Below are positions 1 to 64,000 of a DNA stretch of 64,000 nucleotides, one piece after another. The DNA comes from Acidisarcina sp. (GTDB taxonomy: Bacteria > Acidobacteriota > Terriglobia > Terriglobales > Acidobacteriaceae), in contig DATLIY010000008.1 in the NCBI GenBank assembly GCA_035539175.1, positions 744,001-808,000 on the forward strand, read 5' to 3'. The notes beneath the pieces were generated by a model. That model worked only from the letters and a program-made list of their open reading frames with translations, had not been told where the DNA came from and searched no databases. The translations under genes and the position numbers were made by a program. Within the stretch, counting starts at the first letter, position 1, and every line of letters begins with the position of its first letter.

Positions 1-109
1 GCCCCATAATCGCGTGTATCTCGCCTGCGTTGATTGTCAGGTCAATCCCTTTCAGAATCTCCTGATGATTCACACTGGCATGAAGATTGCGGATTTCCAG
101 CAATGCCAT
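1..109 (-). CDS. sufC: SufC, Fe-S assembly ATPase (N-terminal fragment, runs off window)
   Basis: Only the first 36 codons lie in the window. The reading begins [15 protein letters not shown] and reaches [11 protein letters not shown], the start of the Walker A region of an ABC ATPase, as in SufC. SufC is the cytosolic ATPase that partners SufB and SufD during [Fe-S] cluster assembly. The start ATG is two bases after the sufB stop codon, so the two genes are read as one operon. The identity rests on the short N-terminus plus the sufB neighbour; the rest of the gene is outside the window. Confidence 0.88.
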
Positions 110-111
110 AT

Positions 112-1566
112 CTACCCCACGCTCCCTTCCAGACTCACGCTCAGCAGCTTCTGTGCCTCTACGGCGAACTCCATCGGCAGCTCGCGAAACACCTGCTTGC
201 AAAAACCATTAATGATCATCGAGACAGCTTCCTCTGATGAAAGTCCACGCTGCCGCAGGTAGAAGATCTGGTCTTCGCCGATCTTCGATGTAGATGCCTC
301 GTGTTCCATCTGCGCGCTGCCGTTTCTTACTTCGATGTACGGGAAGGTGTGCGCGCCGCACTTATCTCCAATCAGCAGCGAGTCGCACTGCGTATAGTTC
401 CGCGCGCCGGTTGCGCCTTTCATGATTTTTATCAGGCCGCGATAGGTATTCTGCCCGAAGCCCGCCGAGATACCCTTCGACACCACAGTGCTGCGCGTGT
501 TCTTGCCAATATGGATCATCTTGGTTCCGGTATCGGCCTGCTGATGATTGTTGGTCAGCGCGACAGAGTAGAACTCGCCTACCGAGTTATCTCCCATCAG
601 AATGCAGCTGGGATACTTCCACGTGATCGCGGAACCTGTCTCCACCTGCGTCCAGGAGATCTTCGAGTTATCTCCCAGGCACTTGCCGCGCTTCGTCACA
701 AAGTTGTAGATGCCGCCCTTGCCATCCTTATCGCCCGGATACCAGTTCTGCACGGTCGAGTATTTGATCTGCGCATCGCCCAGAGCCACCAACTCCACGA
801 CCGCAGCGTGCAACTGGTTTTCATCCCGCACCGGAGCCGTGCAGCCCTCCAGATAGCTCACATACGCGCCTTCGTCCGCAATAATCAGCGTTCGCTCAAA
901 CTGTCCGGTATCCGCTGCATTGATGCGGAAGTACGTCGAGAGCTCCATCGGGCAGCGCACGCCCTTCGGCACATACACGAACGAGCCATCGCTAAACACC
1001 GCCGAGTTCAAGGTGGCAAAGTAGTTGTCACTGTAAGGAACGACAGATCCCAGGTACTTCTCAATCAGGGCGGGATGCTTGCGAACCGCTTCAGAAAAGG
1101 AGCAAAAGATAACTCCCTTCTCCGCCAGCTTTTCCTTGAATGTTGTGGCTACCGATACGCTGTCGAATACCGCATCCACGGCCACTCCCGAGAGCCGCTT
1201 CTGCTCATCGAGCGATATGCCCAGCTTCTCGTAGGCCATCAGAATCTCCGGGTCTACTTCTTCCAGGCTCTTGCGTCCAGGCTTCTGCCTGGGTGCCGAG
1301 TAGTAGACGATGTTCTGATAATCAATCGGGTCATATTTGATGTTTGCCCACTTCGGCTCGGCTTGTGCCCGCTCCAGCGTGACCCAGTGGCGATAGGCCT
1401 TCAGCCGCCACTCCAGCATGAACTGCGGCTCTTCTTTCTTCGCCGAGATCAGGCGGATAATATCCTCGTTCAGGCCCTTCGGAATCCGATCCTCGTCTAC
1501 CGGGGTGATAAATCCCCACTTGTATTCCTGGTTGGTAAAGTCCTGGATCATATTGGCGGTTGTCAT
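112..1566 (-). CDS. sufB: SufB, Fe-S cluster assembly scaffold protein
   Basis: This 484-residue protein is a full-length SufB, the scaffold of the SufBC(D) complex that builds [4Fe-4S] clusters in the cytosol. Recognisable family segments are YKWGF near the N-terminus, [20 protein letters not shown] in the middle, and the C-terminal beta-helix part with [14 protein letters not shown] and [20 protein letters not shown]. The start codon overlaps the stop of the upstream regulator gene by four bases (ATGA), and sufC follows after two bases. That arrangement implies translational coupling in a regulator-sufB-sufC operon. Nothing appears truncated. Confidence 0.97.
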
Positions 1567-2042
1567 TGAACCCTCCCTGTACCCACGGTGATTGCGGTAA
1601 GCGCACTTCCCCGGCCCGGCGTCCGTGTTCCCAGTCGTAATGAAGTTGTCAGATCGGAAAGTGTGATGCCCTCCAATGTCTGCTGCAGGGCGCGGCTGAT
1701 CACGTGGGAGTTATGCTGCACGCCACAGGTGCCTTCCAGCAGGCAATAGCCGGGCGTCGTTGCGCATTCGGTAAAACCGATCGGACCTTCGAGTGCCTCG
1801 ATAATTTCAGCCACTGAGATCTCTGACGGACAGCGAGCCAGCGCATAGCCGCCCTTGATTCCCCGATAAGAAATCAGCAGCTTGCGATCCAGGAGCGCCT
1901 TCAGAATCTTTACGATAGTGGCGGATGGAAGCTGCGTGGCCGCGATAAGTTCCCGCGTCGTATGCAGTTCCGTCCTGGAACAGCCGCCAAGGTACTGCAT
2001 CACGACTAGCCCGTAATCGGTCAATTTATTCAGTCGGAACAT
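1563..2042 (-). CDS. Rrf2-family regulator of the suf operon (SUF-type)
   Basis: A 159-residue Rrf2/IscR-family DNA-binding protein. The N-terminus [19 protein letters not shown] is the winged-helix start typical of the SUF-system regulator subfamily. Three cysteines in ECATTPGYC and EGTCGVQ have almost the spacing of the [2Fe-2S]-ligating cysteines of IscR, so an Fe-S sensing role is likely. It lies directly upstream of sufB with an ATGA overlap, so it probably controls its own operon. An in-frame GTG lies two codons further out at 2048; the ATG at 2042 was preferred. The perfect palindrome at 2055-2073 just upstream is the obvious operator candidate. Confidence 0.9.
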
Positions 2043-2054
2043 CGCCACTCAAAT

Positions 2055-2073
2055 CTATACTAGATCAGTATAG
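2055..2073. promoter_or_regulatory. Palindromic operator candidate of the suf operon
   Basis: The sequence CTATACTAGATCAGTATAG is a perfect inverted repeat with 7-bp arms and a 5-bp centre, 12 bp upstream of the regulator ATG. On the minus strand it contains TATACT and TAGTAT, so it overlaps a plausible -10 element, and TTGAAC lies just outside it as a possible -35. Binding of an Rrf2 dimer here would block transcription. The assignment is inferred from position and symmetry. Confidence 0.65.
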
Positions 2074-2467
2074 GTTCAAGCGTACCACTCGCTGCGACAC
2101 GAATCAAATCGGAGGAGGCGGGTCTTGCGGCCCTTGTATCAGCCTTCTTTATTCGTGCTATTACAAACGGTTATAAGGGGGCAGGCTGACGCCTCCAATA
2201 AATATATTTGCAATAGAGCTTTTCGCAGTTTTCGTAAGCTCTCGGGACAGCAGAGCTTTTTTCTGAAAAACTTGATCGTACGTCGATAATCCGCACATAA
2301 TAATGGGCAATTGGGCTTTTTCCCTCCGCACTGCAGCATTGCTGAACTAGCTGAACCAGCTGAACAGGCATCAGACGTTCGACACACACATAAAAACAAG
2401 TTCAGGAATCATTTTCTCGCGTGAAGTGTTGTCGATGTTTCTCATCGGTATCTTGGAGACCAAACGC
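2074..2467. other. Divergent intergenic region between suf regulator and receptor gene
   Basis: About 390 bp without a convincing gene. It is AT-richer than its surroundings. It holds an inverted repeat AGAGCTT/AAGCTCT (2215-2221 and 2236-2242), a further AGAGCTTTT copy at 2253, and a triple 9-bp direct repeat at 2341-2367. The promoter of the receptor gene should lie here. Short open frames on the minus strand (2139-2399) have no start signal or recognisable product and are ignored. Confidence 0.5.
2341..2367 (+). repeat. Three tandem 9-bp repeats upstream of the receptor gene
   Basis: Units GCTGAACTA, GCTGAACCA and GCTGAACAG follow one another directly, differing only in the last two bases. 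They lie about 100 bp before the receptor start. Direct repeats at near one helical turn are a common arrangement for regulator binding, but slippage would look the same. Confidence 0.6.
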
Positions 2468-5400
2468 ATGAGATCTATCCGCCAATTCCTGCAATTCGTG
2501 TTTGTGCTTGCTTTGTGCAGCCCCGGATGGCCGCAGAGCTCGCTAACCTCTCTCCGCGGAACTGTTACGGACCCCTCGGGTGCAGTTGTCCCCACTGCTG
2601 AAGTTTCGCTGGAGAACCCCGCCACGGGCACCAAGGTGTCGAAGACAGCAAATGCTGCGGGCGAATATGTGTTTCAGCAGCTTGTGCCTGGCACCTATAC
2701 CATCACGGCGAGGGCCAGCGGTTTTGGCGAGCAATCCAAGAAGGCGGAGCTCCTCGTAAATCAGCCTGCCACGGTTAATTTCAGTCTCAGCGTTCAGTCG
2801 GCTACCACCACGGTGGATGTCAGTGCGGAAGCGCAGACCCTGAATACTACCGACGCGAGCATCGGCAACTCGATGGATAATGCCATGATTCAGGCGCTGC
2901 CGGCGGAGGGCCGCAACGTGCCCGATCTGCTCAGCCTGCAGCCCGGCGTGCTCTATCTTGGACGCGGTATCGACGCGAATACGGATAGCCGCACCGGTTC
3001 TGTCGCAGGCGCGCGTTCCGATCAGACGAACGTTACTCTGGATGGCCTCGACGACAACGATCAGGAGGCAGGCTTCGCTTTCACCGGTGTACTGCGCTCC
3101 ACGCTGGATTCCATTCAGGAGTTTCGGGTAACCACCACAGGCTCCAATGCCGATGCCGGTCGCTCCTCGGGTGGGCAGGTCAGCATGGTCACCAAGAGCG
3201 GCACCAATCAATTCCACGGTAGCGCGTATGAATACAACCGCAACACGTTTACCGTAGCCAACGACTGGTTCAACAAAGCCGCGCAGAAGAGCAGCGGCCA
3301 GGCAAACGTTCCCGGCAAGCTCATCCGCAACACCTTTGGCGCCGCCGTCGGTGGACCGATCAAGAAGGACAGGCTTTTCTTCTTTGGAAACTATGAAGGT
3401 CAGCGCACGGCGGAGAATAAGCAGGTCACGCAGATCGCTCCCACTGCATCCTTCAAAGCCGGCAATATCAGCTATCCAAGCAATGGCAGCACGATCACGC
3501 TGAACCGCGCGCAAATTGCCTCGATGGATAGCGAGCCGAATGGGCAAAACTGCACCTACTATGGAACCTGTCCCAATGGCCCGGGAGTTAACTCGGCTGT
3601 CCTCGCGTATCTCAACCAGTTCCCCACTGCAAACGGCTCGGCGCTCGGTGACGGATTCAATCTCGGCTCCTTCAGCTTCTCTTCGCCCCACCCAGGATCG
3701 CTGAATACCTCGATCGCAAAGCTCGACTATCAACTCAACCAGAGCCATCACCTATTCGTTCGCGGAAACTTGCAGAAGGACACGCAGTCTGGAATTATGC
3801 AATTCCCTGGCCAGCCCGCCTCCTCCATGCTCATCGACAACACCAAGGGCATCGCAGCCGGGGATACCTGGGCCATCACTCCGAATCTCGTCAACGATCT
3901 TCGCTACGGCTACACCCGCCAGGGATACAGCAACCGTGGAACCGGGCAGGGCGCGTATGTGGTTTTCCGCTTCCTGACCCAGTGGGAGCCGGAAACCCGC
4001 AGCACCATTGTGAATGTGCCGGTCCACAACATCATCGACAGCGTCAGCTACACCAAGGGCAAACATAACCTGGCTGGCGGAATCAACTGGCGCCTCATCA
4101 ACAACAACCGCAGTTCGGATGCAAATTCGTACAGCTCGGGAAATACAAATATCTATTGGATCAACACTGGCGGCACGATTGCCGGGCAGGGCATCGCACT
4201 GGACCCCGCCGCACATGGGTTTGCTCCTGTCGATGAGGGCTTCTCGAATTCGTACAGTATCGCTATCGGAGCTCTGGTCGGTCTCGTTCCGCAAACCAAT
4301 GGGCAATATAACTTCGATGTTGCCAAAGACGGATTGACGGGCAAAACATTGGCACAGGGCGCCTTTGTCAATCGAGACTTCAAGGCCAACGAGTTCGAAT
4401 ACTTCCTGCAGGATTCCTGGCGAGTCCGGTCCAATCTAACCGTGACCTACGGCCTGCGTCAGACTATCCTTCAGGCTCCCTACGAAACGCATGGCCAGCA
4501 GATTGCGCCCACCACCAACATGCACAAATGGTTTGAGACGCGCGCAGTGAATGCCGCCAAGGGCATAACCACCCAGCCGGACATCAGCTTTGCCGCCGCC
4601 GGTCAGGCCAGGGGATTGAAGCCGTATTGGGACACGCAGAAGGATGCGATCGCTCCACGCATCTCAGTCGCGTATTCTCCCACGCCGCTTACCTCCATCC
4701 GCGCCGGGTTCGGCATGAACTATGATCACTTCGGCCAGGGCATCGTCAACAGTTTTGACCAGAACGGATCCTTCGGTCTGAGCACGAACCTCGCCAATCC
4801 TGCCGGAGCCTATTCGGTAGACAATTCTCCGCGCTTTACCGGTATCCACGATGTTCCTCCGCTTCAAGGTGTCAACATTCCTTCCGTTATCGCTTATCCC
4901 TACACGCCGCCCAACGACGTGAATACCGGCTTCGCGATTACATGGGGAATCGATGACCACCTCAGGACGCCATATGCCGAGACGGTAGATTTCTCCGTCC
5001 AGCAGCAACTGCCCAAGGGCTTCATCATGGAGACGGCCTATGTCGGCCGCTTCGGCCACCATCTGATGCAGCAGCTCGATCTTGCGCAGCCGCTCAACCT
5101 GGTAGATCCGAAGTCGGGACTGAGCTACTTCCAGGCGGCAACCCTGCTCTCCAAGGCGGTGGATGCAAATGGCGGCGATCCGAACGCGAGCATCGCGGCT
5201 ATCCCGTATTTTGAAAACATGTTCCCGCAGTGGGCCTCTGACGGCGTCAGCGCCACTCAGAACATCTACAGCCAGTTGTGGGCTTTCAACCGTGGCAATG
5301 AGACAACCGGCCTTGCGGTGCTAGACGCATTTTGCGGCGACCTATGCACTCCGAACTTCGACGGAAACGGCCTCTACGAGCCTCGCTTCTACCAGCGCCA

Positions 5401-6238
5401 ATTCTCCTCGCTATACGCCTGGTCCTCCATCGGGAACAGCAACTACCACGCTCTTCAGTTCACTCTGCGCCACGCTATGAGCAACGGATTGCAGGTTGAT
5501 GCAAGCTACACCTTCTCGAAGTCGATGGACATGGGTTCGGACACGGAGCGCACCGGGGAACTCAACGCGGGGAGAGCCAGCAACAGCGAGATCCTAAACG
5601 CCTTCAACACCAGGCTGAACCGTGGGCTCTCCGACTTCGACATTCGCCACCTCATTACCTTTAACTGGGTTTATGAGTTGCCCCTTGGGCAAGGCAAAGC
5701 TTATTGGTCCGGGGCAAATTCCTTCGTCAACAGCTTCATCGGCGGATGGCAGTGGTCCGGTCTGGGACGTTGGAGCAGTGGTCTTCCCTTCAGCATCTCG
5801 CAAAGTGGCTGGACGACTGATTGGCAGATCGGATCGAACATGGTGCAAACCGGGTACATCAAGATGCGCAAGCACATTGATTCCTCGGGAAGCCCGCAGG
5901 TCTTCGACAACCCGGATGCAATCAACAACGGAATTGCCGCAGGCACTCCTCTCCGCTTCCCCTATCCGGGTGAGGCGGGTCCAAGGAACAACTTTCGTGG
6001 AGATGGCTTCTTCGGTGTGGATTCCGGTCTGGCAAAGAACTGGAAGATCACGGAAAGGCAGGCGGTTCGGTTTACGTGGGAAGTATTCAACGCGACCAAC
6101 TCCGTTCGCTTTGATACAAATCCGCAGAGTGCTAATGGTGGCCTGACGACACAGGCGCAAAGCGGAAGCCTTGGCAAGTATGCTTCCACGCTCACCGCGC
6201 CGCGTATTCAGCAATTCTCTCTGCGCTACAGCTTCTAG
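2468..6238 (+). CDS. TonB-dependent receptor, acidobacterial type with carboxypeptidase-regulatory-like N-domain
   Basis: A 1,256-residue outer-membrane protein. After a signal peptide (MRSIRQFLQFVFVLALC, cleavage near WPQ-SS) comes a carboxypeptidase-regulatory-like beta-sandwich (LRGTVTDPSGAVVPTAEV through QQLVPGTYTITA). A plug domain follows (ALPAEGRNVPDLLSLQPGV, NVTLDGLDDND), then a long beta-barrel ending in the aromatic FSLRYSF typical of barrel insertion. This architecture is abundant in Terriglobia and is usually linked to uptake or surface binding of large substrates; the substrate is unknown. The ATG at 2468 was chosen because GGAG sits 9 bp upstream and the signal peptide begins there. 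The next gene encodes a secreted amidohydrolase, which may act on the same substrate. Confidence 0.9.
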   Translation: MRSIRQFLQFVFVLALCSPGWPQSSLTSLRGTVTDPSGAVVPTAEVSLENPATGTKVSKTANAAGEYVFQQLVPGTYTITARASGFGEQSKKAELLVNQPATVNFSLSVQSATTTVDVSAEAQTLNTTDASIGNSMDNAMIQALPAEGRNVPDLLSLQPGVLYLGRGIDANTDSRTGSVAGARSDQTNVTLDGLDDNDQEAGFAFTGVLRSTLDSIQEFRVTTTGSNADAGRSSGGQVSMVTKSGTNQFHGSAYEYNRNTFTVANDWFNKAAQKSSGQANVPGKLIRNTFGAAVGGPIKKDRLFFFGNYEGQRTAENKQVTQIAPTASFKAGNISYPSNGSTITLNRAQIASMDSEPNGQNCTYYGTCPNGPGVNSAVLAYLNQFPTANGSALGDGFNLGSFSFSSPHPGSLNTSIAKLDYQLNQSHHLFVRGNLQKDTQSGIMQFPGQPASSMLIDNTKGIAAGDTWAITPNLVNDLRYGYTRQGYSNRGTGQGAYVVFRFLTQWEPETRSTIVNVPVHNIIDSVSYTKGKHNLAGGINWRLINNNRSSDANSYSSGNTNIYWINTGGTIAGQGIALDPAAHGFAPVDEGFSNSYSIAIGALVGLVPQTNGQYNFDVAKDGLTGKTLAQGAFVNRDFKANEFEYFLQDSWRVRSNLTVTYGLRQTILQAPYETHGQQIAPTTNMHKWFETRAVNAAKGITTQPDISFAAAGQARGLKPYWDTQKDAIAPRISVAYSPTPLTSIRAGFGMNYDHFGQGIVNSFDQNGSFGLSTNLANPAGAYSVDNSPRFTGIHDVPPLQGVNIPSVIAYPYTPPNDVNTGFAITWGIDDHLRTPYAETVDFSVQQQLPKGFIMETAYVGRFGHHLMQQLDLAQPLNLVDPKSGLSYFQAATLLSKAVDANGGDPNASIAAIPYFENMFPQWASDGVSATQNIYSQLWAFNRGNETTGLAVLDAFCGDLCTPNFDGNGLYEPRFYQRQFSSLYAWSSIGNSNYHALQFTLRHAMSNGLQVDASYTFSKSMDMGSDTERTGELNAGRASNSEILNAFNTRLNRGLSDFDIRHLITFNWVYELPLGQGKAYWSGANSFVNSFIGGWQWSGLGRWSSGLPFSISQSGWTTDWQIGSNMVQTGYIKMRKHIDSSGSPQVFDNPDAINNGIAAGTPLRFPYPGEAGPRNNFRGDGFFGVDSGLAKNWKITERQAVRFTWEVFNATNSVRFDTNPQSANGGLTTQAQSGSLGKYASTLTAPRIQQFSLRYSF

Positions 6239-6255
6239 CATTCAGCCTTACACCA

Positions 6256-6295
6256 ACTCGTCTGCCGGTCCGCAACTCCGGGTTGGCAGACGAGT
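6256..6295 (+). terminator. Stem-loop after the receptor gene
   Basis: ACTCGTCTGCC and GGCAGACGAGT form a perfect 11-bp stem around an 18-base loop, 18 bp after the receptor stop. Only a weak T-rich stretch follows (GAATCTTTCC), so it could be a terminator or an mRNA-stabilising 3' hairpin separating the receptor from the amidohydrolase gene. Confidence 0.55.
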
Positions 6296-6436
6296 GAATC
6301 TTTCCATCAACAACCGCTTCCTGCTTGACTCTCCTCCATGGGCATCCTGATGCATCGCTCATAAAATTGCTTGAAGAATTAGAGTGGTTGGCAAAGGATG
6401 CGGCTCGACAGGGCTCGTTTCCACGGAAGGGAACTT

Positions 6437-7744
6437 ATGAAGCCTTCACTTTTCAGATGCATCTGTGCTCTGGCCCTGCTGCTGGCGGCAACATCTCAGC
6501 TCCTTGCGCAGCGCCCCCGGCCTACGGGCACTGTAGCCGTCCTCGCTGGCCGATTGATCGACGTACGGACGGGAGACGTCCTGACGCACAAATACCTTAT
6601 CGTGGAGAAGGAGCGGATCGCGCGCATCGCAGATACTGCTCCTTCCGGCATCGCGGTCATCGATCTCTCCAGATTCACCGTTGTTCCAGGGCTCATCGAT
6701 TGCCACGCGCACACCCTCAGCGATCCCACATCGCAATCGTGGGCGTCCAGCCTGCGTACCTCCTCTGCCGACGGCGCACTCTGGGGAGTCTATAACCTGC
6801 ACCTCTGGCTGGAGCATGGATTCACGACGCTGCGCGATGCAGGCGAGCGCGATCCTGCTTACGGCCAAATCGCGCTCAGGAATGCTGTCGAGCGCAGGAT
6901 CATTCAAGGCCCGCGAATCTATCCGGCTGGCAGTTTTATCTCCGTCACCGGAGGACACGGGGACGGCAACGCGCTTGCGCCGGACATGCCCCTTCCCGCA
7001 GGCCCTAATATTGCCGATACCGTCGATGACGTAGATCGCGTGGTGCGGCGCGATATCAAATACGGCGCCGATTGGATCAAGCTCATGGCCACCGGCGGGG
7101 TTATGGATCCCATCAGCGATTATCACGTGCAGGAGCTAAGCGAGGAGCAGATGGCGAGAGCCGTTGAGGTGGCGCATCGTGCCGGGAAGAAAGTGATGGC
7201 TCACGCCGAGGGGACCGCTGGTATCAAGGCAGCCATCCGCGCCGGGGTTGACTCCATCGAGCACGGCACGATGCTCGACGAAGAGGGCGCGCAGATGATG
7301 GAGCAGCGCGGAACCTGGCTTGTTCCCACCCTTTACTGCTTTCAGCATGACATGGAGACGGGCCTGTCCAAGGGCCGCGATCCAGCCAGCTTCGCCAAGG
7401 GAACCGAGATCCTCAAGGAGCAGGGACCGGCGTTTCACCGTGCGCTCGCACATCATCTCAAGATCGCCTATGGCGTCGATGACGACGATGTGGATGAATC
7501 CGTATCAAAGGAGTTTGGCGCCCTCGTCCGTGGCGGGATGACGCCGCTGCAGGCCCTGCAGGCCGCCACGATCAACGGCGCTAACCTGCTTGGGAAAAGC
7601 CAGGACATCGGTACCCTCGAAGCTGGGAAGTTCGCGGATATCGTTGCTGTTCCCGGCGATCCTCTGCACGACATCACAGCCATGGAGCACGTCGCCTTCG
7701 TGATGAAAGCGGGCGAAGTGGTGAAGCCTCTTCCGAAGGAGTAG
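6437..7744 (+). CDS. Secreted metal-dependent amidohydrolase (imidazolonepropionase/prolidase-like)
   Basis: A 435-residue amidohydrolase-superfamily enzyme with an N-terminal signal peptide (MKPSLFRCICALALLLAATS, cleavage near LLAQ). Metal-site motifs are visible: DCHAHT with H90 and H92, WIKLMATGG with the lysine that is usually carboxylated, MAHAEG, SIEHGT, and YGVDDD in place of the usual GTD. Members of this branch hydrolyse dipeptides, cyclic imides or related amides, often in the periplasm; the substrate cannot be told here. The ATG at 6437 is preceded by GGAAGGGAA, whereas the longer frame from 6398 lacks a signal sequence at its start. Location after the receptor hints at coupled uptake and hydrolysis, but a stem-loop lies between them. 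Confidence 0.85.
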   Translation: MKPSLFRCICALALLLAATSQLLAQRPRPTGTVAVLAGRLIDVRTGDVLTHKYLIVEKERIARIADTAPSGIAVIDLSRFTVVPGLIDCHAHTLSDPTSQSWASSLRTSSADGALWGVYNLHLWLEHGFTTLRDAGERDPAYGQIALRNAVERRIIQGPRIYPAGSFISVTGGHGDGNALAPDMPLPAGPNIADTVDDVDRVVRRDIKYGADWIKLMATGGVMDPISDYHVQELSEEQMARAVEVAHRAGKKVMAHAEGTAGIKAAIRAGVDSIEHGTMLDEEGAQMMEQRGTWLVPTLYCFQHDMETGLSKGRDPASFAKGTEILKEQGPAFHRALAHHLKIAYGVDDDDVDESVSKEFGALVRGGMTPLQALQAATINGANLLGKSQDIGTLEAGKFADIVAVPGDPLHDITAMEHVAFVMKAGEVVKPLPKE

Positions 7745-7858
7745 TAAGACTCTTCGCCTTAGTATGTCTTCTTGTGCGCCTTCTTCTTCTGCTCAAGAAA
7801 CAATGCTTGTTACCAAAGACGATGGCTTGGCATCCTGCAGCAGGAAGGCGCAATGAGG

Positions 7859-8986
7859 TTATGACGCGCGCATCAGCATCCGTATCACGGCTACTGCTTC
7901 TTCCAACTCGCTAATCGGTACACACTCCCGCTCGCTGTGCGCGGTGCGCATGTCACCAGGCCCAAACACCACAACCTCATCCGCGAAGGTCGCGAGCAGG
8001 CTGGCCTCCGATGCAAAGGGTATCGAGGTCGCCGCTCTGCCTGTCAGGTTTTCGAGCGCCCGCACCAGCGGGGAATCGGCGTCTGTCTCAAACCCGGTCT
8101 GCTGGCGCATCACCTTCATCTCATACTGGCAGCAGGCACCGCCGTTTTGCCGCTGCTCTGCGGTTTTCTTGATGAGCTGCAGCATCACATCCGCAGGCCG
8201 TCCGGGAAGCGGTCTCCACTCCAACTGGAATTTGCATTGCCCCGGAACAATATTCTTCGCCGTACCGCCCTGGATGGTTCCCACATTTAGAGTCGTAAAT
8301 CCCGGACTATAGAAATTGTCCTGCTCCTGCATCAGCTGCGCAGCGTATTGTTCAATCGCCGTGATCAGGCGAGCCGCACCGTAAATCGCCGACTGTCCCT
8401 GCTGCGGATGCGCGCTGTGCGCTTCGTGCCCGAGTACCGTGATCTCCGCCACGCAATAGCCTTTGCCTGCACGTGCCACATGCAGCGACGTAGGCTCGCC
8501 AATCACAACCCGCTGCGGTTCGAGGAGCCCCGCAGACAGCAGTTGCGAAGCTCCCACGCATCCCACCTCTTCATCTGCCGTCAGCACCAGGCGCAGTCCA
8601 TCGGCGAAGCGCCCGGCATGGCTCTCGCTGATGGCCGTCAACAAACATGCCAGGAATCCCTTCACGTCGCACGCGCCGCATCCGTAAAGCAGCCCGTCCC
8701 TTTCAAAAGGATCGAGTGCCCTGGTCCACGCCGCTGCATGTGGCACGGTATCCGTGTGACACATGAACACCAGATCGACCGCAGGATTTTCTATCTGTTG
8801 CCTGGGAGGTGCGGCAATCAGATTCACCTTTTCGATTCCGGCAGCATCGCGATAGGCCGCCAGTCGCGTCTGCCATTCTGCTGCGTGCAGCACCTCGATT
8901 GCATAGTCCACCACTGCGCGATTTGAGATCGATGAGACTGAATCTTTACGAATCAAATTCGAAAGGTGTTCGATGACTGTCTTCAT
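7859..8986 (-). CDS. M20-family deacylase (ArgE-like) in the hut operon
   Basis: A 375-residue zinc amidohydrolase of peptidase family M20, close in length and motifs to acetylornithine deacetylase ArgE. The di-zinc and catalytic residues are present: H77 and D79 in CHTDT, D107 in DVKG, E139-E140 in ADEE, E164 in GEPTS, H350 near the C-terminus. The gene overlaps hutF by four bases (ATGA), so it is translated with the histidine-degradation genes. HutF produces N-formyl-L-glutamate, and no hutG (formylglutamate deformylase) is in this operon. An N-formylglutamate deformylase role is therefore the best contextual guess; an ArgE role in arginine synthesis is the alternative. Confidence 0.85.
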   Translation of the reverse strand: MKTVIEHLSNLIRKDSVSSISNRAVVDYAIEVLHAAEWQTRLAAYRDAAGIEKVNLIAAPPRQQIENPAVDLVFMCHTDTVPHAAAWTRALDPFERDGLLYGCGACDVKGFLACLLTAISESHAGRFADGLRLVLTADEEVGCVGASQLLSAGLLEPQRVVIGEPTSLHVARAGKGYCVAEITVLGHEAHSAHPQQGQSAIYGAARLITAIEQYAAQLMQEQDNFYSPGFTTLNVGTIQGGTAKNIVPGQCKFQLEWRPLPGRPADVMLQLIKKTAEQRQNGGACCQYEMKVMRQQTGFETDADSPLVRALENLTGRAATSIPFASEASLLATFADEVVVFGPGDMRTAHSERECVPISELEEAVAVIRMLMRAS

Positions 8987-10386
8987 CCGGCAACGCTCCC
9001 AATTTCGCTGTCACGCCACACCTTCTGGTGGAGATCCCTGTAGCGAGCGAGGATCTCTTCTGCGAGTGCATGCCGCTGCTCTCGCACGACAAACTTTCCA
9101 TGGACCACGATATCGCGGATCGCCGCGCGGCCCAGGGAGAAGACGAGCAAGGGCAGCAGATCCTCAGCCGCATGGCCCGCAATCGTCACGTCGTTCAAAT
9201 CCACTGTGAAGAAGTCGGCAAAGGATTGCGGCTGCAGCGTTCCTCCGGGCATGCCCAGCGCGCGCGCTCCGTTCACCGTCGCACAATTCAGGAGACGTGG
9301 GGCCAGGTCCTGCCCTTCGATCTGATCCAGGACCGCACGCTCCTGATAGCGGAGACGGAGGTGATAGTCGAGCTCCCGCGCATCTTCCAGCGGATCGATT
9401 TGTGCCTGGCTGTCCGACCCAAGAGCTATCGCGATTCCCGCCTGCATCGCCGCGTCCGAGGCGAAGATGCCGTCTCCAAGATTCCGCTCCGTGGTTGGGC
9501 AGCAACAGATTGCTGTACCCGCCTGTGCCAGCGCAGCAATCTCTCGTGGAGTGATATGGGTTGCATGGACTGCGGTGAAGTCCGGTCCGAGCAGACCTTC
9601 GCGGTTCAGCAGCTCCACCGGAGTCGCGCCGTATTCCCGCTCGCACGCCTCGTTCTCCGCTACCTGCTCCGCCACGTGCATGTGGAGCGGCAGTGTCCTG
9701 CTCCGGCTCCACGCAGCAATCTCTTTCAGGTCGTTCAGCGGCACTGCGCGAATGCTGTGCGGAGCCACGCCAAATCGCACCTCTGGAGAGTTCGCCGGAT
9801 ATGCGCCGACAAGCGCATCCATATTCTCCAGAAATCTAGAGGTGGTTTCAAAAAAACGAGTCTGCCCATTGTCGTTCGGCAAGCCAAAACCCGATCGCAG
9901 ATACGCGGTGCGCAGCAGAACAATCCGGATGCCGACCGACTGCGCTGCAGCAATCACCTGCTTGCTCAACAGGTTTGGATCGTCATACGGGCGTCCATCC
10001 AGCGCATTGTGCAGGTAGTGGAACTCCCCGACGGTCGTCGTTCCCGCCAGCACCATTTCGAGGAACGCCATGCGCGCCACATCGTAAACTTCCTGCGGTT
10101 CAAGGTTACTGGCGGCGTGATACATCGTCCCACGCCACGACCAGAAGTTCTTCCCGCTCACCACGCGCGACTCTGACTTGCCTCGAATCAGCCGCTGAAA
10201 GGAGTGCGAGTGAGCATTCACAAATCCAGGCAACAGAGCTTTGCCGGGCAGGTCGATCACGTTGTCCGCCGCGGCATCCGCACCTGTGGCGATGCTGACG
10301 ACCACGCCATCGTCCACCAGCAGTCCGGCGTTCGCTACGAACTTGCCATCCGTGTAGAGCAGCTCAGGACGGTAGAGTGTCTTCAT
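8983..10386 (-). CDS. hutF: HutF, formimidoylglutamate deiminase
   Basis: A 467-residue amidohydrolase matching HutF, which converts N-formimidoyl-L-glutamate to N-formyl-L-glutamate and ammonia in the five-step histidine pathway. Metal ligands are seen in NAHSHSFQR (H59, H61), HMHVAEQ (H237, with E240), VHATH and LGSDSQ. GVAPHSIRAVP is characteristic of HutF rather than of guanine deaminase or atrazine-type relatives. It lies 60 bp downstream of hutI and overlaps the M20 gene by four bases. Its presence fixes the pathway as the formylglutamate branch rather than the HutG/formamide branch. Confidence 0.93.
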   Translation of the reverse strand: MKTLYRPELLYTDGKFVANAGLLVDDGVVVSIATGADAAADNVIDLPGKALLPGFVNAHSHSFQRLIRGKSESRVVSGKNFWSWRGTMYHAASNLEPQEVYDVARMAFLEMVLAGTTTVGEFHYLHNALDGRPYDDPNLLSKQVIAAAQSVGIRIVLLRTAYLRSGFGLPNDNGQTRFFETTSRFLENMDALVGAYPANSPEVRFGVAPHSIRAVPLNDLKEIAAWSRSRTLPLHMHVAEQVAENEACEREYGATPVELLNREGLLGPDFTAVHATHITPREIAALAQAGTAICCCPTTERNLGDGIFASDAAMQAGIAIALGSDSQAQIDPLEDARELDYHLRLRYQERAVLDQIEGQDLAPRLLNCATVNGARALGMPGGTLQPQSFADFFTVDLNDVTIAGHAAEDLLPLLVFSLGRAAIRDIVVHGKFVVREQRHALAEEILARYRDLHQKVWRDSEIGSVAG

Positions 10387-10446
10387 CGTTCGCTCGTATC
10401 TCCACGGTCTTCCGATTCGTCATCTTGCGGATTGGGCCCACAGAAT

Positions 10447-11673
10447 TTACCCCACAATCCTCTCACCCTTTATCCACACTTCTCGTACAGTGTTTGTTCC
10501 CATTGCGTAGACAAGTTCGCGCCAGTCACTGGCCTGCAATATCAAAAAATCCGCCTGCGCTCCCGCTTCGATTCGGCCTGCATCCATCAGGCCCAGTGCG
10601 CTCGCGGCATTCACCGTCCCTGCAACCAGGGCCTCCCGCGCGGTCAGTCCATTCAGGCGAACGGCCAGAGCCAGCGCGGCAGCCATAGAGAACAGCGGGC
10701 TCGATCCAGGATTCAGGTCTGTCCCCACCGCCACCGCAGCGCCTGCGTCGATCAGCTTGTGTCCGGGTGCAGCCGGCAATCCCAGGTGCAGGGAGACGCC
10801 GGGCAGAATCGTCGCAATCGTCCGGCTCCGGGCCAGCGCCGCGAGTTGCTCCGGCCCGCATGCCTCCAGGTGATCGACGCTCAAGGCTCCCTTGCGTATG
10901 CCAAGTTCCAATCCGCCGATGCAGTGGAACTGCTCGCTATGCAGCTTGGTTCGCAGGCCTCTCTCTTCGGCGGCGCGCAGCATCAGTTCTGCTTCCTCCA
11001 CATGCCACGCTTCTCTCTCCACAAAGACATCGACCGCCGTAGCCAGCCTGCGCTTCGCTGCTTCAGGAATCAGCTCCTCCCGCACCTCCGCGACATATCG
11101 TGCGCGATTCGCCGCCTCAGCCGGAGGAATATGAATCAGCAATGTCGGCACGATGCGCGCAGGCGTAATCCGCGCAAGCTCGCCGATCGCCTCCAGCATC
11201 GCTATCTCGCTCGCCGCCGTAAAGCCGTAACCGGACTTCACCTCGATGCACGTCGCGCCGGAGCGAAGCAGCACATCGATCCGCGGTTTCGCCAGGGCAA
11301 CCAGTTCTTCGCGAGAGGCCTTTGCTGTGGCGCGAATCGTGCTTCGGATTCCGCCTCCCGCGGCCAGAATCGATTCATAGCTTGCGCCCGATGTGCGTGC
11401 GTCAAAGTCGGCCAGCCGGTCGCCGGCCCATACCGCGTGCGTGTGCGGATCGATCAGCCCCGGAACAACCGCGCGGTTCCCCGCATCCACGGTTCTGGCC
11501 GCTTCCCCTGCCCAGTCGCACGTTCTTCCTGTCCACAGCACCCGCCCGGCAGCAATGGCGATCGCGGCCCCCTCGGTCGTCTTCAACTCGCCCATCGCGC
11601 GGCCGTGCTTCGGCCCGGGGCCCTCCGGCGTTACCAACTGTGAGATTCCCTTTACCAGCAGGTCTGCTTTCAT
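10447..11673 (-). CDS. hutI: HutI, imidazolonepropionase
   Basis: A 408-residue enzyme that hydrolyses 4-imidazolone-5-propionate to N-formimidoylglutamate, the third step of histidine degradation. [16 protein letters not shown] carries the metal ligands H77 and H79; [11 protein letters not shown] and [11 protein letters not shown] are further family motifs. The start ATG overlaps the hutU stop by four bases, giving translational coupling. Full length compared with other HutI proteins. Confidence 0.96.
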
Positions 11674-13328
11674 GGCACGCTCGGCAAGTCCAGACCGCGT
11701 TGCTTTGCCGTCGTCTTCGCCAACTCATAGCCGGCATCGGCGTGGCGAGCGACTCCCAGTGCAGGATCGTTGGTCAGGCACATGCGCAATCGCTCCTCTG
11801 CCTCATCGCTGCCGTCGGCCACGGCCACCAGCCCGGCATGCTGGCTATAGCCCATGCCAACGCCGCCCCCATGGTGAAAGCTCATCCACCCCGCACCGCT
11901 CGCAACCCCTGTAGCAAAATTCAGCAGCGCCCAATCCGACACGGCATCGGAACCATCCAGCATCGCCTCCGTCTCGCGGAAGGGGCTCGCCACGGAGCCA
12001 GCATCCAGATGATCCCGCCCTATGACGATGGGAGCCTTCAAGCGCCCGTCACGCACCATCTGGTTGAACAGCAGCCCTGCTCGGTCCCGCTCGCGATATC
12101 CCAGCCAGCAGATGCGTGCCGGCAGTCCCTGGAAAGCTACCTGGCTGGATGCGAACCCCAGCCACTCCTTCAGACGCTTGTCGTCCGGGAAGAGATCGAG
12201 CAGCGCCTGGTCTGTTGCCGCAATGTCGGCAGCCTCTCCCGAGAGCGCCACCCAGCGAAATGGTCCCCGCCCCTCGCAGAACGAGTCGCGGATAAACGCC
12301 GGCACAAATCCGGGATAGGAGAACGCGTCGCTCACTCCCGCAAGTCTGGCTTGTGTCCGCAGATTGTTGCCGTAGTCAAATGCCACCGCGCCGCGCCGCT
12401 GCATATCGAGAATCGCCTGCACGTGCGCCGCAATGGAAGCCTGCACGCGCACGGTGTATGCGGCGGGACTCTGTTGGCGTAGCGCATTCAGGTCCTCGTC
12501 CGCGCGGCAGATGGGCACGTATCCCCAAAGCGGGTCGTGCGCACTCGTCTGATCTGTAACCACGTCAGGTGTAAATCCCCGGCGCACCATCTCCGGCAGC
12601 ACCTCGGCGGCATTACCCAGCAGTCCCACGGAGACCGCCTCCCGCTGCTGTTTTGCCCGGTGCGCGATCGTTAGCGCCTCGTCCAGCGAGCCGGTTGCCT
12701 GGTCCAGGTAGCGAGTCTCCAGCCGTCGCTGGATGCGGCTCGCGTCCACCTCGACGCAGAGGCTGACGCCCCCAGCCAGCTTGATCGCCAGTGGCTGTGC
12801 ACCGCCCATTCCGCCCAGCCCCGCGGTTACCGTGATCGTCCCCGCCAGCGTGTCGTTGAAGTAGCGTTTCGCCGCGCCGCGAAAGGTTTCGTAGGTCCCC
12901 TGCAGAATTCCCTGCGTCCCAATGTAAATCCAGGACCCGGCAGTCATCTGTCCGTACATCATCAGGCCAGCTGCGTCCAGCTTGTCGAACTCCTCCCACG
13001 TTGCCCAGTGCGGCACCAGGTTGGAGTTCGCAATCAGCACCCGCGGCGCCAGCCTGTGCGTCTCGACTACCGCAACGGCTTTGCCGGATTGCACCAGCAG
13101 CGTCTGATTGTTCTCCAGGCGCTCCAGGGTTTCGATGATCCGGTGGTAGCACTCCCAGTTCCGCGCCGCCTTCCCGCGCCCTCCGTACACAATCAGTTGC
13201 TCCGGCTTCTCGGCCACCTCGGGGTCAAGGTTGTTCATCAGCATCCGCTTGGCTGCTTCCTGAATCCACCCCCGCGCGGTTCGAGTGTTTCCCCTGGGTG
13301 CGCGAATCGGAGAATAGCCCTGGCTCAT
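11670..13328 (-). CDS. hutU: HutU, urocanate hydratase (urocanase)
   Basis: A 552-residue urocanase, which uses tightly bound NAD+ to convert urocanate to imidazolonepropionate. Diagnostic segments are [49 protein letters not shown] and the C-terminal [17 protein letters not shown] longer frame extends upstream to 13430, but the ATG at 13328 ([13 protein letters not shown]) overlaps the hutH stop codon as ATGA and gives the normal protein length, so it was chosen. Confidence 0.97.
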
Positions 13329-14839
13329 TGCATCACCTCGACCGGTTGCGGATTCTCCTTCAACTCCACGCTCGCCAGAAATGCCGATGCATCCTCCATC
13401 CGTGTCGATAACACGCAGTCTTCTTTCCACGCTGGCACTTGCTGCCGGAAGCGCCGCCTTGTCTCTTCGAGCGCAGGCGTGCTGGTGTCTCCGCGCAGAT
13501 CCAGCGCGCGCGTTGCCGCCAGCAGCTCAATCGCGATGACCATCCGCGCCAGCCCCACCGCCTGCTCCAGCTTGAGGGCCGACGTCATGCCCATGCTCAC
13601 AAAGTCTTCCTGGTTTCCGCTCGTCGGAATGGATCCTGTCGATGCCGGAGCAGCCAGCACGCGCATCTCCGACACCAGAGCCGCTGCGGTTACCTGGGCC
13701 ATCATCAGCCCGGATTCCAGTCCCGCGTTCGAGGCAAGAAACGCCGGCAACCCCTCATTCAAGCTGGGATTCAGCATCCGCTCCGTGCGCCGCTCCGAGA
13801 TCCCCGCCAGCTGAAACAGCGAGATGGCGAGGTAATCCAGCGCAAGGGCCAGCGGAGCCCCATGAAAATTTCCTCCCGAGACAATGGCGTCCTCAAAGAC
13901 CAGGGGATTGTCCGTCGCACTGTTCAGCTCAATCGCAAACACGCGCCGCGCCTCGGCCAGCGTGTCCCACATCGCTCCATGCACCTGCGGAATGCAGCGC
14001 AGGCAATAGGCGTCCTGAATGCGGCTCCCCATGCCCTGGCTGCGCGGAATCGTGCTGCCCTGCAACAGGCCAGCCAGGTGACGCGCGCTCAACACCTGCC
14101 CGGGATGCGGACGCGCCCCATGCAATCGCGGATCCAGCGCCGCCGAGGTCCCGCGCAGCGCCTCCATCGTCAATGCTGCCGTCGTCTGCGCGGAGTAGAA
14201 GAGCCTCTCCATATCGCACAACTGCAGGCACCCCATCGAGAGCATCGCCTGCGTGCCGTTCAACAGCGAGATTCCCTCCTTGCCCTGCAGCTTCAGCGGC
14301 TCCAGTCCGGCGCGTTGCAGGCACACCCCACCGGGCAGAATCTGCCCTTCGAACTCTGCCTGCCCTTCGCCAATCAGCACCAGCGCCATGTGTGCCAGGG
14401 GGGCGAGATCGCCGCTCGCGCCCACGCTTCCCCGCGAAGGAATCACCGGCGTGATTCCGCAATTCAGCAGGTCGCAGATGCGCTCCGCAATCACCGGACG
14501 TATTCCGGAGAGCCCCTTGGCCAGAACATTGGCGCGAATCAGCATCATGCCCCGCACCACGCGCGGAGCCAGTGGGCGGCCCACCCCGCAACTGTGCGAG
14601 CGCACAAGGTTTACCTGCATCTGCTCGATTTCGGAGTCATCCAGCCGAATGTCCGCCAGCAGGCCAACGCCGGTATTCAGCGCATATACCGGCTTCGACC
14701 CGGCCATCGCTTCTTCGACGCGCCGTCGCGAAGCATTCATCCGCTCCATCGCTGCCGCGGAAATGTGGACCATCGCAGACCGGTCTGCAACCGCCGCCAC
14801 ATCCTCTATCGTCAGGCTCTCGCCATCCAGAACAATCAT
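13325..14839 (-). CDS. hutH: HutH, histidine ammonia-lyase
   Basis: A 504-residue ammonia-lyase that deaminates L-histidine to trans-urocanate. The residues that self-cyclise to the MIO cofactor are A141-S142-G143 in [14 protein letters not shown], the position expected for Hut[14 protein letters not shown] and the C-terminal [12 protein letters not shown] are also family hallmarks. It is the first gene of the hutH-U-I-F-M20 operon and diverges from an Lrp-type regulator across a gap of about 150 bp, which implies histidine- or urocanate-responsive control by that neighbour. Confidence 0.97.
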
Positions 14840-14916
14840 GGTTTGATGCTAGTAAGCTGGGAGGCTGGCGGGAATAAGGTTTCCACTGTTTTAAGGCTGG
14901 TGTGAAGTGGGTTCGG

Positions 14917-14938
14917 TCGAATTACTAACACAATTCGA
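14917..14938. promoter_or_regulatory. Inverted repeat between hutH and its divergent Lrp-type regulator
   Basis: TCGAATT and AATTCGA form a perfect 7-bp inverted repeat with an 8-bp spacer, 15 bp centre to centre. Lrp/AsnC dimers typically recognise about 15 bp with this kind of symmetry. It sits in the shared promoter region and is the best operator candidate for control of the hut operon. Confidence 0.55.
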
Positions 14939-14970
14939 AAGAATCGATGGAGAATAGTTCAGAAAGCAAA

Positions 14971-14988
14971 GGAAAGAGGTCCGCAATG
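14971..14988 (+). promoter_or_regulatory. Ribosome binding site that sets the Lrp-type regulator start
   Basis: GGAAAGAGG (14971-14979) lies 6 bp upstream of the ATG at 14986. The ATG at 14947 in the same frame has no comparable sequence. The shorter start removes 13 poorly structured residues and leaves a normal Lrp-family N-terminus. Confidence 0.6.
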
Positions 14989-15459
14989 CTAGACGCGGCA
15001 AATATCGGCTCCAATATCGACCCCATCGACCGGAAAATCCTGCAGGAGCTGGCTCTGGACGCGCGCCTTCCCTTTGCCGAGCTAGGCCGCCGCGTCGGAC
15101 TCTCTCCCTCTGCCGCCGCCGAGCGCGTCCGCCAACTGGAGAGTGAGGGCTTCATCCGCGGCTACCGCGCCGAGATCAATTTCGAGGCGCTGGGATTTCC
15201 CATTACCGCCTTTGTGCGCCTCACCTGTGATGGAACGCGATACCGCCCCTTCCTGAAGTTTGTTCAGACCCTCGACGCCGTGCAGGAGTGCTATCACCTC
15301 ACCGGCGGAGACGCGTTCCTCCTCAAGGTAATGCTCTCCTCCGTCGCCCAACTGGAGGAGTTGATTGAGCGCCTGCTGCCCTACGGCAACCCGACGACCA
15401 GCATGGTCCTCTCCACCCCCCTCAAGCGGAACCAGAGCGCCCACCTGCTCCACAGTTGA
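14986..15459 (+). CDS. Lrp/AsnC-family transcriptional regulator, probable hut regulator
   Basis: A 157-residue feast/famine regulator. The N-terminal helix-turn-helix is DPIDRKILQELALDARLPF through LGRRVGLSPSAAAERV, followed by ESEGFIRGYRAEI and an AsnC-type ligand-binding domain with ECYHLTGGDAFLLKV, where the conserved glycine-aspartate turn binds amino acid. It is transcribed divergently from hutH, so histidine or urocanate is a likely effector, by inference. A start at 14947 would add 13 residues; the Shine-Dalgarno sequence favours 14986. Confidence 0.9.
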   Translation: MLDAANIGSNIDPIDRKILQELALDARLPFAELGRRVGLSPSAAAERVRQLESEGFIRGYRAEINFEALGFPITAFVRLTCDGTRYRPFLKFVQTLDAVQECYHLTGGDAFLLKVMLSSVAQLEELIERLLPYGNPTTSMVLSTPLKRNQSAHLLHS

Positions 15460-15481
15460 GCGCCTCCCAGCCTGAAAGGCA

Positions 15482-15522
15482 AAACAGGCCGCCGGATTGT
15501 TTTGCCTGGCGGCCTGTTTTTT
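15482..15522 (+). terminator. Rho-independent terminator after the Lrp-type gene
   Basis: AAACAGGCCGCC and GGCGGCCTGTTT form a perfect 12-bp stem around GGATTGTTTTGCCT, followed by a run of T. It closes the regulator transcript 22 bp after the stop codon. Confidence 0.9.
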
Positions 15523-15557
15523 GACCCTGTCTGCGGGGGGATCCTTACGCAGATATT

Positions 15558-15627
15558 GTTATCCTGAACGAAGTGAAGCTTTTGGGCCGTGAAGCAAGCA
15601 CTTCGTCATCCTGCGCGGAGCGAAAGA
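15558..15627 (+). repeat. Two degenerate copies of the GTCATCCTGAGCGAAGCGAAG element
   Basis: ATCCTGAACGAAGTGAAG (15561-15578) and GTCATCCTGCGCGGAGCGAAA (15605-15625) resemble the dispersed element found more completely at 33148-33178 and in the array at 18168-18360. They lie between convergent genes, the second abutting the frr stop codon. Confidence 0.65.
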
Positions 15628-16215
15628 TCAAATCTGCATCACTTCCGCTTCCTTCTTCTTGCTCATCTCCTCGATGCGCTTGATCTCGTCGTCCGTCAGC
15701 TTCTGAATCTCTTCCAGGGAGCGCTTCTCTTCGTCCGCCGAGATGGTTTTGTCCTTGGCGGCCTTCTTGATCGCATCGTTTCCGTCGCGGCGCAGATTGC
15801 GCAGCACGGTGCGATGCTCCTCCAGCACCTTGTTCAGGTGCTTCACCACTTCGCGGCGGCGCTCCTCCGTCATGGGAGGCACCGGCACGCGCACGATCTT
15901 GCCATCGTTCTGGGGGTTGAACCCGAGGTCTGAGGTGCGCAGCGCCTTCTCGATATCCTGAATCACGCTGGGATCGAAAGGCTGAATCACAATCATGTTC
16001 GCATCCGGGGTGGTCACCTGCCCCACCTGGTTCAGCGGCATCTCCGAGCCGTAGCAGGAAACTCTCACCTGATCCAGCATGTGGACCGAGGCGCGGCCGG
16101 TGCGTACCGATGCAAGGCTTGCCTGAAAGCCCTGGACCGCCTTATCCATCCGCGTTTTGAGTTGGCTGTACGCTTCTTTGAGAACTGGAATTCCTGCCAT
16201 TATCGAGGCTGCCAT
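15628..16215 (-). CDS. frr: Ribosome recycling factor
   Basis: A 195-residue RRF, which with EF-G splits the post-termination ribosome. Family segments are ASLASVRTGRASVHMLDQV, PLNQVGQVTTPDANMIVIQP, and the long coiled-coil domain with VRVPVPPMTEERRREVVK and KDKTISADEEKRSLEEIQKLTDD. The ATG at 16215 has AGGAA about 9 bp upstream; ATGs at 16224 and 16200 are alternatives. The usual partner pyrH is not adjacent. The leader contains a 14-bp tandem repeat. Confidence 0.96.
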   Translation of the reverse strand: MAASIMAGIPVLKEAYSQLKTRMDKAVQGFQASLASVRTGRASVHMLDQVRVSCYGSEMPLNQVGQVTTPDANMIVIQPFDPSVIQDIEKALRTSDLGFNPQNDGKIVRVPVPPMTEERRREVVKHLNKVLEEHRTVLRNLRRDGNDAIKKAAKDKTISADEEKRSLEEIQKLTDDEIKRIEEMSKKKEAEVMQI

Positions 16216-16260
16216 GGTTGTCATCTTCCTCGCGCACCGGTTTCAGAGTGCGACTTCGTG

Positions 16261-16316
16261 GTGCTGATTTTATGCTACTGATTTTATGGTTCTGATTGGC
16301 TGGTGCTGATTTGGTA
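16261..16316. repeat. Four tandem 14-bp repeats in the frr leader
   Basis: GTGCTGATTTTATG, CTACTGATTTTATG, GTTCTGATTGGCTG and GTGCTGATTTGGTA follow without gaps, all sharing the core CTGATT. They lie 46-101 bp upstream of the frr start, between lipA and frr, where the frr promoter or leader RNA should be. Confidence 0.75.
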
Positions 16317-16398
16317 GCTGCAACCTTCCGCCGCGACCATCCAAAGTCCACATTTTACAGACTCCACCGGCCCTGCGTGCAACCCCGCCGGCGACAGT

Positions 16399-17307
16399 TT
16401 AGGCCGGCATCATCGTAATGCCGGTCGCGGCGGCCTGCTCGTGAGCGTGGTAGGACGAGCGCACCAGCGGACCGGACTCCACGTGGGCAAAGCCCATCTT
16501 CAGCGCCTCTTCCTTGAGCCAGGCAAACTCCTCCGGACGGTAATAGCGAGCCATCGGCACATGATCCTTCGACGGCCGCAGATATTGCCCAATGGTCAGG
16601 ATGTCTGTGCGCACTTTAGCCAGATCGCGAAACACCGCGAGCAGTTCCTCTGTCTCTTCGCCGATGCCGACCATCACTCCGGTTTTCGTCACCATGGCCG
16701 GGTCGATCTCTTTGGCATATTCCAGCAGCCGCAGCGTCCGTTCATACCGCGCTCCGGAGCGCACGGAGCGATACAGCCTCGGCACCGTCTCGGTATTGTG
16801 GTTCAGGATCGCCGGCTTTGCCTCCACCACAATGCGGATCGCCTCTTCCTTGCCCTGAAAATCGGGAATCAGAACCTCGGTGCGGCAGCCCGGAGCCTGC
16901 CTGCGAATCTCCTCGATCACCATGGCAAAGGCTCGCGCCCCGCCCACCAGATCATCGTCGCGATTCACGCTGGTGATCACGGCATACCGCAACTGCAGTG
17001 CCGCCACTGCCTCCGCCACCCGGCGCGGCTCATCAAAGTCGATCGGCTCGGGCCGGCCCTTGGGAACAGCGCAGTAGCCGCAGCGCCGCGTGCACAGGTT
17101 GCCCAGCATCATGAAGGTTGCCGTGCGGTGGTTCCAGCACTCTCCCATGTTGGGACAATGCGCCGATTCGCAGACGGTATGCAGGTCCAGGCTGCGGGCC
17201 AGTTTCTTCAGGTCGTGGTAGTTTTCGCCCGACGGCGCGCGAGCCTTCAACCACTCCGGCTTGGGCGCGGGTACCCTGCGTTCCGTATCGATCTGGATCA
17301 GTTCCAT
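16399..17307 (-). CDS. lipA: Lipoyl synthase
   Basis: A 302-residue radical-SAM enzyme that inserts two sulfurs into octanoyl groups on lipoate-dependent enzymes. It holds both cysteine sets: the auxiliary cluster C46, C51, C57 in CESAHCPNMGEC, and the radical-SAM set C72, C76, C79 in CTRRCGYC. The C-terminal RSSYHA supplies the serine ligand. It follows a small membrane protein gene after 46 bp and is probably in its transcript. LipB is not seen nearby. Confidence 0.97.
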   Translation of the reverse strand: MELIQIDTERRVPAPKPEWLKARAPSGENYHDLKKLARSLDLHTVCESAHCPNMGECWNHRTATFMMLGNLCTRRCGYCAVPKGRPEPIDFDEPRRVAEAVAALQLRYAVITSVNRDDDLVGGARAFAMVIEEIRRQAPGCRTEVLIPDFQGKEEAIRIVVEAKPAILNHNTETVPRLYRSVRSGARYERTLRLLEYAKEIDPAMVTKTGVMVGIGEETEELLAVFRDLAKVRTDILTIGQYLRPSKDHVPMARYYRPEEFAWLKEEALKMGFAHVESGPLVRSSYHAHEQAAATGITMMPA

Positions 17308-17353
17308 TGGTCGTGTCCCAGTGGCTATTGTATCGCCTCGATTGCAGAGGCCC

Positions 17354-17734
17354 CTAGCGCAGGCGGCTCAGCACCTCTGGCCGCACCAGGTAGAGAAAGA
17401 AGACCAGGTTCACCACTGCCAGTACTCCCGTCTGCAACTGGTGAAAATGCAGCACGGAATAGACGCCAAAACACATGGAGAGGAACGCCGCCGCCAGCGC
17501 CAGCGCCCAGCCCCAGCGGCGCAACTTCAGCAGTCCCAGGCTGCCCGTCGCCAGCAGCGCACTCAGCAGCAGCACTCGCGCCGGGAAATGATGCAGCACC
17601 ACACCAAATGCGCCAATTGCAGAGAGCGCCATCATCCACAACGCAATCGCCGCCAGTCCTGGCAGCAGATGCGGCTGGTCTTTCGCGTTTGCCGCGCCGC
17701 CCTTTGCCGCGCCGTCGATGGAGCCTTCCGTCAT
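17354..17734 (-). CDS. Small membrane protein, unknown function
   Basis: A 126-residue protein with four hydrophobic segments (LPGLAAIALWMMALSAIGAF, VLLLSALLATGSLGLL, GWALALAAAFLSMCF and GVLAVVNLVFFLYLV) and no soluble domain. It is not recognised as a named family. Its ATG overlaps the stop of the cytochrome c gene by four bases (ATGA), and lipA follows 46 bp downstream. It may help the cytochrome or be an unrelated passenger. Confidence 0.75.
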   Translation of the reverse strand: MTEGSIDGAAKGGAANAKDQPHLLPGLAAIALWMMALSAIGAFGVVLHHFPARVLLLSALLATGSLGLLKLRRWGWALALAAAFLSMCFGVYSVLHFHQLQTGVLAVVNLVFFLYLVRPEVLSRLR

Positions 17735-18087
17735 AACGTGTGCAGGTACGCCATCAGATTGTCCAGTTGCTGGTCGTTCAGCACATCGGCATAGCCCGGC
17801 ATCATATTCCTGCCATGCACAATCACCGAACGAATGCGCTCATCGTTCGCCGGAGCTCCCGACGGCATATACGGCTGTTTGTACAATGCCTGCAGCCCCG
17901 GTCCATTCAGGCCCCGTGTTGTATTTGCGTAATGGCAGCGCGCGCAGCGTGCCTGGTAAACCTCGTGCCCCGCTGCTTCCTGCGGTGTCAGTTCACTCAG
18001 CGGCTTTGAGGGCGGCAACTTCTTGCAACCCGTCGCCAGCACCAGACAACTCGCGGCAACGGCAAACATCCAGCGAATTCGACCCAC
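17731..18087 (-). CDS. Monoheme cytochrome c lipoprotein
   Basis: A 118-residue class I cytochrome c. The N-terminal signal ends in a lipobox, LATGC with C21, so it should be lipid-anchored on the periplasmic side. CARCH (48-52) binds the heme and the methionine of NMMPGY is the likely sixth ligand. A GTG start at 18087 is supported by AGGAG seven bases upstream. It is a candidate periplasmic electron carrier; the partner is unknown. Confidence 0.88.
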   Translation of the reverse strand: MGRIRWMFAVAASCLVLATGCKKLPPSKPLSELTPQEAAGHEVYQARCARCHYANTTRGLNGPGLQALYKQPYMPSGAPANDERIRSVIVHGRNMMPGYADVLNDQQLDNLMAYLHTL

Positions 18088-18167
18088 GAATCAACTCCTA
18101 ACCCAAAACTCCAGAACGATCTCCTGGACCATCCTCCGCCACGCCGGGATACAGCGCCACGGACTTT

Positions 18168-18360
18168 GTCACCCCAGCGCCTCTGTCATCCCAAGCCTTG
18201 CTGCTTCTCATCCCAAGGCGCCCTTAGGATTTTTGTCACCCTGAGCGCTTCAGGTTTGTCTCCTGAGCCGCTTAAGGTTTGTCATCCTGAGCCACTTTAG
18301 GTTTGCCCCTTGAGCCGCTTTAGGTTCGTCACGCTGAGCGAAGCGAAGGACCTGCTTTTT
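18168..18360. repeat. Degenerate tandem array of a 23-24 bp unit
   Basis: About eight imperfect units follow head to tail. Clear examples are GTCACCCTGAGCGCTTCAGG, GTCATCCTGAGCCACTTTAG and GTCACGCTGAGCGAAGCGAA. The last unit is nearly the dispersed element seen at 33148-33178. The array fills most of the 327-bp gap between the cytochrome c gene and the carboxypeptidase gene and holds no ORF. Confidence 0.8.
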
Positions 18361-18414
18361 CCCAGTACACCACAGCATATCGCGCCCTGCGCCCCATTCG
18401 CTCAACTCCCTCCC

Positions 18415-20097
18415 CTAATACGCTGCCGCGATAGCCTCCACAATCCTGTCGACCGTGCGGCGCTCCGCGTCGTTTCCGGGCCGCCGGTGGTTGCAGAAAA
18501 TTGCAAGAATCACCGTTCTCCCGCTCGCCGCGGTTAAATATCCGCTCAGCGCATGGACGCCGCCCAGCGTCCCGGTCTTCGCCTCCAGTCGTCCCTTTAC
18601 CGGAGACTGCGTGAAGCGCCCCGCCAGCGTGCCATCGACTCCCGCAACCGGCAGAGTTGCGCGATATGCCGCGCCCCACGGCTGTCGGGCCGCATACCCC
18701 AGCAGCGCCGTCGTTGCCCGGGGAGTCACCACGTCCTGCGGGGAGATGCCCGATCCGTCATAAAAGAAGAAATCGTCGCCGTCGATCCCTGCATTCAGCA
18801 GAAACTGCCGCACCACCCGCGCACCCTCCACAAAGGAGCCTTCGCCAGTCTGCGATCTCCCCAACTGTCGCAGCAGCAACTCTGCATGCAGATTCTGGCT
18901 TACCTTGTTGATTACCGTTGCCTCTTCGCTCAGGGGAGGCGAGGTGTGCACGGCCACAATCTCCTCGCCTGCCTGCAGGGGAAAGGGCAGCGAGGTCGTC
19001 CCCGCGCCCATCGTCTGAGTCCCAATCGTCTGAACCATCAGCGGCTGCAGCACGAGGGGCTTCCGCACTTCGTCCTCGAACAGCACTGTGCTCGAAGGGG
19101 GATTGTATTTCGCCAATGCTGCGCCCGATGCGCTTACGCCACGCTCGTTCAGTGCTGCGCGGAAGGCATTTGCCGCATACTCCGCGGGCTGCTCCACTGC
19201 CAATTCCAGGTGGATCGGCCTGGCTTCCGCCGGCACGGAGCCAAACAGCCGCACCCGCATGCTTCCGGCATCGCGCGCTACTCCAAGCTCTCTGTCTGTC
19301 CCCGCAGCCGAGGTCGTCCCCGCGGGCTGCCACTCCGCCACATAGTAGGGGAAGCCGTCGCGCCAACTGGCATGGATCGCATCGCCCGCATGCGTGCCCG
19401 GCTGCAACTCCAGATCGCTGACATTCTCATCCAGCGTTAGCGCGGAGACGGCCGCTCCATACTCCCACTGCAAATCGTCCCAGCCCCATCCCGTCCCATA
19501 GCGTTCGGAGAGGAAGAACGACTCATCTCCGGTGATCGGTCCATTCACCCGCCGTATTCCGCGCCGCGCCACCTGTTCTGCAAGGTCGTCCAGCGCCGCC
19601 GTGGCCAGCGGAATCACCGGTGCCACATGGCCGTTCGCCTCTTTTTGATAGGGATAGCTGCGATGCGAGAGGCTGGGGTCGCCCGTTCCTGCCAGCCGCA
19701 AGCCGCCCTGCAGAGTCCCGCTCGCGTCGATCGCGCCCTCCCGCACCACGTAGGTCCGGCTTACAAAGTTCGGCCCCAGCAGGGCGAATGCCGCAGCCGT
19801 GGTGAACAGCTTGGCGTTCGAAGCGGGCGTGAAGTATTGTGCATCGTTCAGCGCGTAGAGCGGTTGGCCATCCAGCGCGATCACGGAGATGCCCCACTGG
19901 GAGCGGCTCACCGCGACATCGCCCACCAACGACTGAATTTCAGACGCCAGGCTTCCCGGTCCAGGAACGGAGGATCGCGGCGCGGGCTGCGATGGCGGAG
20001 CCGCCTGCTCGCACCATCCCGCTCCAGCAGCCAGTGCGCACAACAACAACGAAGTGAAGATTTCGAAACGTCTCATGGCTTTCGCGGAGTGTAGCAT
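18415..20097 (-). CDS. dacB: PBP4-type D-alanyl-D-alanine carboxypeptidase/endopeptidase
   Basis: A periplasmic penicillin-binding protein of peptidase family S13 that trims or cleaves peptidoglycan cross-links. All three active-site motifs are present: SNAK (SxxK) in FTPASNAKLF, SQN (SxN) in NKVSQNLHAELLLRQLG, and KTG in EAKTGTLGGVHALSGY. A signal peptide (FEIFTSLLLCALAAGAGWC) directs export. The start is uncertain: ATGs at 20145, 20097 and 20076 are in frame; 20097 or 20076 gives a normal signal sequence, and the longest start would overlap folP's upstream region. Confidence 0.93.
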   Translation of the reverse strand: MLHSAKAMRRFEIFTSLLLCALAAGAGWCEQAAPPSQPAPRSSVPGPGSLASEIQSLVGDVAVSRSQWGISVIALDGQPLYALNDAQYFTPASNAKLFTTAAAFALLGPNFVSRTYVVREGAIDASGTLQGGLRLAGTGDPSLSHRSYPYQKEANGHVAPVIPLATAALDDLAEQVARRGIRRVNGPITGDESFFLSERYGTGWGWDDLQWEYGAAVSALTLDENVSDLELQPGTHAGDAIHASWRDGFPYYVAEWQPAGTTSAAGTDRELGVARDAGSMRVRLFGSVPAEARPIHLELAVEQPAEYAANAFRAALNERGVSASGAALAKYNPPSSTVLFEDEVRKPLVLQPLMVQTIGTQTMGAGTTSLPFPLQAGEEIVAVHTSPPLSEEATVINKVSQNLHAELLLRQLGRSQTGEGSFVEGARVVRQFLLNAGIDGDDFFFYDGSGISPQDVVTPRATTALLGYAARQPWGAAYRATLPVAGVDGTLAGRFTQSPVKGRLEAKTGTLGGVHALSGYLTAASGRTVILAIFCNHRRPGNDAERRTVDRIVEAIAAAY

Positions 20098-20193
20098 CTT
20101 GTGCCGCTCGCGATCTGCGCATATATGCGTATGCGTGAGCGACACCCGATGGATATGGCACAGGCACCAGCGGAATCTTTAGAATGTCAGAAG

Positions 20194-21087
20194 ATGCCAT
20201 TCGCAAAACGCAGCAGACTTACCTGGCAGTTGAAGACCCAGTCCCTCGCGCTCGGCTTACGCACCCGCGTCATGGGAATCCTCAACGTCACTCCCGACTC
20301 GTTCTCCGATGGCGGACGCCACTTCCGCACCCAAGACGCGATTCAGCATGGCCTCTCCATGCTTTCCGATGGAGCTGACATTCTCGACATTGGCGGCGAA
20401 TCTACGCACCCCGGCAAGGATCCCGACACCTCCGAAACGGAGCAGGCTCGCATCCTTCCCGTCATAGCAGGGATTCTCAGGGAGCATCCGTCAGCAATCC
20501 TCTCGGTGGATACCTACCACGCAGACACCGCCATCGCAGCCATTGATGCGGGTGCGGAGATCGTCAACGATGTCAGCGGCTTTCTGTGGGATGAGGCCAT
20601 GGCCGCCGCCTGCGCACGCCTTGCCTGCGGAGTCATTCTCATGCACACTCGTGGCCGCCCGGGAGAGTGGAAGCACTTGCCGCCGCTGCCCCACGATCAG
20701 GTCCTCTCCCTTGTGCGGACCGAGCTTGCAGAGCGCCTGCGGCACGCCGAAGAGGCTGGTATCTCCCGCGCGCACATCCTGCTCGATCCCGGCTTCGGAT
20801 TCGGCAAGGCATTCGATGCCAACTATCCTCTGCTTGCTGAGTTGGAATCGCTGCGTTCGCTCGGCCTGCCCCTGCTTGCGGCTCTCTCTCGGAAAGCATT
20901 TCTGGGCCGCACTCTGGCAGATCTTTACGGCGGAGCCGATGCCCCGGTGGAGGCGCGTGCCAATGCCTCCCTGGCCGGCATGGTGGCTGCCATCCTCGCC
21001 GGAGCCGACGTGGTGCGTGTCCACGACGTAAAGCCCGCGGTAGAAGCGGCCCGCATCGCCGATGCCGTGCTCGCCGCTGCACCATGA
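20194..21087 (+). CDS. folP: Dihydropteroate synthase
   Basis: A 298-residue DHPS that condenses p-aminobenzoate with dihydropterin pyrophosphate in folate synthesis. Motifs in order are GILNVTPDSFSDGG, DIGGESTHPG, SVDTYHADTA, EIVNDVSG, ILLDPGFGFGK and ALSRKAFLG. The frame is open back to 20101, but the ATG at 20194 gives the normal length. It is divergent from the carboxypeptidase gene. Confidence 0.96.
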   Translation: MPFAKRSRLTWQLKTQSLALGLRTRVMGILNVTPDSFSDGGRHFRTQDAIQHGLSMLSDGADILDIGGESTHPGKDPDTSETEQARILPVIAGILREHPSAILSVDTYHADTAIAAIDAGAEIVNDVSGFLWDEAMAAACARLACGVILMHTRGRPGEWKHLPPLPHDQVLSLVRTELAERLRHAEEAGISRAHILLDPGFGFGKAFDANYPLLAELESLRSLGLPLLAALSRKAFLGRTLADLYGGADAPVEARANASLAGMVAAILAGADVVRVHDVKPAVEAARIADAVLAAAP

Positions 21088-21136
21088 AATGCTGCACCAT
21101 GAAATGAAGGCATGAGACAAGAAAAGGCGCCTGCAA

Positions 21137-21167
21137 TAAAAAAGCTCCCTTCATCCGTGAGGGAGCT
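21137..21167 (-). terminator. Rho-independent terminator of the NTF2-like gene
   Basis: AGCTCCCT and AGGGAGCT form a perfect 8-bp stem; on the minus strand it is followed by TTTTTTATT. It lies 19 bp after the stop of the minus-strand gene at 21186, and may also slow folP transcripts from the other side. Confidence 0.85.
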
Positions 21168-21185
21168 CTGCCGTTTTGGGTTGTT

Positions 21186-21767
21186 TCAGCGTTTCTGCAG
21201 GGCGTTCGGGTCGCGCATCCGGCTGGCTTCAAAGCTCACAATCTTCCACTTCCCCAGCCGGTAGTTGTAAACCCTGGTGTAGCGATAGTGGCCGCTGATG
21301 TCGCTTGCCCCGTTGCTGCCGTTGATTTCCGCCCGCGAGGTCACCACTGCTGTGTCGCCGTAGATGCGCACCTTGGTGTCGCTCATATCCATCCTGGTGA
21401 TGCGCATCGTGCCTGCCTTGCGCGACGCCAGCACCTGGGCCTTGGTCTCGATGGTTCCGTTCGCGGTGATCGCGATGTAGTCATCGGCCAGCAGCTTATC
21501 CATGTCTCCCACATTGTTGTTGAGCATGGCCTGCCGCCACTGGGATTCGACGGTTTCGATCTCCTTATGCTGCTCGTGCTTATCGCTGCGGTGCGGCAGC
21601 ACGCCGCCACGGGAGGGGATAGCGCTCAGAAGAAACAGCGTGACGAAGACCAGAATGCAGGCAGTCTCTTGGGGAGTCAGACGACTTGGTGGGGAGAAGC
21701 GCATGCACGTATCGGATGGTAGTCCGGCGCGGAAGAGCGCGTCAAAGAGAAACGCCCTCGCCCTCAT
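21186..21767 (-). CDS. NTF2-like (DUF4440/SnoaL-type) exported protein
   Basis: A protein of up to 193 residues with one N-terminal hydrophobic stretch (ACILVFVTLFLLSA) and an NTF2-like cone domain: IETVESQWRQAMLNN, DKLLADDYIAITANG, VTSRAEINGS and YRLGKWKIVSFEASR. DUF4440 proteins of this size are common in Acidobacteria; most have no assigned function. An ATG at 21704 (MRFSPPSRL) is a possible alternative start. It ends at a strong terminator. Confidence 0.8.
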   Translation of the reverse strand: MRARAFLFDALFRAGLPSDTCMRFSPPSRLTPQETACILVFVTLFLLSAIPSRGGVLPHRSDKHEQHKEIETVESQWRQAMLNNNVGDMDKLLADDYIAITANGTIETKAQVLASRKAGTMRITRMDMSDTKVRIYGDTAVVTSRAEINGSNGASDISGHYRYTRVYNYRLGKWKIVSFEASRMRDPNALQKR

Positions 21768-21856
21768 TGAAACGTGAAACCGCAGAGTAAATCATTTTTC
21801 CGCTAACCGTGCCAGGGTTAGCGGATGTGCACCAGCATTTGTGTGGGACAGAGTGA

Positions 21857-22144
21857 TCAGGCGACGGCCGTCAGATTCTCTGACGCCCGCTCCCGCATTA
21901 ACTGGTAGAGTCCTGCGATTGCATACTTTTGAAAGTGAGGTGACGCGCGGTGAGCCTCCAGGGCTTCCTTGTCCCGATACTGCTCATAGATCAGAATCGT
22001 GTCGGGATCGTCCTCGATGAAGTGCGGGATATAGTTGACGCAACCCGGTTCCTGCCGACTCAAGGTCGCAAGGTTCTTGAGAATTTCGACAACCTGCTGC
22101 CGATCTTCCCCGGCAAATCGCATGCGAACAGTAAAGGTGACCAT
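21857..22144 (-). CDS. Antibiotic biosynthesis monooxygenase (ABM) domain protein, YgiN-like
   Basis: A 95-residue single-domain protein of the dimeric alpha/beta-barrel fold. FTVRMRFAGEDRQQVVE, SRQEPGCVNYIPHFIEDD, ILIYEQYRDKEALEAHRASP and HFQKY match the YgiN/ABM pattern. These proteins include quinol monooxygenases and heme-degrading enzymes, but many have no known activity. It lies 76 bp downstream of purA on the same strand. Confidence 0.88.
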   Translation of the reverse strand: MVTFTVRMRFAGEDRQQVVEILKNLATLSRQEPGCVNYIPHFIEDDPDTILIYEQYRDKEALEAHRASPHFQKYAIAGLYQLMRERASENLTAVA

Positions 22145-22220
22145 GTGCCTCGTCTTCCGTACTCGTCTTCGTGCGTCCCAGCTATTCCTTGCGTCTCTGG
22201 ATGCTTCCTGTGGCTGCGGA

Positions 22221-23537
22221 TCAGTTGTCCAGGCCGGCTAATGCCGCTTGAAACTCCGGCAACACCATGGTCTGGTCGCGATCCGGTCCTGTAGACACCA
22301 TCCCGATCTTTGCGCCGCTCTCCCGTTCCTGGAACTTCAGGTATTCCTGCGCCAGCTTTGGCAGCTTATCAAATTCGCGGATTCCGTCCGTCGGCTGCTG
22401 CCATCCCTTTAACTTGGTATACACCGGCTTGATGGATTCCAGACCCTTCACGTCCGCCGGCACGACATCGGTAATCTTGCCGTTGATCTCGTAGCCCGTG
22501 CAAACCGGAATCTCCGCCAGGTGGTCCAGCACATCCAGCTTGGTCACCACCAGCCATTCCGTGCCATTGACGTGATTGGAGTAGCGCAGCAGAGGAATAT
22601 CCAGCCAGCCGCAGCGCCTTGGACGCCCTGTTACCGCTCCATACTCCTGCCCGCGGTCGCGCAGCGTATCCCCTGCCTCGTCGAAGATCTCCGTTGGGAA
22701 GGGACCCTCGCCCACACGGGTCACATATGCCTTGGTCACGCCGATCACGGTGCCGATGTTCGTCGGACCCACACCCGTTCCCGTCACCGCTCCGCCTGCC
22801 GTAGCCGAGGAGGAGGTGACAAAGGGATAGGTTCCATGGTCAATGTCCAGCATGGTGCCCTGCGCACCCTCAAACATCACGCTGCCACCCTCGCGGATCA
22901 CCGTGTTCAGCAGCACTTCCGTATCCGTCACAAAAGGAGCAACTTGTTCTGCCGCCGCCGCGTACTCCTCATACATCTTCTCCGGGTCCAGCGGATCGGT
23001 CCCGAACAGCGCATGGGCAATCGCGTTCTTCTCTTTGCAGGCTGCCTCAATGTGGGTCTTCAAGAGCTTGGAGTCCAGCAGGTCTACCACGCGCAGGCCG
23101 CTGCGCGCCATCTTGTCTTCGTAGGCCGGACCAATGCCGCGGCTGGTTGTCCCAATCTTCTGCCGTCCCGGGGCGCTCTCCGCCGCCAGTTCGATCATGC
23201 GATGGTAAGGCAGAATCACCTGTGCCCGATTGGAGACGAAAAGCTGCCGGTCGATGTCCACGCCCAGGGCTCGCAGCTTGCCAACTTCCTTCAGCAGCGC
23301 GATCGGGTCCAGCACCACGCCATTCCCGATCACCGCCCGGCAATCTGGCCGAAGCACCCCGCATGGAACCAACTGCAGGATAAACTTCTGTCCCTTGATA
23401 ATGACCGTGTGACCGGCGTTGTGACCGCCAGCATAGCGTGCCACTACGGAGAAACGCTCCGAGAGCACATCGACAATCTTGCCTTTACCTTCGTCGCCCC
23501 ATTGGGCGCCCAGTACGATCGCGGTTTTCGCTCGCAT
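22221..23537 (-). CDS. purA: Adenylosuccinate synthetase
   Basis: A 438-residue PurA, which joins IMP and aspartate using GTP in AMP synthesis. The N-terminal GAQWGDEGKGKIVDVLS P-loop, GGHNAGHTV, GIGPAYEDK, and the C-terminal GWQQPTDGIREFDKLP are all present. The open frame runs upstream to 24194, but everything before the ATG at 23537 (MRAKTAIVLG) is antisense to mutM and unlike PurA. Confidence 0.97.
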   Translation of the reverse strand: MRAKTAIVLGAQWGDEGKGKIVDVLSERFSVVARYAGGHNAGHTVIIKGQKFILQLVPCGVLRPDCRAVIGNGVVLDPIALLKEVGKLRALGVDIDRQLFVSNRAQVILPYHRMIELAAESAPGRQKIGTTSRGIGPAYEDKMARSGLRVVDLLDSKLLKTHIEAACKEKNAIAHALFGTDPLDPEKMYEEYAAAAEQVAPFVTDTEVLLNTVIREGGSVMFEGAQGTMLDIDHGTYPFVTSSSATAGGAVTGTGVGPTNIGTVIGVTKAYVTRVGEGPFPTEIFDEAGDTLRDRGQEYGAVTGRPRRCGWLDIPLLRYSNHVNGTEWLVVTKLDVLDHLAEIPVCTGYEINGKITDVVPADVKGLESIKPVYTKLKGWQQPTDGIREFDKLPKLAQEYLKFQERESGAKIGMVSTGPDRDQTMVLPEFQAALAGLDN

Positions 23538-23760
23538 GAAATTCCAATACTCAGATTTCAATCTGACACACGTACCCGCCACGTCTCTGTTTCTGCTCAA
23601 GATTCCTGCAGGAGTTCGTCGGTGCAGATCCCCACACCAGGTTGGATGTCGTGTGACTCTTTGATGATATAACGCATACACCCCCCATGGACAGGGAACC
23701 TTCTGCCCCTCTCCGGTTTCGCCCATCCCTTGCAACAAAGCGTCTGAGAAGAACCGGCAT

Positions 23761-23810
23761 CTGAGAATATAAAAAGATCCCCGAGCCTGAGAATATAAAA
23801 GATGCCCGAA
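23761..23810 (+). repeat. Tandem 25-bp duplication covering the mutM start
   Basis: CTGAGAATATAAAAAGATCC (23761) is repeated as CTGAGAATATAAAAGATGCC (23787). Only the second copy has the ATG of mutM; in the first copy the matching triplet is ATC. The duplication places two AT-rich blocks in front of the gene. Confidence 0.85.
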
Positions 23811-24668
23811 CTGCCCGAAGTTGAAACTGTCGCCGCAGGAGTCCATGCCAAGGTCGCCGGAGATGTGATCCAGTCCGTTTGGTTCAGCTCCCAGCGAGAG
23901 CCATTCAAGACGCCTGCCACCGAGATGGAAACCGTTCTCGCAGGTCGCCGCATCCTTCGCGTGCACCGTATCGGCAAACATATCGTCTGTGATCTTGGCT
24001 CTGGCAAGGGCCGTGGCAGCGCGCACGCGCATGTAGAAGCCCAGTGGATTGTGCACCTTGGCATGACTGGACGGCTTCTCGCCTGTAGCCCCGACGACCC
24101 CGTGGCTCCCCACACCCATGCCGTGCTGGAACTGGCCTCGGGGCGTGAGCTGCGCTTTGTCGATCCTCGCCGCTTCGGACGCCTCTCCCTTCATCCTATT
24201 AAGTCAGTTAAGGGAGAGGAGGGGGGAGCGTCCTCTGGCTTCCATGGCACGGGCCAGGAGCCTCTTTCTATTTCACCGGAGGCGTTTGCCTCCCTCTTCC
24301 ATAGCCGCCGTACGCCCATCAAGGCGGCCCTGCTCAATCAGAAGCTGCTGCAGGGGGTGGGCAATATCTATGCGGACGAGAGCCTCTTCCACGCCGCCAT
24401 TCGGCCGCGCCGGTTGGCTTGCCGGCTTACCCGCGCCGAGCTGGGACGCCTCCACTCCTCCCTCGTCAAGGTTCTGCGCGAGGCAATCGCCCAGGGCGGC
24501 TCCTCTGTGTCGGATTATGTGGATGCCAATGGCGCGCGGGGGTTCTTTCAGCTGCAGCACCACGTCTACCTGCGGACCGGGAAACCCTGCTTCGTCTGCG
24601 GCACTCCCATCCGAAGAATCCTGATCGGTGGCCGTGGGACGCACTACTGTCCGGCCTGCCAAAGCTGA
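23802..24668 (+). CDS. mutM: Formamidopyrimidine-DNA glycosylase (Fpg/MutM)
   Basis: A 288-residue base-excision glycosylase/AP lyase for oxidised purines. The N-terminal PELPEVETV supplies the catalytic proline and glutamate. RIGKHIV holds the conserved lysine, LLQGVGNIYADESL is the helix-two-turn-helix, and CFVCGTPIRR...CPACQ is the C-terminal zinc finger. An insertion between the two domains (VKGEEGGASSGFHGTGQEP) makes it about 15-20 residues longer than most. Divergent from purA. Confidence 0.96.
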   Translation: MPELPEVETVAAGVHAKVAGDVIQSVWFSSQREPFKTPATEMETVLAGRRILRVHRIGKHIVCDLGSGKGRGSAHAHVEAQWIVHLGMTGRLLACSPDDPVAPHTHAVLELASGRELRFVDPRRFGRLSLHPIKSVKGEEGGASSGFHGTGQEPLSISPEAFASLFHSRRTPIKAALLNQKLLQGVGNIYADESLFHAAIRPRRLACRLTRAELGRLHSSLVKVLREAIAQGGSSVSDYVDANGARGFFQLQHHVYLRTGKPCFVCGTPIRRILIGGRGTHYCPACQS

Positions 24669-24788
24669 CCCGCCATTCCTGAAAACTATGGATTTACGGA
24701 AATTTAGCTCCTCGGAGTCTTCCAGAAACGGAAGAATCGCAAAGCCATCCATGCGCCAACCTTAACAAAACAAATAAAGATGGAAACG

Positions 24789-25002
24789 GCAGTGCGATTG
24801 CAGTATAGAGCGACAGCCAGTGACGCACACTTTAGAACCCTGGCAGTGAATAATGGGTCGAAGTGTGCGGATGGGTTCGAAAGCTATAGATCGGGATGCC
24901 AAGTCGTATCCCGGCACTGCGAGAATCCAGACAAAATTTTCGGGAGGCCAGCGACAGGCCATCAGGGATAGTCAGAGAAAGCCGCCACAGAGGCGGCTTT
25001 TC
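24789..25002 (+). ncRNA. Candidate structured RNA with three-way junction and terminator
   Basis: Three helices nest correctly by eye. P1 pairs GCAGTGC (24789-24795) with GCACTGC (24914-24920). P2 pairs CGCACACTT (24824-24832) with AAGTGTGCG (24861-24869) and continues as ACCC/GGGT across an internal loop. P3 pairs CGGGAT (24892-24897) with ATCCCG (24908-24913), ending one base before the P1 strand, so it could stack on P1. A terminator follows 57 bases later. It fits no RNA family that I can name. A 63-codon frame (24780-24971) over the same region has no clear Shine-Dalgarno or recognisable product. Confidence 0.5.
24978..25002 (+). terminator. Rho-independent terminator
   Basis: AAAGCCGCC and GGCGGCTTT form a perfect 9-bp stem with an ACAGA loop, followed by TCC. 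It lies downstream of the structured RNA candidate and about 310 bp after mutM, and so points to a separate short transcript or a long mutM 3' UTR. Confidence 0.75.
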
Positions 25003-25491
25003 CGTTGGACCCGTCCGTAAGCCTTCTTGATCCAGGACCCGTGCCCAGAGTAGGTTCTCAAACAAAACAAAATGCGCTTGCCACGCATCTGGAGAACGGG
25101 TACTATCAGTATTGCCATTGCCTATCGAGCGGCTGACGCCACCGCATTGCGCGTGGAAACTCGCCGCGGTTCTCGAGAGTCAAAGAAGAATTCAGCTATC
25201 GCTCTTCATCCAACGCCTGAGACCGACTGCATCTGGACCAGGTAAATTTCCGCGGTGAAGCATCGTTTGAATGCGAGTTGAAATAGCGTTGCGTAACGTT
25301 CCATTAGAAAAAACGCCTCTGCTCAGTACGGTTCCTTCCCGACGCGCCCATGGCACGCAGGTTGAGCTGACCCTTTGGCGGCAACACTGTGTTTTGGAAT
25401 CAATCTGAATAGCCGGCGGTTACATAGCAGAGCGGCAACTCTCTCGCCGGTTCAAGTGGCAACAACAGGTATCGCACCAGGAAGTGCAAGC

Positions 25492-26373
25492 ATGACAACA
25501 GAGCAAAACGAGCCCCAGGCGCCGCTGGCGCAAGGGCAGGCCCCACAGGGGCAAGCGCAGGGACACCGTCGCCGCCGCCGCCGCCGCAAGGGACAAAGCG
25601 GAAGCAATCCAGCCAAAAGCCAGTCTGCTCCCCAGGCAAACGGCTCATCTCCCCAGGCCAGCCGGCCACACCCTGCAAACCAGGGACAAAAGCCAAAATC
25701 CCAAGGCAGATTCTTCCAGAAGAAATCAAATCCCGGGCAGGGACAGAACAATGCCAATCCCGGAAACGGACAGGGAAGCCGCCGCAAGAGCAAGCCTCGT
25801 CGCCAGCAGGTCTTTGTTGGCCCCATGGATCACAGCTATCGCACGGTGAATGGCAACCTGGCTGATGGCCCGCCCTCTACCATCGAACTGCGAAATGGCA
25901 ATGGCAACGGGAATGGCTCCTACTACACGGAATCCGCTCCAGCCCTTCCGCCAGCCGTCATTCGCGAAGATGCCCCCACCCGCATCTTCTGCTTTATCGA
26001 TGACCTCTTTTTCCTTGCCAAAATTCAGGAGACGGCGCGCAAACTCGGCGTCAAGGTCGGCTTCGTCAAGGCGGAGAAGGACATAGTGGCCCGGCTCAGC
26101 GATACACCGGAAGACGAGCGTCCTTCGCTCATCATCTTTGACCTGAACAATGCCAACGCCAAGCCGCTCTCGCTTATTCCCAAATTCAAGTCAAAGCTCA
26201 AGAAGGGTACCTCGGTGATCGGATTCCTCTCCCATCTCCAGAGCGACCTCAAGGCCAAGGCTATTGAGGCGGGCTGCGACACGGTGATGCCGCGTTCGGC
26301 GTTCTCGCAGAATCTTCCCAACCTTCTGCGCCGCCACGGCCTTACCGAAGAGCTTGAAGTGGCCGAAGCCTAA
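25492..26373 (+). CDS. Receiver-like domain protein with arginine-rich disordered N-terminus
   Basis: A 293-residue protein in two parts. Residues 1-160 are low complexity, rich in Q, N, P, G, and contain seven consecutive arginines (26-32) plus further basic patches (RFFQKK, RRKSKPRRQQ), suggesting nucleic-acid binding. Residues 163-283 look like a CheY-type receiver: RIFCFIDD with D170-D171, LIIFDLNN with D217 at the phospho-acceptor position, and SVIGFLSH. The usual lysine after strand 5 is not seen (VMPRSAF), so canonical phosphorylation is doubtful. The ATG at 25492 has GGAAG nearby; an open frame extends upstream to 25375. No kinase is adjacent. Function unknown. Confidence 0.75.
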   Translation: MTTEQNEPQAPLAQGQAPQGQAQGHRRRRRRRKGQSGSNPAKSQSAPQANGSSPQASRPHPANQGQKPKSQGRFFQKKSNPGQGQNNANPGNGQGSRRKSKPRRQQVFVGPMDHSYRTVNGNLADGPPSTIELRNGNGNGNGSYYTESAPALPPAVIREDAPTRIFCFIDDLFFLAKIQETARKLGVKVGFVKAEKDIVARLSDTPEDERPSLIIFDLNNANAKPLSLIPKFKSKLKKGTSVIGFLSHLQSDLKAKAIEAGCDTVMPRSAFSQNLPNLLRRHGLTEELEVAEA

Positions 26374-26414
26374 GTTCCTGACATGCTCTAAAGCCATCCA
26401 GGCTGGGGAAAACC

Positions 26415-26447
26415 GAAGCGCTCCTGTAAAAGGGGCGCTTTCGTTTT
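26415..26447 (+). terminator. Rho-independent terminator after the receiver-like gene
   Basis: GAAGCGCTCC pairs with GGGGCGCTTTC (one G-U pair and a small mismatch at the base), followed by GTTTT. It separates this gene from glyA. Confidence 0.8.
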
Positions 26448-26484
26448 GTCCCCAACCGCCGCCAATTGCTCTAAAATTAATTTC

Positions 26485-27768
26485 ATGTCTTCATCGATGC
26501 AACTTCCTCTTGCCCAGGTCGATCCGCAGATCGCGGCTGCCATTGAGAACGAAACCCGACGTCAGCACGAAGGGCTGGAGATGATTGCCTCCGAAAACTT
26601 CGTCAGCCAGGCCGTGCTCGAAGCCGCCGGTTCCGTCTTCACCAACAAGTATGCCGAGGGGTATCCCGGCAGGCGTTACTACGGTGGATGCGAGTATGCC
26701 GACCTCGTCGAAAGCCTCGCCCGCGACCGTGCCAAGGAGATCTTCGGCGCCGAGCACGTGAATGTGCAGCCTCACTCCGGCTCCCAGGCCAATGCCGCTG
26801 CCTATATGTCCGTCTTGCAGCCCGGCGATAAGATACTCGGCCTCGATCTGGCCCATGGCGGCCATCTCACGCACGGGCATAAGCTGAACTTCTCCGGCAA
26901 GCTTTACCACGTGGCTTCCTACGGCGTTCGCCGGGATACCGAGGTTGTCGATTATGACGAACTCGAGCAGATCGCGGAGCGCGAGCACCCCAAACTCATC
27001 ATCGGTGGCGGCAGTGCTTATCCCCGCCTATGGGATTTTGCCCGTATGCGCCAGATCGCCGATAAGGTTGGAGCCATCTACCTGGTGGATATGGCGCACT
27101 TTGCCGGACTGGTTGCCGGCGGCGTGCATCCTTCTCCCGTGCCCCACGCGCACATCGTCACTACAACGACCCATAAGACGCTCCGCGGTCCTCGCGCCGG
27201 CATGATCCTTTCCCAGGCGCAGTTCGCCAAGGAGATCGACCGCTGCGTCTTCCCTGGCCAGCAGGGAGGTCCGCTGGTGCACATCATCGCCGCCAAGGCA
27301 GTTGCTTTCCATGAGGCGCAACAGCCGGAGTTCAAGCAGTACGCCGCGCAGATCGTCAAGAACGCCAAGGCGCTCGCCGAGTCGCTGAGCGCTGAGGGCT
27401 ACCGCCTGGTTGCTGGCGGCACGGATACCCACCTCATTCTGATGGATGTCTTCGTCAAGGGTATCCTCGGTAATGAGGCCGAGTTCGCGCTGGGCGAGGC
27501 CGGTATCACGGTCAATAAGAACGCCATTCCCTACGACACCAATCCACCGATGAAGCCAAGCGGCATCCGCATCGGCACGCCCGCGCTCACCACCCGCGGC
27601 ATGAAGGAAGCGGAGATGAAGATCATCGGCAAGTGGATCACCGAGGCGCTCAATCACCGCAGCGATCCCCAGGCCCTTGCCCGCATCAAGCGCGATGTCC
27701 TTGCCCTGGCCGAGCAGTTTCCCCTCTATAGCTGGCGCCGGACGCCAGAGGCAGTCGCCGCCAACTAA
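26485..27768 (+). CDS. glyA: Serine hydroxymethyltransferase
   Basis: A 427-residue PLP enzyme that interconverts serine and glycine while charging tetrahydrofolate with a one-carbon unit. [52 protein letters not shown] and the PLP-lysine motif [14 protein letters not shown] are intact. The ATG at 26485 was used; an upstream ATG at 26446 would overlap the terminator. Flanked by terminators on both sides, so it is monocistronic. Confidence 0.97.
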
Positions 27769-27792
27769 CCGGCGATTCGCTTTAATGCCCAC

Positions 27793-27833
27793 AGAGGCCG
27801 GATGGCGCATGCCGCTCGCCGGCCCTCTTTTTT
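27793..27833 (+). terminator. Rho-independent terminator of glyA
   Basis: AGAGGCCGG and CCGGCCCTCT form a stem with a single bulged C around a GC-rich loop, followed by TTTTTT. It is 24 bp after the glyA stop. Confidence 0.85.
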
Positions 27834-27890
27834 GAGGATTGTTTTTATGCCGCGGGCCGGGCTGCCGGTCCTCGTGATTTAATTCCTCCC

Positions 27891-28448
27891 ATGCATCTCA
27901 CCGGGACGTTGATCCTGCTGATTTTCTCTGTTCTTGCCGCGGCGCTGCTCTTCCTGCTGGTGCATCTCACCAGCCTCGGCCATCTCATTCACACTCATAT
28001 TGCAGACCGGCCGCGCCGCAGAATGTTCTACGCCTCGGTCAGTTTTTTCGTTACCTTTTCCGGGTTGCGCCTGCTGGTCTTCGCCATCGTGCACCACGTG
28101 GGCCCCTTTCACTGGGTGGAGATCGGTGGCCGCCATATCCATCACCTTGTCTGGGGAATCCTGCTGCTGCTTGCGCTCGGCTATGGCTGGCTGGCGGAGA
28201 TTGACCAGGGCGACAGTCCGTCGGTTGTCCTGCTCAGCCGTCTCATGTCCGTGATCTATGGTGTGGCCGCCGCGCTCACGCTCGACGAGTTCGCCCTGTG
28301 GTTCAATCTTGAGGACGTGTATTGGGCCCCGGAAGGCCGGGAGAGCATCGATGCAGTCATCCTCTTCGGCTCCCTGTTGTCGATCGCTGCCTGGGGCGCG
28401 CCGCTTTTTTCCGCCCTGCTCAGGCCGCGCAAAGTCGCGCAAAAATAA
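27891..28448 (+). CDS. Multi-pass membrane protein, unknown function
   Basis: A 185-residue protein with about five membrane segments, beginning TLILLIFSVLAAALLFLL. It carries conserved-looking polar motifs: HTHIADRPRRRMFY in the first loop, GGRHIHHLVWG, and ALTLDEFALWFNLEDVYW. The latter two occur in a widespread uncharacterised bacterial membrane protein type, which I recall only as hypothetical. No good Shine-Dalgarno precedes the ATG. Followed by rnpB. Confidence 0.75.
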   Translation: MHLTGTLILLIFSVLAAALLFLLVHLTSLGHLIHTHIADRPRRRMFYASVSFFVTFSGLRLLVFAIVHHVGPFHWVEIGGRHIHHLVWGILLLLALGYGWLAEIDQGDSPSVVLLSRLMSVIYGVAAALTLDEFALWFNLEDVYWAPEGRESIDAVILFGSLLSIAAWGAPLFSALLRPRKVAQK

Positions 28449-28537
28449 CCGGGAGCGTCCAGGCCTGGTTGCAACAATATCCAAAGCAGTGGAGCGGAGG
28501 GAGCCAGAACGGCGGCCTTCGCTGATAAGATAGCCTT

Positions 28538-28967
28538 GCAGGCGGGCTGGGCGGTCGCTGCCGGGACGCGCAAGCGCCTCGGGAGAGGAAAGTCCGAACT
28601 CCGCAGGGCAGTGTGCCGGATAACGTCCGGGATTCCGGCTTCAAGGCCGGAAGACGGCCAGTGCCACAGAAAAAATACCGCCGGCCGCGCAAGCGGCAGG
28701 TAAGGGTGAAAAGGTGCGGTAAGAGCGCACCGCCCCGGCTGTAAAGTCGGGGGCAGGGTAAACCCCACACGGAGCAAGACCAAATAGGGAGGGAATTCGC
28801 GGCTTGACCCACTGCCGCGAGTGCGTGCCGGCCCGGCGCGCCCAGGCGGGTCGCCACCTGCAAAGGTGGGCGCCGAAACCTCCGGGTAGGTTGCTGGAGC
28901 GCCGCAGTAATGCGTCGCCTAGAGGAATGACCGTCCTCGACAGAATTCGGCTTACAGGCTCGTCTGC
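28538..28967 (+). ncRNA. rnpB: RNase P RNA, bacterial class A
   Basis: The catalytic RNA of RNase P, which matures tRNA 5' ends. Conserved blocks are GAGGAAAGTCCGAACTCC near the 5' end (CR-I), GTAAGGGTGAAAAGGTGCGG in the middle, ACGGAGCAAGACCAAATAGG, and AGAGGAATGACCGTC then ACAGAATTCGGCTTACA at the 3' end. P1 is formed by GCAGGCGGGC (28538-28547) and GCTCGTCTGC (28958-28967), which sets both ends; exact termini are estimated. Confidence 0.96.
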
Positions 28968-29266
28968 GAGCCCTGGCCCCGCGCCCCGGAAACGAGGCCG
29001 GGGCCACCGTCTTCCTCCCACAGTTGCCACGCCGCGGTCTTTTTTGCTCCCTGCCTCGTCCATGTCTGCAGCGAATCAGTGCCATCTCTGCAACAATCAG
29101 GGAACCGGGAACTCAGCCGTAGCGTACCTTCCAGAGGAGAAGTGTCTGCTCTGCCGATTGAGCCATCCGAGACAGCTCTGCATATCGCAACGATCCGGGG
29201 TGCGCTGGCTAAACCGATCGACCGGCTATACCAGGCGCAGGAAGTGCCAGGCATCCTAACGCAGCT
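28968..29266. other. Intergenic region after rnpB
   Basis: TGGCCCCG pairs with CGGGGCCA (about 28975-29009) in a GC-rich hairpin without a T run; this may define the rnpB 3' end. The remainder shows no gene. Confidence 0.45.
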
Positions 29267-30493
29267 ATGAATATTTTTGAGGCAGTCAAAATATCGCTGA
29301 AGTCGCTCTGGGCGAGCAAGCTGCGCTCCATCCTCACGCTGCTCGGAGTCGTCATCGGCGTTTCCTCGGTCATCGCCGTGATCACGCTGGTCAATGGAGC
29401 GAATAAGTTCGTCGCCACCAAAATATCCGGCTATGGTTCCGATACCTTCACCATCAAGAAGACCCCCTCCGTCATCACCAGCGGGGAAGAGTGGCTCAAG
29501 TTCCAGAAGCGCAAGAACATCAAGATCGACGACTACAATGCCATCCGCGAGAACTGCAAGCTCTGCATCACTACCGGAGCGATGATCGGCGACACGACCC
29601 GCGTCGTCTATGGCAAGCAGTCCAGCACCGGGACCAACCTTCGCGGCTGGACGTGGACCATGCCCGGCATCTCCAACCTCAACGTGGTGGAGGGCCGCTC
29701 CCTAACCGAGATGGACGAGAAGCAGGCCCTGCACGTCGCGATCATCGGGTATGACATCATCGATAACCTCATGCCGGGCATCGATCCCATCGGCAAGGAG
29801 ATTCGCGTCGATGGCGTCCCCTACACCGTCGTTGGAGTTGGCGAGCGCCAGGGAAAGACCCTCGGCAACAGTCAGGACAACTACGTCGATATCCCGCTCT
29901 CCAGCTACATGCAGACGCATGGCACGAACACCACCATCGACATCTATGCCAAGGCCGGCACTGCGCCCGGTGCGCTCTCCAATGCCTCTGACGAGGCCCG
30001 CGTCATCATGCGCGCGCGCCGCCACGACGCTCCCGGCAGCGAGGACAGCTTTTCGGTCGAGACGAATGACACTTTTGTCGGCATCTGGAAGAGCATCAGC
30101 TCCACCTTTGCCGCCGTCGTGGTCGGCATCGCCTCCATCTCCCTGGTCGTTGGCGGCATCGTGATCATGAACATCATGCTTGTCTCCGTCACCGAGCGCA
30201 CCCGCGAGATCGGCGTTCGCAAAGCCCTCGGGGCAAAGCGCAAAGACGTCATGCTCCAGTTTCTGATTGAGTCCGGAACCATGTCGATGATTGGTGGGAT
30301 CATCGGCGTCATGCTTGGCGTCGGCACCGCCAAGGCCATTACGCTGATCGTCGGTTTTCCCACCGACGTGCAGATCTGGTCGGTTCTGCTCGGTCTATTT
30401 ATGGCCACCGCGGTGGGCGTCTTCTTTGGCGTCTACCCGGCTCGCAAGGCCGCCACATTGGATCCTATCGTTGCGCTTCGGTCGGAGCTGTAG
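29267..30493 (+). CDS. MacB-type ABC transporter permease (first of pair)
   Basis: A 408-residue FtsX/MacB-type permease. It has an N-terminal membrane helix (LRSILTLLGVVIGVSSVIAVITL), a periplasmic MacB_PCD domain, and three C-terminal helices with the coupling signature VSVTERTREIGVRKALGAKRKDV and YPARKAATLDPIVALRSE. Such permeases work with a separate ATPase and membrane-fusion protein in export or envelope stress, but neither is encoded nearby. A paralogue follows 34 bp downstream. Confidence 0.88.
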   Translation: MNIFEAVKISLKSLWASKLRSILTLLGVVIGVSSVIAVITLVNGANKFVATKISGYGSDTFTIKKTPSVITSGEEWLKFQKRKNIKIDDYNAIRENCKLCITTGAMIGDTTRVVYGKQSSTGTNLRGWTWTMPGISNLNVVEGRSLTEMDEKQALHVAIIGYDIIDNLMPGIDPIGKEIRVDGVPYTVVGVGERQGKTLGNSQDNYVDIPLSSYMQTHGTNTTIDIYAKAGTAPGALSNASDEARVIMRARRHDAPGSEDSFSVETNDTFVGIWKSISSTFAAVVVGIASISLVVGGIVIMNIMLVSVTERTREIGVRKALGAKRKDVMLQFLIESGTMSMIGGIIGVMLGVGTAKAITLIVGFPTDVQIWSVLLGLFMATAVGVFFGVYPARKAATLDPIVALRSEL

Positions 30494-30527
30494 GGCATGA
30501 AAAACAGAGGCTCTGTGAAAGGGAAGC

Positions 30528-31784
30528 ATGAAGCTGAGTGACTCCAGGGAAGCCGTCCGTATGGCGCTTGAGACCTTGCGTACCAACAAGCTGCGCTCCG
30601 GGCTCACCATCCTCGGCATCGTCATCGGAGTCACCACCGTCATTGCGATCTCCTCGGTCATCAATGGTCTCAACAACAATATTCAAACGCTGGTCAACTC
30701 GATTGGCACGAACATTATCTGGGTCTTCCACATGCCGGTGATCGGCGTGCGCCCTACCACCGAACAGCTCAGCCGCAAGAAGCTCACGATCGAGGATGCC
30801 GAGGCCATGAAGGCTCTGCCCCACGTCGTGGCTGTTGATCCCAGCAAGACGTATCAGGATTTCCGCTTCAACCTGGGTAGCGTCAGCCTGAAATATGGGA
30901 AGAAGAAGCTCCAGCACACCATTCTCTTTGGCACTACGGCGGCAGTTTCCGACGTCAATGATCTTGTCCTGACCGCTGGCCGCATGTACAACGCAGATGA
31001 AAATGTGCGGCGAGCCAACGTCGTCGTGCTCGGCCACGATGCGGCAGAGGAGATCTTCGACCGCGAAGATCCGCTGGGCAAGGAAGTGAATATCGACGGC
31101 GAACTCTTCACCGTCATCGGCGTGCTCGACAAGCAGAAGCGAGCCTTCGGCACGGGCAAGAATCCCAACGACAACAGCGCCTATATGCCCGTCTCCTCCT
31201 TCAATAAACTGCATCCTGAAATCAAGGACGTCTGGATCAGCGTCAAGTACGACGATCCGGCAAACAAGGCCCTCGTCCAGGATGAGCTCCGCGAGCTTCT
31301 CCGGCGCCGGCGCAAGATCCGCGTCGAGCAGGCGGATAACTTTGAGGTCTTCAGTCCCGACGCAATCACCCGCCTGTGGACGCAGATCACCAGCGGCCTC
31401 TTCGGATTCATGATCGCCGTCTCCAGCGTCGGCCTGATGGTTGGCGGCGTCGGCGTGATGAACATCATGCTGGTCTCCGTCACCGAGCGCACCCGCGAGA
31501 TCGGTGTCCGCAAAGCCATCGGAGCCACCAAGAAAAATGTTCTGCTCCAGTTCACGCTGGAGGCGATAACCCTCTGTGCCGTGGGTGGCGTCCTCGGTGT
31601 CGTGGCCGGAGCCATCATCACCTTCATTGTCCGCATGGCTATAGCCTCGCTTCCCGCATCCATGTCCGGGGTGTGGGCGTTGATCGGTTTTTCGGTCTCC
31701 TGCGCGATCGGCCTGCTCTTCGGCATCTACCCGGCATGGAAGGCTGCGAGCCTCGATCCCATTGAGGCTCTTCGTTACGAGTAG
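30528..31784 (+). CDS. MacB-type ABC transporter permease (second of pair)
   Basis: A 418-residue paralogue of the preceding gene with the same layout: N-terminal helix LRSGLTILGIVIGVTTVIAIS, MacB_PCD domain, and C-terminal helices containing VSVTERTREIGVRKAIGATKKNV and IYPAWKAASLDPIEALRYE. AAAGGGAAG lies directly before the ATG. The two may form a heterodimeric membrane part of one transporter, with the ATPase encoded elsewhere. Confidence 0.88.
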   Translation: MKLSDSREAVRMALETLRTNKLRSGLTILGIVIGVTTVIAISSVINGLNNNIQTLVNSIGTNIIWVFHMPVIGVRPTTEQLSRKKLTIEDAEAMKALPHVVAVDPSKTYQDFRFNLGSVSLKYGKKKLQHTILFGTTAAVSDVNDLVLTAGRMYNADENVRRANVVVLGHDAAEEIFDREDPLGKEVNIDGELFTVIGVLDKQKRAFGTGKNPNDNSAYMPVSSFNKLHPEIKDVWISVKYDDPANKALVQDELRELLRRRRKIRVEQADNFEVFSPDAITRLWTQITSGLFGFMIAVSSVGLMVGGVGVMNIMLVSVTERTREIGVRKAIGATKKNVLLQFTLEAITLCAVGGVLGVVAGAIITFIVRMAIASLPASMSGVWALIGFSVSCAIGLLFGIYPAWKAASLDPIEALRYE

Positions 31785-31812
31785 TGCGTCAGTTAAACTG
31801 TGAACTGACTCT

Positions 31813-32994
31813 ATGCTTGCAACAGCGGTGGAAGCCATCACGACCGTACTGACCTTGTCGGGCCTGGGTTACTACCTGCTCGCCTTGTGGAGCGCGCGCG
31901 ACTTCCACCGCAGCCTCTCCCGGCCCCAGCCTGTCTTTCATCCCCCGGTCAGTATCCTCAAACCGGTCAAGGGACTCGATCCCGAGATGTATGCCAGCTT
32001 TGCCAGCCACTGCCGCCAGGACTACCCCGGCGAGTATGAGATTCTCTTCGGTGTAAGCAGCATGGACGATCCTGCCGTCGCTGCCGTCCGGCAACTGCAG
32101 GCCGAGTTTCCCCAGCGGGAGATCCATCTCATCCTGTGCCCGGAGATCCGCGGGGCCAATGGCAAGGTCAGCAACCTTACCCAGATCCTTCCGCATGCGC
32201 GCTACGACTATCTGCTCATCAACGACAGCGATATCAAGGTAACGCCGCAATATCTGTCGCGCATCCTCGCGGGCTTCCAGATGCCGCAATCGCCCGAAGC
32301 CCGGGTCGGCATGGTCACCGCTGCCTATCGTGGCCGCGCCGCAAAGACCATTGGCTCCCGTATGGAGGCGCTTGGTATCTCCACCGATTTCATCGCCGGA
32401 GTCCTTACCGCGCGCAAGATTGAGAACGGCATCCACTTCGGCCTGGGCTCAACTCTTGCCGTTTCCCGCGAGGCGCTCGACGCCTCCGGAGGGCTGCTGC
32501 CCCTGGTCGATTACCTGGCCGATGATTTTGAACTGGGACTTCGCATCGCGAACGCGGGCTATCAGGTTGTCCTCAGCACTGAGGTGGTGGAAACCTTTCT
32601 GCCCGCCTATGACTTCAGCCATTTCCTCGCGCATCAGTTACGCTGGTCTCGCAGCACCCGCGATTCGCGCAAACTCGGCTATGCCGGCGTGATGTTTACG
32701 TTCGGCCTGCCCTGGGCCATCGCCAACATCATTGCCTCAGGATGCAGCCTGCCCAGCCTTGCGATCTTCAGCATCACCCTGGCCGCACGTGTCGCCCTTG
32801 CGCTCAACGTCGGTGTCGGCATCCTCAACGACCGCCAGGTTCTGCGCGATCTGTGGCTGCTGGTGCCGCGTGACATTGCGGGCCTTGGCATCTGGATCTG
32901 GAGCTACGCTGGCCACACCATCGCCTGGCGCGGAGAACACTTCTATCTGCGCAACGGCAAGCTGGAACGCCTGACCCCGCGCGCCGAAGCCTAG
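31813..32994 (+). CDS. hpnI: Hopanoid biosynthesis glycosyltransferase, HpnI-like
   Basis: A 393-residue membrane-bound family-2/21 glycosyltransferase. The N-terminal helix TVLTLSGLGYYLLALW precedes a GT-A domain with PVSILKPVKGLDP, the nucleotide/metal motifs VSSMDDP, INDSDI (D138, D140) and ADDFELG, and HQLRWSR corresponding to the (Q/R)xxRW motif. C-terminal helices follow. The closest named family is HpnI, which adds N-acetylglucosamine to bacteriohopanetetrol; ceramide glucosyltransferase is the related alternative. No other hpn gene is in the window. Confidence 0.82.
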   Translation: MLATAVEAITTVLTLSGLGYYLLALWSARDFHRSLSRPQPVFHPPVSILKPVKGLDPEMYASFASHCRQDYPGEYEILFGVSSMDDPAVAAVRQLQAEFPQREIHLILCPEIRGANGKVSNLTQILPHARYDYLLINDSDIKVTPQYLSRILAGFQMPQSPEARVGMVTAAYRGRAAKTIGSRMEALGISTDFIAGVLTARKIENGIHFGLGSTLAVSREALDASGGLLPLVDYLADDFELGLRIANAGYQVVLSTEVVETFLPAYDFSHFLAHQLRWSRSTRDSRKLGYAGVMFTFGLPWAIANIIASGCSLPSLAIFSITLAARVALALNVGVGILNDRQVLRDLWLLVPRDIAGLGIWIWSYAGHTIAWRGEHFYLRNGKLERLTPRAEA

Positions 32995-33122
32995 CGGCCT
33001 GTTAACCCTATCTGAGCGGGGGCGACGGGAGCCGTTTTTTTAGAGTTCTTGGGGTGAGGTTCGCCGCACAAGGTGTCTGCTAGAGACGAAGGACAACGAA
33101 ATCAGGAAAATCAGCTAGGTTT

Positions 33123-33178
33123 TGTCATCCCGAGCCTCATCTAGTTTTGTCATCCTGAGCGAAGCGAAGGATCTGCTT
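33123..33178 (+). repeat. Two tandem copies of the dispersed GTCATCCTGAGCGAAGCGAAG element
   Basis: GTCATCCCGAGCCTCATCTA (33124) is followed by the full element GTCATCCTGAGCGAAGCGAA (33148), ending GGATCTGCTTC. A third partial start, GTCATCCCAGGAGGGTGG, occurs at about 33209. They lie between convergent genes. Confidence 0.8.
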
Positions 33179-33244
33179 CATAACGCAAAAACCGCGCCAT
33201 ACCTCGTTGTCATCCCAGGAGGGTGGACCCGTCAAATTCAGCCC

Positions 33245-35077
33245 CTAAAATTCGGCTCCGCCCGAGTTGGGTTCGTTACTGACAATCTCTTTGCCGCCGC
33301 TCTTCGCTACCACGTAACTCGGCCCCGGCACGGGAGGCATCTTGCCTGCCTCGGTAAACACGAAGACCCGCTCCGGCCCGTTCCATCGTTCTGCCAGCCA
33401 GTCCTCGTGTTTGAAGATGTCCGGTGCATCGGAGAAGAACGAGCCATACCAGAGATTTGAGCTTCTGCCGTTCAGGATGTAGACCTGTCGATCCAGGTAA
33501 AACGCAACCGACGATCCGGCCTCATACTCGCTGTTCAGCACCACGAGATCTTCTGGAGCCAGTTCGGCGCGAATCGCCAGCGCCAGCACCTGCGACGAGA
33601 GCACCGGCGAAAAGATCGCCAGCGCGATGTGCGCAGCGATCAGGATCCCGCACATCATCCCCACCAGGAAGCAGTTTGCGAGTCGCCGCTTGTCCTTGAA
33701 GCGCAGCCACAGGTTCGTCATGGTTCCCACCACCAGCGACAGCGCCACCAGCACCAACGGCAGCCGGAAGGCTCCCATTGCATCCAGGTTCAGATCGAGA
33801 AAGTGCCCAAACGACAGGGCATAGTCCTCGGGATGCTGGTTCAGCAGGGTAGAGAGATCGGTTCCCGGAGCTGGTGTATGCCCCCGCAGCGCAAGGTAGA
33901 TTGCCATTCCCGCGCCAACCATGCCGAAGGCAAACAGCCATCTTGCAATGCGCAATCCGGTTTCGCCCTGTACCTCTTTCTCGTCGGCGGCCAGCCAGCC
34001 AGCCGCCAGCAGCGCCACCGCCGGCAACGCGGGCAGCACGTAGTACTCCTGCCGCGTGGAGAAGCTGAAGAAGAGCATGATCACCAGGAACCAGAGCGTC
34101 AGAAAGACTCTGCGCTGATCCGCTCGGTCGAGCGGCTGCCTGGCCAGAGCCTTGCGAAAGGGAACCCGCAACAGCGGCCGGATCGCGAAGGCAAACCACG
34201 GCACCATCCATATCAGCAGCAGGCCCCAGAAAAGCAGCAGGGGCACCGTGTCGTAGTCCCGCGGAATCCGCAGGTTCAGGAAGCGCAGCACATGCTCATT
34301 GACGAAGTAAAACCAGAAGAATCCCCGGACGTTTCCCTGCGTCGGCAGCAGGCCCACGGGGTGCCCCTGCGTGGGATTCGCCAGCCCCGCCAGAATGTGC
34401 CATGGCACCGCGATCAGCAGGAAGACTACGACGCCGACCGCCACGTGCCAGCGAAAGAGGTGCTTCAGATTGCGCGTGATCAGCAGGAAGAGGAACACCA
34501 CGGCCAGCGGAAACAGGATGCCGATGATGCCCTTCGTCAGCACATTCAGGGCGCAGGCGACACCAAACCCGACAGCGGTCCATAGGGAAGGCCGCTCCTC
34601 ATACAGGGACCGCCAGAAGAAAAACATCGCCAGCGTCATCCACAGGCACAGCATGACATCCGGCAGAATCAGGTGGCCAAAGATAAAGATGCCGACCGAG
34701 GTCATCAGCAGGAGTGCCGCGTAGAAGCCTGCCGCGGTGTTCGCGAACATTCGCTCACCCAGCAGAAAGATTACGAAGAACAGGGCCAGCGAGTAGAGCG
34801 CCAAGGGCAGGCGCGCGGACCAGTCCGACACTCCGAACAGGCGGAAGCTTGCCGCCATGCTCCAGTACATCAGCGGAGCCTTCTCGAGGTAGCGGATGCC
34901 GTTTGCGTGCAATGTTGTCCAGTCGTGGCTGACAACCATCTCACGCGCCACCTCGGCATGCACCGAGTCCGCGTCGTCCAGCAGCGGAGGAACAAACAGA
35001 GAGAACGAGGCGTACAACAGAACCCACACACCCAGGATTCCGAGAAGAAGCCGCTTTGCCGTTTTCAGTGCTGCCAT
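33245..35077 (-). CDS. GT-C glycosyltransferase, ArnT/PMT (family 39) type
   Basis: A 610-residue inner-membrane protein with about eleven to thirteen hydrophobic helices. After the first helix, PPLLDDADSVHAEVAREMV gives the acidic DD (34-35) and E42 that mark GT-C enzymes of the ArnT/PMT type, and RYLEKAPLMYW is another conserved loop. A periplasmic C-terminal domain follows. These use polyprenyl-phosphate sugars to modify lipid A, proteins or other envelope acceptors; the acceptor here is unknown. It starts 89 bp after the GH57 gene on the same strand. Confidence 0.88.
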   Translation of the reverse strand: MAALKTAKRLLLGILGVWVLLYASFSLFVPPLLDDADSVHAEVAREMVVSHDWTTLHANGIRYLEKAPLMYWSMAASFRLFGVSDWSARLPLALYSLALFFVIFLLGERMFANTAAGFYAALLLMTSVGIFIFGHLILPDVMLCLWMTLAMFFFWRSLYEERPSLWTAVGFGVACALNVLTKGIIGILFPLAVVFLFLLITRNLKHLFRWHVAVGVVVFLLIAVPWHILAGLANPTQGHPVGLLPTQGNVRGFFWFYFVNEHVLRFLNLRIPRDYDTVPLLLFWGLLLIWMVPWFAFAIRPLLRVPFRKALARQPLDRADQRRVFLTLWFLVIMLFFSFSTRQEYYVLPALPAVALLAAGWLAADEKEVQGETGLRIARWLFAFGMVGAGMAIYLALRGHTPAPGTDLSTLLNQHPEDYALSFGHFLDLNLDAMGAFRLPLVLVALSLVVGTMTNLWLRFKDKRRLANCFLVGMMCGILIAAHIALAIFSPVLSSQVLALAIRAELAPEDLVVLNSEYEAGSSVAFYLDRQVYILNGRSSNLWYGSFFSDAPDIFKHEDWLAERWNGPERVFVFTEAGKMPPVPGPSYVVAKSGGKEIVSNEPNSGGAEF

Positions 35078-35166
35078 CGAGGGACTCGCTCCGTACGTCA
35101 GACTGGCAAGCCAGTCCCGCCGATTATAGATTCCGCCGTGACCAAACGCCGAACATTACAGGGCTT

Positions 35167-37710
35167 CTACTTCGCCGTGACCTGAGCCCGGCTTCCCCCA
35201 TTCTCGTCCCCATTCTCCGGCATCTCTTCCTCCACCACCAGCTCGTCCACGGAGATGTCGAGCAGGGTTCCCAACTCGTGAAAGCTCGCGGTCCACAGCT
35301 CCCGGTCGATCGGAGCCAGAGTCGCAACCTCTGCGCGGGAGATCATCAGAGTGTCATGCCAGATGTTCTGCGCCTGCCATAGGTTCAGTTCAAACGGCAA
35401 CACCCGCAGCGCACGGGCGATGACCACCGCGTTATTGAGCGCGGTCGTATCCATCGGTTTGGCGTGCAACTGCACCATGGCGCGCTTCATGCGTTGATCG
35501 GCAAGATAGCTCAGGAGGTTGGTATCGAGCGTCACCACATCGGCGGCTGCCTGGCCCAGCAGCGAGCGCATCTGGATCGCATCGATCGGATCGCTCTCCA
35601 GAGCGTTCCGCAGTCCTGCATTGATGGCAAACCCTGCTGCCAGGCTGAGTGCCGGGGGCTTCGGCAAGCCGCTTTCGCTCAGGAAGTGCAACAGCGAGGC
35701 ATGCGCCTCGTAGATCGTGCAAAGACTGTTCTCTACCTCCCGCAGGGTGGAGTTCAGAATCAGTTGCAGAATGCGTCTCTGCTCGTCGGTAAACAGCGAG
35801 GTCAGCGAATAGCCCGCGGTGCCGAAGTAGCGGTCGACGATCCGCACCACCTGGGGCAAATCTGCATGCAACGCTGCTGTTTGCACGCTTTCGAGAAGCC
35901 GCGCGTACTCTTCGGCTTCCCCTGTGTAGCGCCTGACTCCCGCGCTGATGTTCTGGTCGCCAAAGTGGAGCACGGCAAAGGAAAGATCCTTCCACTCGCA
36001 GGTGATCCTTGACGTCACTCGCGCCCGGCCCACCACCACCCGGCCATGGCCGGAGGTAAGGACCTCGTAGGCCTGGCGGTGAATCTTGTAACAAAACAGC
36101 TGCGTATCTTCCGGGTAGGTGTCGAACACCGAACTGATGGCGTAGTGGGCGCCCACTTTCTCCAGGTCTACCTGCATCTTCTTCACTCTGCGCCGGTAGA
36201 TCTCGAATCCATCGCCTTCCTTGGGATCGTTGCTCTTCGCCTCCCGCAGACGGAGCAGGAATTCCGTCTCCAGCAGCGCCCCTGTCTCGGGAAAGATCTC
36301 GCTGGCCAACTGAATCATCCGGCTCGCATAGGAGATGACCTGCACCGTCTCAATGCCGGAGATGTCATCGAAGAACCATCCGCAGCTGGTATACATCAGC
36401 TGCGCCTGCCGCTGAATCTCCATCAGCTTCAGAGCGGTTATGCGATCGCTTTCCGAGAGGCGCGCCCTGCCATACCGCGCAAAAAATCGCTCCACAGAGG
36501 CTCGGCTGCGATCGAGAATCACATCAATATACGCATCCCGTGCCGCCCAGACATCCTCGAACAGGCGGTCGCCCAACTGCCGGGTTGGCGCAATCACCGC
36601 ATCGCGCAGCGCGTCCAGCGCCTCTCGCAGCGGCTTGCGCCACTTCTGGTTCCACCCCGGGTGGCCGCCATTGCAGCCGCAGTCGGAGCGCCAGCGCTCG
36701 ACACCGTGGGAGCAGCTCCAGCTTGTGTTTTCCACGATCTGCGCCTCATACGTCGGCGGCGCAATGGTCAGGTACTCCCCATAGTTGGTCAGCTTCGCCC
36801 ACTGCTGATCCTCAATCGACTTCAGCGCATACGAGAGGGCCATCTCCCCATGGCGATGGTGGTGCCCATAGCTCTCGCCATCGGTAGCTACATGCACCAG
36901 TTGAGGACCAGTGGCATCTTCAGCGAAGCCCTCCATCAGCCGTGCCGCAAAGGCCTCTCCGCTGTTCAGTAATCCTTCAAAGGCAATCGCCCGGGATCGC
37001 GGCCCGTCGTAGAAAAACACCGCGAGGCTGCGGCCGCTGGGGAAGCGCACCAGGTAGGGCATGGTCGTGTCGACCGTTGCGTGAGGGGTCTCCGTCCACT
37101 CAGCCTCTTCCGCCTCGCCGATCTCCTCGTCTTCCATTGCCAGCGGCCGGACCCGCGCACACTGGTGCGGCGCCAGAACGGTGAACAGGATGCCATGCTC
37201 GGCCAATAATTCCAGCGTCTCGGAGTCCGCTGCCGTCTCCGCCAGCCACATGCCCTCCGGCTTGCGCTGGAAGCGTTTTTCGAAGTCCGCGATTCCCCAG
37301 CGGATCTGGGTCTGCTTGTCCTGCCTGGAAGCCAGCGGCAGGATCGCGTGGTTGTATACCTGCGCCATCGCCGAGCCGTGGCCGCCGAAGCGGCCCTGAC
37401 TCAATCGGTCCCCCTCGAGAATCATGCGGTAGGTTCGGGGCGCATTCTCCTCCAGCCACGACAGCAGCGTGGGCCCGAAATCAAAGCTGATCCGGGAGTA
37501 GTTGTTCAGAATGCGGATGATCTGTTTCCTGCCGTTGATGATGCGCGAGGCCCCATTCACCGCATAACATTCGGCGGTGATGCGGTCATTCCAGTCGTGG
37601 TATGGCGCGGCGCCATCCTGGATCTCGACCGTCTCCAGCCAGGCATTCTCCCGCGGCGGCTGATAAAAATGGCCGTGCGTGCAGATGTAGCGCGTTTCTG
37701 CAGAGTTCAT
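35167..37710 (-). CDS. Glycoside hydrolase family 57 protein with DUF3536
   Basis: An 847-residue protein. The N-terminal GH57 (beta/alpha)7 barrel begins YICTHGHFYQPPREN (H12, H14). The nucleophile is E158 in EGMWLAETA and the likely acid/base is D277 in ATDGESYGHHH. The rest, from about residue 300, is the DUF3536 region with WSCSHGVERWRSDCGC and its cysteine cluster. GH57 enzymes act on alpha-glucans, such as amylopullulanase or branching enzyme; the activity of this subfamily is not established as far as I know. AAAGGA lies six bases before the ATG. Confidence 0.88.
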   Translation of the reverse strand: MNSAETRYICTHGHFYQPPRENAWLETVEIQDGAAPYHDWNDRITAECYAVNGASRIINGRKQIIRILNNYSRISFDFGPTLLSWLEENAPRTYRMILEGDRLSQGRFGGHGSAMAQVYNHAILPLASRQDKQTQIRWGIADFEKRFQRKPEGMWLAETAADSETLELLAEHGILFTVLAPHQCARVRPLAMEDEEIGEAEEAEWTETPHATVDTTMPYLVRFPSGRSLAVFFYDGPRSRAIAFEGLLNSGEAFAARLMEGFAEDATGPQLVHVATDGESYGHHHRHGEMALSYALKSIEDQQWAKLTNYGEYLTIAPPTYEAQIVENTSWSCSHGVERWRSDCGCNGGHPGWNQKWRKPLREALDALRDAVIAPTRQLGDRLFEDVWAARDAYIDVILDRSRASVERFFARYGRARLSESDRITALKLMEIQRQAQLMYTSCGWFFDDISGIETVQVISYASRMIQLASEIFPETGALLETEFLLRLREAKSNDPKEGDGFEIYRRRVKKMQVDLEKVGAHYAISSVFDTYPEDTQLFCYKIHRQAYEVLTSGHGRVVVGRARVTSRITCEWKDLSFAVLHFGDQNISAGVRRYTGEAEEYARLLESVQTAALHADLPQVVRIVDRYFGTAGYSLTSLFTDEQRRILQLILNSTLREVENSLCTIYEAHASLLHFLSESGLPKPPALSLAAGFAINAGLRNALESDPIDAIQMRSLLGQAAADVVTLDTNLLSYLADQRMKRAMVQLHAKPMDTTALNNAVVIARALRVLPFELNLWQAQNIWHDTLMISRAEVATLAPIDRELWTASFHELGTLLDISVDELVVEEEMPENGDENGGSRAQVTAK

Positions 37711-37861
37711 GAGGATCCTTTACCCCTCTAGAGTACTTCCTCATCTGGCAGGGCTGCGGCGCATAGGTATCTCCCGATGCTCCCGGAGAAGCAGACAAAG
37801 ACTGGCCGACGGACTAACTTACTGATTCCAAAAAGGCCCCCAAAAAGCGACCGGAAGGGAT

Positions 37862-38551
37862 CTAGGAAGGGATCATCGTTCCGTCTGCCAGATCGCAGGC
37901 CCGCCAAAGGTACCAGCTTGCCACGGAGCGCCACGGCTTCCACCGCTTGCCGCGTTTCTCCATCTCCGCCGGAGTTGGCAGCATCGCCGCCGTTACCGTC
38001 TTCTCTCCCTTCGGCAGCTTGCCAAAGGTCAGGGCAAATCCCCGCCGTACTCCGTAGTCGCTTACCGGCAGCACATCCGGTCGTCCCAGGCGGAAGATCA
38101 GCAGCATCTCCACGGTCCAGGGTCCGATGCCTCGCACCTCAGTCAGGCGCTCGACGATCTCCGCATCGCTCAGACGGCGAATCTGCGCCAGCGTGGGCAC
38201 GGTTCCATCCAGCGTCTTCGCCGCCAGGTCGCGGATCGCCAGGGTCTTTGCGGCGGAGAGGCCGGCTGCGCGCAGCAATTCGTCCGGAACAGCAACTATC
38301 TGCTCCGGTTGGGGATGAATTTCTCCAAATATCGTCAGTAGTCGGCGCAAAATAGCCGCAGCAGCTTTGCCGTGGAGTTGCTGATACACAATCGACTCCA
38401 GCAGCGCCTCGAACGGGGAGTGCGAGCTTTTCGTCCGCAGAGTGAAAGGACCCGCCTGCGCAATCAGCCGTCCCAGCCGAGGGTCAGCCTGCGCCAGTTG
38501 TTCACAGGCAAGGGACGCGTTGTACCGTACTGGACGACGGCCATCGTTCAT
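37862..38551 (-). CDS. DNA-3-methyladenine glycosylase II-like (HhH-GPD, AlkA type)
   Basis: A 229-residue base-excision glycosylase for alkylated bases. It carries the helix-hairpin-helix RGIGPWTVEMLLIF and the catalytic aspartate D165 in PVSDYGVRRG, with no C-terminal Fe-S cysteine cluster. The frame is open upstream to 38794, but that region is antisense to the aldehyde dehydrogenase; the ATG at 38551 gives a normal length. It is shorter than E. coli AlkA and closer to the single-domain form. Divergent from the aldehyde dehydrogenase across 40 bp. Confidence 0.9.
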   Translation of the reverse strand: MNDGRRPVRYNASLACEQLAQADPRLGRLIAQAGPFTLRTKSSHSPFEALLESIVYQQLHGKAAAAILRRLLTIFGEIHPQPEQIVAVPDELLRAAGLSAAKTLAIRDLAAKTLDGTVPTLAQIRRLSDAEIVERLTEVRGIGPWTVEMLLIFRLGRPDVLPVSDYGVRRGFALTFGKLPKGEKTVTAAMLPTPAEMEKRGKRWKPWRSVASWYLWRACDLADGTMIPS

Positions 38552-38591
38552 ACCAGTTGAGTGTATATGGATCAGTCGAAAGGGAAAACGC

Positions 38592-40124
38592 ATGACCAGC
38601 AAGCGACCTGGCAAGCAGCCACCAGCGAAAAAAACGGCTCGTGCAACCACCGGCAAGAAGCCGAAGACCACAAAAACCGCATCAGCGCGGCCGGCAAAAC
38701 TCGACGTCACACCTTTTCTGCTCAGCGGTAAGCCGCACACTTCCGGCGAGTTGCTCCCGGTCCACTCCCCCTGGGACAACTCCGTTGTGGGCACAGTGCC
38801 GGTAGCGACCCGCGTTCAGGCTCTGCTGGCCGTCCACGCGGCGGAAAAAATCTTCCCCGTCACCCGCGCCATTCCCGCTTACCAGCGGCAGCACATCCTC
38901 TCCGTCATCAGCCGGCGGCTGGTTGCCGAGCGGGATTCTCTGGCCGCCACCATCGTTGCCGAGGCGGGCAAGCCCATCCGTACCGCGCTCGCCGAGGTCG
39001 ATCGTGCCGCCTTTACGTTCCAGGTTGCAGCCGCAGAGGTGGTTCGCCAGGAAGGGGAAGTGCTTCCCCTCGATCTGTTGCCCGGCGCGGAAGGCCGCTG
39101 GGGCATGCTGCGCCGCTTTCCCATCGGGCCTGTGTTCGCCATTACGCCCTTCAACTTCCCCCTGAACCTGGTTGCCCATAAGCTGGCGCCTGCCATCGCC
39201 GCCGGCTGCCCTGTCCTGCTCAAGCCCTCTCCGCGGACACCTCTCAGCGCGCTGGCGCTCGGGCGCATCGTGCTCGAAGCCGGCTGGCCCATCGAGGCTC
39301 TCTCCGTTCTCCCCATGGCCACCGAAGACGCCGAGTGGCTCGTCGAATTCGAGGACCGCCTCAAAGTACTCAGTTTTACTGGAAGCGCTGCCGTAGGCTG
39401 GAGGCTCAAGGCACTCGCCGGATCCAAGCACGTGGTTCTCGAACTTGGCGGAAATGCCGCCATGATCGTGCACGGGGATTGCGGCGACCTCGACCCCATC
39501 GTCGCCAGGGCCGTCGCCGGAGCCTTCAGCTATTCCGGCCAAAGCTGTATCTCTGTCCAGCGCATCTTCGTCGAGCGCCCAATCTTTCAGACCTTTACGT
39601 GGAAGATGGTCGAGAGCACCGCGAAGATTGTCTGCGGCGATCCGGCCAGCGACTTCACCGACGTCGGCCCGGTTATACAAGAGGCGGACGCGGAGCGCAT
39701 CGTCTCCTGGATTGAGGAAGCTCGCCATCAGGGAGCGAAGGTTCTTGCCGGAGGCGGCCGCACCAACTCGCTCGTCGAACCCACCATCCTCTCCGGCACC
39801 AAAAGTCCCATGAAAGTGGTCGATCAGGAGATCTTTGGACCCGTTGTTGACATTGAAGCCTATGACGACTTTGATTCCGCCCTGCAACGTGTCAATCATT
39901 CCCGCTTCGGCCTTCAGGCCGGACTCTTTACCCGCGATGCAGGACGCATCCAGCGAGCCTATGAAACGCTCGATGTCGGCGCTGTCATTGTGGGCGATAG
40001 CCCATCCTGGCGCATCGACTCCATGCCCTACGGCGGAGTCAAGCAATCCGGCGAAGGACGCGAAGGCGTGCGCTGGGCTATCCGGGAAATGACACAGTCA
40101 AGGTTACTTGTTATGGCTCTATAA
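38592..40124 (+). CDS. NAD(P)-dependent aldehyde dehydrogenase with lysine-rich N-terminus
   Basis: A 510-residue ALDH-superfamily enzyme. The cofactor/active-site motifs are TPFNFPLN (N188), VLLKPSP, ELGGN (E284) and YSGQSCISVQR with the nucleophile C319. The substrate is not evident. Residues 1-36 are a lysine, alanine, threonine, proline-rich extension (TSKRPGKQPPAKKTARATT...), absent from typical ALDHs and reminiscent of histone H1-like tails. AAAGGGAA lies just before the ATG at 38592. Confidence 0.9.
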   Translation: MTSKRPGKQPPAKKTARATTGKKPKTTKTASARPAKLDVTPFLLSGKPHTSGELLPVHSPWDNSVVGTVPVATRVQALLAVHAAEKIFPVTRAIPAYQRQHILSVISRRLVAERDSLAATIVAEAGKPIRTALAEVDRAAFTFQVAAAEVVRQEGEVLPLDLLPGAEGRWGMLRRFPIGPVFAITPFNFPLNLVAHKLAPAIAAGCPVLLKPSPRTPLSALALGRIVLEAGWPIEALSVLPMATEDAEWLVEFEDRLKVLSFTGSAAVGWRLKALAGSKHVVLELGGNAAMIVHGDCGDLDPIVARAVAGAFSYSGQSCISVQRIFVERPIFQTFTWKMVESTAKIVCGDPASDFTDVGPVIQEADAERIVSWIEEARHQGAKVLAGGGRTNSLVEPTILSGTKSPMKVVDQEIFGPVVDIEAYDDFDSALQRVNHSRFGLQAGLFTRDAGRIQRAYETLDVGAVIVGDSPSWRIDSMPYGGVKQSGEGREGVRWAIREMTQSRLLVMAL

Positions 40125-40158
40125 AAAATCGTGCTGCAATTTTGCGGCATGATTTTTG
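40123..40158 (+). terminator. Terminator after the aldehyde dehydrogenase gene
   Basis: AAAAATCGTGC pairs with GCATGATTTTT through one G-U pair, giving an A-run before and T-run after the stem. It can work in both directions and begins at the stop codon. Confidence 0.75.
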
Positions 40159-40464
40159 CCGTGTCAGCCGGCTTTCCAGGCGAGCGCGAAAGTGCATCTG
40201 AACCGCATAAAAGCTGGGGTTTAGCGTGCTCTCGCGGAGTGCCTTGCCATGCCTCTCTCCTGCCGCCAATCTGTCCCTCGAATGTGTGAATTTTCTTCAT
40301 ATCTCAATGGAGTGGTCAGGGATAACTTGCCAAAGACTTCTCCGCTGCTATATTTTTTTGCAACGGAGATTTGTCCGACGAATTTCTTGCCCTAAAAACA
40401 GGTTGTGAACATCGCAGTGTTCAGCATTCAAACTTAACGACTTTGAGGAAGCAGGACTGCACTC
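40159..40464. other. Promoter region of the act-cta operon
   Basis: About 300 bp without a gene. It contains an inverted repeat at 40406-40423 and a CTCCG/CGGAG hairpin around a T-rich loop near 40349-40378. Both AGGA (about 10 bp before the ATG) and GAGGA further upstream could serve as the actA ribosome binding site. Confidence 0.45.
40406..40423. promoter_or_regulatory. Inverted repeat upstream of actA
   Basis: TGAACA and TGTTCA form a perfect 6-bp inverted repeat with a 6-bp spacer, 42 bp before the actA ATG. It may be an operator for the respiratory operon; no regulator is adjacent. Confidence 0.4.
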
Positions 40465-41313
40465 ATGGCGCAGATTTTTGACCGCAGCTCGAACGCGCTG
40501 GCCCGGATGAGCCTGGTTTTAACCGGCCTCATCGTCATCGCGTTGGGTGTGACGCTCGATCAGTTGCAACGGTCGCCCTGGGTGACCCGGCAGGGGCAGC
40601 GCGCCGATCAGCCTGTCCCCTTCAGCCACAAACACCATGTCCAGGGATTGGGCCTGCAATGCCAGTACTGTCATACCTCGGTCGAGAAATCGAGCTATGC
40701 CGGCATTCCGCCCACCAAGACCTGTATCAACTGCCATGCGCAGATCTGGACGAATGCCAATCTGCTGCTGCCGGTTCGTACCTCCTGGGCGATGGGCAAC
40801 TCCATCACCTGGACCAAGGTGCACGATCTCCCCGATTACGCCTACTTCAACCACTCCATCCATGTGAATAAGGGCCTGGGCTGCTCCACCTGCCATGGCC
40901 GCGTGGACGAGATGCCGCTGATGTATCAGCAGAACACCCTGCAGATGGAGTGGTGCCTCAACTGCCATCGCAATCCGGCGAAGAACCTACGTCCCACGAC
41001 TGAGATCTACAACATGGCCTGGCAATCGCCGACGACGGACAAGCCCGTCTGGTGCACCACCAGCGGCCTCAAGTCGGGCATACCCACCGCGCAGACAGTG
41101 AATTGCGTGACGACGGACCCGGCTCCAGGCGGAGTGCAGGCTGCTTCGCTTGCAATGCTTCCGGCCAGCCAGCGGAGCGTCGCCGCAATCGTCCCGGCCT
41201 CGCTCAGCTATACGCGGTTTACCAGCCAGGACGCTCTCGGCAAATATCTGCTCCAGCAGTACAACATTCGATCGCCGCGGGAGTTGAGCAGTTGCGAGGT
41301 GTGCCACCGATGA
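40465..41313 (+). CDS. actA: ActA, pentaheme cytochrome c of alternative complex III
   Basis: A 282-residue membrane-anchored multiheme cytochrome. One N-terminal helix (MSLVLTGLIVIALGVTLDQL) is followed by five CxxCH sites: CQYCH (66-70), CINCH (87-91), CSTCH (140-144), CLNCH (164-168), CEVCH (277-281). This is the pattern of ActA, which transfers electrons within alternative complex III, the menaquinol:cytochrome c or oxidase oxidoreductase that replaces bc1. The last heme motif is four residues from the C-terminus. Its stop overlaps actB (ATGA). Confidence 0.95.
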   Translation: MAQIFDRSSNALARMSLVLTGLIVIALGVTLDQLQRSPWVTRQGQRADQPVPFSHKHHVQGLGLQCQYCHTSVEKSSYAGIPPTKTCINCHAQIWTNANLLLPVRTSWAMGNSITWTKVHDLPDYAYFNHSIHVNKGLGCSTCHGRVDEMPLMYQQNTLQMEWCLNCHRNPAKNLRPTTEIYNMAWQSPTTDKPVWCTTSGLKSGIPTAQTVNCVTTDPAPGGVQAASLAMLPASQRSVAAIVPASLSYTRFTSQDALGKYLLQQYNIRSPRELSSCEVCHR

Positions 41314-44300
41314 GCAGCAGCCAGAACCCGCACAACCTGGGCACAAACAACCCTTTCACGGTCCATGCAACGGCAGATAAGGTGAGCAACGATATCGTGG
41401 GAAATTTCGACAGCCCCAGTGATCCTCGCGAAAGGCAGCACCTGGAGTCCCCTGCGCCCCTGACGCCCGAGGCTGCTGCGGAGCTGGTCACCATCGCCGC
41501 TGCTCCGATGCATGCCTCCGAGCTGAAGCAGAGCCCGCAGGCCAACGCGCTCACGCTCGAAGCGGCCCGCGAACAGCTCAGCGGCAAGAAGGGGAAGAAG
41601 TATTGGCGCAGCCTGGATGAGCTCGCCGATACTCCGGCCTTCCACGAGATGCTGGGTCGCGAGTTTCCCTCGCAGGCATCGGAGTGGGTCGATCCCGTCT
41701 CCCGTCGCGGATTCCTCAAGTTGATGAGCGCCTCGCTTGCGCTGGCCGGCCTCTCCGGTTGCACCAAGCAGCCCGACGAGCCCATCTATCCCTACATCAA
41801 GCAGCCGGAAGACCTCATCCTCGGCAAGCCTGTCTACTTTGCTACCGCGCATCCGTTTCCCATGGGAGCGGTTCCGCTGCTGGTCAAGAGTGACGCCTAC
41901 CGGCCCATCAAGCTGGACGGCAATCCAGAGCACCCCTACAATCGCGGCGCCTCGGACGCAATCACGCAGGGCACGCTGCTGGGCCTCTATGATCCCGATC
42001 GTTCGCCGCATGTCACCTTCCGCGGCGAAACCAGCGAGTGGCCCGCATTTCAGTCCGCGCTCCGCGCCAAGCTCGCGGAGAAGAAGTCTTCCGGCGGAGC
42101 AGGCATCGCCTTCCTCTCCAGCACGATCACCTCTCCCACGCTGGCGGGGCAGTGGAAGAAGGCGCAGGCCCTCTATCCCAACCTCAAGCTGGTGCAGTAC
42201 GACCCTGTCAATCGAGACTCCGCCTATGCCGCCTCCAAGGCTGCCTTTGGCGAGTATCTCGATGCTCAGTATCGGCTCAATGCCGCCGACGTGATCGTTT
42301 CGCTCGACGCCGATTTTCTCTCCGGCATCGCACATCCCGGCTTCCTCAAGCTGGCTGCCGATTATGCTCGCCGCCGCAAGCTCGAACCCGGCGTGGAGAT
42401 GAATCGCTTCTACGCCGTGGAGAGCACCACCACCACGACCGGACTCAAGGCCGAGCATCGTCTCACCCTTAAGGCCTCGCAGGTGGCAGATTTTGCGGCT
42501 GCACTTGCGGCCGCTGTGGGTGCCGGTTCCTCGTCGGTTCCGGCTCTGAGCACGGAAGCGCAAAAGTTTCTCCAGGCGGTTGCCAAGGATCTCAAAGCGC
42601 ACGCCGGAAGCTCCGTGGTTATTCCAGGCGAGCAGCAGCCGGCAGCCGTGCATCTGGCTGCCATCGCTATCAACCAGGCACTCGGCAATGTCGGTAAGAC
42701 GGTGGTCTACACCGAGACGGTGAACCCCATGCCCGCCGAGCAGAACGCCGACCTTCGCGCCCTGGTTGCCGATATGAACGCAGGCAAGGTGGAGTGGCTC
42801 GTCGTCCTCAACGCCAATCCGCTGTATGACGCACCTGCGGATCTGGATTTTGAGAGCGCGCTGAATAAGGTCGGCATGCTGGCTCATCTTGGCTCGCATC
42901 TCGACGAGACCGGCCAGCTTGCGCAGTGGCACATCAACTCCACCCATTATCTTGAGATGTGGTCCGACGCTCGCGCCTATGACGGCACGGTGACCATCAT
43001 CCAGCCGATGATCGATCCGCTCTACGGCGGCCACTCGGCACACGATGTTCTGCAGTCCCTGCTGGATCTCCCGAATCTTTCCGCTTACGAAGCCGTCCGT
43101 GAGACATGGAGGCCCGTGCTCAAGGGGGATTTCGAACTCTCCTGGCGCAAGGCTCTCCACGCAGGTTTCATTGAGGATACGGCCTTTGCGCCGAAGACGG
43201 TCTCTGCCAAACCTGCTGCGGCGTTGCCCGCTGCGGCTGCCGGCGGCGATGGCTTTGAAGTGATCTTCCGTCCCGATCCGAACCTATACGATGGCCGCTA
43301 CTCCAACATCGGCTGGCTGCAGGAGCTGCCCAAGCCTGTCACCAATCTCTCCTGGGATAATGCGGCTCTGGTCAGCATGGATACCATGGGCAAGCTCAAG
43401 GCGACCGAGGCGGACATCCTCGAAATTGAGGTGAAAGGGAGAAAGGTTCTCGCGCCCGTCCTCGTCATGCCCGGCCACCCGGAGGACAGCATCACGGTTT
43501 ATCTAGGGTATGGCCGCCGTCAGGCAGGCCGCGTGGGCAGTGGAGCCGGATTCGACAGCTATGCCATCCGCACCTCGGATGCGCCGCTGATTGCCACCGG
43601 AGCGCGGGTCCGCAACACCGGCAAGCGCTGGGAACTCGCCGTGACCAAGAGCCACTATGGCGATCATCGCTCAGTTGCCAACGGTGGCGATGGCAGCGGC
43701 ACGCACTCGATGGAAGGGAACGAGGCGCTGGATCGCGGCATCATTCGCTACGCCACGCTGGAGGAGTTCCGCGCCAATCCCGAGTTCGCGCACGTGGGCC
43801 GCGAAGCGCCCGCGAAGGACGACAGCCTCTTCCCCGGCTTCAGCTATGACAAGAATGCCTGGGGGATGGCCATCGATCTCAACTCCTGCATCGGCTGCAA
43901 CGCATGCGTCGTCAGCTGCTACGCTGAGAACAACATTGCCGTTGTCGGCAAGCAGCAGGTCATGATCGGCCGCAACATGCAGTGGCTGCGGATCGATACC
44001 TACTTTGAAGGCGATCTCTCTGCTCCCCAGGCGCACTTCCAGCCCATGACCTGCCAGCACTGCGAGAACGCTCCCTGCGAACAGGTCTGCCCGGTTGGAG
44101 CCACGGTGCATACGCCGGAGGGCCTCAACACGATGGTCTACAACCGTTGCGTTGGCACGAGGTATTGCTCCAACAACTGCCCCTATAAGGTGCGCCGCTT
44201 CAACTTCCTCCTCTTCTCTGACTTTGAAACTGAGAGCCTGAAGCTGATGCGCAATCCCGATGTCTCCGTGCGTAGCCGCGGCGTCATGGAGAAGTGCTCC

Positions 44301-44585
44301 TATTGCGTGCAGCGCATCAACGCCGCCAAGATTGAGGCCGACAAGGAAAACCGGCAGATTCGCGACGGCGAGATTGTGACCGCCTGCCAGCAGGCCTGCC
44401 CGACACATGCCATCGAATTCGGCAATATCAAGGACAAGAACAGCCGCGTCGCAAAGCTCAAAGCCCAGCAGCGGAACTACCAGGTGCTCGCGGACATCAA
44501 CACGCGTCCCCGCACCAGCTACACCGCTGGCGTCATCAACCCGAACCCGGAACTATCGCCGGCGCACTCCGTGCAGAGCAGCTAG
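41310..44585 (+). CDS. actB: ActB, Fe-S and molybdopterin-fold subunit of alternative complex III
   Basis: A 1,091-residue fusion protein. Residues 131-137 are a Tat-type SRRGFLK signal after a long N-terminal extension, as is usual for ActB. A molybdopterin-oxidoreductase-like domain follows; in this family it is known to lack the metal. The C-terminal ferredoxin-like part has four cysteine groups: CIGCNACVVSC, CQHCENAPCEQVC, CVGTRYCSNNC and CSYC...CQQAC, giving one [3Fe-4S] and three [4Fe-4S] clusters in characterised complexes. The ATG at 41310 overlaps the actA stop; a longer frame to 41052 is antisense noise. Confidence 0.96.
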   Translation: MSSSQNPHNLGTNNPFTVHATADKVSNDIVGNFDSPSDPRERQHLESPAPLTPEAAAELVTIAAAPMHASELKQSPQANALTLEAAREQLSGKKGKKYWRSLDELADTPAFHEMLGREFPSQASEWVDPVSRRGFLKLMSASLALAGLSGCTKQPDEPIYPYIKQPEDLILGKPVYFATAHPFPMGAVPLLVKSDAYRPIKLDGNPEHPYNRGASDAITQGTLLGLYDPDRSPHVTFRGETSEWPAFQSALRAKLAEKKSSGGAGIAFLSSTITSPTLAGQWKKAQALYPNLKLVQYDPVNRDSAYAASKAAFGEYLDAQYRLNAADVIVSLDADFLSGIAHPGFLKLAADYARRRKLEPGVEMNRFYAVESTTTTTGLKAEHRLTLKASQVADFAAALAAAVGAGSSSVPALSTEAQKFLQAVAKDLKAHAGSSVVIPGEQQPAAVHLAAIAINQALGNVGKTVVYTETVNPMPAEQNADLRALVADMNAGKVEWLVVLNANPLYDAPADLDFESALNKVGMLAHLGSHLDETGQLAQWHINSTHYLEMWSDARAYDGTVTIIQPMIDPLYGGHSAHDVLQSLLDLPNLSAYEAVRETWRPVLKGDFELSWRKALHAGFIEDTAFAPKTVSAKPAAALPAAAAGGDGFEVIFRPDPNLYDGRYSNIGWLQELPKPVTNLSWDNAALVSMDTMGKLKATEADILEIEVKGRKVLAPVLVMPGHPEDSITVYLGYGRRQAGRVGSGAGFDSYAIRTSDAPLIATGARVRNTGKRWELAVTKSHYGDHRSVANGGDGSGTHSMEGNEALDRGIIRYATLEEFRANPEFAHVGREAPAKDDSLFPGFSYDKNAWGMAIDLNSCIGCNACVVSCYAENNIAVVGKQQVMIGRNMQWLRIDTYFEGDLSAPQAHFQPMTCQHCENAPCEQVCPVGATVHTPEGLNTMVYNRCVGTRYCSNNCPYKVRRFNFLLFSDFETESLKLMRNPDVSVRSRGVMEKCSYCVQRINAAKIEADKENRQIRDGEIVTACQQACPTHAIEFGNIKDKNSRVAKLKAQQRNYQVLADINTRPRTSYTAGVINPNPELSPAHSVQSS

Positions 44586-44651
44586 CGCGCTCTTTCATGG
44601 GAATGACAAGGCAGTCAGGAAATCCGCTCTACTGAAGAGGTTGAACTCAGC

Positions 44652-46076
44652 ATGGCAACCAAAGACGTTCAGGTGAATGACCCGATGATCGACCCGGCGA
44701 CTGGGGAAACCCGGGTCATTGCTCCGGGGCATACCTTCAAATCGATCACGGAGAAGATCTCCCGTATCGTGCTTACGTCGCATACGCCGCTGGGCTGGTT
44801 CGGCGGCTTTGTAGTCGCCAGCTCGGTCGCTGGAATATTGATGGTGGCCGTTACCTGGCTCTTCCTCAAGGGTACCGGGATCTGGGCCATTACCCAGCCC
44901 GTTGCCTGGGGCTTCGCCATCATCAACTTCGTCTGGTGGATCGGTATCGGCCATGCCGGAACGCTGATCTCGGCGATCCTGCTGCTCTTCAAGCAGAGCT
45001 GGCGTAACTCCATCAACCGCTTTGCCGAGGCCATGACGCTGTTTGCCGTCGTCTGCGCCGCCATGTTCCCCGTCATCCATACCGGACGTCCCTGGCTGGC
45101 GATTTACTGGCTCTTCCCCTACCCCAACACGATGAACGTGTGGCCGCAGTTCCGCTCCCCGCTTATGTGGGACGTCTTCGCGGTCTCTACCTATGCCATC
45201 ATCTCGCTCGTCTTCTGGTATGTCGGTTTGATCCCCGACCTGGGAACGATGCGCGACCGTTCGAAGACCAGGCTTGGTCAATATGTCTACGGCATGTGCG
45301 CCCTCGGCTGGCGCGGCTCGGTGCGCCACTGGATGCGCTATGAGACGGCTTCTCTGCTGCTCGCCGGCCTGGCGACGCCGCTGGTCCTCTCCGTGCACAC
45401 GGTCATCAGCTTCGATTTCGCTGTGGCCACGCTGCCCGGTTGGCATACCACCATCTTCCCGCCCTACTTCGTCGCCGGAGCCATCTATTCGGGATTCGCG
45501 ATGGTGATTACGCTGGCCGTTCCCATTCGCAAGTTCTACGGACTAGAGGATCTCATCACCCTTCGCCACCTCGACAACATGGGCAAGGTGATGCTCGCCA
45601 CCGGCTTTATCGTGGCCTACGGCTATGGCATGGAAGTCTTCATGGCGTGGTACTCCGCCAGCAAGTGGGAGAGCTTCATGATGTGGAACCGCATGCATGG
45701 CCCCATGGGCTGGTCCTATGCGGTACTCATCACCTGCAACATCGTCACACCGCTGATCACTCTGTGGTCGCGCAAGCTGCGCCGGAACCCCACTTTTATG
45801 TTCCTGCTCTCGCTGGTGGTCAATACCGGCATGTGGTTCGAGCGCTTCGTTATCGTCGTCACCAGCCTGTATCGCGATTACCTGCCCTCCTCCTGGGGCA
45901 CCTACCGCGCCACTCGCTGGGACTATGCAACCTTCATCGGAACGCTGGGACTCTTTACGTTCCTCTTCTTCCTCTTTATTCGCTTCCTGCCCATGATCCC
46001 CATGTCTGAGATCCGCGTCATGCTTCCTCAGGCCAAGATCAATGAGGCGGAAGCCCTGCATGAGGCTGGTGACTAA
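44652..46076 (+). CDS. actC: ActC, NrfD/PsrC-type quinol-binding membrane subunit
   Basis: A 474-residue polytopic protein with about ten helices of the NrfD/PsrC type, starting after a soluble N-terminus of about 45 residues at LTSHTPLGWFGGFVVASSVAGI. WIGIGHAGTLISAILLL and PLGQ-like loops typical of the family appear (FPVIHTGRPWLAIYWLFPYPN). ActC provides the quinol site of alternative complex III. The stop TAA shares one base with the actD ATG. Confidence 0.94.
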   Translation: MATKDVQVNDPMIDPATGETRVIAPGHTFKSITEKISRIVLTSHTPLGWFGGFVVASSVAGILMVAVTWLFLKGTGIWAITQPVAWGFAIINFVWWIGIGHAGTLISAILLLFKQSWRNSINRFAEAMTLFAVVCAAMFPVIHTGRPWLAIYWLFPYPNTMNVWPQFRSPLMWDVFAVSTYAIISLVFWYVGLIPDLGTMRDRSKTRLGQYVYGMCALGWRGSVRHWMRYETASLLLAGLATPLVLSVHTVISFDFAVATLPGWHTTIFPPYFVAGAIYSGFAMVITLAVPIRKFYGLEDLITLRHLDNMGKVMLATGFIVAYGYGMEVFMAWYSASKWESFMMWNRMHGPMGWSYAVLITCNIVTPLITLWSRKLRRNPTFMFLLSLVVNTGMWFERFVIVVTSLYRDYLPSSWGTYRATRWDYATFIGTLGLFTFLFFLFIRFLPMIPMSEIRVMLPQAKINEAEALHEAGD

Positions 46077-46618
46077 TGGCCCAAGTTGAAGGAATCTACG
46101 GATTGCTGGCAGAGTTCGATACTCCCACGGAGTTGATCGTTGCGGCCCGGGCCGCCTACGACTCCGGGTGGCGCAGGCTCGACTGCTATACCCCCTATCC
46201 GGTGGAAGAGGCCGCCGAAGCCATCGGCTTCCACAGCAACCGTGTCCCTCTCGTTTGCCTCATCGGAGGATTGCTGGGACTCGCGGCCATGTTCGGCCTG
46301 GAAACCTGGATCTCGGTGCTCGCCTATCCCCTGAATATCGGAGGGCGTCCCTACTACTCGTGGCCTGCCTTCATCGTCCCCGCGTATGAGTGGACCATCC
46401 TCTTTGCCGGTCTCTCCGCGGCCTTTGGCATGCTGGCCATGAATGGACTGCCTTCGCCCTACCACCCGCTCTTCAACGCGCCTAATTTCCGTACCGGCGC
46501 CAGCACGGACAAGTTCTTTCTCTGCCTGGAGGCGAACGATCCCAAGTTCTCACTTGCCGAAGCCAGGCAGTATCTCGAGGAGTTTCGTCCGGTATCCGTT
46601 GTGGAGGTGGAGTATTAA
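46076..46618 (+). CDS. actD: ActD, DUF3341 membrane subunit of alternative complex III
   Basis: A 180-residue protein with a soluble N-terminus (YGLLAEFDTPTELIVAARAAYDSGWRRLDCYTPYPVEE) and two membrane helices, matching DUF3341/ActD. It helps hold the membrane part of the complex together. GAGG lies nine bases before the ATG. The end overlaps the proposed actE start. Confidence 0.93.
   Translation: MAQVEGIYGLLAEFDTPTELIVAARAAYDSGWRRLDCYTPYPVEEAAEAIGFHSNRVPLVCLIGGLLGLAAMFGLETWISVLAYPLNIGGRPYYSWPAFIVPAYEWTILFAGLSAAFGMLAMNGLPSPYHPLFNAPNFRTGASTDKFFLCLEANDPKFSLAEARQYLEEFRPVSVVEVEY
46603..46616 (+). promoter_or_regulatory. Shine-Dalgarno and proposed ATT start of actE
   Basis: GGAGG (46603-46607) lies 6 bp before an ATT (46614-46616) in the actE frame. 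No ATG, GTG or CTG is available in frame between here and the lipoprotein signal; a TTG at 46599 precedes the ribosome binding site and so is badly placed. The ATT overlaps the TAA of actD. Confidence 0.55.
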
Positions 46619-47447
46619 CCCGATCGATCCAATCCGCTACGGCCGGTTCGCCTGCCTCGCTGTCGCCATCGGCTCGGTGCTTGCCCTCGGCGGCTGCCGC
46701 CAGGACATGCACAACCAGCCCAAGATGATTCCCCAGCGTGGCACCTCCTTCTTTGCCGATGGCCGCTCCGCACGCCCGCAGGTAGCCAACACCGTGGCTC
46801 GCGGACAATTGCGGGAGAACTCCTACTTCTACACCGGGGTGGTCGCTGCCGCCAACGGCTACCGGGAAGAGCGCGACGAGATGCCCTTTCCCGTCACCCT
46901 GCAGGTGCTCGAGCGTGGCCAGGAGCGCTTCAATATCTATTGCACTCCCTGTCACTCGCGCGTCGGCAACGGCCTCGGCATGATCGTCCAGCGGGGCTAC
47001 AAGCAAGCCGCCAACTTTCACGACTCGGTTCGCCGCACGCAGAAGCTGAGCCACTATTTCTACGTCATGACCAACGGCTACGGAGCCATGCCCGACTACT
47101 CTGCGCAGTTGACGCCGGAGGATCGCTGGGCGGTCGCTGCCTATATCCGCGCCCTGCAGTTGAGCCAGGACGCAACCCCAGCCGATGTACCGGCCGGGGA
47201 GCATGTTGAAAATCTCAAGGATGTCGCCGAGCAGCTTGGCTACCCGGCAAACTTCGCCGGCCCATGGGAGTTGCCCGCTACCGCCGTGCAGGTGCTCCAC
47301 CCGGATAGCAGTCAGGGCACGCCGGCGATGGCGCCTGCCGCACCTGCTCCGCCGCCACTCGTGGTACCGGCTCCAGGGCAGCCCGCCGCGAAGACAAAAT
47401 CCACAGCTAACCCACCCAGTGGCGCGCAGCCACAGGGCGCGAAGTAA
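46614..47447 (+). CDS. actE: ActE, monoheme cytochrome c lipoprotein of alternative complex III
   Basis: A 277-residue protein if started at the ATT at 46614. The signal RFACLAVAIGSVLALGGC ends in a lipobox with C28. The class I heme site is CTPCH (110-114). GAMPDYSAQLTPEDRWAVAAYIRAL contains the methionine ligand and the C-terminal heme-domain helix. A proline/alanine-rich tail of about 60 residues ends the protein. ActE is the peripheral cytochrome of the complex that passes electrons to the oxidase. The open frame runs upstream into actD in another phase without signal-peptide character. Confidence 0.9.
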   Translation: MNPIDPIRYGRFACLAVAIGSVLALGGCRQDMHNQPKMIPQRGTSFFADGRSARPQVANTVARGQLRENSYFYTGVVAAANGYREERDEMPFPVTLQVLERGQERFNIYCTPCHSRVGNGLGMIVQRGYKQAANFHDSVRRTQKLSHYFYVMTNGYGAMPDYSAQLTPEDRWAVAAYIRALQLSQDATPADVPAGEHVENLKDVAEQLGYPANFAGPWELPATAVQVLHPDSSQGTPAMAPAAPAPPPLVVPAPGQPAAKTKSTANPPSGAQPQGAK

Positions 47448-47464
47448 GGACAGGGACGATCTTG

Positions 47465-48739
47465 ATGGCACACGGACATCACGCGAATGCACTGCCCGCA
47501 GATCTTGGCGCACCGGACTTTGTGAGTGGCTGGCGCCGCCAGGCTCTGGTCGTTGGCGCAGTGTTCAGCGTCCTCGCTATTCTGCTGGCGGTGCTGGACC
47601 ACAGCGTCGATCACCTGCTGCGCGCCTGGCTGCTCGGCTTTATGATCTGCTTCGGCTTCTGCGTCGGAGGAATGGCGCTGCTGATGTTGCAGTATCTGTC
47701 AGGTGGCAAGTGGGGTCTGCTGGTCCGCCGCCCGCTGGAGGCCATGAGCCGCACGCTCCCGCTGCTCTTCCTCTTCTTCCTGCCGGTCGGTGTCTTCGCC
47801 AAGAAGCTCTATCTATGGGCCGCCATCTCCGATCCGGCAGAGGCACTGAAGAACGGCCTGATCAATGCTGCCCAGGCCCACGCCATTGCCTTCAAGCGGC
47901 CCATGCTCAACGTCACCACCATGTGGATCAGCTCCCTCGTCTGCTTTGCCATCTGGGGCTTCTATATGTGGAGGCTGAACTCTCTCTCCCTGCAGCGGGA
48001 CGCCGACACGGAATCGCACGTCCACTACTGGACGCAGAAGTTTGAGAACATCAGCGGCCCGGGTATGGTCATCTACTCCCTCACCTTAACCGCTGGCGCC
48101 ATCTACTGGGTCATGTCGCTCGATCCCACCTGGTACTCCTCGGTCTACGGGTTGCTGTTTCTCGTCGGGCAGGGTTATGGTGCGCTGGCGCTGGTCATCG
48201 TCACGGTTCTCAGCCTGGCCAAGGCGGAGCCGTTCAAGACCATCCTTCGCATTACGGAGCAGCATGACCTGGGCAAGCTCACCTTTGCCTTCGTCATGCT
48301 CAATATCTACCTCGCCTTCTCGCAGTTCCTCATCATCTGGAGCGGCAATCTGCCGGAAGAGATTCCCTGGTATCTGGATCGCATCCGTGGCGGATGGGGC
48401 GTCATCGTTACCCTGGACTTCATCTTCCATTGGCTGGTGCCCTTCACGCTGCTGCTCTCACGGGATCTCAAGCGCAACCGCAAGCGCCTGATCCTGGTGT
48501 GCAAGTGGATGATCTTCGCTCGCTGCTGGGACATGTTCTGGCTGATTGAGCCCAACTTTGCCGATGCCCGCCGCAACCTGCACTTCAGCTACGGCATCCT
48601 GCAATATGCCGCTGTCCCGGTAGCGCTCATCGCCTTCTGGATGGCCTACTACTTCACCCAGTTGCAGCAGCGCCCGCTGGTTGCTGTCAACGATCCGCAT
48701 CTTGCGGAGATTCTGGAGCCCGATCATGCCCACGCATAA
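47465..48739 (+). CDS. actF: ActF, NrfD-like membrane subunit of alternative complex III
   Basis: A 424-residue polytopic protein of about ten helices related to ActC, as in characterised alternative complex III. It begins MAHGHHANALPADLGAP followed by the helices ALVVGAVFSVLAILLAVLD and LGFMICFGFCVGGMALLML. PLLFLFFLPVGVFAKKLYLW and the C-terminal YYFTQLQQRPL also fit. A TTG one codon upstream is not needed. It overlaps the next gene by 14 bp. Confidence 0.94.
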   Translation: MAHGHHANALPADLGAPDFVSGWRRQALVVGAVFSVLAILLAVLDHSVDHLLRAWLLGFMICFGFCVGGMALLMLQYLSGGKWGLLVRRPLEAMSRTLPLLFLFFLPVGVFAKKLYLWAAISDPAEALKNGLINAAQAHAIAFKRPMLNVTTMWISSLVCFAIWGFYMWRLNSLSLQRDADTESHVHYWTQKFENISGPGMVIYSLTLTAGAIYWVMSLDPTWYSSVYGLLFLVGQGYGALALVIVTVLSLAKAEPFKTILRITEQHDLGKLTFAFVMLNIYLAFSQFLIIWSGNLPEEIPWYLDRIRGGWGVIVTLDFIFHWLVPFTLLLSRDLKRNRKRLILVCKWMIFARCWDMFWLIEPNFADARRNLHFSYGILQYAAVPVALIAFWMAYYFTQLQQRPLVAVNDPHLAEILEPDHAHA

Positions 48740-49397
48740 CCAGCCACCGCATAACCCGGATGATCCGCACCACCTCTACGTGCCCGATGAAGACCGGTCC
48801 CTCGGCTATGAGACCACCGACGTCAGTGTGCAGGGCATCTTCGTCTTTCTGGTGGCGCTGGGCGTCTCGGTTGGTGTCTTCTTCGTCTTCTGTTTCGGCA
48901 TGGGCAAGGTCATCAACAGCGCGCTTGAAAAGCATGACGGCCCGTCAAACAGATGGAACGCGCAGGCTGCTCCCTCCGGCAAGCTCAGGAACATGGAGTC
49001 GAGCCCGGCCATGCAGCAACAGCAGCTCTCGCAGTTGACGCAGCGCTTTCCGACTCCCCGGCTGCAATCCGACGATGGCAACCAGGAGACGGCGGACCTG
49101 CACGCACGCGAGGATCTGCTGCTCGATCACTACACCTGGGTCAACCGCGAGAAGGGCCAGGTCCGCATCCCAATTGAGCGAGCCATGGAGCTTATCGCCC
49201 AGCGGGGCCTGCCCGTTGCCGCCAGCGCCGCGAATGAGCCTTTAATGACGGCGGATTCTGCCCGGACAGTCGACACTCCGCTGACCGACGGATTTGCCCG
49301 CACCGGCTACGAACAGGAACAGATGCAGACGCAGGAACAGCAGCGGAGACATGGTGTTGCAGCGGGGGAGCAGGCGTCCGCCGCGCAACCGCGATAA
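48726..49397 (+). CDS. Small single-helix protein in the act-cta operon, unknown function
   Basis: A 223-residue protein with a soluble, histidine/proline-rich N-terminus (THNQPPHNPDDPHHLYVP), one membrane helix (GIFVFLVALGVSVGVFFVFCF), and a periplasmic tail. The tail has DHYTWVNREKGQVRIPIERA, the only obviously conserved-looking part, then a glutamine-rich end. Its start overlaps the actF stop by 14 bp, so it is translated with the complex. It may be an assembly or accessory subunit of alternative complex III or of the oxidase. I do not recognise a named family. Confidence 0.78.
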   Translation: MPTHNQPPHNPDDPHHLYVPDEDRSLGYETTDVSVQGIFVFLVALGVSVGVFFVFCFGMGKVINSALEKHDGPSNRWNAQAAPSGKLRNMESSPAMQQQQLSQLTQRFPTPRLQSDDGNQETADLHAREDLLLDHYTWVNREKGQVRIPIERAMELIAQRGLPVAASAANEPLMTADSARTVDTPLTDGFARTGYEQEQMQTQEQQRRHGVAAGEQASAAQPR

Positions 49398-49540
49398 CTC
49401 GGCCGGGTGGCTCGCTGTTGAGCACCCCAAAATCGGTAATCGTCCGCGGCTAGCCGGACATTCGGAACCAAGACTAGCATCGGGTCAGACCTTCTGACGC
49501 GGCACGAAAGACGGCAGTACAGGGCCCACGGAGTCCAGGT

Positions 49541-50467
49541 ATGCAGAGCAGCGTAGCAACCACAAATCGGCTCTATGGCAGAATCCACAGCGGCCTCTTC
49601 GCTGCGGCGGTTCTCGCCCTCACGATGCTGCTGCCTGCTCCCGCGCCCGCTCAGGTTGCTGGCCCCGGCGATAAGGTTATGGGAGAGCAGAACGACCATC
49701 TGCCGACCGTGCTCACCAAAGTAAAGATCACCCAGAATCTCAATAAGATGATCCCCCTCGACGGGCAGTTCCGTGACGAGACTGGCAAGCAGGTCCACAT
49801 GGGCGACTACTTCGGCAAGCGCCCGGCGATCCTCGCCCTGGTGTATTACCAGTGCCCCATGCTCTGTTCCGAGGAACTCAACGGCCTGGTCAGCGCGCTG
49901 GAGATGGTGAAGTTCACCCCCGGCAAGGATTTCGACGTCATCGTCGTCAGCATCGATCCCAGTGAAGGGCCCGACCTGGCTCGCGCCAAGAAGGCGATGT
50001 ATCTCAAGCGCTACGGCCACCCGGAGACCGGCGATGGCTGGCACTTCCTTACCGGAATGCAGCCGCCCATCAACGCGCTCGCCGATGCTACTGGCTACGG
50101 CTATGTCCGCGTTCCGGGGCCGGACGGCAAGTTGACGCAATTTGCACACGCCAGCGCGATTCAGATCGTTACCCCCGAGGGCAGGCTGGCGCAGTACTAC
50201 ATGGGTGTGGAGTACTCGCCGAAAGATCTGCGGCTGGGACTCGTCGAAGCATCCCAGCACAAAATCGGCACACCGGTCGACGCGATTCTTACCTACTGCT
50301 ACCACTATGATCCGTCACTCAATCGGCACAGTCTGGTGGTCGCGCGCATAGTTCAGCTTGGCGGTCTCATTACAGTCCTGTTGCTGGGCGGTTTCATGGT
50401 GGTCATGTTCCGGCGCGATTATGTCCGCGACGGCGAATCCCGCAGCGCAACCAAAGTGAACGGATAA
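49541..50467 (+). CDS. SCO1/SenC-type copper chaperone
   Basis: A 308-residue periplasmic thioredoxin-fold protein with a signal peptide (AAAVLALTMLLPAPAPAQ) and a C-terminal membrane helix (IVQLGGLITVLLLGGFMVV). Copper ligands are C105 and C109 in CPMLC and H203 in FAHAS. SCO proteins load the CuA site of cytochrome oxidase subunit II, and the ctaC gene for that subunit is next. The C-terminal anchor is an addition to the usual fold. Its stop codon lies inside the first copy of a 14-bp repeat. Confidence 0.95.
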   Translation: MQSSVATTNRLYGRIHSGLFAAAVLALTMLLPAPAPAQVAGPGDKVMGEQNDHLPTVLTKVKITQNLNKMIPLDGQFRDETGKQVHMGDYFGKRPAILALVYYQCPMLCSEELNGLVSALEMVKFTPGKDFDVIVVSIDPSEGPDLARAKKAMYLKRYGHPETGDGWHFLTGMQPPINALADATGYGYVRVPGPDGKLTQFAHASAIQIVTPEGRLAQYYMGVEYSPKDLRLGLVEASQHKIGTPVDAILTYCYHYDPSLNRHSLVVARIVQLGGLITVLLLGGFMVVMFRRDYVRDGESRSATKVNG

Positions 50468-50486
50468 AGGGCGAACGGATAAAGGG
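50458..50486 (+). repeat. 14-bp direct repeat carrying sco stop and ctaC ribosome binding site
   Basis: GAACGGATAAAGGG occurs twice (50458-50471 and 50473-50486). The first copy contains the sco TAA; the second provides AAAGGG just before the ctaC ATG at 50488. It is a recent-looking exact duplication. Confidence 0.85.
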
Positions 50487-50487
50487 A

Positions 50488-51582
50488 ATGTCTCATATAA
50501 GTCCAGTCATTTGGCAGTTTCTCGAGAAGTGGCTCACCACCTTCGCCATCTTTCCGCCGGAGGCCTCGGCGATCGCGCCCTATACGGATGCGCTCTACTT
50601 CTTCCTCCTCCTTATCAGCCTGGCGGGGCTGGCGATCGTCGCGATTCTCATCGTCGCCTTCTCCATCATGTATCGCAAGGAAGTGCACCCGGAGCCGACG
50701 CAGATTGAAGGCTCCACCCTGCTTGAGGCCACGTGGACCATCATCCCGCTGGCTCTCTTCATGGTCTGCTTTGTCTGGGGCGCGCTGCTCTATTTCCGCA
50801 TCTACAATCCGCCCACCAACGCCATGAATATCTATATCGTGGGCAAGCAGTGGATGTGGAAGGCCGAGCATCCCGGCGGACAGCATGAGATCAATGCGCT
50901 GCACGTTCCCATCAATAAGCCGGTGCAGCTCACCATGATCTCCCAGGATGTCTTTCACAGCTTCTCGATTCCCGCATTCCGCGTGAAGCGCGAAGTCATC
51001 CCCGGCCGCTATTCGACTGTCTGGTTTGAGGCTACAAAGCCCGGAACCTATCATCTCTTCTGCACGCAGTATTGCGGCACATCGCACTCCGCCATGATCG
51101 GCGATATTGTCGTGCTGTCGCAGGAGGACTACAAAGCCTGGCTTGCCACCTCGACCAGCGGCGCCTCGCTGGCACAGAACGGCGAGCGCCTCTTTGCCAG
51201 CCTCAGTTGCAATGCCTGTCACTCCGGCGACGCAGCGGCGCGCGGTCCTAACCTGGCCAGCGTCTACGGATCGAAGGTGCAACTGGCCAACGGGGCCTTT
51301 GTCAACGCCGATGAGGCCTTCCTCCGCGAATCGATCCTCAATCCGTCCATGCACACTATTGCCGGATACGCGCCGATTATGCCGACCTATCAGGGACAGA
51401 TCAGCGAAGAGGGCCTGATCGATGTCGTCGAATACATCAAGAACCTCAATTCCAACTACCGCGTCCAACAGACGTTAAATACCAGCGAGCTCGCGCCGAC
51501 GCAGCAGACAGTCAAGCCCGGCGCGGCCTCTGGAACCAGCTCGGGAACTGCGGCACCCAGCGTGCCGGGGATGGTGAAGTAA
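50488..51582 (+). CDS. ctaC: Cytochrome c oxidase subunit II with fused cytochrome c (caa3 type)
   Basis: A 364-residue subunit II. Two membrane helices are followed by the CuA domain, with H157 and the cluster C192, C196, H200, M203 in [14 protein letters not shown]-terminal cytochrome c has CNACH (241-245) and a methionine in IMPTYQGQ. The fusion marks a caa3-type oxidase, which accepts electrons directly from cytochrome c or a neighbouring complex. The TAA shares one base with the ctaD ATG. Confidence 0.96.
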
Positions 51583-53243
51583 TGGGTACAGTCGTCAAGC
51601 TTCCACCACAGGAAGGCGCAACCCTGCCGAAGCATACCTACCTCAACAATGGCTATGGGCTCAAGAGCTGGCTGTTGACCGGGGACCACAAGCGGATCGC
51701 GATCCTGTACCTGATCTCGATCACCTTCTTCTTCTTCATCGGGGGAGCCATGGCTGGCCTTGTCCGCCTGGAGCTGCTCACGCCGATGCCGGATCTGGTC
51801 GCGTCCGATACTTATAACAAGCTCTTCACCATGCATGGCGTCATCATGATCTTTCTCTTCCTGGTGCCGTCGGTTCCCGCCGTTATCGGGAACTTCGTGC
51901 TGCCGATCATGCTGGGCGCTAAAGATCTGGCTTTCCCCAAGATCAACCTGCTGAGCTGGTACCTCTACGTCTTCGGCGGAATCTTTACTCTCACGGCCAT
52001 GGTGCTGGGGGGCGTCGACACGGGTTGGACCTTCACCACCCCGCTCAGTACGCACTATCTCAATACGCATGTCATTACTGCGGCTCTTGGCGTCTTCGTC
52101 GCCGGCTTCAGCTCCATTTTTACGGGATTGAACTTCATCGTCACGACGCACCGCATGCGGGCTCCAGGAATGACCTGGTTCCGCCTGCCGCTCTTTGTGT
52201 GGTCCAACTACGCGGCATCGATCCTGATGGTCCTCGGCACCCCGGTTCTGGCCATCGCCATCGTGCTGGTTGCGCTGGAGCGCACCATCGGCATCGGGGT
52301 CTTCGACCCAAGCCGCGGCGGCGATCCACTGCTCTTCCAGCATCTCTTCTGGTTCTACTCCCACCCCGCCGTCTACATCATGATTCTGCCGGGCATGGGC
52401 GTCATCTCCGAAGTCATCAGCACCTTCTCACGCAAGCGTGTCTTCGGCTATACCGCCGTGGCCTTCTCCTCGGTCGCCATCGCGGTCTTCGCCTTCTTTG
52501 TGTGGGAGCACCACATGTTCATCATGGGCGTCTCGAACTATTCGGCGCTGGTCTTCTCCCTGCTCACCATGCTGGTTGCCGTGCCCTCCGCCATCAAGAT
52601 CTTCAACTGGTCGGCAACCCTCTACAAGGGATCGATCACCTTTGAAACCCCTATGCTCTACGCCTTCGGGTTCATCGGCCTGTTCACCATTGGCGGCCTC
52701 ACCGGAGTCTTTCTCGGCTCGCTGGGAATGGATATCCACCTTACCGAGACGTACTTCATCGTCGCTCACTTCCACTTCGTCATGGTCGGCGGCATGTTGA
52801 TGGCCTACCTCGCCGGAATCCATTTCTGGTGGCCCAAGATGACAGGCCGCATGTACCCCGAGTCGCTTTCCAAGCTTGCCGCCATCATCACGTTTATCGG
52901 ATTCAACCTCACCTTCTTCCCCCAGTTTGTTCTGGGATACCTGGGGATGCCGCGCCGCTACCACGCCTATCCCCCTGAGTTTCAGGTGCTGAACGTGCTC
53001 TCCACTGCCGGAGCCACCGTCCTCGGCGTCGGCTACCTGTTGCCCATGCTGTATATGACCTGGTCTTTGAAGTATGGCGCGATTGCAGGAGACAACCCCT
53101 GGCAGGCAACCGGCCTCGAATGGCAGATCCAGTCTCCTCCCATTACCTCGAACTTCGAGGAGACGCCCATCATGGACCACGAGGCATACGACTACGAATG
53201 GCTCGCGAACAAGACCCCATACGAGGTAACGAGCGTTGGATAG
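51582..53243 (+). CDS. ctaD: Cytochrome c oxidase subunit I
   Basis: A 553-residue heme-copper oxidase catalytic subunit with about twelve helices. [16 protein letters not shown] holds the CuB histidine cross-linked to tyrosine; the YSHP form in place of GHPE marks an A2-type proton channel. [10 protein letters not shown] supplies two more CuB histidines, and [10 protein letters not shown] binds the heme irons. It reduces oxygen to water and pumps protons. It overlaps ctaC by one base and ctaE by eight. Confidence 0.97.
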
Positions 53244-53976
53244 CCAAATCACAGTAAGCAACGGCGCCGCAACCGAAGTGGCTTCTCCTGCACACGAGCA
53301 CCCGGCATACCTGCGCCACCACTTTGAAACCGTGGAGCAGCAGAGGGAAGCATCGAGCCTCGGCATGTGGCTCTTCCTGTTGACCGAAATCATGTTTTTC
53401 GGGGGACTCTTTACCGCCTACCTCATCTATCGGAACTGGTACTATCCGGCCTTCGTCGCCGGCAGCCATCAGCTCAGCATCGTGCTGGGCACCACCAATA
53501 CCGTGGTGCTCATCACCTCCAGCTTCACCATGGCTATGGGTGTCTGGTCGGCAGAGATGAAGAACAAGCGAGGACTGGTCCTTGCCCTCGCGGCCACGTT
53601 TGTCCTCGGCCTGGTATTCCTTGGCATCAAGGCCGACGAATACCACGAGAAATGGGAGAAGCACCACATCCCCGGCGCAAACTTCAGCATCGAGGAGTTT
53701 GTGCATCCTTCCAGCCCGAAGGAAAAGGTCCTCGCGCCCGATATGGCGGAGAAGACGCAGATGTACTTCTCCCTGTACTTCATCATGACGGGCATGCACG
53801 CCCTGCACATGATCATCGGGATTGCCATCCTCTCCGTTCTGCTGGTGCGCGCCATCGGAGGAGCCTATACCAGCGGGCACATGACCACGATCGAGAACTT
53901 CGGTCTTTACTGGCACTTCGTCGATATTGTGTGGATCTTCCTGTTCCCGCTCCTCTATCTCATAAGCCGTTACTGA
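53236..53976 (+). CDS. ctaE: Cytochrome c oxidase subunit III
   Basis: A 246-residue subunit [25 protein letters not shown] and the C-terminal [18 protein letters not shown] are classical motifs. The start is TTG at 53236: GAGG lies nine bases upstream, inside the end of ctaD, and the reading overlaps the ctaD stop. No ATG occurs before the first helix. An insertion of about 35 residues ([19 protein letters not shown] and onward) lies between helices. Confidence 0.95.
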
Positions 53977-53995
53977 CCGCAAAGGATTCTTGATC

Positions 53996-54322
53996 ATGAT
54001 GGAACACGCCAGCCATCCCGTTCCCGAGCACCAGAAGCACCACATCGTCAGCCCGGTTACCTATGCGCTCATCTTTGGAGCCCTGCTGCTGGGCACGGCA
54101 CTCACCGTCGGCGCCTCCTACATCGATATGGGGCCGTGGAATCCGGTCATCGCTCTTGCCATCGCCTGCACCAAGGCCGTGCTCGTCATCCTTTTCTTCA
54201 TGCATATAGCTTTCAGCTCGCGGGTCACCAAACTTACGGTGGCTGCCGGCTTTTTCACCTTCCTCGTCCTGGTCTCCATGACGCTTACCGACTACATCAG
54301 CCGTGCCTGGGGCCTCTGGTAG
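53996..54322 (+). CDS. ctaF: Cytochrome c oxidase subunit IV
   Basis: A 108-residue protein with three helices (YALIFGALLLGTALTVGASY, VIALAIACTKAVLVILFFMHI and LTVAAGFFTFLVLVSMTL), matching prokaryotic subunit IV (COX4). AAAGGA (53981-53986) sits 9 bp before the ATG at 53996; a TTG at 53990 is too close to it. It is the last gene of the operon, before a terminator. Confidence 0.92.
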   Translation: MMEHASHPVPEHQKHHIVSPVTYALIFGALLLGTALTVGASYIDMGPWNPVIALAIACTKAVLVILFFMHIAFSSRVTKLTVAAGFFTFLVLVSMTLTDYISRAWGLW

Positions 54323-54349
54323 ACTCCCATCCAAAGGCAATCCGAGTGA

Positions 54350-54378
54350 CCCACCTTGGCTCCGCCAGGGTGGGTTTT
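54350..54378 (+). terminator. Terminator of the act-cta operon
   Basis: CCCACC and GGTGGG form the base of a stem, with TGGC/GCCA inside, followed by TTTT. It lies 27 bp after the ctaF stop. Confidence 0.85.
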
Positions 54379-54661
54379 CTTCTGCGTCCATGAGGAGCAT
54401 AGGCATAGCTGTATCTTCTCGTTGGGTCTAACCGTTCGGGCAAAACCGCACTCGCGGCAGGCTGCAGTTTCCTTAAACGGTCCTGGTCCGGATGCCCGCA
54501 AGCCATTTCTCAAGAATTTCCTGCTGACTGCAATCTGACTGTTCCATAATTGGACACAACTCTCTTTATGGAACTAGCGCCGCGCAGCGCGCGTTTTCGC
54601 GTTGCAGGGGAATTCTGTGTCGCGCAGGATCGAAGACAGGATCGACCTTGCACCAGGAAAC
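54379..54661. other. Intergenic region upstream of the repeat protein
   Basis: About 280 bp with no gene. GCGCCGCGCAGCGCGC near 54580 is self-complementary. The promoter of the following 1,512-residue protein should be here; no strong -35/-10 pair stands out. Confidence 0.4.
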
Positions 54662-57600
54662 ATGAGACTAATCTTGAGATTGCATCGGCTTGGTATTGCC
54701 TTACTTGCGTTTTCTGCCTTCGGCATGTGGAACCTGTCGGCTCCGGTACAGTCGGCAGCGCAGGTTACCATCGTGTCCGCTTCTGCTCCTGTCCGCGCCC
54801 GATCCATCTCAGGCTCCGGCGCGATGCGGCGTACCTCTGCAGCACGCTTCCTCGCCCGGCGCACCTCTGCTGGCGTTACTCCGGCGCGTCTTCTGGCTCA
54901 GGCGCGGCAGCAAAGTGCAGCCATGCCGATAGCTCTCCCGGCGGCAACTACCTCTCTCACCAATCCCTGGCAGCCGGTCGGCCCTGCTCAGGTTGTCTCT
55001 CCCTATTACGACAAGGTGACGGGGCGCGTCACCAGCATTGCCATCGACCGTGCGGATTCCACCGGGAACACGGTGTACGTGGGCACAACGGGGGGCGGGG
55101 TCTGGAAGTCGACCAATGCCGCGGCCAGCGCCTCTCAGGTTGTGTTCTCTCCGCTCACCGATACTCTGCCGGCATTCAGTTCCGGCAAGACGGCATCGCT
55201 CAGCATCGGAGCTATCAGCGTGCAGCCGGGCGGGACCGGAGTTCTGCTGGCTGGCACCGGCGACCCCAACGACGCACTGGACTCGTACTACGGCAGCGGG
55301 CTGTTGCGCTCCACCGACAACGGCGTGACCTGGAGCCTGATCGACCAGACGAGCGACGCGCTCATCGGCCCATATTGGAACGTCTCCTTTATCGGAGAGG
55401 GCTTCGCCGGGTTTGCCTGGAGCACCACTTCGCCCAATCTTGTCGTCGCCGCGGTTTCCGAGGCTGCCGAGGGCACCATCGTCAACTCGCCGATCAACGG
55501 CGTCAGCGTGCGCGGCCTTTACTACTCCACCGATGCCGGAGCAACCTGGCACCTCGCGACGATCACGAATGGACCGTACAAGACGGTTCAGGGTCCAGGC
55601 ACCGACTTCACGGGATGGGGCGGCAGCGCGGCCACCGCCGTGGTCTGGAACCCTATCCGCAAAATGTTCTATGCTGCGGTGCGCTATCACGGCTACTACA
55701 GCTCGCCGGATGGCATCACCTGGACGCGGCTCACCAATCAGCCCGGTCCGCAACTGGCCGCAATCAACTGTCCCATCACGCCAGGCTCCGCTGGGTCCAC
55801 CTCCTGCGCCATCTTTCGTGGCGCGCTTGCGGTTCAATCGGTTACAGGCGATCTTTTCGCCTTCACCGTCGACCAGAACAACAAGGACATCGGGCTGTGG
55901 CAGGACGCCTGCAATCTGCAGTCGGGCGCGTGCGCGTCGAGCACCGTAACCTTTGCCCACCAGGTTGCGACCACTGCGCTGGAAGCGACCGATGGAAGCA
56001 AGACCATCGTTCAGGGAACCTACAATCTGTGGCTCGCGGCAGTACCATCGCAGGCGGATACGCTCCTCTATACCGGGACGGTGGACATCTCCCGCTGCAG
56101 CCTGCTGAACAGTTGCGTCTGGCGTAACACGACGAACGCCACCACCTGCGGGGCAGCCAGGGTCTCGCCCTCGCAGCACGCGGTTGACTTTCTTCCCGGC
56201 AGCGCCGGGCAGGTCTTTCCCGGGTTGATGTTCTTTGGCAACGACGGCGGTCTGTGGCGAACGACGGACGGCGCGCAGCAGTCTTCCTCCGCCTGCTCTA
56301 CTTCGGATGCCCAGTCGTTCGACAATCTCAACGGAAGCCTCGGTTCGCTGGCCGAGCTGACCGGATTGGCGCAGCACCCTACGGATGGCTCTGTGTATCT
56401 GGCAGGGCTGGGGGCGAACGGCACCGCCGCACCTGTTCCGGGGCAGGCAGCGTGGCCGCAGGTGCTGGATGGCGAGGGCGCAACCACCGCGATCGATCCC
56501 GCGAATCCGCAGAACTGGTATACCACCTCGGCATCCGGCGTCTCCATCCAGCGCTGCACGCTTGGCGCAGCCTGTACGCCGGCGGACTTCGGGCAGCCCG
56601 CCATCGGAGAGACGCAGGTGAGCGGCGATGGGCTGACCATGCCGGTGCCTGCGGCCTATGCGCTCGACGCGGCCGATCCGTCGCAAATGCTGGTCGGCAC
56701 CTGCCGGGTTTGGCTTGGACCCGCCAACGGCGCCGGCTGGTCCTCGGCGAACGCGATCAGCGGGATGCTCGACGGCGCTCCCCAACCCGCCTGCAACGGG
56801 AATGCGCTCATTCGCTCGCTGGCAGGCAGTCCTGCGCCTTCCGGAGAATGGCTGTATGCGGGAATGGATGGCCTGCTGGACGGTGGCGGCGCCGTGGCCG
56901 GTCACGTATTCCAGTCGTGGTGGACCGGCTCGGCAACTGCCTGGAAGGATCTCTCCACCTCCCCGGTCGTCAATGCCAGCCAGGGCTTCAATCCGGGAGC
57001 CTTTGCCGTCTCCAGCATTGTCGCGGATGCGCATGATGCCACGGGGCAGACGGTATACGTCACGATTGAGGGCTTCAGCGGCAATGGCATCTCTGCCGCT
57101 CTGGTCTATCGCAGCACCGATGCCGGTGGGCACTGGACAAACGTCAACAGCAATCTACCCTCGGCTCCGGCCAACAGCCTGGTGGTCGATCCTGGAGACG
57201 CCAACACGGTTTACGTGGCGCTCGATACGGGGGTCTATGTGACCCGGCAGATCGCCGATTGCTCCAACCCTCTGATCAATTGCTGGAGTGTCTATGGCGT
57301 CGGCCTGCCCAACGCTCCGGTGACGCAGTTGCGGGTTCTCGGCGGTTCCAATCCCATGCTGCGCGCCGGCACCTATGGCCGGGGAATTTGGGAGATTCCG
57401 CTGGCTGCCAGCCAGAGCACAGGGACAACCGCGACGGTCTCTCCCACCTCGCTGACCTTCGCGGATCAAGTGCTGCAGACGGCTTCGGCCCAGCAGACGG
57501 TGACCTTGACCAACACCGGAACGCAACCCCTGCTGGTAACCAAGATTGCCGCCGTCGGCGATTTCGCGCAGCAGAACAACTGCTCCACAGCGATCCCCGC

Positions 57601-59200
57601 ACAGGGAACGTGCAGTATCCAGGTGAGCTTTATTCCAACCCAACTGGGCGCGCGCAGCGGCACCCTGACTGTCTATGCGAATATTCCCTCCGGTCAGCTG
57701 ACGGTGGCTCTTAGCGGAAACGGCGTTGGGGGCGCGAACATCGTTCTGCTGCCAACCTCGCTGAATTTCGGCACCGTGGCCACCGGCACGACCTCTGCCG
57801 CGCAGAATCTGACGATCTCCAATACGGGTGGGACGACCATCGCCCTCGGCGCCATGTCCGTCACTGGACCTTACCGGATTACAGCAAACACCTGCGGAGC
57901 TTCGCTGGCCCCCACCTATGGCTGCACGGTGGGCATCGCCTTCGCTCCCACGGTGTCAGGTGCTGCTCCGGGGAGCTTCTCTGTCACCGACAGCCTGGGC
58001 ACTCAAACGGCCTCCCTCAGCGGCACCGGCGCAACCTCTGCCAGCGATAACCTGACGCCGCTGGCGCTTACTTTTCCGGCGCAGCTTCTGGCTACCAACA
58101 GCTCTCCGCAACTCGTTACTTTGACCAACAACGGCGACTCGGCCCTGATGCCGATCAGCGCCCAGACGACGGGAGACTTTTCCGTAACCAGCAACTGCGG
58201 CGCCTCGCTTGCGGGCCACTCCAGTTGCGCTTTCTCGGTAGTTTTTCACCCCACCCGCGCCGGGCAGGAGACGGGTACGCTGACGGTCAGCGATCCGCTG
58301 GGGACGCATACCGTAGCCCTCAGCGGTACTGGACTCGCACCGGCGGGTATCTCGATCGCGCCGACTACTCTCGATTTCGGCGGCGTGGGAGTTGGCGGCA
58401 GCAGCGCCCAGAGTGTTACTTTGACGAACAACGGCGGGGTTTCCCTCACCAGCATCGCCTTTGCCGCGACAGGGGATTTCGCGCTTGCGGCGAATGGCTG
58501 CGGAGCCAGTCTGGCCGCGGGTGCAAGCTGCAGCTTTCAGGTAGTTTTTTCGCCCTCGCAGGCTGGAGCCAGGACCGGAAACCTGACCGTGACGAGTTCC
58601 TCGGCGACCTCCTTCAACGTGCCGCTGAACGGCTTTGGCGAAGACTTCTCGCTGGTGGTGGTTGGCTCTCCGAGTGCAACCGTCGTTACCGGGCAGACCG
58701 CCAGCTATGCGCTGAGTCTCGTACCCGTGGCGGGCTCCAGCGGGACGGTGTCTCTTGCCTGCACGGGCGCGCCCAAAAATACGGTCTGCACCGTTTCTCC
58801 GGCCAGCGCCCAGGTTACGGGTGGCAATTCCGTCTCCATCTCCGTGCAGGTGACGACCGGCGTCTCTGTAGCGGCGAACTCCTCACCCGCCTTTCCGCGC
58901 CCTGCCGGCCATGGCCCTGGCCGCGGTCAAGACGCCGCCAGGGGATTGCTGACCCTCGCTCTTCTCCTGCCCGTCGGCTGGGGCCTGCGTCGCCGCCGCT
59001 CCGTGTGGATGGTGCTCCTGCTGGTGTGCCTTGCTTTTGCGCCTCTGGGATGCGGAGTCACCATAAATGGGGGAAAGCAGTCTCCGCCGCCGAATTCGCC
59101 TCCCGGCAGCACGACTCCCCCCGGAACGTATGCGCTGACTATTACCGCAACTGCTCCGGGAATCCAGAGGACAGCCGCCCTCAACCTGACAGTGGAGTAG
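54662..59200 (+). CDS. Large secreted protein: BNR/sialidase-like propeller plus four choice-of-anchor-D repeats
   Basis: A 1,512-residue exported protein. After a signal peptide (MRLILRLHRLGIALLAFSAF) come about 850 residues with BNR/VPS10-like motifs such as YYSTDAGATWHLA, YRSTDAGGHWTNV and RSTDNGVTWSL, suggesting a beta-propeller. Four repeats of about 100 residues follow, of the ASH/choice-of-anchor-D type, each with a TLTNTG or TISNTG strand and a NNCSTAIPAQGTC-like turn. A C-terminal Ig-like domain is interrupted by a hydrophobic, arginine-flanked segment (LTLALLLPVGWGLRRRRS). CCAGGAAAC precedes the ATG at 54662. Surface adhesion or binding is likely; function is unknown. Confidence 0.78.
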   Translation: MRLILRLHRLGIALLAFSAFGMWNLSAPVQSAAQVTIVSASAPVRARSISGSGAMRRTSAARFLARRTSAGVTPARLLAQARQQSAAMPIALPAATTSLTNPWQPVGPAQVVSPYYDKVTGRVTSIAIDRADSTGNTVYVGTTGGGVWKSTNAAASASQVVFSPLTDTLPAFSSGKTASLSIGAISVQPGGTGVLLAGTGDPNDALDSYYGSGLLRSTDNGVTWSLIDQTSDALIGPYWNVSFIGEGFAGFAWSTTSPNLVVAAVSEAAEGTIVNSPINGVSVRGLYYSTDAGATWHLATITNGPYKTVQGPGTDFTGWGGSAATAVVWNPIRKMFYAAVRYHGYYSSPDGITWTRLTNQPGPQLAAINCPITPGSAGSTSCAIFRGALAVQSVTGDLFAFTVDQNNKDIGLWQDACNLQSGACASSTVTFAHQVATTALEATDGSKTIVQGTYNLWLAAVPSQADTLLYTGTVDISRCSLLNSCVWRNTTNATTCGAARVSPSQHAVDFLPGSAGQVFPGLMFFGNDGGLWRTTDGAQQSSSACSTSDAQSFDNLNGSLGSLAELTGLAQHPTDGSVYLAGLGANGTAAPVPGQAAWPQVLDGEGATTAIDPANPQNWYTTSASGVSIQRCTLGAACTPADFGQPAIGETQVSGDGLTMPVPAAYALDAADPSQMLVGTCRVWLGPANGAGWSSANAISGMLDGAPQPACNGNALIRSLAGSPAPSGEWLYAGMDGLLDGGGAVAGHVFQSWWTGSATAWKDLSTSPVVNASQGFNPGAFAVSSIVADAHDATGQTVYVTIEGFSGNGISAALVYRSTDAGGHWTNVNSNLPSAPANSLVVDPGDANTVYVALDTGVYVTRQIADCSNPLINCWSVYGVGLPNAPVTQLRVLGGSNPMLRAGTYGRGIWEIPLAASQSTGTTATVSPTSLTFADQVLQTASAQQTVTLTNTGTQPLLVTKIAAVGDFAQQNNCSTAIPAQGTCSIQVSFIPTQLGARSGTLTVYANIPSGQLTVALSGNGVGGANIVLLPTSLNFGTVATGTTSAAQNLTISNTGGTTIALGAMSVTGPYRITANTCGASLAPTYGCTVGIAFAPTVSGAAPGSFSVTDSLGTQTASLSGTGATSASDNLTPLALTFPAQLLATNSSPQLVTLTNNGDSALMPISAQTTGDFSVTSNCGASLAGHSSCAFSVVFHPTRAGQETGTLTVSDPLGTHTVALSGTGLAPAGISIAPTTLDFGGVGVGGSSAQSVTLTNNGGVSLTSIAFAATGDFALAANGCGASLAAGASCSFQVVFSPSQAGARTGNLTVTSSSATSFNVPLNGFGEDFSLVVVGSPSATVVTGQTASYALSLVPVAGSSGTVSLACTGAPKNTVCTVSPASAQVTGGNSVSISVQVTTGVSVAANSSPAFPRPAGHGPGRGQDAARGLLTLALLLPVGWGLRRRRSVWMVLLLVCLAFAPLGCGVTINGGKQSPPPNSPPGSTTPPGTYALTITATAPGIQRTAALNLTVE

Positions 59201-59300
59201 GAGGGCGGCCGCCGATGCAGTTAACGGGAATTTGTTTCGGATAAGGAGGAAAGCGCCATAACGGGAGAGAGCAGGCGCGGTGGGAAGTGGAACGTAATAT

Positions 59301-59347
59301 GGTGGACACCACCCGGCCTCTCTCCGGTTATTCTTAAGGTCACCTTA
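59301..59347. promoter_or_regulatory. Two palindromes upstream of the SLBB exporter gene
   Basis: GGTGG-ACA-CCACC (59301-59313) and TAAGGT-C-ACCTTA (59335-59347) are each perfect inverted repeats in the 213-bp gap before the exporter. They are candidate operators or hairpins. Confidence 0.4.
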
Positions 59348-59376
59348 GTTGTGAACTTAAAGGAGCTGGAAACTGG

Positions 59377-59430
59377 ATGATTCCGCGCCGGAGCTGGCCG
59401 CGAATCATTCTGCATGAACCCTATGGGTAA
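59377..59430 (+). CDS. 17-codon leader ORF overlapping the SLBB gene start
   Basis: ATG at 59377 is preceded by AAAGGAG 11 bp away, the best ribosome binding site in this gap. It reads MIPRRSWPRIILHEPYG and stops with TAA at 59428. That end overlaps both candidate ATGs of the exporter gene (59414 and 59423), neither of which has its own Shine-Dalgarno. A leader peptide that couples translation is plausible. The sequence is short, so chance cannot be excluded. Confidence 0.45.
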   Translation: MIPRRSWPRIILHEPYG

Positions 59431-62077
59431 TCGACTCGCTTGTTTGTTTGCCGTTCCGTTGATGCTGATTTCCAATGTGGCCTTTGCACAGAGCACATCC
59501 GGCTCGTATGGCGGCGCGTATTCCGGCACGGGATCCGACGGTGCCTGCACCGGAGCCGCGGCCACGGACGACCCCAACTGCCAGCAGTCGACGCAGGACA
59601 CCACCAGGGGGAACGCTGCGGGATACGGAACCACTCCCACCATGACGACACCATCTATGCAGCAGGGAGAGGGTGTCTATGTGGATTCGGCGGGACAGAT
59701 TCGGCAGGGCTACCCAGGACAGAACTATCCAGGCCAGAATCCGAGTGCGAACTACCCCGGTAATTATTCAGGAGCGGGACTGCAGCAGCCCGCGGATCCG
59801 ATAACGGACTTTCAGCGGCTGGTGTCGGGTTCCACCGGGCAACTGATCCCGATCTATGGCCGCCAGCTTTTCCGGGGAGTGCCCTCCACCTTTGCTCCGG
59901 TCGATCAGACGCCTGTGACTCCGGATTATGTCATCGGTCCCGGCGATGAACTGCTGATCCGGGTCTGGGGGCAGGTTGTCTTCAACGACCGCCTTACGGT
60001 GGATCGCTCCGGCTCCATCTACGTGCCCAGGGTGGGCTCCATCCACGTGGCCGGCATTCCATTCTCTGACCTCGATAAGCACCTTCGCTCGGAGATCGGG
60101 CGAGTCTTCCGCAACTTCGACCTCAACGTCAACATGGGGCAGTTGCGCTCCATCCAGGTCTTTGTGCTGGGGCAGGCACGCCGTCCCGGCAGCTATACCG
60201 TCAGCTCCCTCAGCACGCTGGTCAACGCACTGTTTGCCTCCGGCGGTCCATCCGTTCAGGGCTCCATGCGGAACATCCAACTGAAGCGGGGCGGCAAGAC
60301 TATCAGCGAATTCGATCTCTACGACCTGCTGAATCGGGGAGACAAGTCCCGGGATGCGCAGCTGCTTCCGGGAGACGTGATTTTTATTGCTCCCCTGGGG
60401 CCACAGGTCGCTATAAGCGGTGGCGTCCGCACCCCGGCCATCTATGAGCTTAAGGGGGAGACGACGCTCGAGGACCTGATTCAACTCGCCGGAGGGCTTT
60501 CGTCTACTGCATCGGATGCTCGCGTCTCCATCGAGCGGATTGAGGAGCATCGTGACCGCGAGGCCTCACAGATAACGCTGGATGCCTCGGGCAAAGCCAC
60601 TGTTCTGCGCGATGGGGATGTGCTGCGAGTCTTTTCGATCGCCCCCCGGTTTGAGAAGTCGGTTACCCTTCGCGGAAACCTCGCGAATCCCGGGCGTTTT
60701 GGCTGGCATCCTGGCATGCGCCTCAGCGAAATTCTTCCCGAGCGCGCCTCTCTGCTGACGAATAACTATTGGCAGAACCATAACCAACTGGGGCTTCCGG
60801 GCCGCATGTTCTTTGAGCCGCTGCCGAAGCCGCCGACGACATTAGGCATGACACGCGCCGAGCGCGAAAGAGAAGCGGCGCAGAATGCGCCCGTGACGGA
60901 ACCGCGTTACGTCGAACAACCTCAACCACTGACGCCGGCACAGCAACAGGAACAGCAGATGGATAACTCGCTGATCACGGCGGATATGGCCGGTCGAGCG
61001 ACTCCACTCACGGCAGGGCAGCAGGGTTCCAGCGCCTCCCTTGCCAGCCAGCAGAGCCGCATCGCGGTCAGGGGAATGGAGTCGGGGGCGAACCGGGTAG
61101 AAATTCGAGTCCCGGCTCCCGAGATCGACTGGTCTTATGCCGTCATCGAGCGCCTTGATCCCGTGACTTTGAAGAACTCCCTCTTGCCGTTCAATCTGGG
61201 AGCGCTGGTGCTCAATCACGACGCCAGTCAGGATCTGGAACTGCAACCCAACGATGTCGTGACGATCTTCTCCCAGGGCGATATCCGGGTTCCGCTCGCG
61301 GAACAGACAAAGTTCGTCAGGCTGGAGGGCGAGATCGTCAGCGGCGGCACCTACAGCGTTAAGCCGGGCGAGACCCTGCGCCAGCTCATTGAACGGGCAG
61401 GAGGGCTCACTCCGAATGCCTATTTATTTGGTGCGGAATTCACCCGTGAGTCTACCCGCGTTCTTCAACAGCAGCGCCTGGATGAGTACGTCGATGCGCT
61501 GGCGGTTGACCTGCAGCGACAAGGGGCGAATAAGATCTCTTCGGCGGTCTCCAGCCAGGATGTCTCTGCGGCCGCCGGCGTCCTCTCGGGCCAGAAGGAG
61601 ATGATTGCGCGGCTGCGGCAGGTACGCGCCACCGGGCGAATCGTGGCCGAAATCAAGCCGGACGCCACGGGTGTCGCCACGATTCCCGATCTTTCACTGG
61701 AGGATGGAGACACGTTTCTGGTGCCCTCGCGGCCTGCGACTGTCAACGTGGTGGGCGCGGTCTACGATCAGAACGCGTTCCTTTACGGTCAGACGCGCAG
61801 GGTACAGGACTACCTTCGTCTTGCCGGGGGACCGAACCGCAATGCCGACGTCAAGCATGCCTTCGTGATTCGGGCCGATGGCTCCGTGTTCAGCAAGGAG
61901 ACCGCCAGTTCTCTTTGGGGTAACAGCTTTGAGCGTGCACGGATCAATCCCGGAGACACCATCGTCATGCCTGAAAGACTCTTCAAGGGCTCACCGATCC
62001 GCGGATTCCTGGAGTGGTCGCAGGTCTTCTCCCAGCTGGCATTGGGTGCTGCCGCAATCCGAATCGTAGCTCCATAG
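59414..62077 (+). CDS. Wza-type polysaccharide export protein with SLBB domains
   Basis: An 887-residue outer-membrane exporter component. The signal peptide is MGNRLACLFAVPLMLISNVAFAQ. A Poly_export domain follows (PDYVIGPGDELLIRVWGQVVFNDRLTVD), then several SLBB domains with IPRVGSIHVAGIPFSDLD-like, ISGGVRTPAIYELKGETTLEDLIQLAGG, RLEGEIVSGGTYSVKPGETLRQLIERAGG and VNVVGAVYDQNAFLYGQTRRVQDYLRLAGG. It is longer than Wza (about 380) and resembles the multi-SLBB exporters of Acidobacteria. An alternative start is the ATG at 59423, better placed for coupling to the leader ORF. A sugar transferase gene follows, so both likely serve one exopolysaccharide. Confidence 0.9.
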   Translation: MNPMGNRLACLFAVPLMLISNVAFAQSTSGSYGGAYSGTGSDGACTGAAATDDPNCQQSTQDTTRGNAAGYGTTPTMTTPSMQQGEGVYVDSAGQIRQGYPGQNYPGQNPSANYPGNYSGAGLQQPADPITDFQRLVSGSTGQLIPIYGRQLFRGVPSTFAPVDQTPVTPDYVIGPGDELLIRVWGQVVFNDRLTVDRSGSIYVPRVGSIHVAGIPFSDLDKHLRSEIGRVFRNFDLNVNMGQLRSIQVFVLGQARRPGSYTVSSLSTLVNALFASGGPSVQGSMRNIQLKRGGKTISEFDLYDLLNRGDKSRDAQLLPGDVIFIAPLGPQVAISGGVRTPAIYELKGETTLEDLIQLAGGLSSTASDARVSIERIEEHRDREASQITLDASGKATVLRDGDVLRVFSIAPRFEKSVTLRGNLANPGRFGWHPGMRLSEILPERASLLTNNYWQNHNQLGLPGRMFFEPLPKPPTTLGMTRAEREREAAQNAPVTEPRYVEQPQPLTPAQQQEQQMDNSLITADMAGRATPLTAGQQGSSASLASQQSRIAVRGMESGANRVEIRVPAPEIDWSYAVIERLDPVTLKNSLLPFNLGALVLNHDASQDLELQPNDVVTIFSQGDIRVPLAEQTKFVRLEGEIVSGGTYSVKPGETLRQLIERAGGLTPNAYLFGAEFTRESTRVLQQQRLDEYVDALAVDLQRQGANKISSAVSSQDVSAAAGVLSGQKEMIARLRQVRATGRIVAEIKPDATGVATIPDLSLEDGDTFLVPSRPATVNVVGAVYDQNAFLYGQTRRVQDYLRLAGGPNRNADVKHAFVIRADGSVFSKETASSLWGNSFERARINPGDTIVMPERLFKGSPIRGFLEWSQVFSQLALGAAAIRIVAP

Positions 62078-62259
62078 GGACGCCTGCAACTTAATGAGGT
62101 ATTTAGGGTTATTACTGAAAGCGGTGCCAAATTGGGAACATTTCGTTCCAAGAGTGCAAATTGGTACCTTGGTAATCTCCGAGTAATGGAATTTTGATAG
62201 AGGTTGTAGAACCTGTTCGCTACACTGGTTGCACGATTGCCTGTCAAGGTTTGGAGCCG

Positions 62260-63036
62260 ATGAAGCACAATGTGTTTTCCATATTGAACGCTCCCGTGAA
62301 TGTTGCGGAATTTCGGGGCGTTGAGCCACTGCGAGATACGCACCGGAAAGAAGATACGACAGCGGCACCGAGTGCTGTGATAACGGTCGCACGCGCCAGC
62401 AGTTGGAGTGTCTCCAGCGCAAAGCGGTTTCTGGATGTCATAGCCTCGCTGATCGCCCTGCTGCTGCTTTCGCCAGTCATGCTGGTGATCGCACTATTGG
62501 TCGGCTTCACTTCCAAGGGGCCAGTCTTTTTCGCACAGCGGCGCGTGGGAAGCCATGGCAGACTCTTTACCATCTTCAAGTTCCGCACCATGGAAGTGGC
62601 ACCTCCCCAGCAGAGCGGATCTCCGATTACGGTTCAGGGAGACCGTCGCGTCACCCGCGTAGGAGCGGTTCTGCGGCGCTTCAAGCTGGACGAACTGCCG
62701 CAGTTCTATAACGTGCTCAGCGGAGATATGAGCCTGGTGGGTCCGCGGCCCAAGCTTCCGCATCACGAGGGGTTGAAGATGCCCTTTCGTCCCGGGCTGA
62801 CGGGTGCGGCCACGCTTGCGTTTCGCTGTGAAGAGCAGATGCTGCGCTCCATTCCCTCGCAGGATCTGGACAGGTTCTACGACCGCACCGTGAAGCCGAT
62901 GAAGGCTCGCCTCGACTCCGAATATATGGAGAGTGCTACCCTCCTCAGCGACCTCGGAATCCTGCTCTCTACTGCGACTGCATGCACCGGTCTGAGCACA
63001 AAATCTACGTCGCTCGATTTCTCAAACCCGGCCTGA
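62260..63036 (+). CDS. Polyprenyl-phosphate sugar-1-phosphate transferase
   Basis: A 258-residue monotopic transferase that starts lipid-linked polysaccharide assembly by moving a sugar-1-phosphate from a nucleotide sugar to undecaprenyl phosphate. One hydrophobic segment (IASLIALLLLSPVMLVIALLV) precedes the catalytic motifs KGPVFFAQRRVG, FKFRTM, FKLDELPQFYNVL (catalytic Asp-Glu) and MSLVGPRPKLP. The C-terminal RPGLTGAATLAFRCEEQ differs from the more common PGLTGWAQVNG. A longer frame begins with TTG at 62194; the ATG at 62260 has GGAG three bases upstream. Confidence 0.9.
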   Translation: MKHNVFSILNAPVNVAEFRGVEPLRDTHRKEDTTAAPSAVITVARASSWSVSSAKRFLDVIASLIALLLLSPVMLVIALLVGFTSKGPVFFAQRRVGSHGRLFTIFKFRTMEVAPPQQSGSPITVQGDRRVTRVGAVLRRFKLDELPQFYNVLSGDMSLVGPRPKLPHHEGLKMPFRPGLTGAATLAFRCEEQMLRSIPSQDLDRFYDRTVKPMKARLDSEYMESATLLSDLGILLSTATACTGLSTKSTSLDFSNPA

Positions 63037-63259
63037 TTCCAGCCAGCTCCCCCTGCACGAGCCGAGCCGCTGCAGATTTACCCTCTGCGAAGTTGGATTT
63101 GCGCCGCGATTCCTTTCGGTCAGCAGCTATACTTTTTATTGAGAGACTACCGATTGCAATCGGGCGAATCCTCGAGCAGGGATTCTGATTGTTGCGGCAG
63201 AGGTGTGTCTCATATTGGCGGTTCCACGCGAAATCGTTGGGCGGGAGTTGAGACGAGAG

Positions 63260-63586
63260 ATGGCAGAAGCAGCAAAGGTCACAGTGGAAGATGTGCAACG
63301 GGTTGCCGAGCTGGCAAACCTGGAGTTGGAGGCTGGCGAGGAGGCGCGCATGCTGCGGGATCTGAATGCCATCCTCGGGCATGTCGCCCAGTTGAACGAA
63401 CTGGACACATCCTCCGTCGAGGCTATGGCGCAAGTGACGGAAATTCTGGCACTGCCCGCTCTTCCTGCGTTGGAGACGTTGCGCCCGGACCTGATTCGTC
63501 CCTCGCTGGATCGCAGCGTGGTGCTCGATGGCGCTCCGGAAACGGATGGCGTCTTCTTCAAGGTTCCCAAAGTCCTCGAGCGTTAA
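63260..63586 (+). CDS. gatC: Glutamyl-tRNA(Gln)/aspartyl-tRNA(Asn) amidotransferase subunit C
   Basis: A 108-residue GatC: KVTVEDVQRVAELANLELEAGE, LNAILGHVAQLNELDTSSVEA, LRPDLIRPSLDRSVVLDGAP and GVFFKVPKVLER are typical. It stabilises GatA and GatB in the amidotransferase that makes Gln-tRNA or Asn-tRNA by transamidation. The ATG at 63260 is chosen over the longer frame from 63203, giving the normal length. gatA follows 39 bp later. Confidence 0.95.
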   Translation: MAEAAKVTVEDVQRVAELANLELEAGEEARMLRDLNAILGHVAQLNELDTSSVEAMAQVTEILALPALPALETLRPDLIRPSLDRSVVLDGAPETDGVFFKVPKVLER

Positions 63587-63625
63587 TTTTTCTGCCGCGA
63601 GCGCGGCTTGTTTCCCGGGAAAAGC

Positions 63626-64000
63626 ATGACATCAGAGACCGTTTTGACAGAAAATCCGCAGTCGATCGACTCCGTGCGCGAGCAGGTTGCCAATCGTTCG
63701 AAAACCGCCCAGTCGTTTGCCGAGGAGACCTATGAGCGCATCGGCGCCGTCGATCCCCGGATCCATGCCTATCTGGCGTTGAGCCGCGAGCGTGCGCTGC
63801 GGCAGGCGGAGAAGATCGACGCCATGGCAGCCAGTGGGCAGACGCTTCCGCCGCTCGCGGGTGTTCCGGTCGGCATCAAGGACGTGCTCAATATGATGGG
63901 TGCTCCCGCGACTGCTGGATCGAAGATTCTCTCCGGCTATAACTCACCTTACGATGCGACGGCGGTTCAGCGGTTGGAGGCAGCCGGGGCGGTTCTGGTG
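63626..64000 (+). CDS. gatA: GatA, amidotransferase glutaminase subunit (N-terminal part, runs off window)
   Basis: 125 codons are visible. The reading starts MTSETVLTENPQSIDSV and contains ETYERIGAVDPRIHAYLAL and LAGVPVGIKDVLNMMGAPATAGS, which holds the lysine of the amidase Ser-cisSer-Lys triad. GatA hydrolyses glutamine or asparagine to supply ammonia. The serine residues of the triad lie beyond the window. CCGGGAAAAGC precedes the ATG. Confidence 0.95.
   Translation, partial: MTSETVLTENPQSIDSVREQVANRSKTAQSFAEETYERIGAVDPRIHAYLALSRERALRQAEKIDAMAASGQTLPPLAGVPVGIKDVLNMMGAPATAGSKILSGYNSPYDATAVQRLEAAGAVLV

Follow-up and report, generated by a model that had tools for sequence, protein, structure and literature searches.

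An ArgE-like M20 hydrolase as candidate N-formylglutamate deformylase in the histidine-utilization operon of Acidobacteriota

Organization of the hut operon

The window, i.e., the entire stretch of 64,000 nucleotides that was analysed, belongs to a genome of 3.92 Mb that is 99.96% complete (G000 in the following), and contains a histidine-utilization operon on the minus strand in the order hutH-hutU-hutI-hutF-M20, such that the M20 gene comes last (Table 1). All four hut enzymes exceed their NCBIfam equivalog cut-offs, in agreement with an earlier note on this DNA, which had placed hutH, hutU, hutI, and hutF in the operon. The same note had described an intact, ArgE-like M20 reading frame joined to hutF by an ATGA, and both points hold: the frame begins with ATG and has no internal stop, and its start overlaps the hutF stop as ATGA (tcat on the plus strand, 8983-8986). 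Such ATGA overlaps are also found at the hutH-hutU and hutU-hutI junctions, and a gap of 60 nt is situated between hutI and hutF. The start of hutU is the ATG at 13328, which overlaps the hutH stop; the mechanically derived reading frame had begun at 13430. Judging from the overlap, hutF and the M20 gene would be translationally coupled.

A gene for an Lrp/AsnC-type protein lies divergent from the operon and is found in the same position in the loci L042-L045, L086, L087, L090, L098, L099, L106, L108, L112, and L155; this conserved divergent position makes it the likely regulator of the operon. At the other end, a gene for an amidohydrolase is convergent with the M20 gene.

Table 1. Features of the window and of related genomes (positions without prefix refer to the window)
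Feature	Position	Strand	Remarks
Amidohydrolase resembling Xaa-Pro dipeptidase NF051886	6398-7744	+	382 bits, under cut-off 500
M20 metallohydrolase, ArgE-like, proposed N-formyl-L-glutamate deformylase	7859-8986	-	375 aa
hutF, N-formimino-L-glutamate deiminase	8983-10386	-	TIGR02022 474.7 bits, cut-off 413.05
hutI, imidazolonepropionase	10447-11673	-	TIGR01224 410.8 bits, cut-off 298.15
hutU, urocanate hydratase	11670-13328	-	TIGR01228 923.9 bits, cut-off 375
hutH, histidine ammonia-lyase	13325-14839	-	TIGR01225 636 bits, cut-off 539.15
Lrp/AsnC-type regulator gene, divergent from hut operon	14947-15459	+	PF13404 and PF01037
ArgJ	G000:C13:77186-78352		E 1e-137
Formiminotransferase-family match	G000:C12:25613-25891		PF02971, 67.7 bits (weak), 347-aa frame
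Homologue of PRK09133-type M20	G000:C8:303050-304162
M20 beside hutF in G008	L051:6010-7164
M20 beside hutF in G067	L052:8481-9743
PRK09133-type M20	L042:13358-14788
PRK09133-type M20	L043:13636-15081
PRK09133-type M20	L044:13658-15103
PRK09133-type M20	L045:994-2544
PRK09133-type M20	L063: about 10207-11520
PRK09133-type M20	L064:4561-5934

Family assignment of the M20 protein

The last protein of the operon contains the domains PF01546 (Peptidase_M20, 99.9 bits) and PF07687 (M20_dimer, 77.8 bits), both above the Pfam cut-off; apart from a marginal M28 match, only M20 domains exceed the cut-off, and the HutG domain PF05013 is absent. Concerning the NCBIfam models, the protein narrowly exceeds the cut-off of TIGR01892 (acetylornithine deacetylase; 318.7 bits vs. 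297.7), which is also passed by all scanned members of the clade of hut-linked M20s described below, and it stays far under the cut-offs of the DapE models. Its predicted structure (pLDDT 93.7, pTM 0.91) has E. coli ArgE (PDB 7rsf, 8uw6) as the closest solved structure, with a Z-score of 41.6 and an rmsd of 2.8 over 366 residues at 28% identity.

Linkage to hutF in named genomes

Related loci were collected from named genomes by a scan of contigs, in which the best 80 of 143 relatives were kept, and were searched with hut reference proteins alone. The nearest named relatives of the window are Acidobacteriaceae; the closest M20 among the best 80 of 143 comes from the MAG GL140_4 (80% identity), and that of Edaphobacter aggregans is 68% identical to the window protein. 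The adjacency of hutF and M20, for which the earlier note had suggested a survey of other genomes, turned out to be widespread: hutF is present in the same locus in 75 of the 80 best relatives, and a further hut gene is found as well in 33 of the 80. At least four gene orders occur around the hut-linked M20, namely H-U-I-F-M20, F-U-I-M20 (e.g., Terracidiphilus gabretensis, L123), I-M20-F-H (e.g., Granulicella aggregans, L150), and F-M20 alone (loci of Pyrinomonadaceae). The link between hutF and M20 thus outlasts the rearrangement of gene order, which points to a function in the same pathway. Among the five loci without hutF, L094, L101, and L102 begin inside the M20 gene, L118 is a contig of 3.2 kb with an IS4 transposase upstream, and L152 is a contig of 5 kb that carries other genes and no hut gene, yet possesses the Y177/K244/R294 signature treated below.

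No match to the HutG reference was found in any of the 80 loci, and PF05013 was not detected in any of the 50 whole genomes searched out of the 80 kept. Compared with its presence in 8 of the 16 hutF-positive genomes of the phylum without the M20, this absence from 50 genomes with the M20 corresponds to p 2e-6, uncorrected for phylogeny. The named-genome survey overlaps with the phylum survey presented below; L108 and G163, for instance, share one contig of 2,909,133 bases.

Ancestry and distribution of the hut-linked M20s

A maximum-likelihood tree was based on 89 proteins, including 77 hut-linked M20s, i.e., the window and 76 of the 80 loci (L096, L102, L103, and L163 were excluded as broken, short, or cut); a set A2 of 70 sequences (69 loci and the window) was drawn from these 77. 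All 77 are situated on one side of a branch with support of 89/99, which is also present in 88% of 200 bootstrap trees, with long comparator branches flagged by the program.

The M20s beside hutF in G008 and G067 were considered as members of this clade and rejected, as the tree groups both with G015 and with proteobacterial ArgE-like proteins. Because they belong to another clade and lack Y177/K244/R294, they are kept out of the claim made here; if they deformylate, they would represent a separate recruitment.

Beyond the Acidobacteriota, a strong match (532 bits) was found only in G219 among 240 genomes of its phylum; this genome holds locus L120, on a contig titled Verrucomicrobiota. In the same 240 genomes, G307 has a distant M20 match (241 bits), in whose locus of 4.1 kb nothing but the M20 itself matched the hut reference proteins. 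The hut-M20s on contigs titled Mucilaginibacter (L100) and Nevskia soli (L152) cluster in the tree with acidobacterial sequences. These two contigs are likely the result of misbinning or transfer, and the same may hold for the MAG contigs titled Myxococcales (L162) and Proteobacteria (L161), such that all four were left out of the evidence for spread.

Four relatives have a second kind of M20 on the far side of the Lrp gene of their hut operon; it is of the PRK09133/NF006596 type, with 564-603 bits for the three proteins that were scanned. This second kind is also situated beside hutF/hutI in G089 and G110, two genomes with hutF and with neither HutG nor a hut-clade M20; the homologue in G000 is far from the hut operon. 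Proteins of this type may be dipeptidases or another candidate for a deformylase.

Active site and side-chain pocket

The metal and catalytic residues of the window protein are H77, D79, D107, E139, E140, E164, and H350. The hut-linked M20s all keep the catalytic residues of M20 enzymes: H77, D107, E139, E140, E164, H350, and H190 are present in 77/77 and align, in this order, with H80, D112, E144, E145, E169, H355, and H195 of E. coli ArgE. By its domains, its fold, its metal ligands, its catalytic Glu, and its dimer-crossing His, the window protein is an M20A enzyme (ArgE/DapE).

Despite the fold and the metal and catalytic residues common to both, there are clear differences from E. coli ArgE: the protein has a hut context, ArgJ is encoded in its genome, and residues of the presumed side-chain pocket, W257 among them, are changed; at four aligned positions of this pocket, H179/H182/S250/P300 of ArgE are replaced by G174/Y177/K244/R294. 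Y177, K244, W257, and R294 are invariant in the hut-linked M20s (77/77), and G174 is present in 75/77. In contrast, Y177, K244, and R294 occur in 0/11 comparators, which comprise six ArgE (E. coli and five plasmid-borne) and five acidobacterial ArgE-like proteins; the ArgE-like sequences G024a and G050a are excluded from this set, and the paralog of G000 is part of the tree, outside the residue comparison.

A further known system is DapE (HiDapE, PDB 5vo3), also an M20 hydrolase with an amino-acid substrate that bears a second carboxylate; its R258 and N245 are shared with the window protein and are invariant in the hut-linked M20s. According to a report on substrate docking in DapE (PMC5919655), the proximal carboxylate is held by Arg258, Thr325, and Asn245, and the distal carboxylate by Ser181, Ser290, and Asn244 of the partner subunit. 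In a profile alignment with HiDapE, Y177 corresponds to S181, K244 to N244, and R294 to L289, i.e., one residue off S290, such that the distal-carboxylate residues S181, S290, and N244 of the docking would be represented by Y, R (offset by one), and K. The simplest reading of these residues is a pocket with the usual hold on the alpha-carboxylate and, in addition, a tyrosine and two positive charges that would bind a carboxylate of the side chain. Such a pocket would suit glutamate and is not needed by ornithine; the clade-invariant residues would thus fit N-formyl-L-glutamate better than N-acetylornithine.

Survey of the phylum

The sample of the phylum comprised 199 genomes, with thresholds of E <= 1e-60 for hutF and E <= 1e-50 for the M20 profile. 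HutF was found in 26/199, PF05013 in 23/199, and the M20 profile in 13/199 genomes (15 places). The ten top places all adjoin hutF; the other five, with 179-242 bits, belong to three genomes without hutF. Strong M20 matches (> 600 bits) are present in eight genomes, all of them hutF-positive (8/8 vs. 26/199 overall; Fisher p about 3e-8, with genomes counted without correction for phylogeny). Since seven of these eight M20s had built the profile, the scores are not independent, whereas the positions of the strong M20s beside hutF are facts of the sequence.

Among the 26 genomes with hutF, a strong M20 and PF05013 never occur together (0/8 vs. 9/18, one-sided p 0.016); if two distant M20s are counted as well, one genome, G067, has both, with a weak PF05013 match of 80.6 bits. 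Neither PF05013 nor a hut-clade M20 is present in 8 of the 26 (G041, G086, G089, G110, G126, G168, G172, and G198), and a missing HutG alone consequently proves little. The earlier note had proposed the M20 as replacement of HutG; this proposal gains comparative support from the linkage, the HutG absence, and the pocket, whereas the bare conclusion from a lacking hutG to the M20 is weaker than it seems. Across the phylum, hutU is present in 157/199 genomes and hutF in only 26, and a match to the formiminotransferase family is present in 182/199.

Exits from formiminoglutamate in the genome and family of the window

The earlier note had stated that HutG is not encoded, and had named the finding of a canonical hutG in another part of the genome as an argument against its view; PF05013 is indeed absent from the whole genome G000, and the Caulobacter genome searched as control was positive. 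Two other exits were considered for G000 and rejected. Concerning a formiminoglutamase (HutG' type, arginase family), the sole PF00491 protein is an arginase (TIGR01229, 303 bits vs. a cut-off of 227.6). Concerning the formiminotransferase route, the single match to this family is weak (Table 1), and it is of the kind also found in relatives without hutU. A COG3643 gene of Acidobacterium is described in PMC3223725 as complementing an E. coli ygfA deletion, i.e., as having a folate role.

The family of the window is represented in the phylum sample by 20 genomes, 11 with and 9 without hutU. The 11 are split cleanly among three routes: five (G023, G073, G084, G121, and G171) are hutF-negative and have a better-scoring formiminotransferase-like protein (E 1e-25 to 1e-27), one (G139) combines hutF with a strong HutG, and five (G000, G094, G103, G155, and G163) have hutF and a hut-clade M20 and no HutG. 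The nine genomes without hutU possess neither hutF nor a hut-clade M20 and only a weak formiminotransferase (E 1e-14 to 1e-19), which is present in all nine and is therefore not tied to histidine. Provided that the M20 is a deformylase, every hutU genome of the family would have one complete exit.

Proposed function and alternatives

The comparative evidence supports well the interpretation of the M20 protein as a deformylase, and we assign a probability of roughly 80% to N-formyl-L-glutamate deformylase (EC 3.5.1.68 activity) as its main function in the hut operon. HutF would convert N-formimino-L-glutamate to N-formyl-L-glutamate, from which the M20 would release glutamate and formate, as a non-orthologous replacement of HutG that was recruited from the ArgE/DapE branch and has since specialised. 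HutG (PF05013, EC 3.5.1.68), to which the M20 has no sequence relation, likewise follows HutF in the pathway and carries out the reaction proposed for the M20. With roles taken from M20A enzymes, H77, D107, E140, E164, and H350 would form a two-metal site, E139 would be the general base, and the formyl carbonyl would be held by H190 from the partner subunit. R258 and N245 of the partner would bind the alpha-carboxylate, and Y177, R294, and the partner's K244 the gamma-carboxylate. The excerpt of PMC11511702 used here gives the general M20A mechanism and contains nothing on N-formyl substrates.

Instead, the protein might be an ArgE whose gene merely happens to be part of the hut operon, or an ArgE promiscuous enough to work in both pathways, as the passed TIGR01892 cut-off and the nearest solved structure would suggest; we regard this as unlikely. 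ArgJ was found in 6/6 genomes of the family tested (G000 and five others), and with ArgJ present in G000, ArgE is unnecessary there for arginine; the residues of the E. coli ArgE pocket are exchanged for others, and it is hut genes that recur in the loci, as far as the comparison with hut reference proteins extends. More favourable to an ArgE is that no ArgJ match was obtained in five hutF-positive relatives (G197, G075, G025, G086, and G008), and the M20 may have a second role in arginine synthesis in genomes of the families f21 and f9, where ArgJ was not found. However, G086 of family f21 has neither ArgJ nor a hut-clade M20, such that this family can manage without the latter. The NCBIfam name acetylornithine deacetylase is probably wrong for the window protein.

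It is also unlikely that the M20 acts as an aminoacylase or dipeptidase which supplies the start of the pathway by freeing histidine from peptides or N-acyl-histidine. Carnosinases and dipeptidases do belong to M20, several of them being among the structure matches, and the PRK09133-type M20 beyond the Lrp gene in four relatives could be seen in the same light; but hutF is the partner that is most tightly linked and most widely found, even where hutH, hutU, and hutI are absent from the locus (Pyrinomonadaceae), and a feeding enzyme explains neither the absence of HutG (50/50 genomes) nor the basic pocket. The least credible alternative is that glutamate formiminotransferase processes formiminoglutamate and the HutF-M20 pair has another job, since the weak PF02971 match of G000 that would speak for it has its like in all nine hutU-less genomes of the family, the five hutU-positive, hutF-negative ones have a better-scoring version, the Acidobacterium COG3643 gene has a folate role (PMC3223725), and HutF is encoded within the operon, above its equivalog cut-off.

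Returning to the deformylase, a broader scenario can be sketched tentatively, with the odds somewhat against it as a whole: the M20 deformylase clade would have arisen once from ArgE-like enzymes by a change of the pocket from cation to carboxylate (Y177/K244/R294), replaced HutG across the Acidobacteriota, and reached a few other phyla, while the G008/G067 clade and the PRK09133-type proteins (G089, G110) would have been recruited independently, making M20 a recurrent source of HutG replacements.

Relation to earlier work and significance

COG0624 is a group which we take to hold ArgE/DapE-type M20 enzymes, and At5g43600 is presumably the ureidoglycolate amidohydrolase AtUAH. The structure of AtUAH (4pxe) matches the window model with a Z-score of 28.4, far under the 41.6 of ArgE. 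The idea of an M20-type enzyme replacing HutG is not new: Gerdes et al. 2011 list COG0624 (At5g43600) as 'alternative form of N-formylglutamate deformylase' (PMC3223725, Table 3, case 20), and, according to the same paper, a Streptomyces avermitilis relative of At5g43600 was assayed and showed no activity. By the difference between the two Z-scores, the tested Streptomyces protein appears to be of another M20 branch. In one library of open-access papers, PMC3223725 was the only prior link found between such an enzyme and formylglutamate; no paper there was found to join acetylornithine deacetylase with formylglutamate, or to describe the candidate clade, the conservation of its linkage, the split into three routes, or the pocket signature.

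If the deformylase interpretation is true, it would revive the prediction of 2011, dropped after the negative assay of a different protein, with a better candidate, and would correct a systematic misannotation as acetylornithine deacetylase. It would also be a clear example of non-orthologous displacement in which the pocket could be probed by point mutants, and would fill a pathway hole at the last step of histidine breakdown in a large phylum of soil bacteria. In many soil Acidobacteriota, a re-tooled relative of an enzyme of arginine synthesis seems to deformylate formylglutamate instead of HutG.

Follow-up and report, generated by a model that had tools for sequence, protein, structure and literature searches.

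A small RNA gene between mutM and a receiver-like gene

What occupies the 823 bp that separate mutM, with its stop codon at 24668, from the next gene, a receiver-like gene that begins with an ATG at 25492? The locus lies in a 64,000-nucleotide stretch of an Acidisarcina genome, here called the window, to which all positions refer. A first-pass annotation, which had given the size of this gap correctly, placed in it a three-way junction followed by a terminator and suggested an unreported acidobacterial small RNA. We find that the gap does hold a real, undescribed small RNA gene, which differs somewhat from the structure first drawn (Table 1). The suggestion of a small RNA is supported by about 110 homologous loci in the Acidobacteriaceae, which have in common a sigma-54 promoter, a 3′ motif and an intrinsic terminator. 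The sigma-54 promoter and the dyads upstream of it, both missed in the first annotation, are the most informative features for the control of the gene.

The start of the RNA was placed at 24813 from the position of the -12 element and its end at about 25002 from the terminator. The 3′ end is that expected earlier (near 25002); the start is expected at ~24813 instead of near 24780, as had been proposed.

Table 1. Features of the mutM–receiver-like gene interval
Feature	Position	Strand	Basis or remark
mutM	23802-24668
Distal dyad CTATGGATTTACGGAAATT, candidate enhancer-binding-protein site	24686-24704	+	homolog alignment; cluster of dyads at about -90
Proximal dyad CTTCCAGAAACGGAAG, perfect 5+5 palindrome	24719-24734	+	homolog alignment; peak at -60
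Sigma-54 -24/-12 promoter CGGCAGTGCGATTGCA	24787-24802	+	GG at 24788-24789, GC at 24800-24801
Small RNA gene, ~190 nt	24813-25002	+	promoter geometry; fold z -4.8; terminator in homologs
Helix P1	24824-24833/24860-24869, inner 24837-24840/24855-24858 (span 24824-24869)	+	fold; pairing in G001
Helix P2	basal 24872-24878/24923-24929 (span 24872-24929)	+	fold; basal-stem covariation in homologs
P2 apical hairpin CGGGAT/ATCCCG	within 24891-24915	+	fold
3′ module: U-rich stretch, then GGGAGGCCAGCGACAGGCC	24938-24960	+	near-invariant in homologs
Intrinsic terminator GAAAGCCGCC-ACAGA-GGCGGCTTTT	24977-25001	+	sequence, fold, equivalent hairpins in homologs
Sigma-70-like promoter of downstream gene, past the terminator	25078-25106	+	TTGCCA-17-TACTAT
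Receiver-like gene	25492-26373	+	Arg/Gln-rich N-terminus, probably disordered

Fold of the RNA

The region 24780-25005 folds with -87.5 kcal/mol against -65.5 ± 4.4 kcal/mol for shuffled sequences (z -5.0; none of 200 shuffles as good). The predicted transcript itself, terminator included, has a folding energy of -73.5 kcal/mol. The body of the RNA, taken without promoter and terminator, has only a moderate margin over chance (z -2.5).

All of the helices first proposed can be written. The 9-bp hairpin becomes the 9-10 bp of P1 with a CCC/GGG extension, the 6-bp hairpin stands at its place at the tip of P2, and the perfect terminator is present. The stem thought to close a three-way junction (24789-24795/24914-24920) is not confirmed as part of the RNA. 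Its seven pairs, GCAGTGC/GCACTGC, can be written, but the 5′ arm lies inside the sigma-54 promoter, upstream of the expected start, and so is promoter DNA. The corresponding arms in the same-genus genome G001, GCACCGT/GCACCGC, pair at only four of seven positions. We therefore rejected the closing stem, and with it the junction.

Compensatory change, proposed earlier as a check on the fold, is found in P2 of relatives; the closing stem is unpaired in G001. Across 24 homologs, 84% of cells in helix P2 are paired and 14 of its 16 pairs have changed on both sides. The covariation score of 0.398 exceeds that of shuffled alignments (0.219 ± 0.019; 0/500 as high) and is destroyed by sliding the partner. 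A covariance model built from these homologs matched neither the window copy nor other clades, and a strict class-wide scan with it found only two genomes; because of these misses the model was not used for distribution. The window copy is among the more divergent homologs. Since the model misses it, P2 in the window is drawn solely from its own fold and from G001. P1 also keeps its pairing in G001, where GCACAC/GTGTGC becomes GCGCAC/GTGTGC by a change of A-U to G-U.

Homologs and conserved 3′ module

G001 aligns across the whole gap with ~73% identity. Further homologs come from Edaphobacter, Granulicella, Acidipila, Silvibacterium, Bryocella, Terriglobus and other genera, and their RNAs are laid out as two or three variable hairpins, a GGCC hairpin and the terminator. 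Of 111 homologs, 107 have a strong terminator, with a sequence that varies from genus to genus and pairing that is preserved. Before it comes the strongly conserved 3′ motif GGGAGGCCAGYGAYWGGCC, near-invariant as GGGAGGCCAGYGAYUGGCC. Many more loci were reached through this motif, and almost all of them precede the receiver-like gene. When 84,980 species genomes were scanned for exact copies of the motif, 55 loci were recovered, 51 of them under acidobacterial names, Acidobacterium and Paracidobacterium also being represented. The remaining four look like chance matches or mis-binning. One locus, L075, was a coding false positive and was excluded.

In the window the hairpin of the 3′ module (GGCC/GGCC, 24946-24949/24957-24960) has only 4 bp, and the U tail that follows the terminator is short (UUUU). 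The RNA of the window's clade carries GCCAGYGAC twice, near the 5′ end (24816-24824) and in the 3′ motif (24947-24955). One lineage (G009, L022 512-536) retains GGGAGGCCAGTGAC, the motif's 5′ half, but has lost the 3′ half of the hairpin; the activity may therefore reside in GGGAGGCCAGTGAC as such.

The receiver-like protein had no match in Pfam or NCBIfam, although 109 of 120 relatives spread over the class have it. Wherever enough flank is available, its gene almost always lies downstream of the RNA and in the same orientation. About 490 bp separate the terminator from its start codon, and the conserved sigma-70-like promoter between them is kept in G001 as TTGCCA-17-TAATAT. This promoter and a conserved leader belong to a second conserved block in the gap (25069-25183), which also precedes the receiver-like gene in other genera. 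The two genes can part: in the genome G066 an unlinked locus holds the RNA together with the same promoter, and the receiver-like gene is in place without it.

Sigma-54 promoter

Alignment of the homologs places CGGCAT-AAGAA-TTGCT, a GG-N10-GC element, at a fixed position before the RNA. The element corresponds to the sigma-54 promoter consensus TGGCAC-N5-7-TTGCT (PMC12316311), and many homologs carry the textbook form TGGCACGNNGATTGCT. The window promoter is weaker than most (CGGCAG for TGGCAC, 8/12).

GG-N10-GC is found in 59 of 59 family loci examined. It was also sought 120-190 nt upstream of loci picked by the 3′ motif alone, and in all 49 usable acidobacterial loci it scored at least 8/12, in 47 of them at least 9. 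Scores of at least 9 were reached in 2 of 55 control regions of equal size downstream and in 3 of 43 farther upstream. All three 3′ motif matches in clearly unrelated bacteria lacked a proper GG-N10-GC. A search upstream of the RNA gave no sigma-70-type promoter, and outside the family the receiver-like gene was not seen to be preceded by the sigma-54 element with the motif. A single RpoN is encoded in the genome.

Upstream dyads and the activator

Ahead of the promoter stand two dyads, 30 bp apart, that are related to TTCC-N6-GGAA. Over 109 loci such dyads form sharp peaks at distances of 60 and 90 bp before the -24 element, and in 40 of these loci the two together pass a strict cut-off, compared with 6.9% of shuffles. 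Most homologs have one or both, although only about a third have both at this cut-off. Such an arrangement is typical of activator binding sites.

Searched for in a Granulicella-like genus, the combination of proximal site and sigma-54 promoter gave 11 matches, of which ten are the RNA gene and one lies elsewhere. Because the combination occurs almost exclusively there, it suggests that the RNA gene has a dedicated regulator. The genome encodes about 11 enhancer-binding proteins. By tblastn, all five RNA-bearing genomes tested have orthologs of two core DNA-binding response-regulator activators (L117 and L121); these orthologs also occur in genomes without a recognisable RNA, so co-occurrence fails to name the activator. 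The gene behind L117 (also L297; G000:C7:294287-295720) encodes a core enhancer-binding protein with GAFTSA in place of GAFTGA. It is flanked on one side by a gene for a PAS histidine kinase and on the other by one for an MlaE-like permease, and has close orthologs throughout the family. The other core activator is the one at G000:C7:1113460-1113957.

A model for the RNA and its alternatives

We consider it highly probable that the locus encodes a stand-alone regulatory small RNA, driven by sigma-54 and an enhancer-binding protein, that acts in trans. Sequence comparison shows a conserved gene with its promoter, the two upstream sites in tandem, the terminator and the 3′ motif; transcription, start site, Hfq binding and trans action are what we infer. 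An enhancer-binding protein would bind the dyads at 24686-24704 and 24719-24734 and contact sigma-54 RNA polymerase at 24787-24802, so that an RNA of ~190 nt would be transcribed. The fold of this RNA would comprise two or three variable hairpins together with the conserved 3′ module, whose U-rich stretch, GGGAGGCCAGYGAYUGGCC hairpin and terminator with U tail would bind Hfq. Its action in trans would most probably be to pair with mRNAs, and such pairing should show as complementarity of targets to GGGAGGCCAGYGAC.

The Hfq-binding module described for SgrS and RyhB consists of a U-rich stretch, one or more hairpins and a long 3′ U tail (PMC4509938). The 3′ end of the RNA resembles it in having AUUUUC and a double hairpin. 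Against the long U tail of Hfq-binding small RNAs stands the UUUU of the window; the tail is longer or interrupted in some homologs. Hfq is encoded in the genome, where, besides one clear gene, two reading frames with a weaker likeness to Hfq were seen (G000:C6:45124, G000:C7:595444 and G000:C7:511013).

Instead of pairing with mRNAs, a sigma-54-driven RNA could act like CrcZ and CsrB and titrate an RNA-binding protein, either Hfq or one similar to CsrA; CrcZ itself depends on sigma-54 and CbrB (PMC8871633). The best conserved element does hold GGGAGG beside a hairpin. Known sponge RNAs carry many copies of their motif, which counts against titration here, where the GGA-containing motif has a single conserved copy; we regard a sponge as unlikely, if the most serious competitor. 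The case for an attenuator or riboswitch of the receiver-like gene draws on the position of that gene, downstream and on the same strand, and on a terminator that comes after the fold. Such a leader would have to act across ~490 bp and past a separate conserved promoter, and in G066 the RNA is not linked to the gene at all, so that control in cis is improbable. The same two facts, the unlinked locus and the downstream gene's own promoter beyond the terminator, favour action in trans.

Open frames of 44-66 amino acids overlap the RNA on both strands, and a small-protein gene or a dual-function RNA might be read from them. The 63-amino-acid frame at 24780-24971, for example, begins upstream of the expected transcript start, and the body of the RNA has many insertions and deletions between homologs, so we give coding very little weight. 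That intergenic DNA folds by chance, with no gene present, would fit the modest z of the window body and is the least credible reading of all, given the promoter, motif and terminator shared by ~110 homologs and the covariation in relatives. The trans-acting small RNA under sigma-54 control is thus our preferred reading.

Comparison with known RNAs

Scanned against Rfam 15, the RNA reaches the gathering threshold of no family, whether in the window gap or in 19 homologous loci, and at E values up to 10 the gap gives chance-level matches only; the earlier annotation had likewise recognised no known family. Elsewhere in the window a bacterial class A RNase P RNA is found (28539-28970, + strand, 266 bits). 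Acido-1 (RF01686) and Acido-Lenti-1 (RF01687), noncoding RNA candidates from Acidobacteria (PMC2864571), match neither the window nor its homologs in the Rfam scans. In the literature searched, subscription papers and supplements excepted, we found no earlier report of the RNA, and the literature searched contained no described sigma-54-dependent small RNA of acidobacteria. The main text of two recent large structured-RNA surveys does not mention the homolog genera.

The RNA is a candidate new Rfam family. We put forward, tentatively, that the Acidobacteriota have in it their first recognised sigma-54 regulatory RNA, shared throughout one family, through which a dedicated activator may relay an environmental signal to mRNAs via the conserved GGGAGGCCAGYGAY; the activator is taken as dedicated because the site pattern is nearly unique to the RNA promoter. 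Acidobacteria are among the commonest soil bacteria. The promoter, activator sites and 3′ motif make up a concrete regulatory circuit that can be tested in cultured Granulicella, Edaphobacter and Acidipila.

In its control the RNA is like Qrr, GlmY and CrcZ, to which it is unrelated in sequence; sigma-54-dependent small RNA genes are a functional class, not a homology family. The Qrr RNAs of the Vibrionaceae, under sigma-54 and LuxO/SypG, are also small RNAs whose genes have a -24/-12 promoter preceded by two activator sites (PMC10162802, which describes their promoter control). Unlike Qrr, the window RNA belongs to a different phylum and, as noted, has no Rfam match. Enterobacterial GlmY and GlmZ are likewise sigma-54-controlled small RNAs of ~200 nt with several hairpins. 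They differ from the window RNA in the same two respects, phylum and Rfam match, and there is no evidence linking it to GlmS or RapZ (for GlmY/GlmZ biology, see PMC7073468). CrcZ, CrcY and CrcX are small RNAs driven by sigma-54 and CbrB and confined to one family, the Pseudomonadaceae (PMC8871633), just as the window RNA is limited to one bacterial family. CrcZ adjoins its activator genes and titrates Crc/Hfq, whereas the window RNA has one conserved motif and adjoins an unrelated gene.
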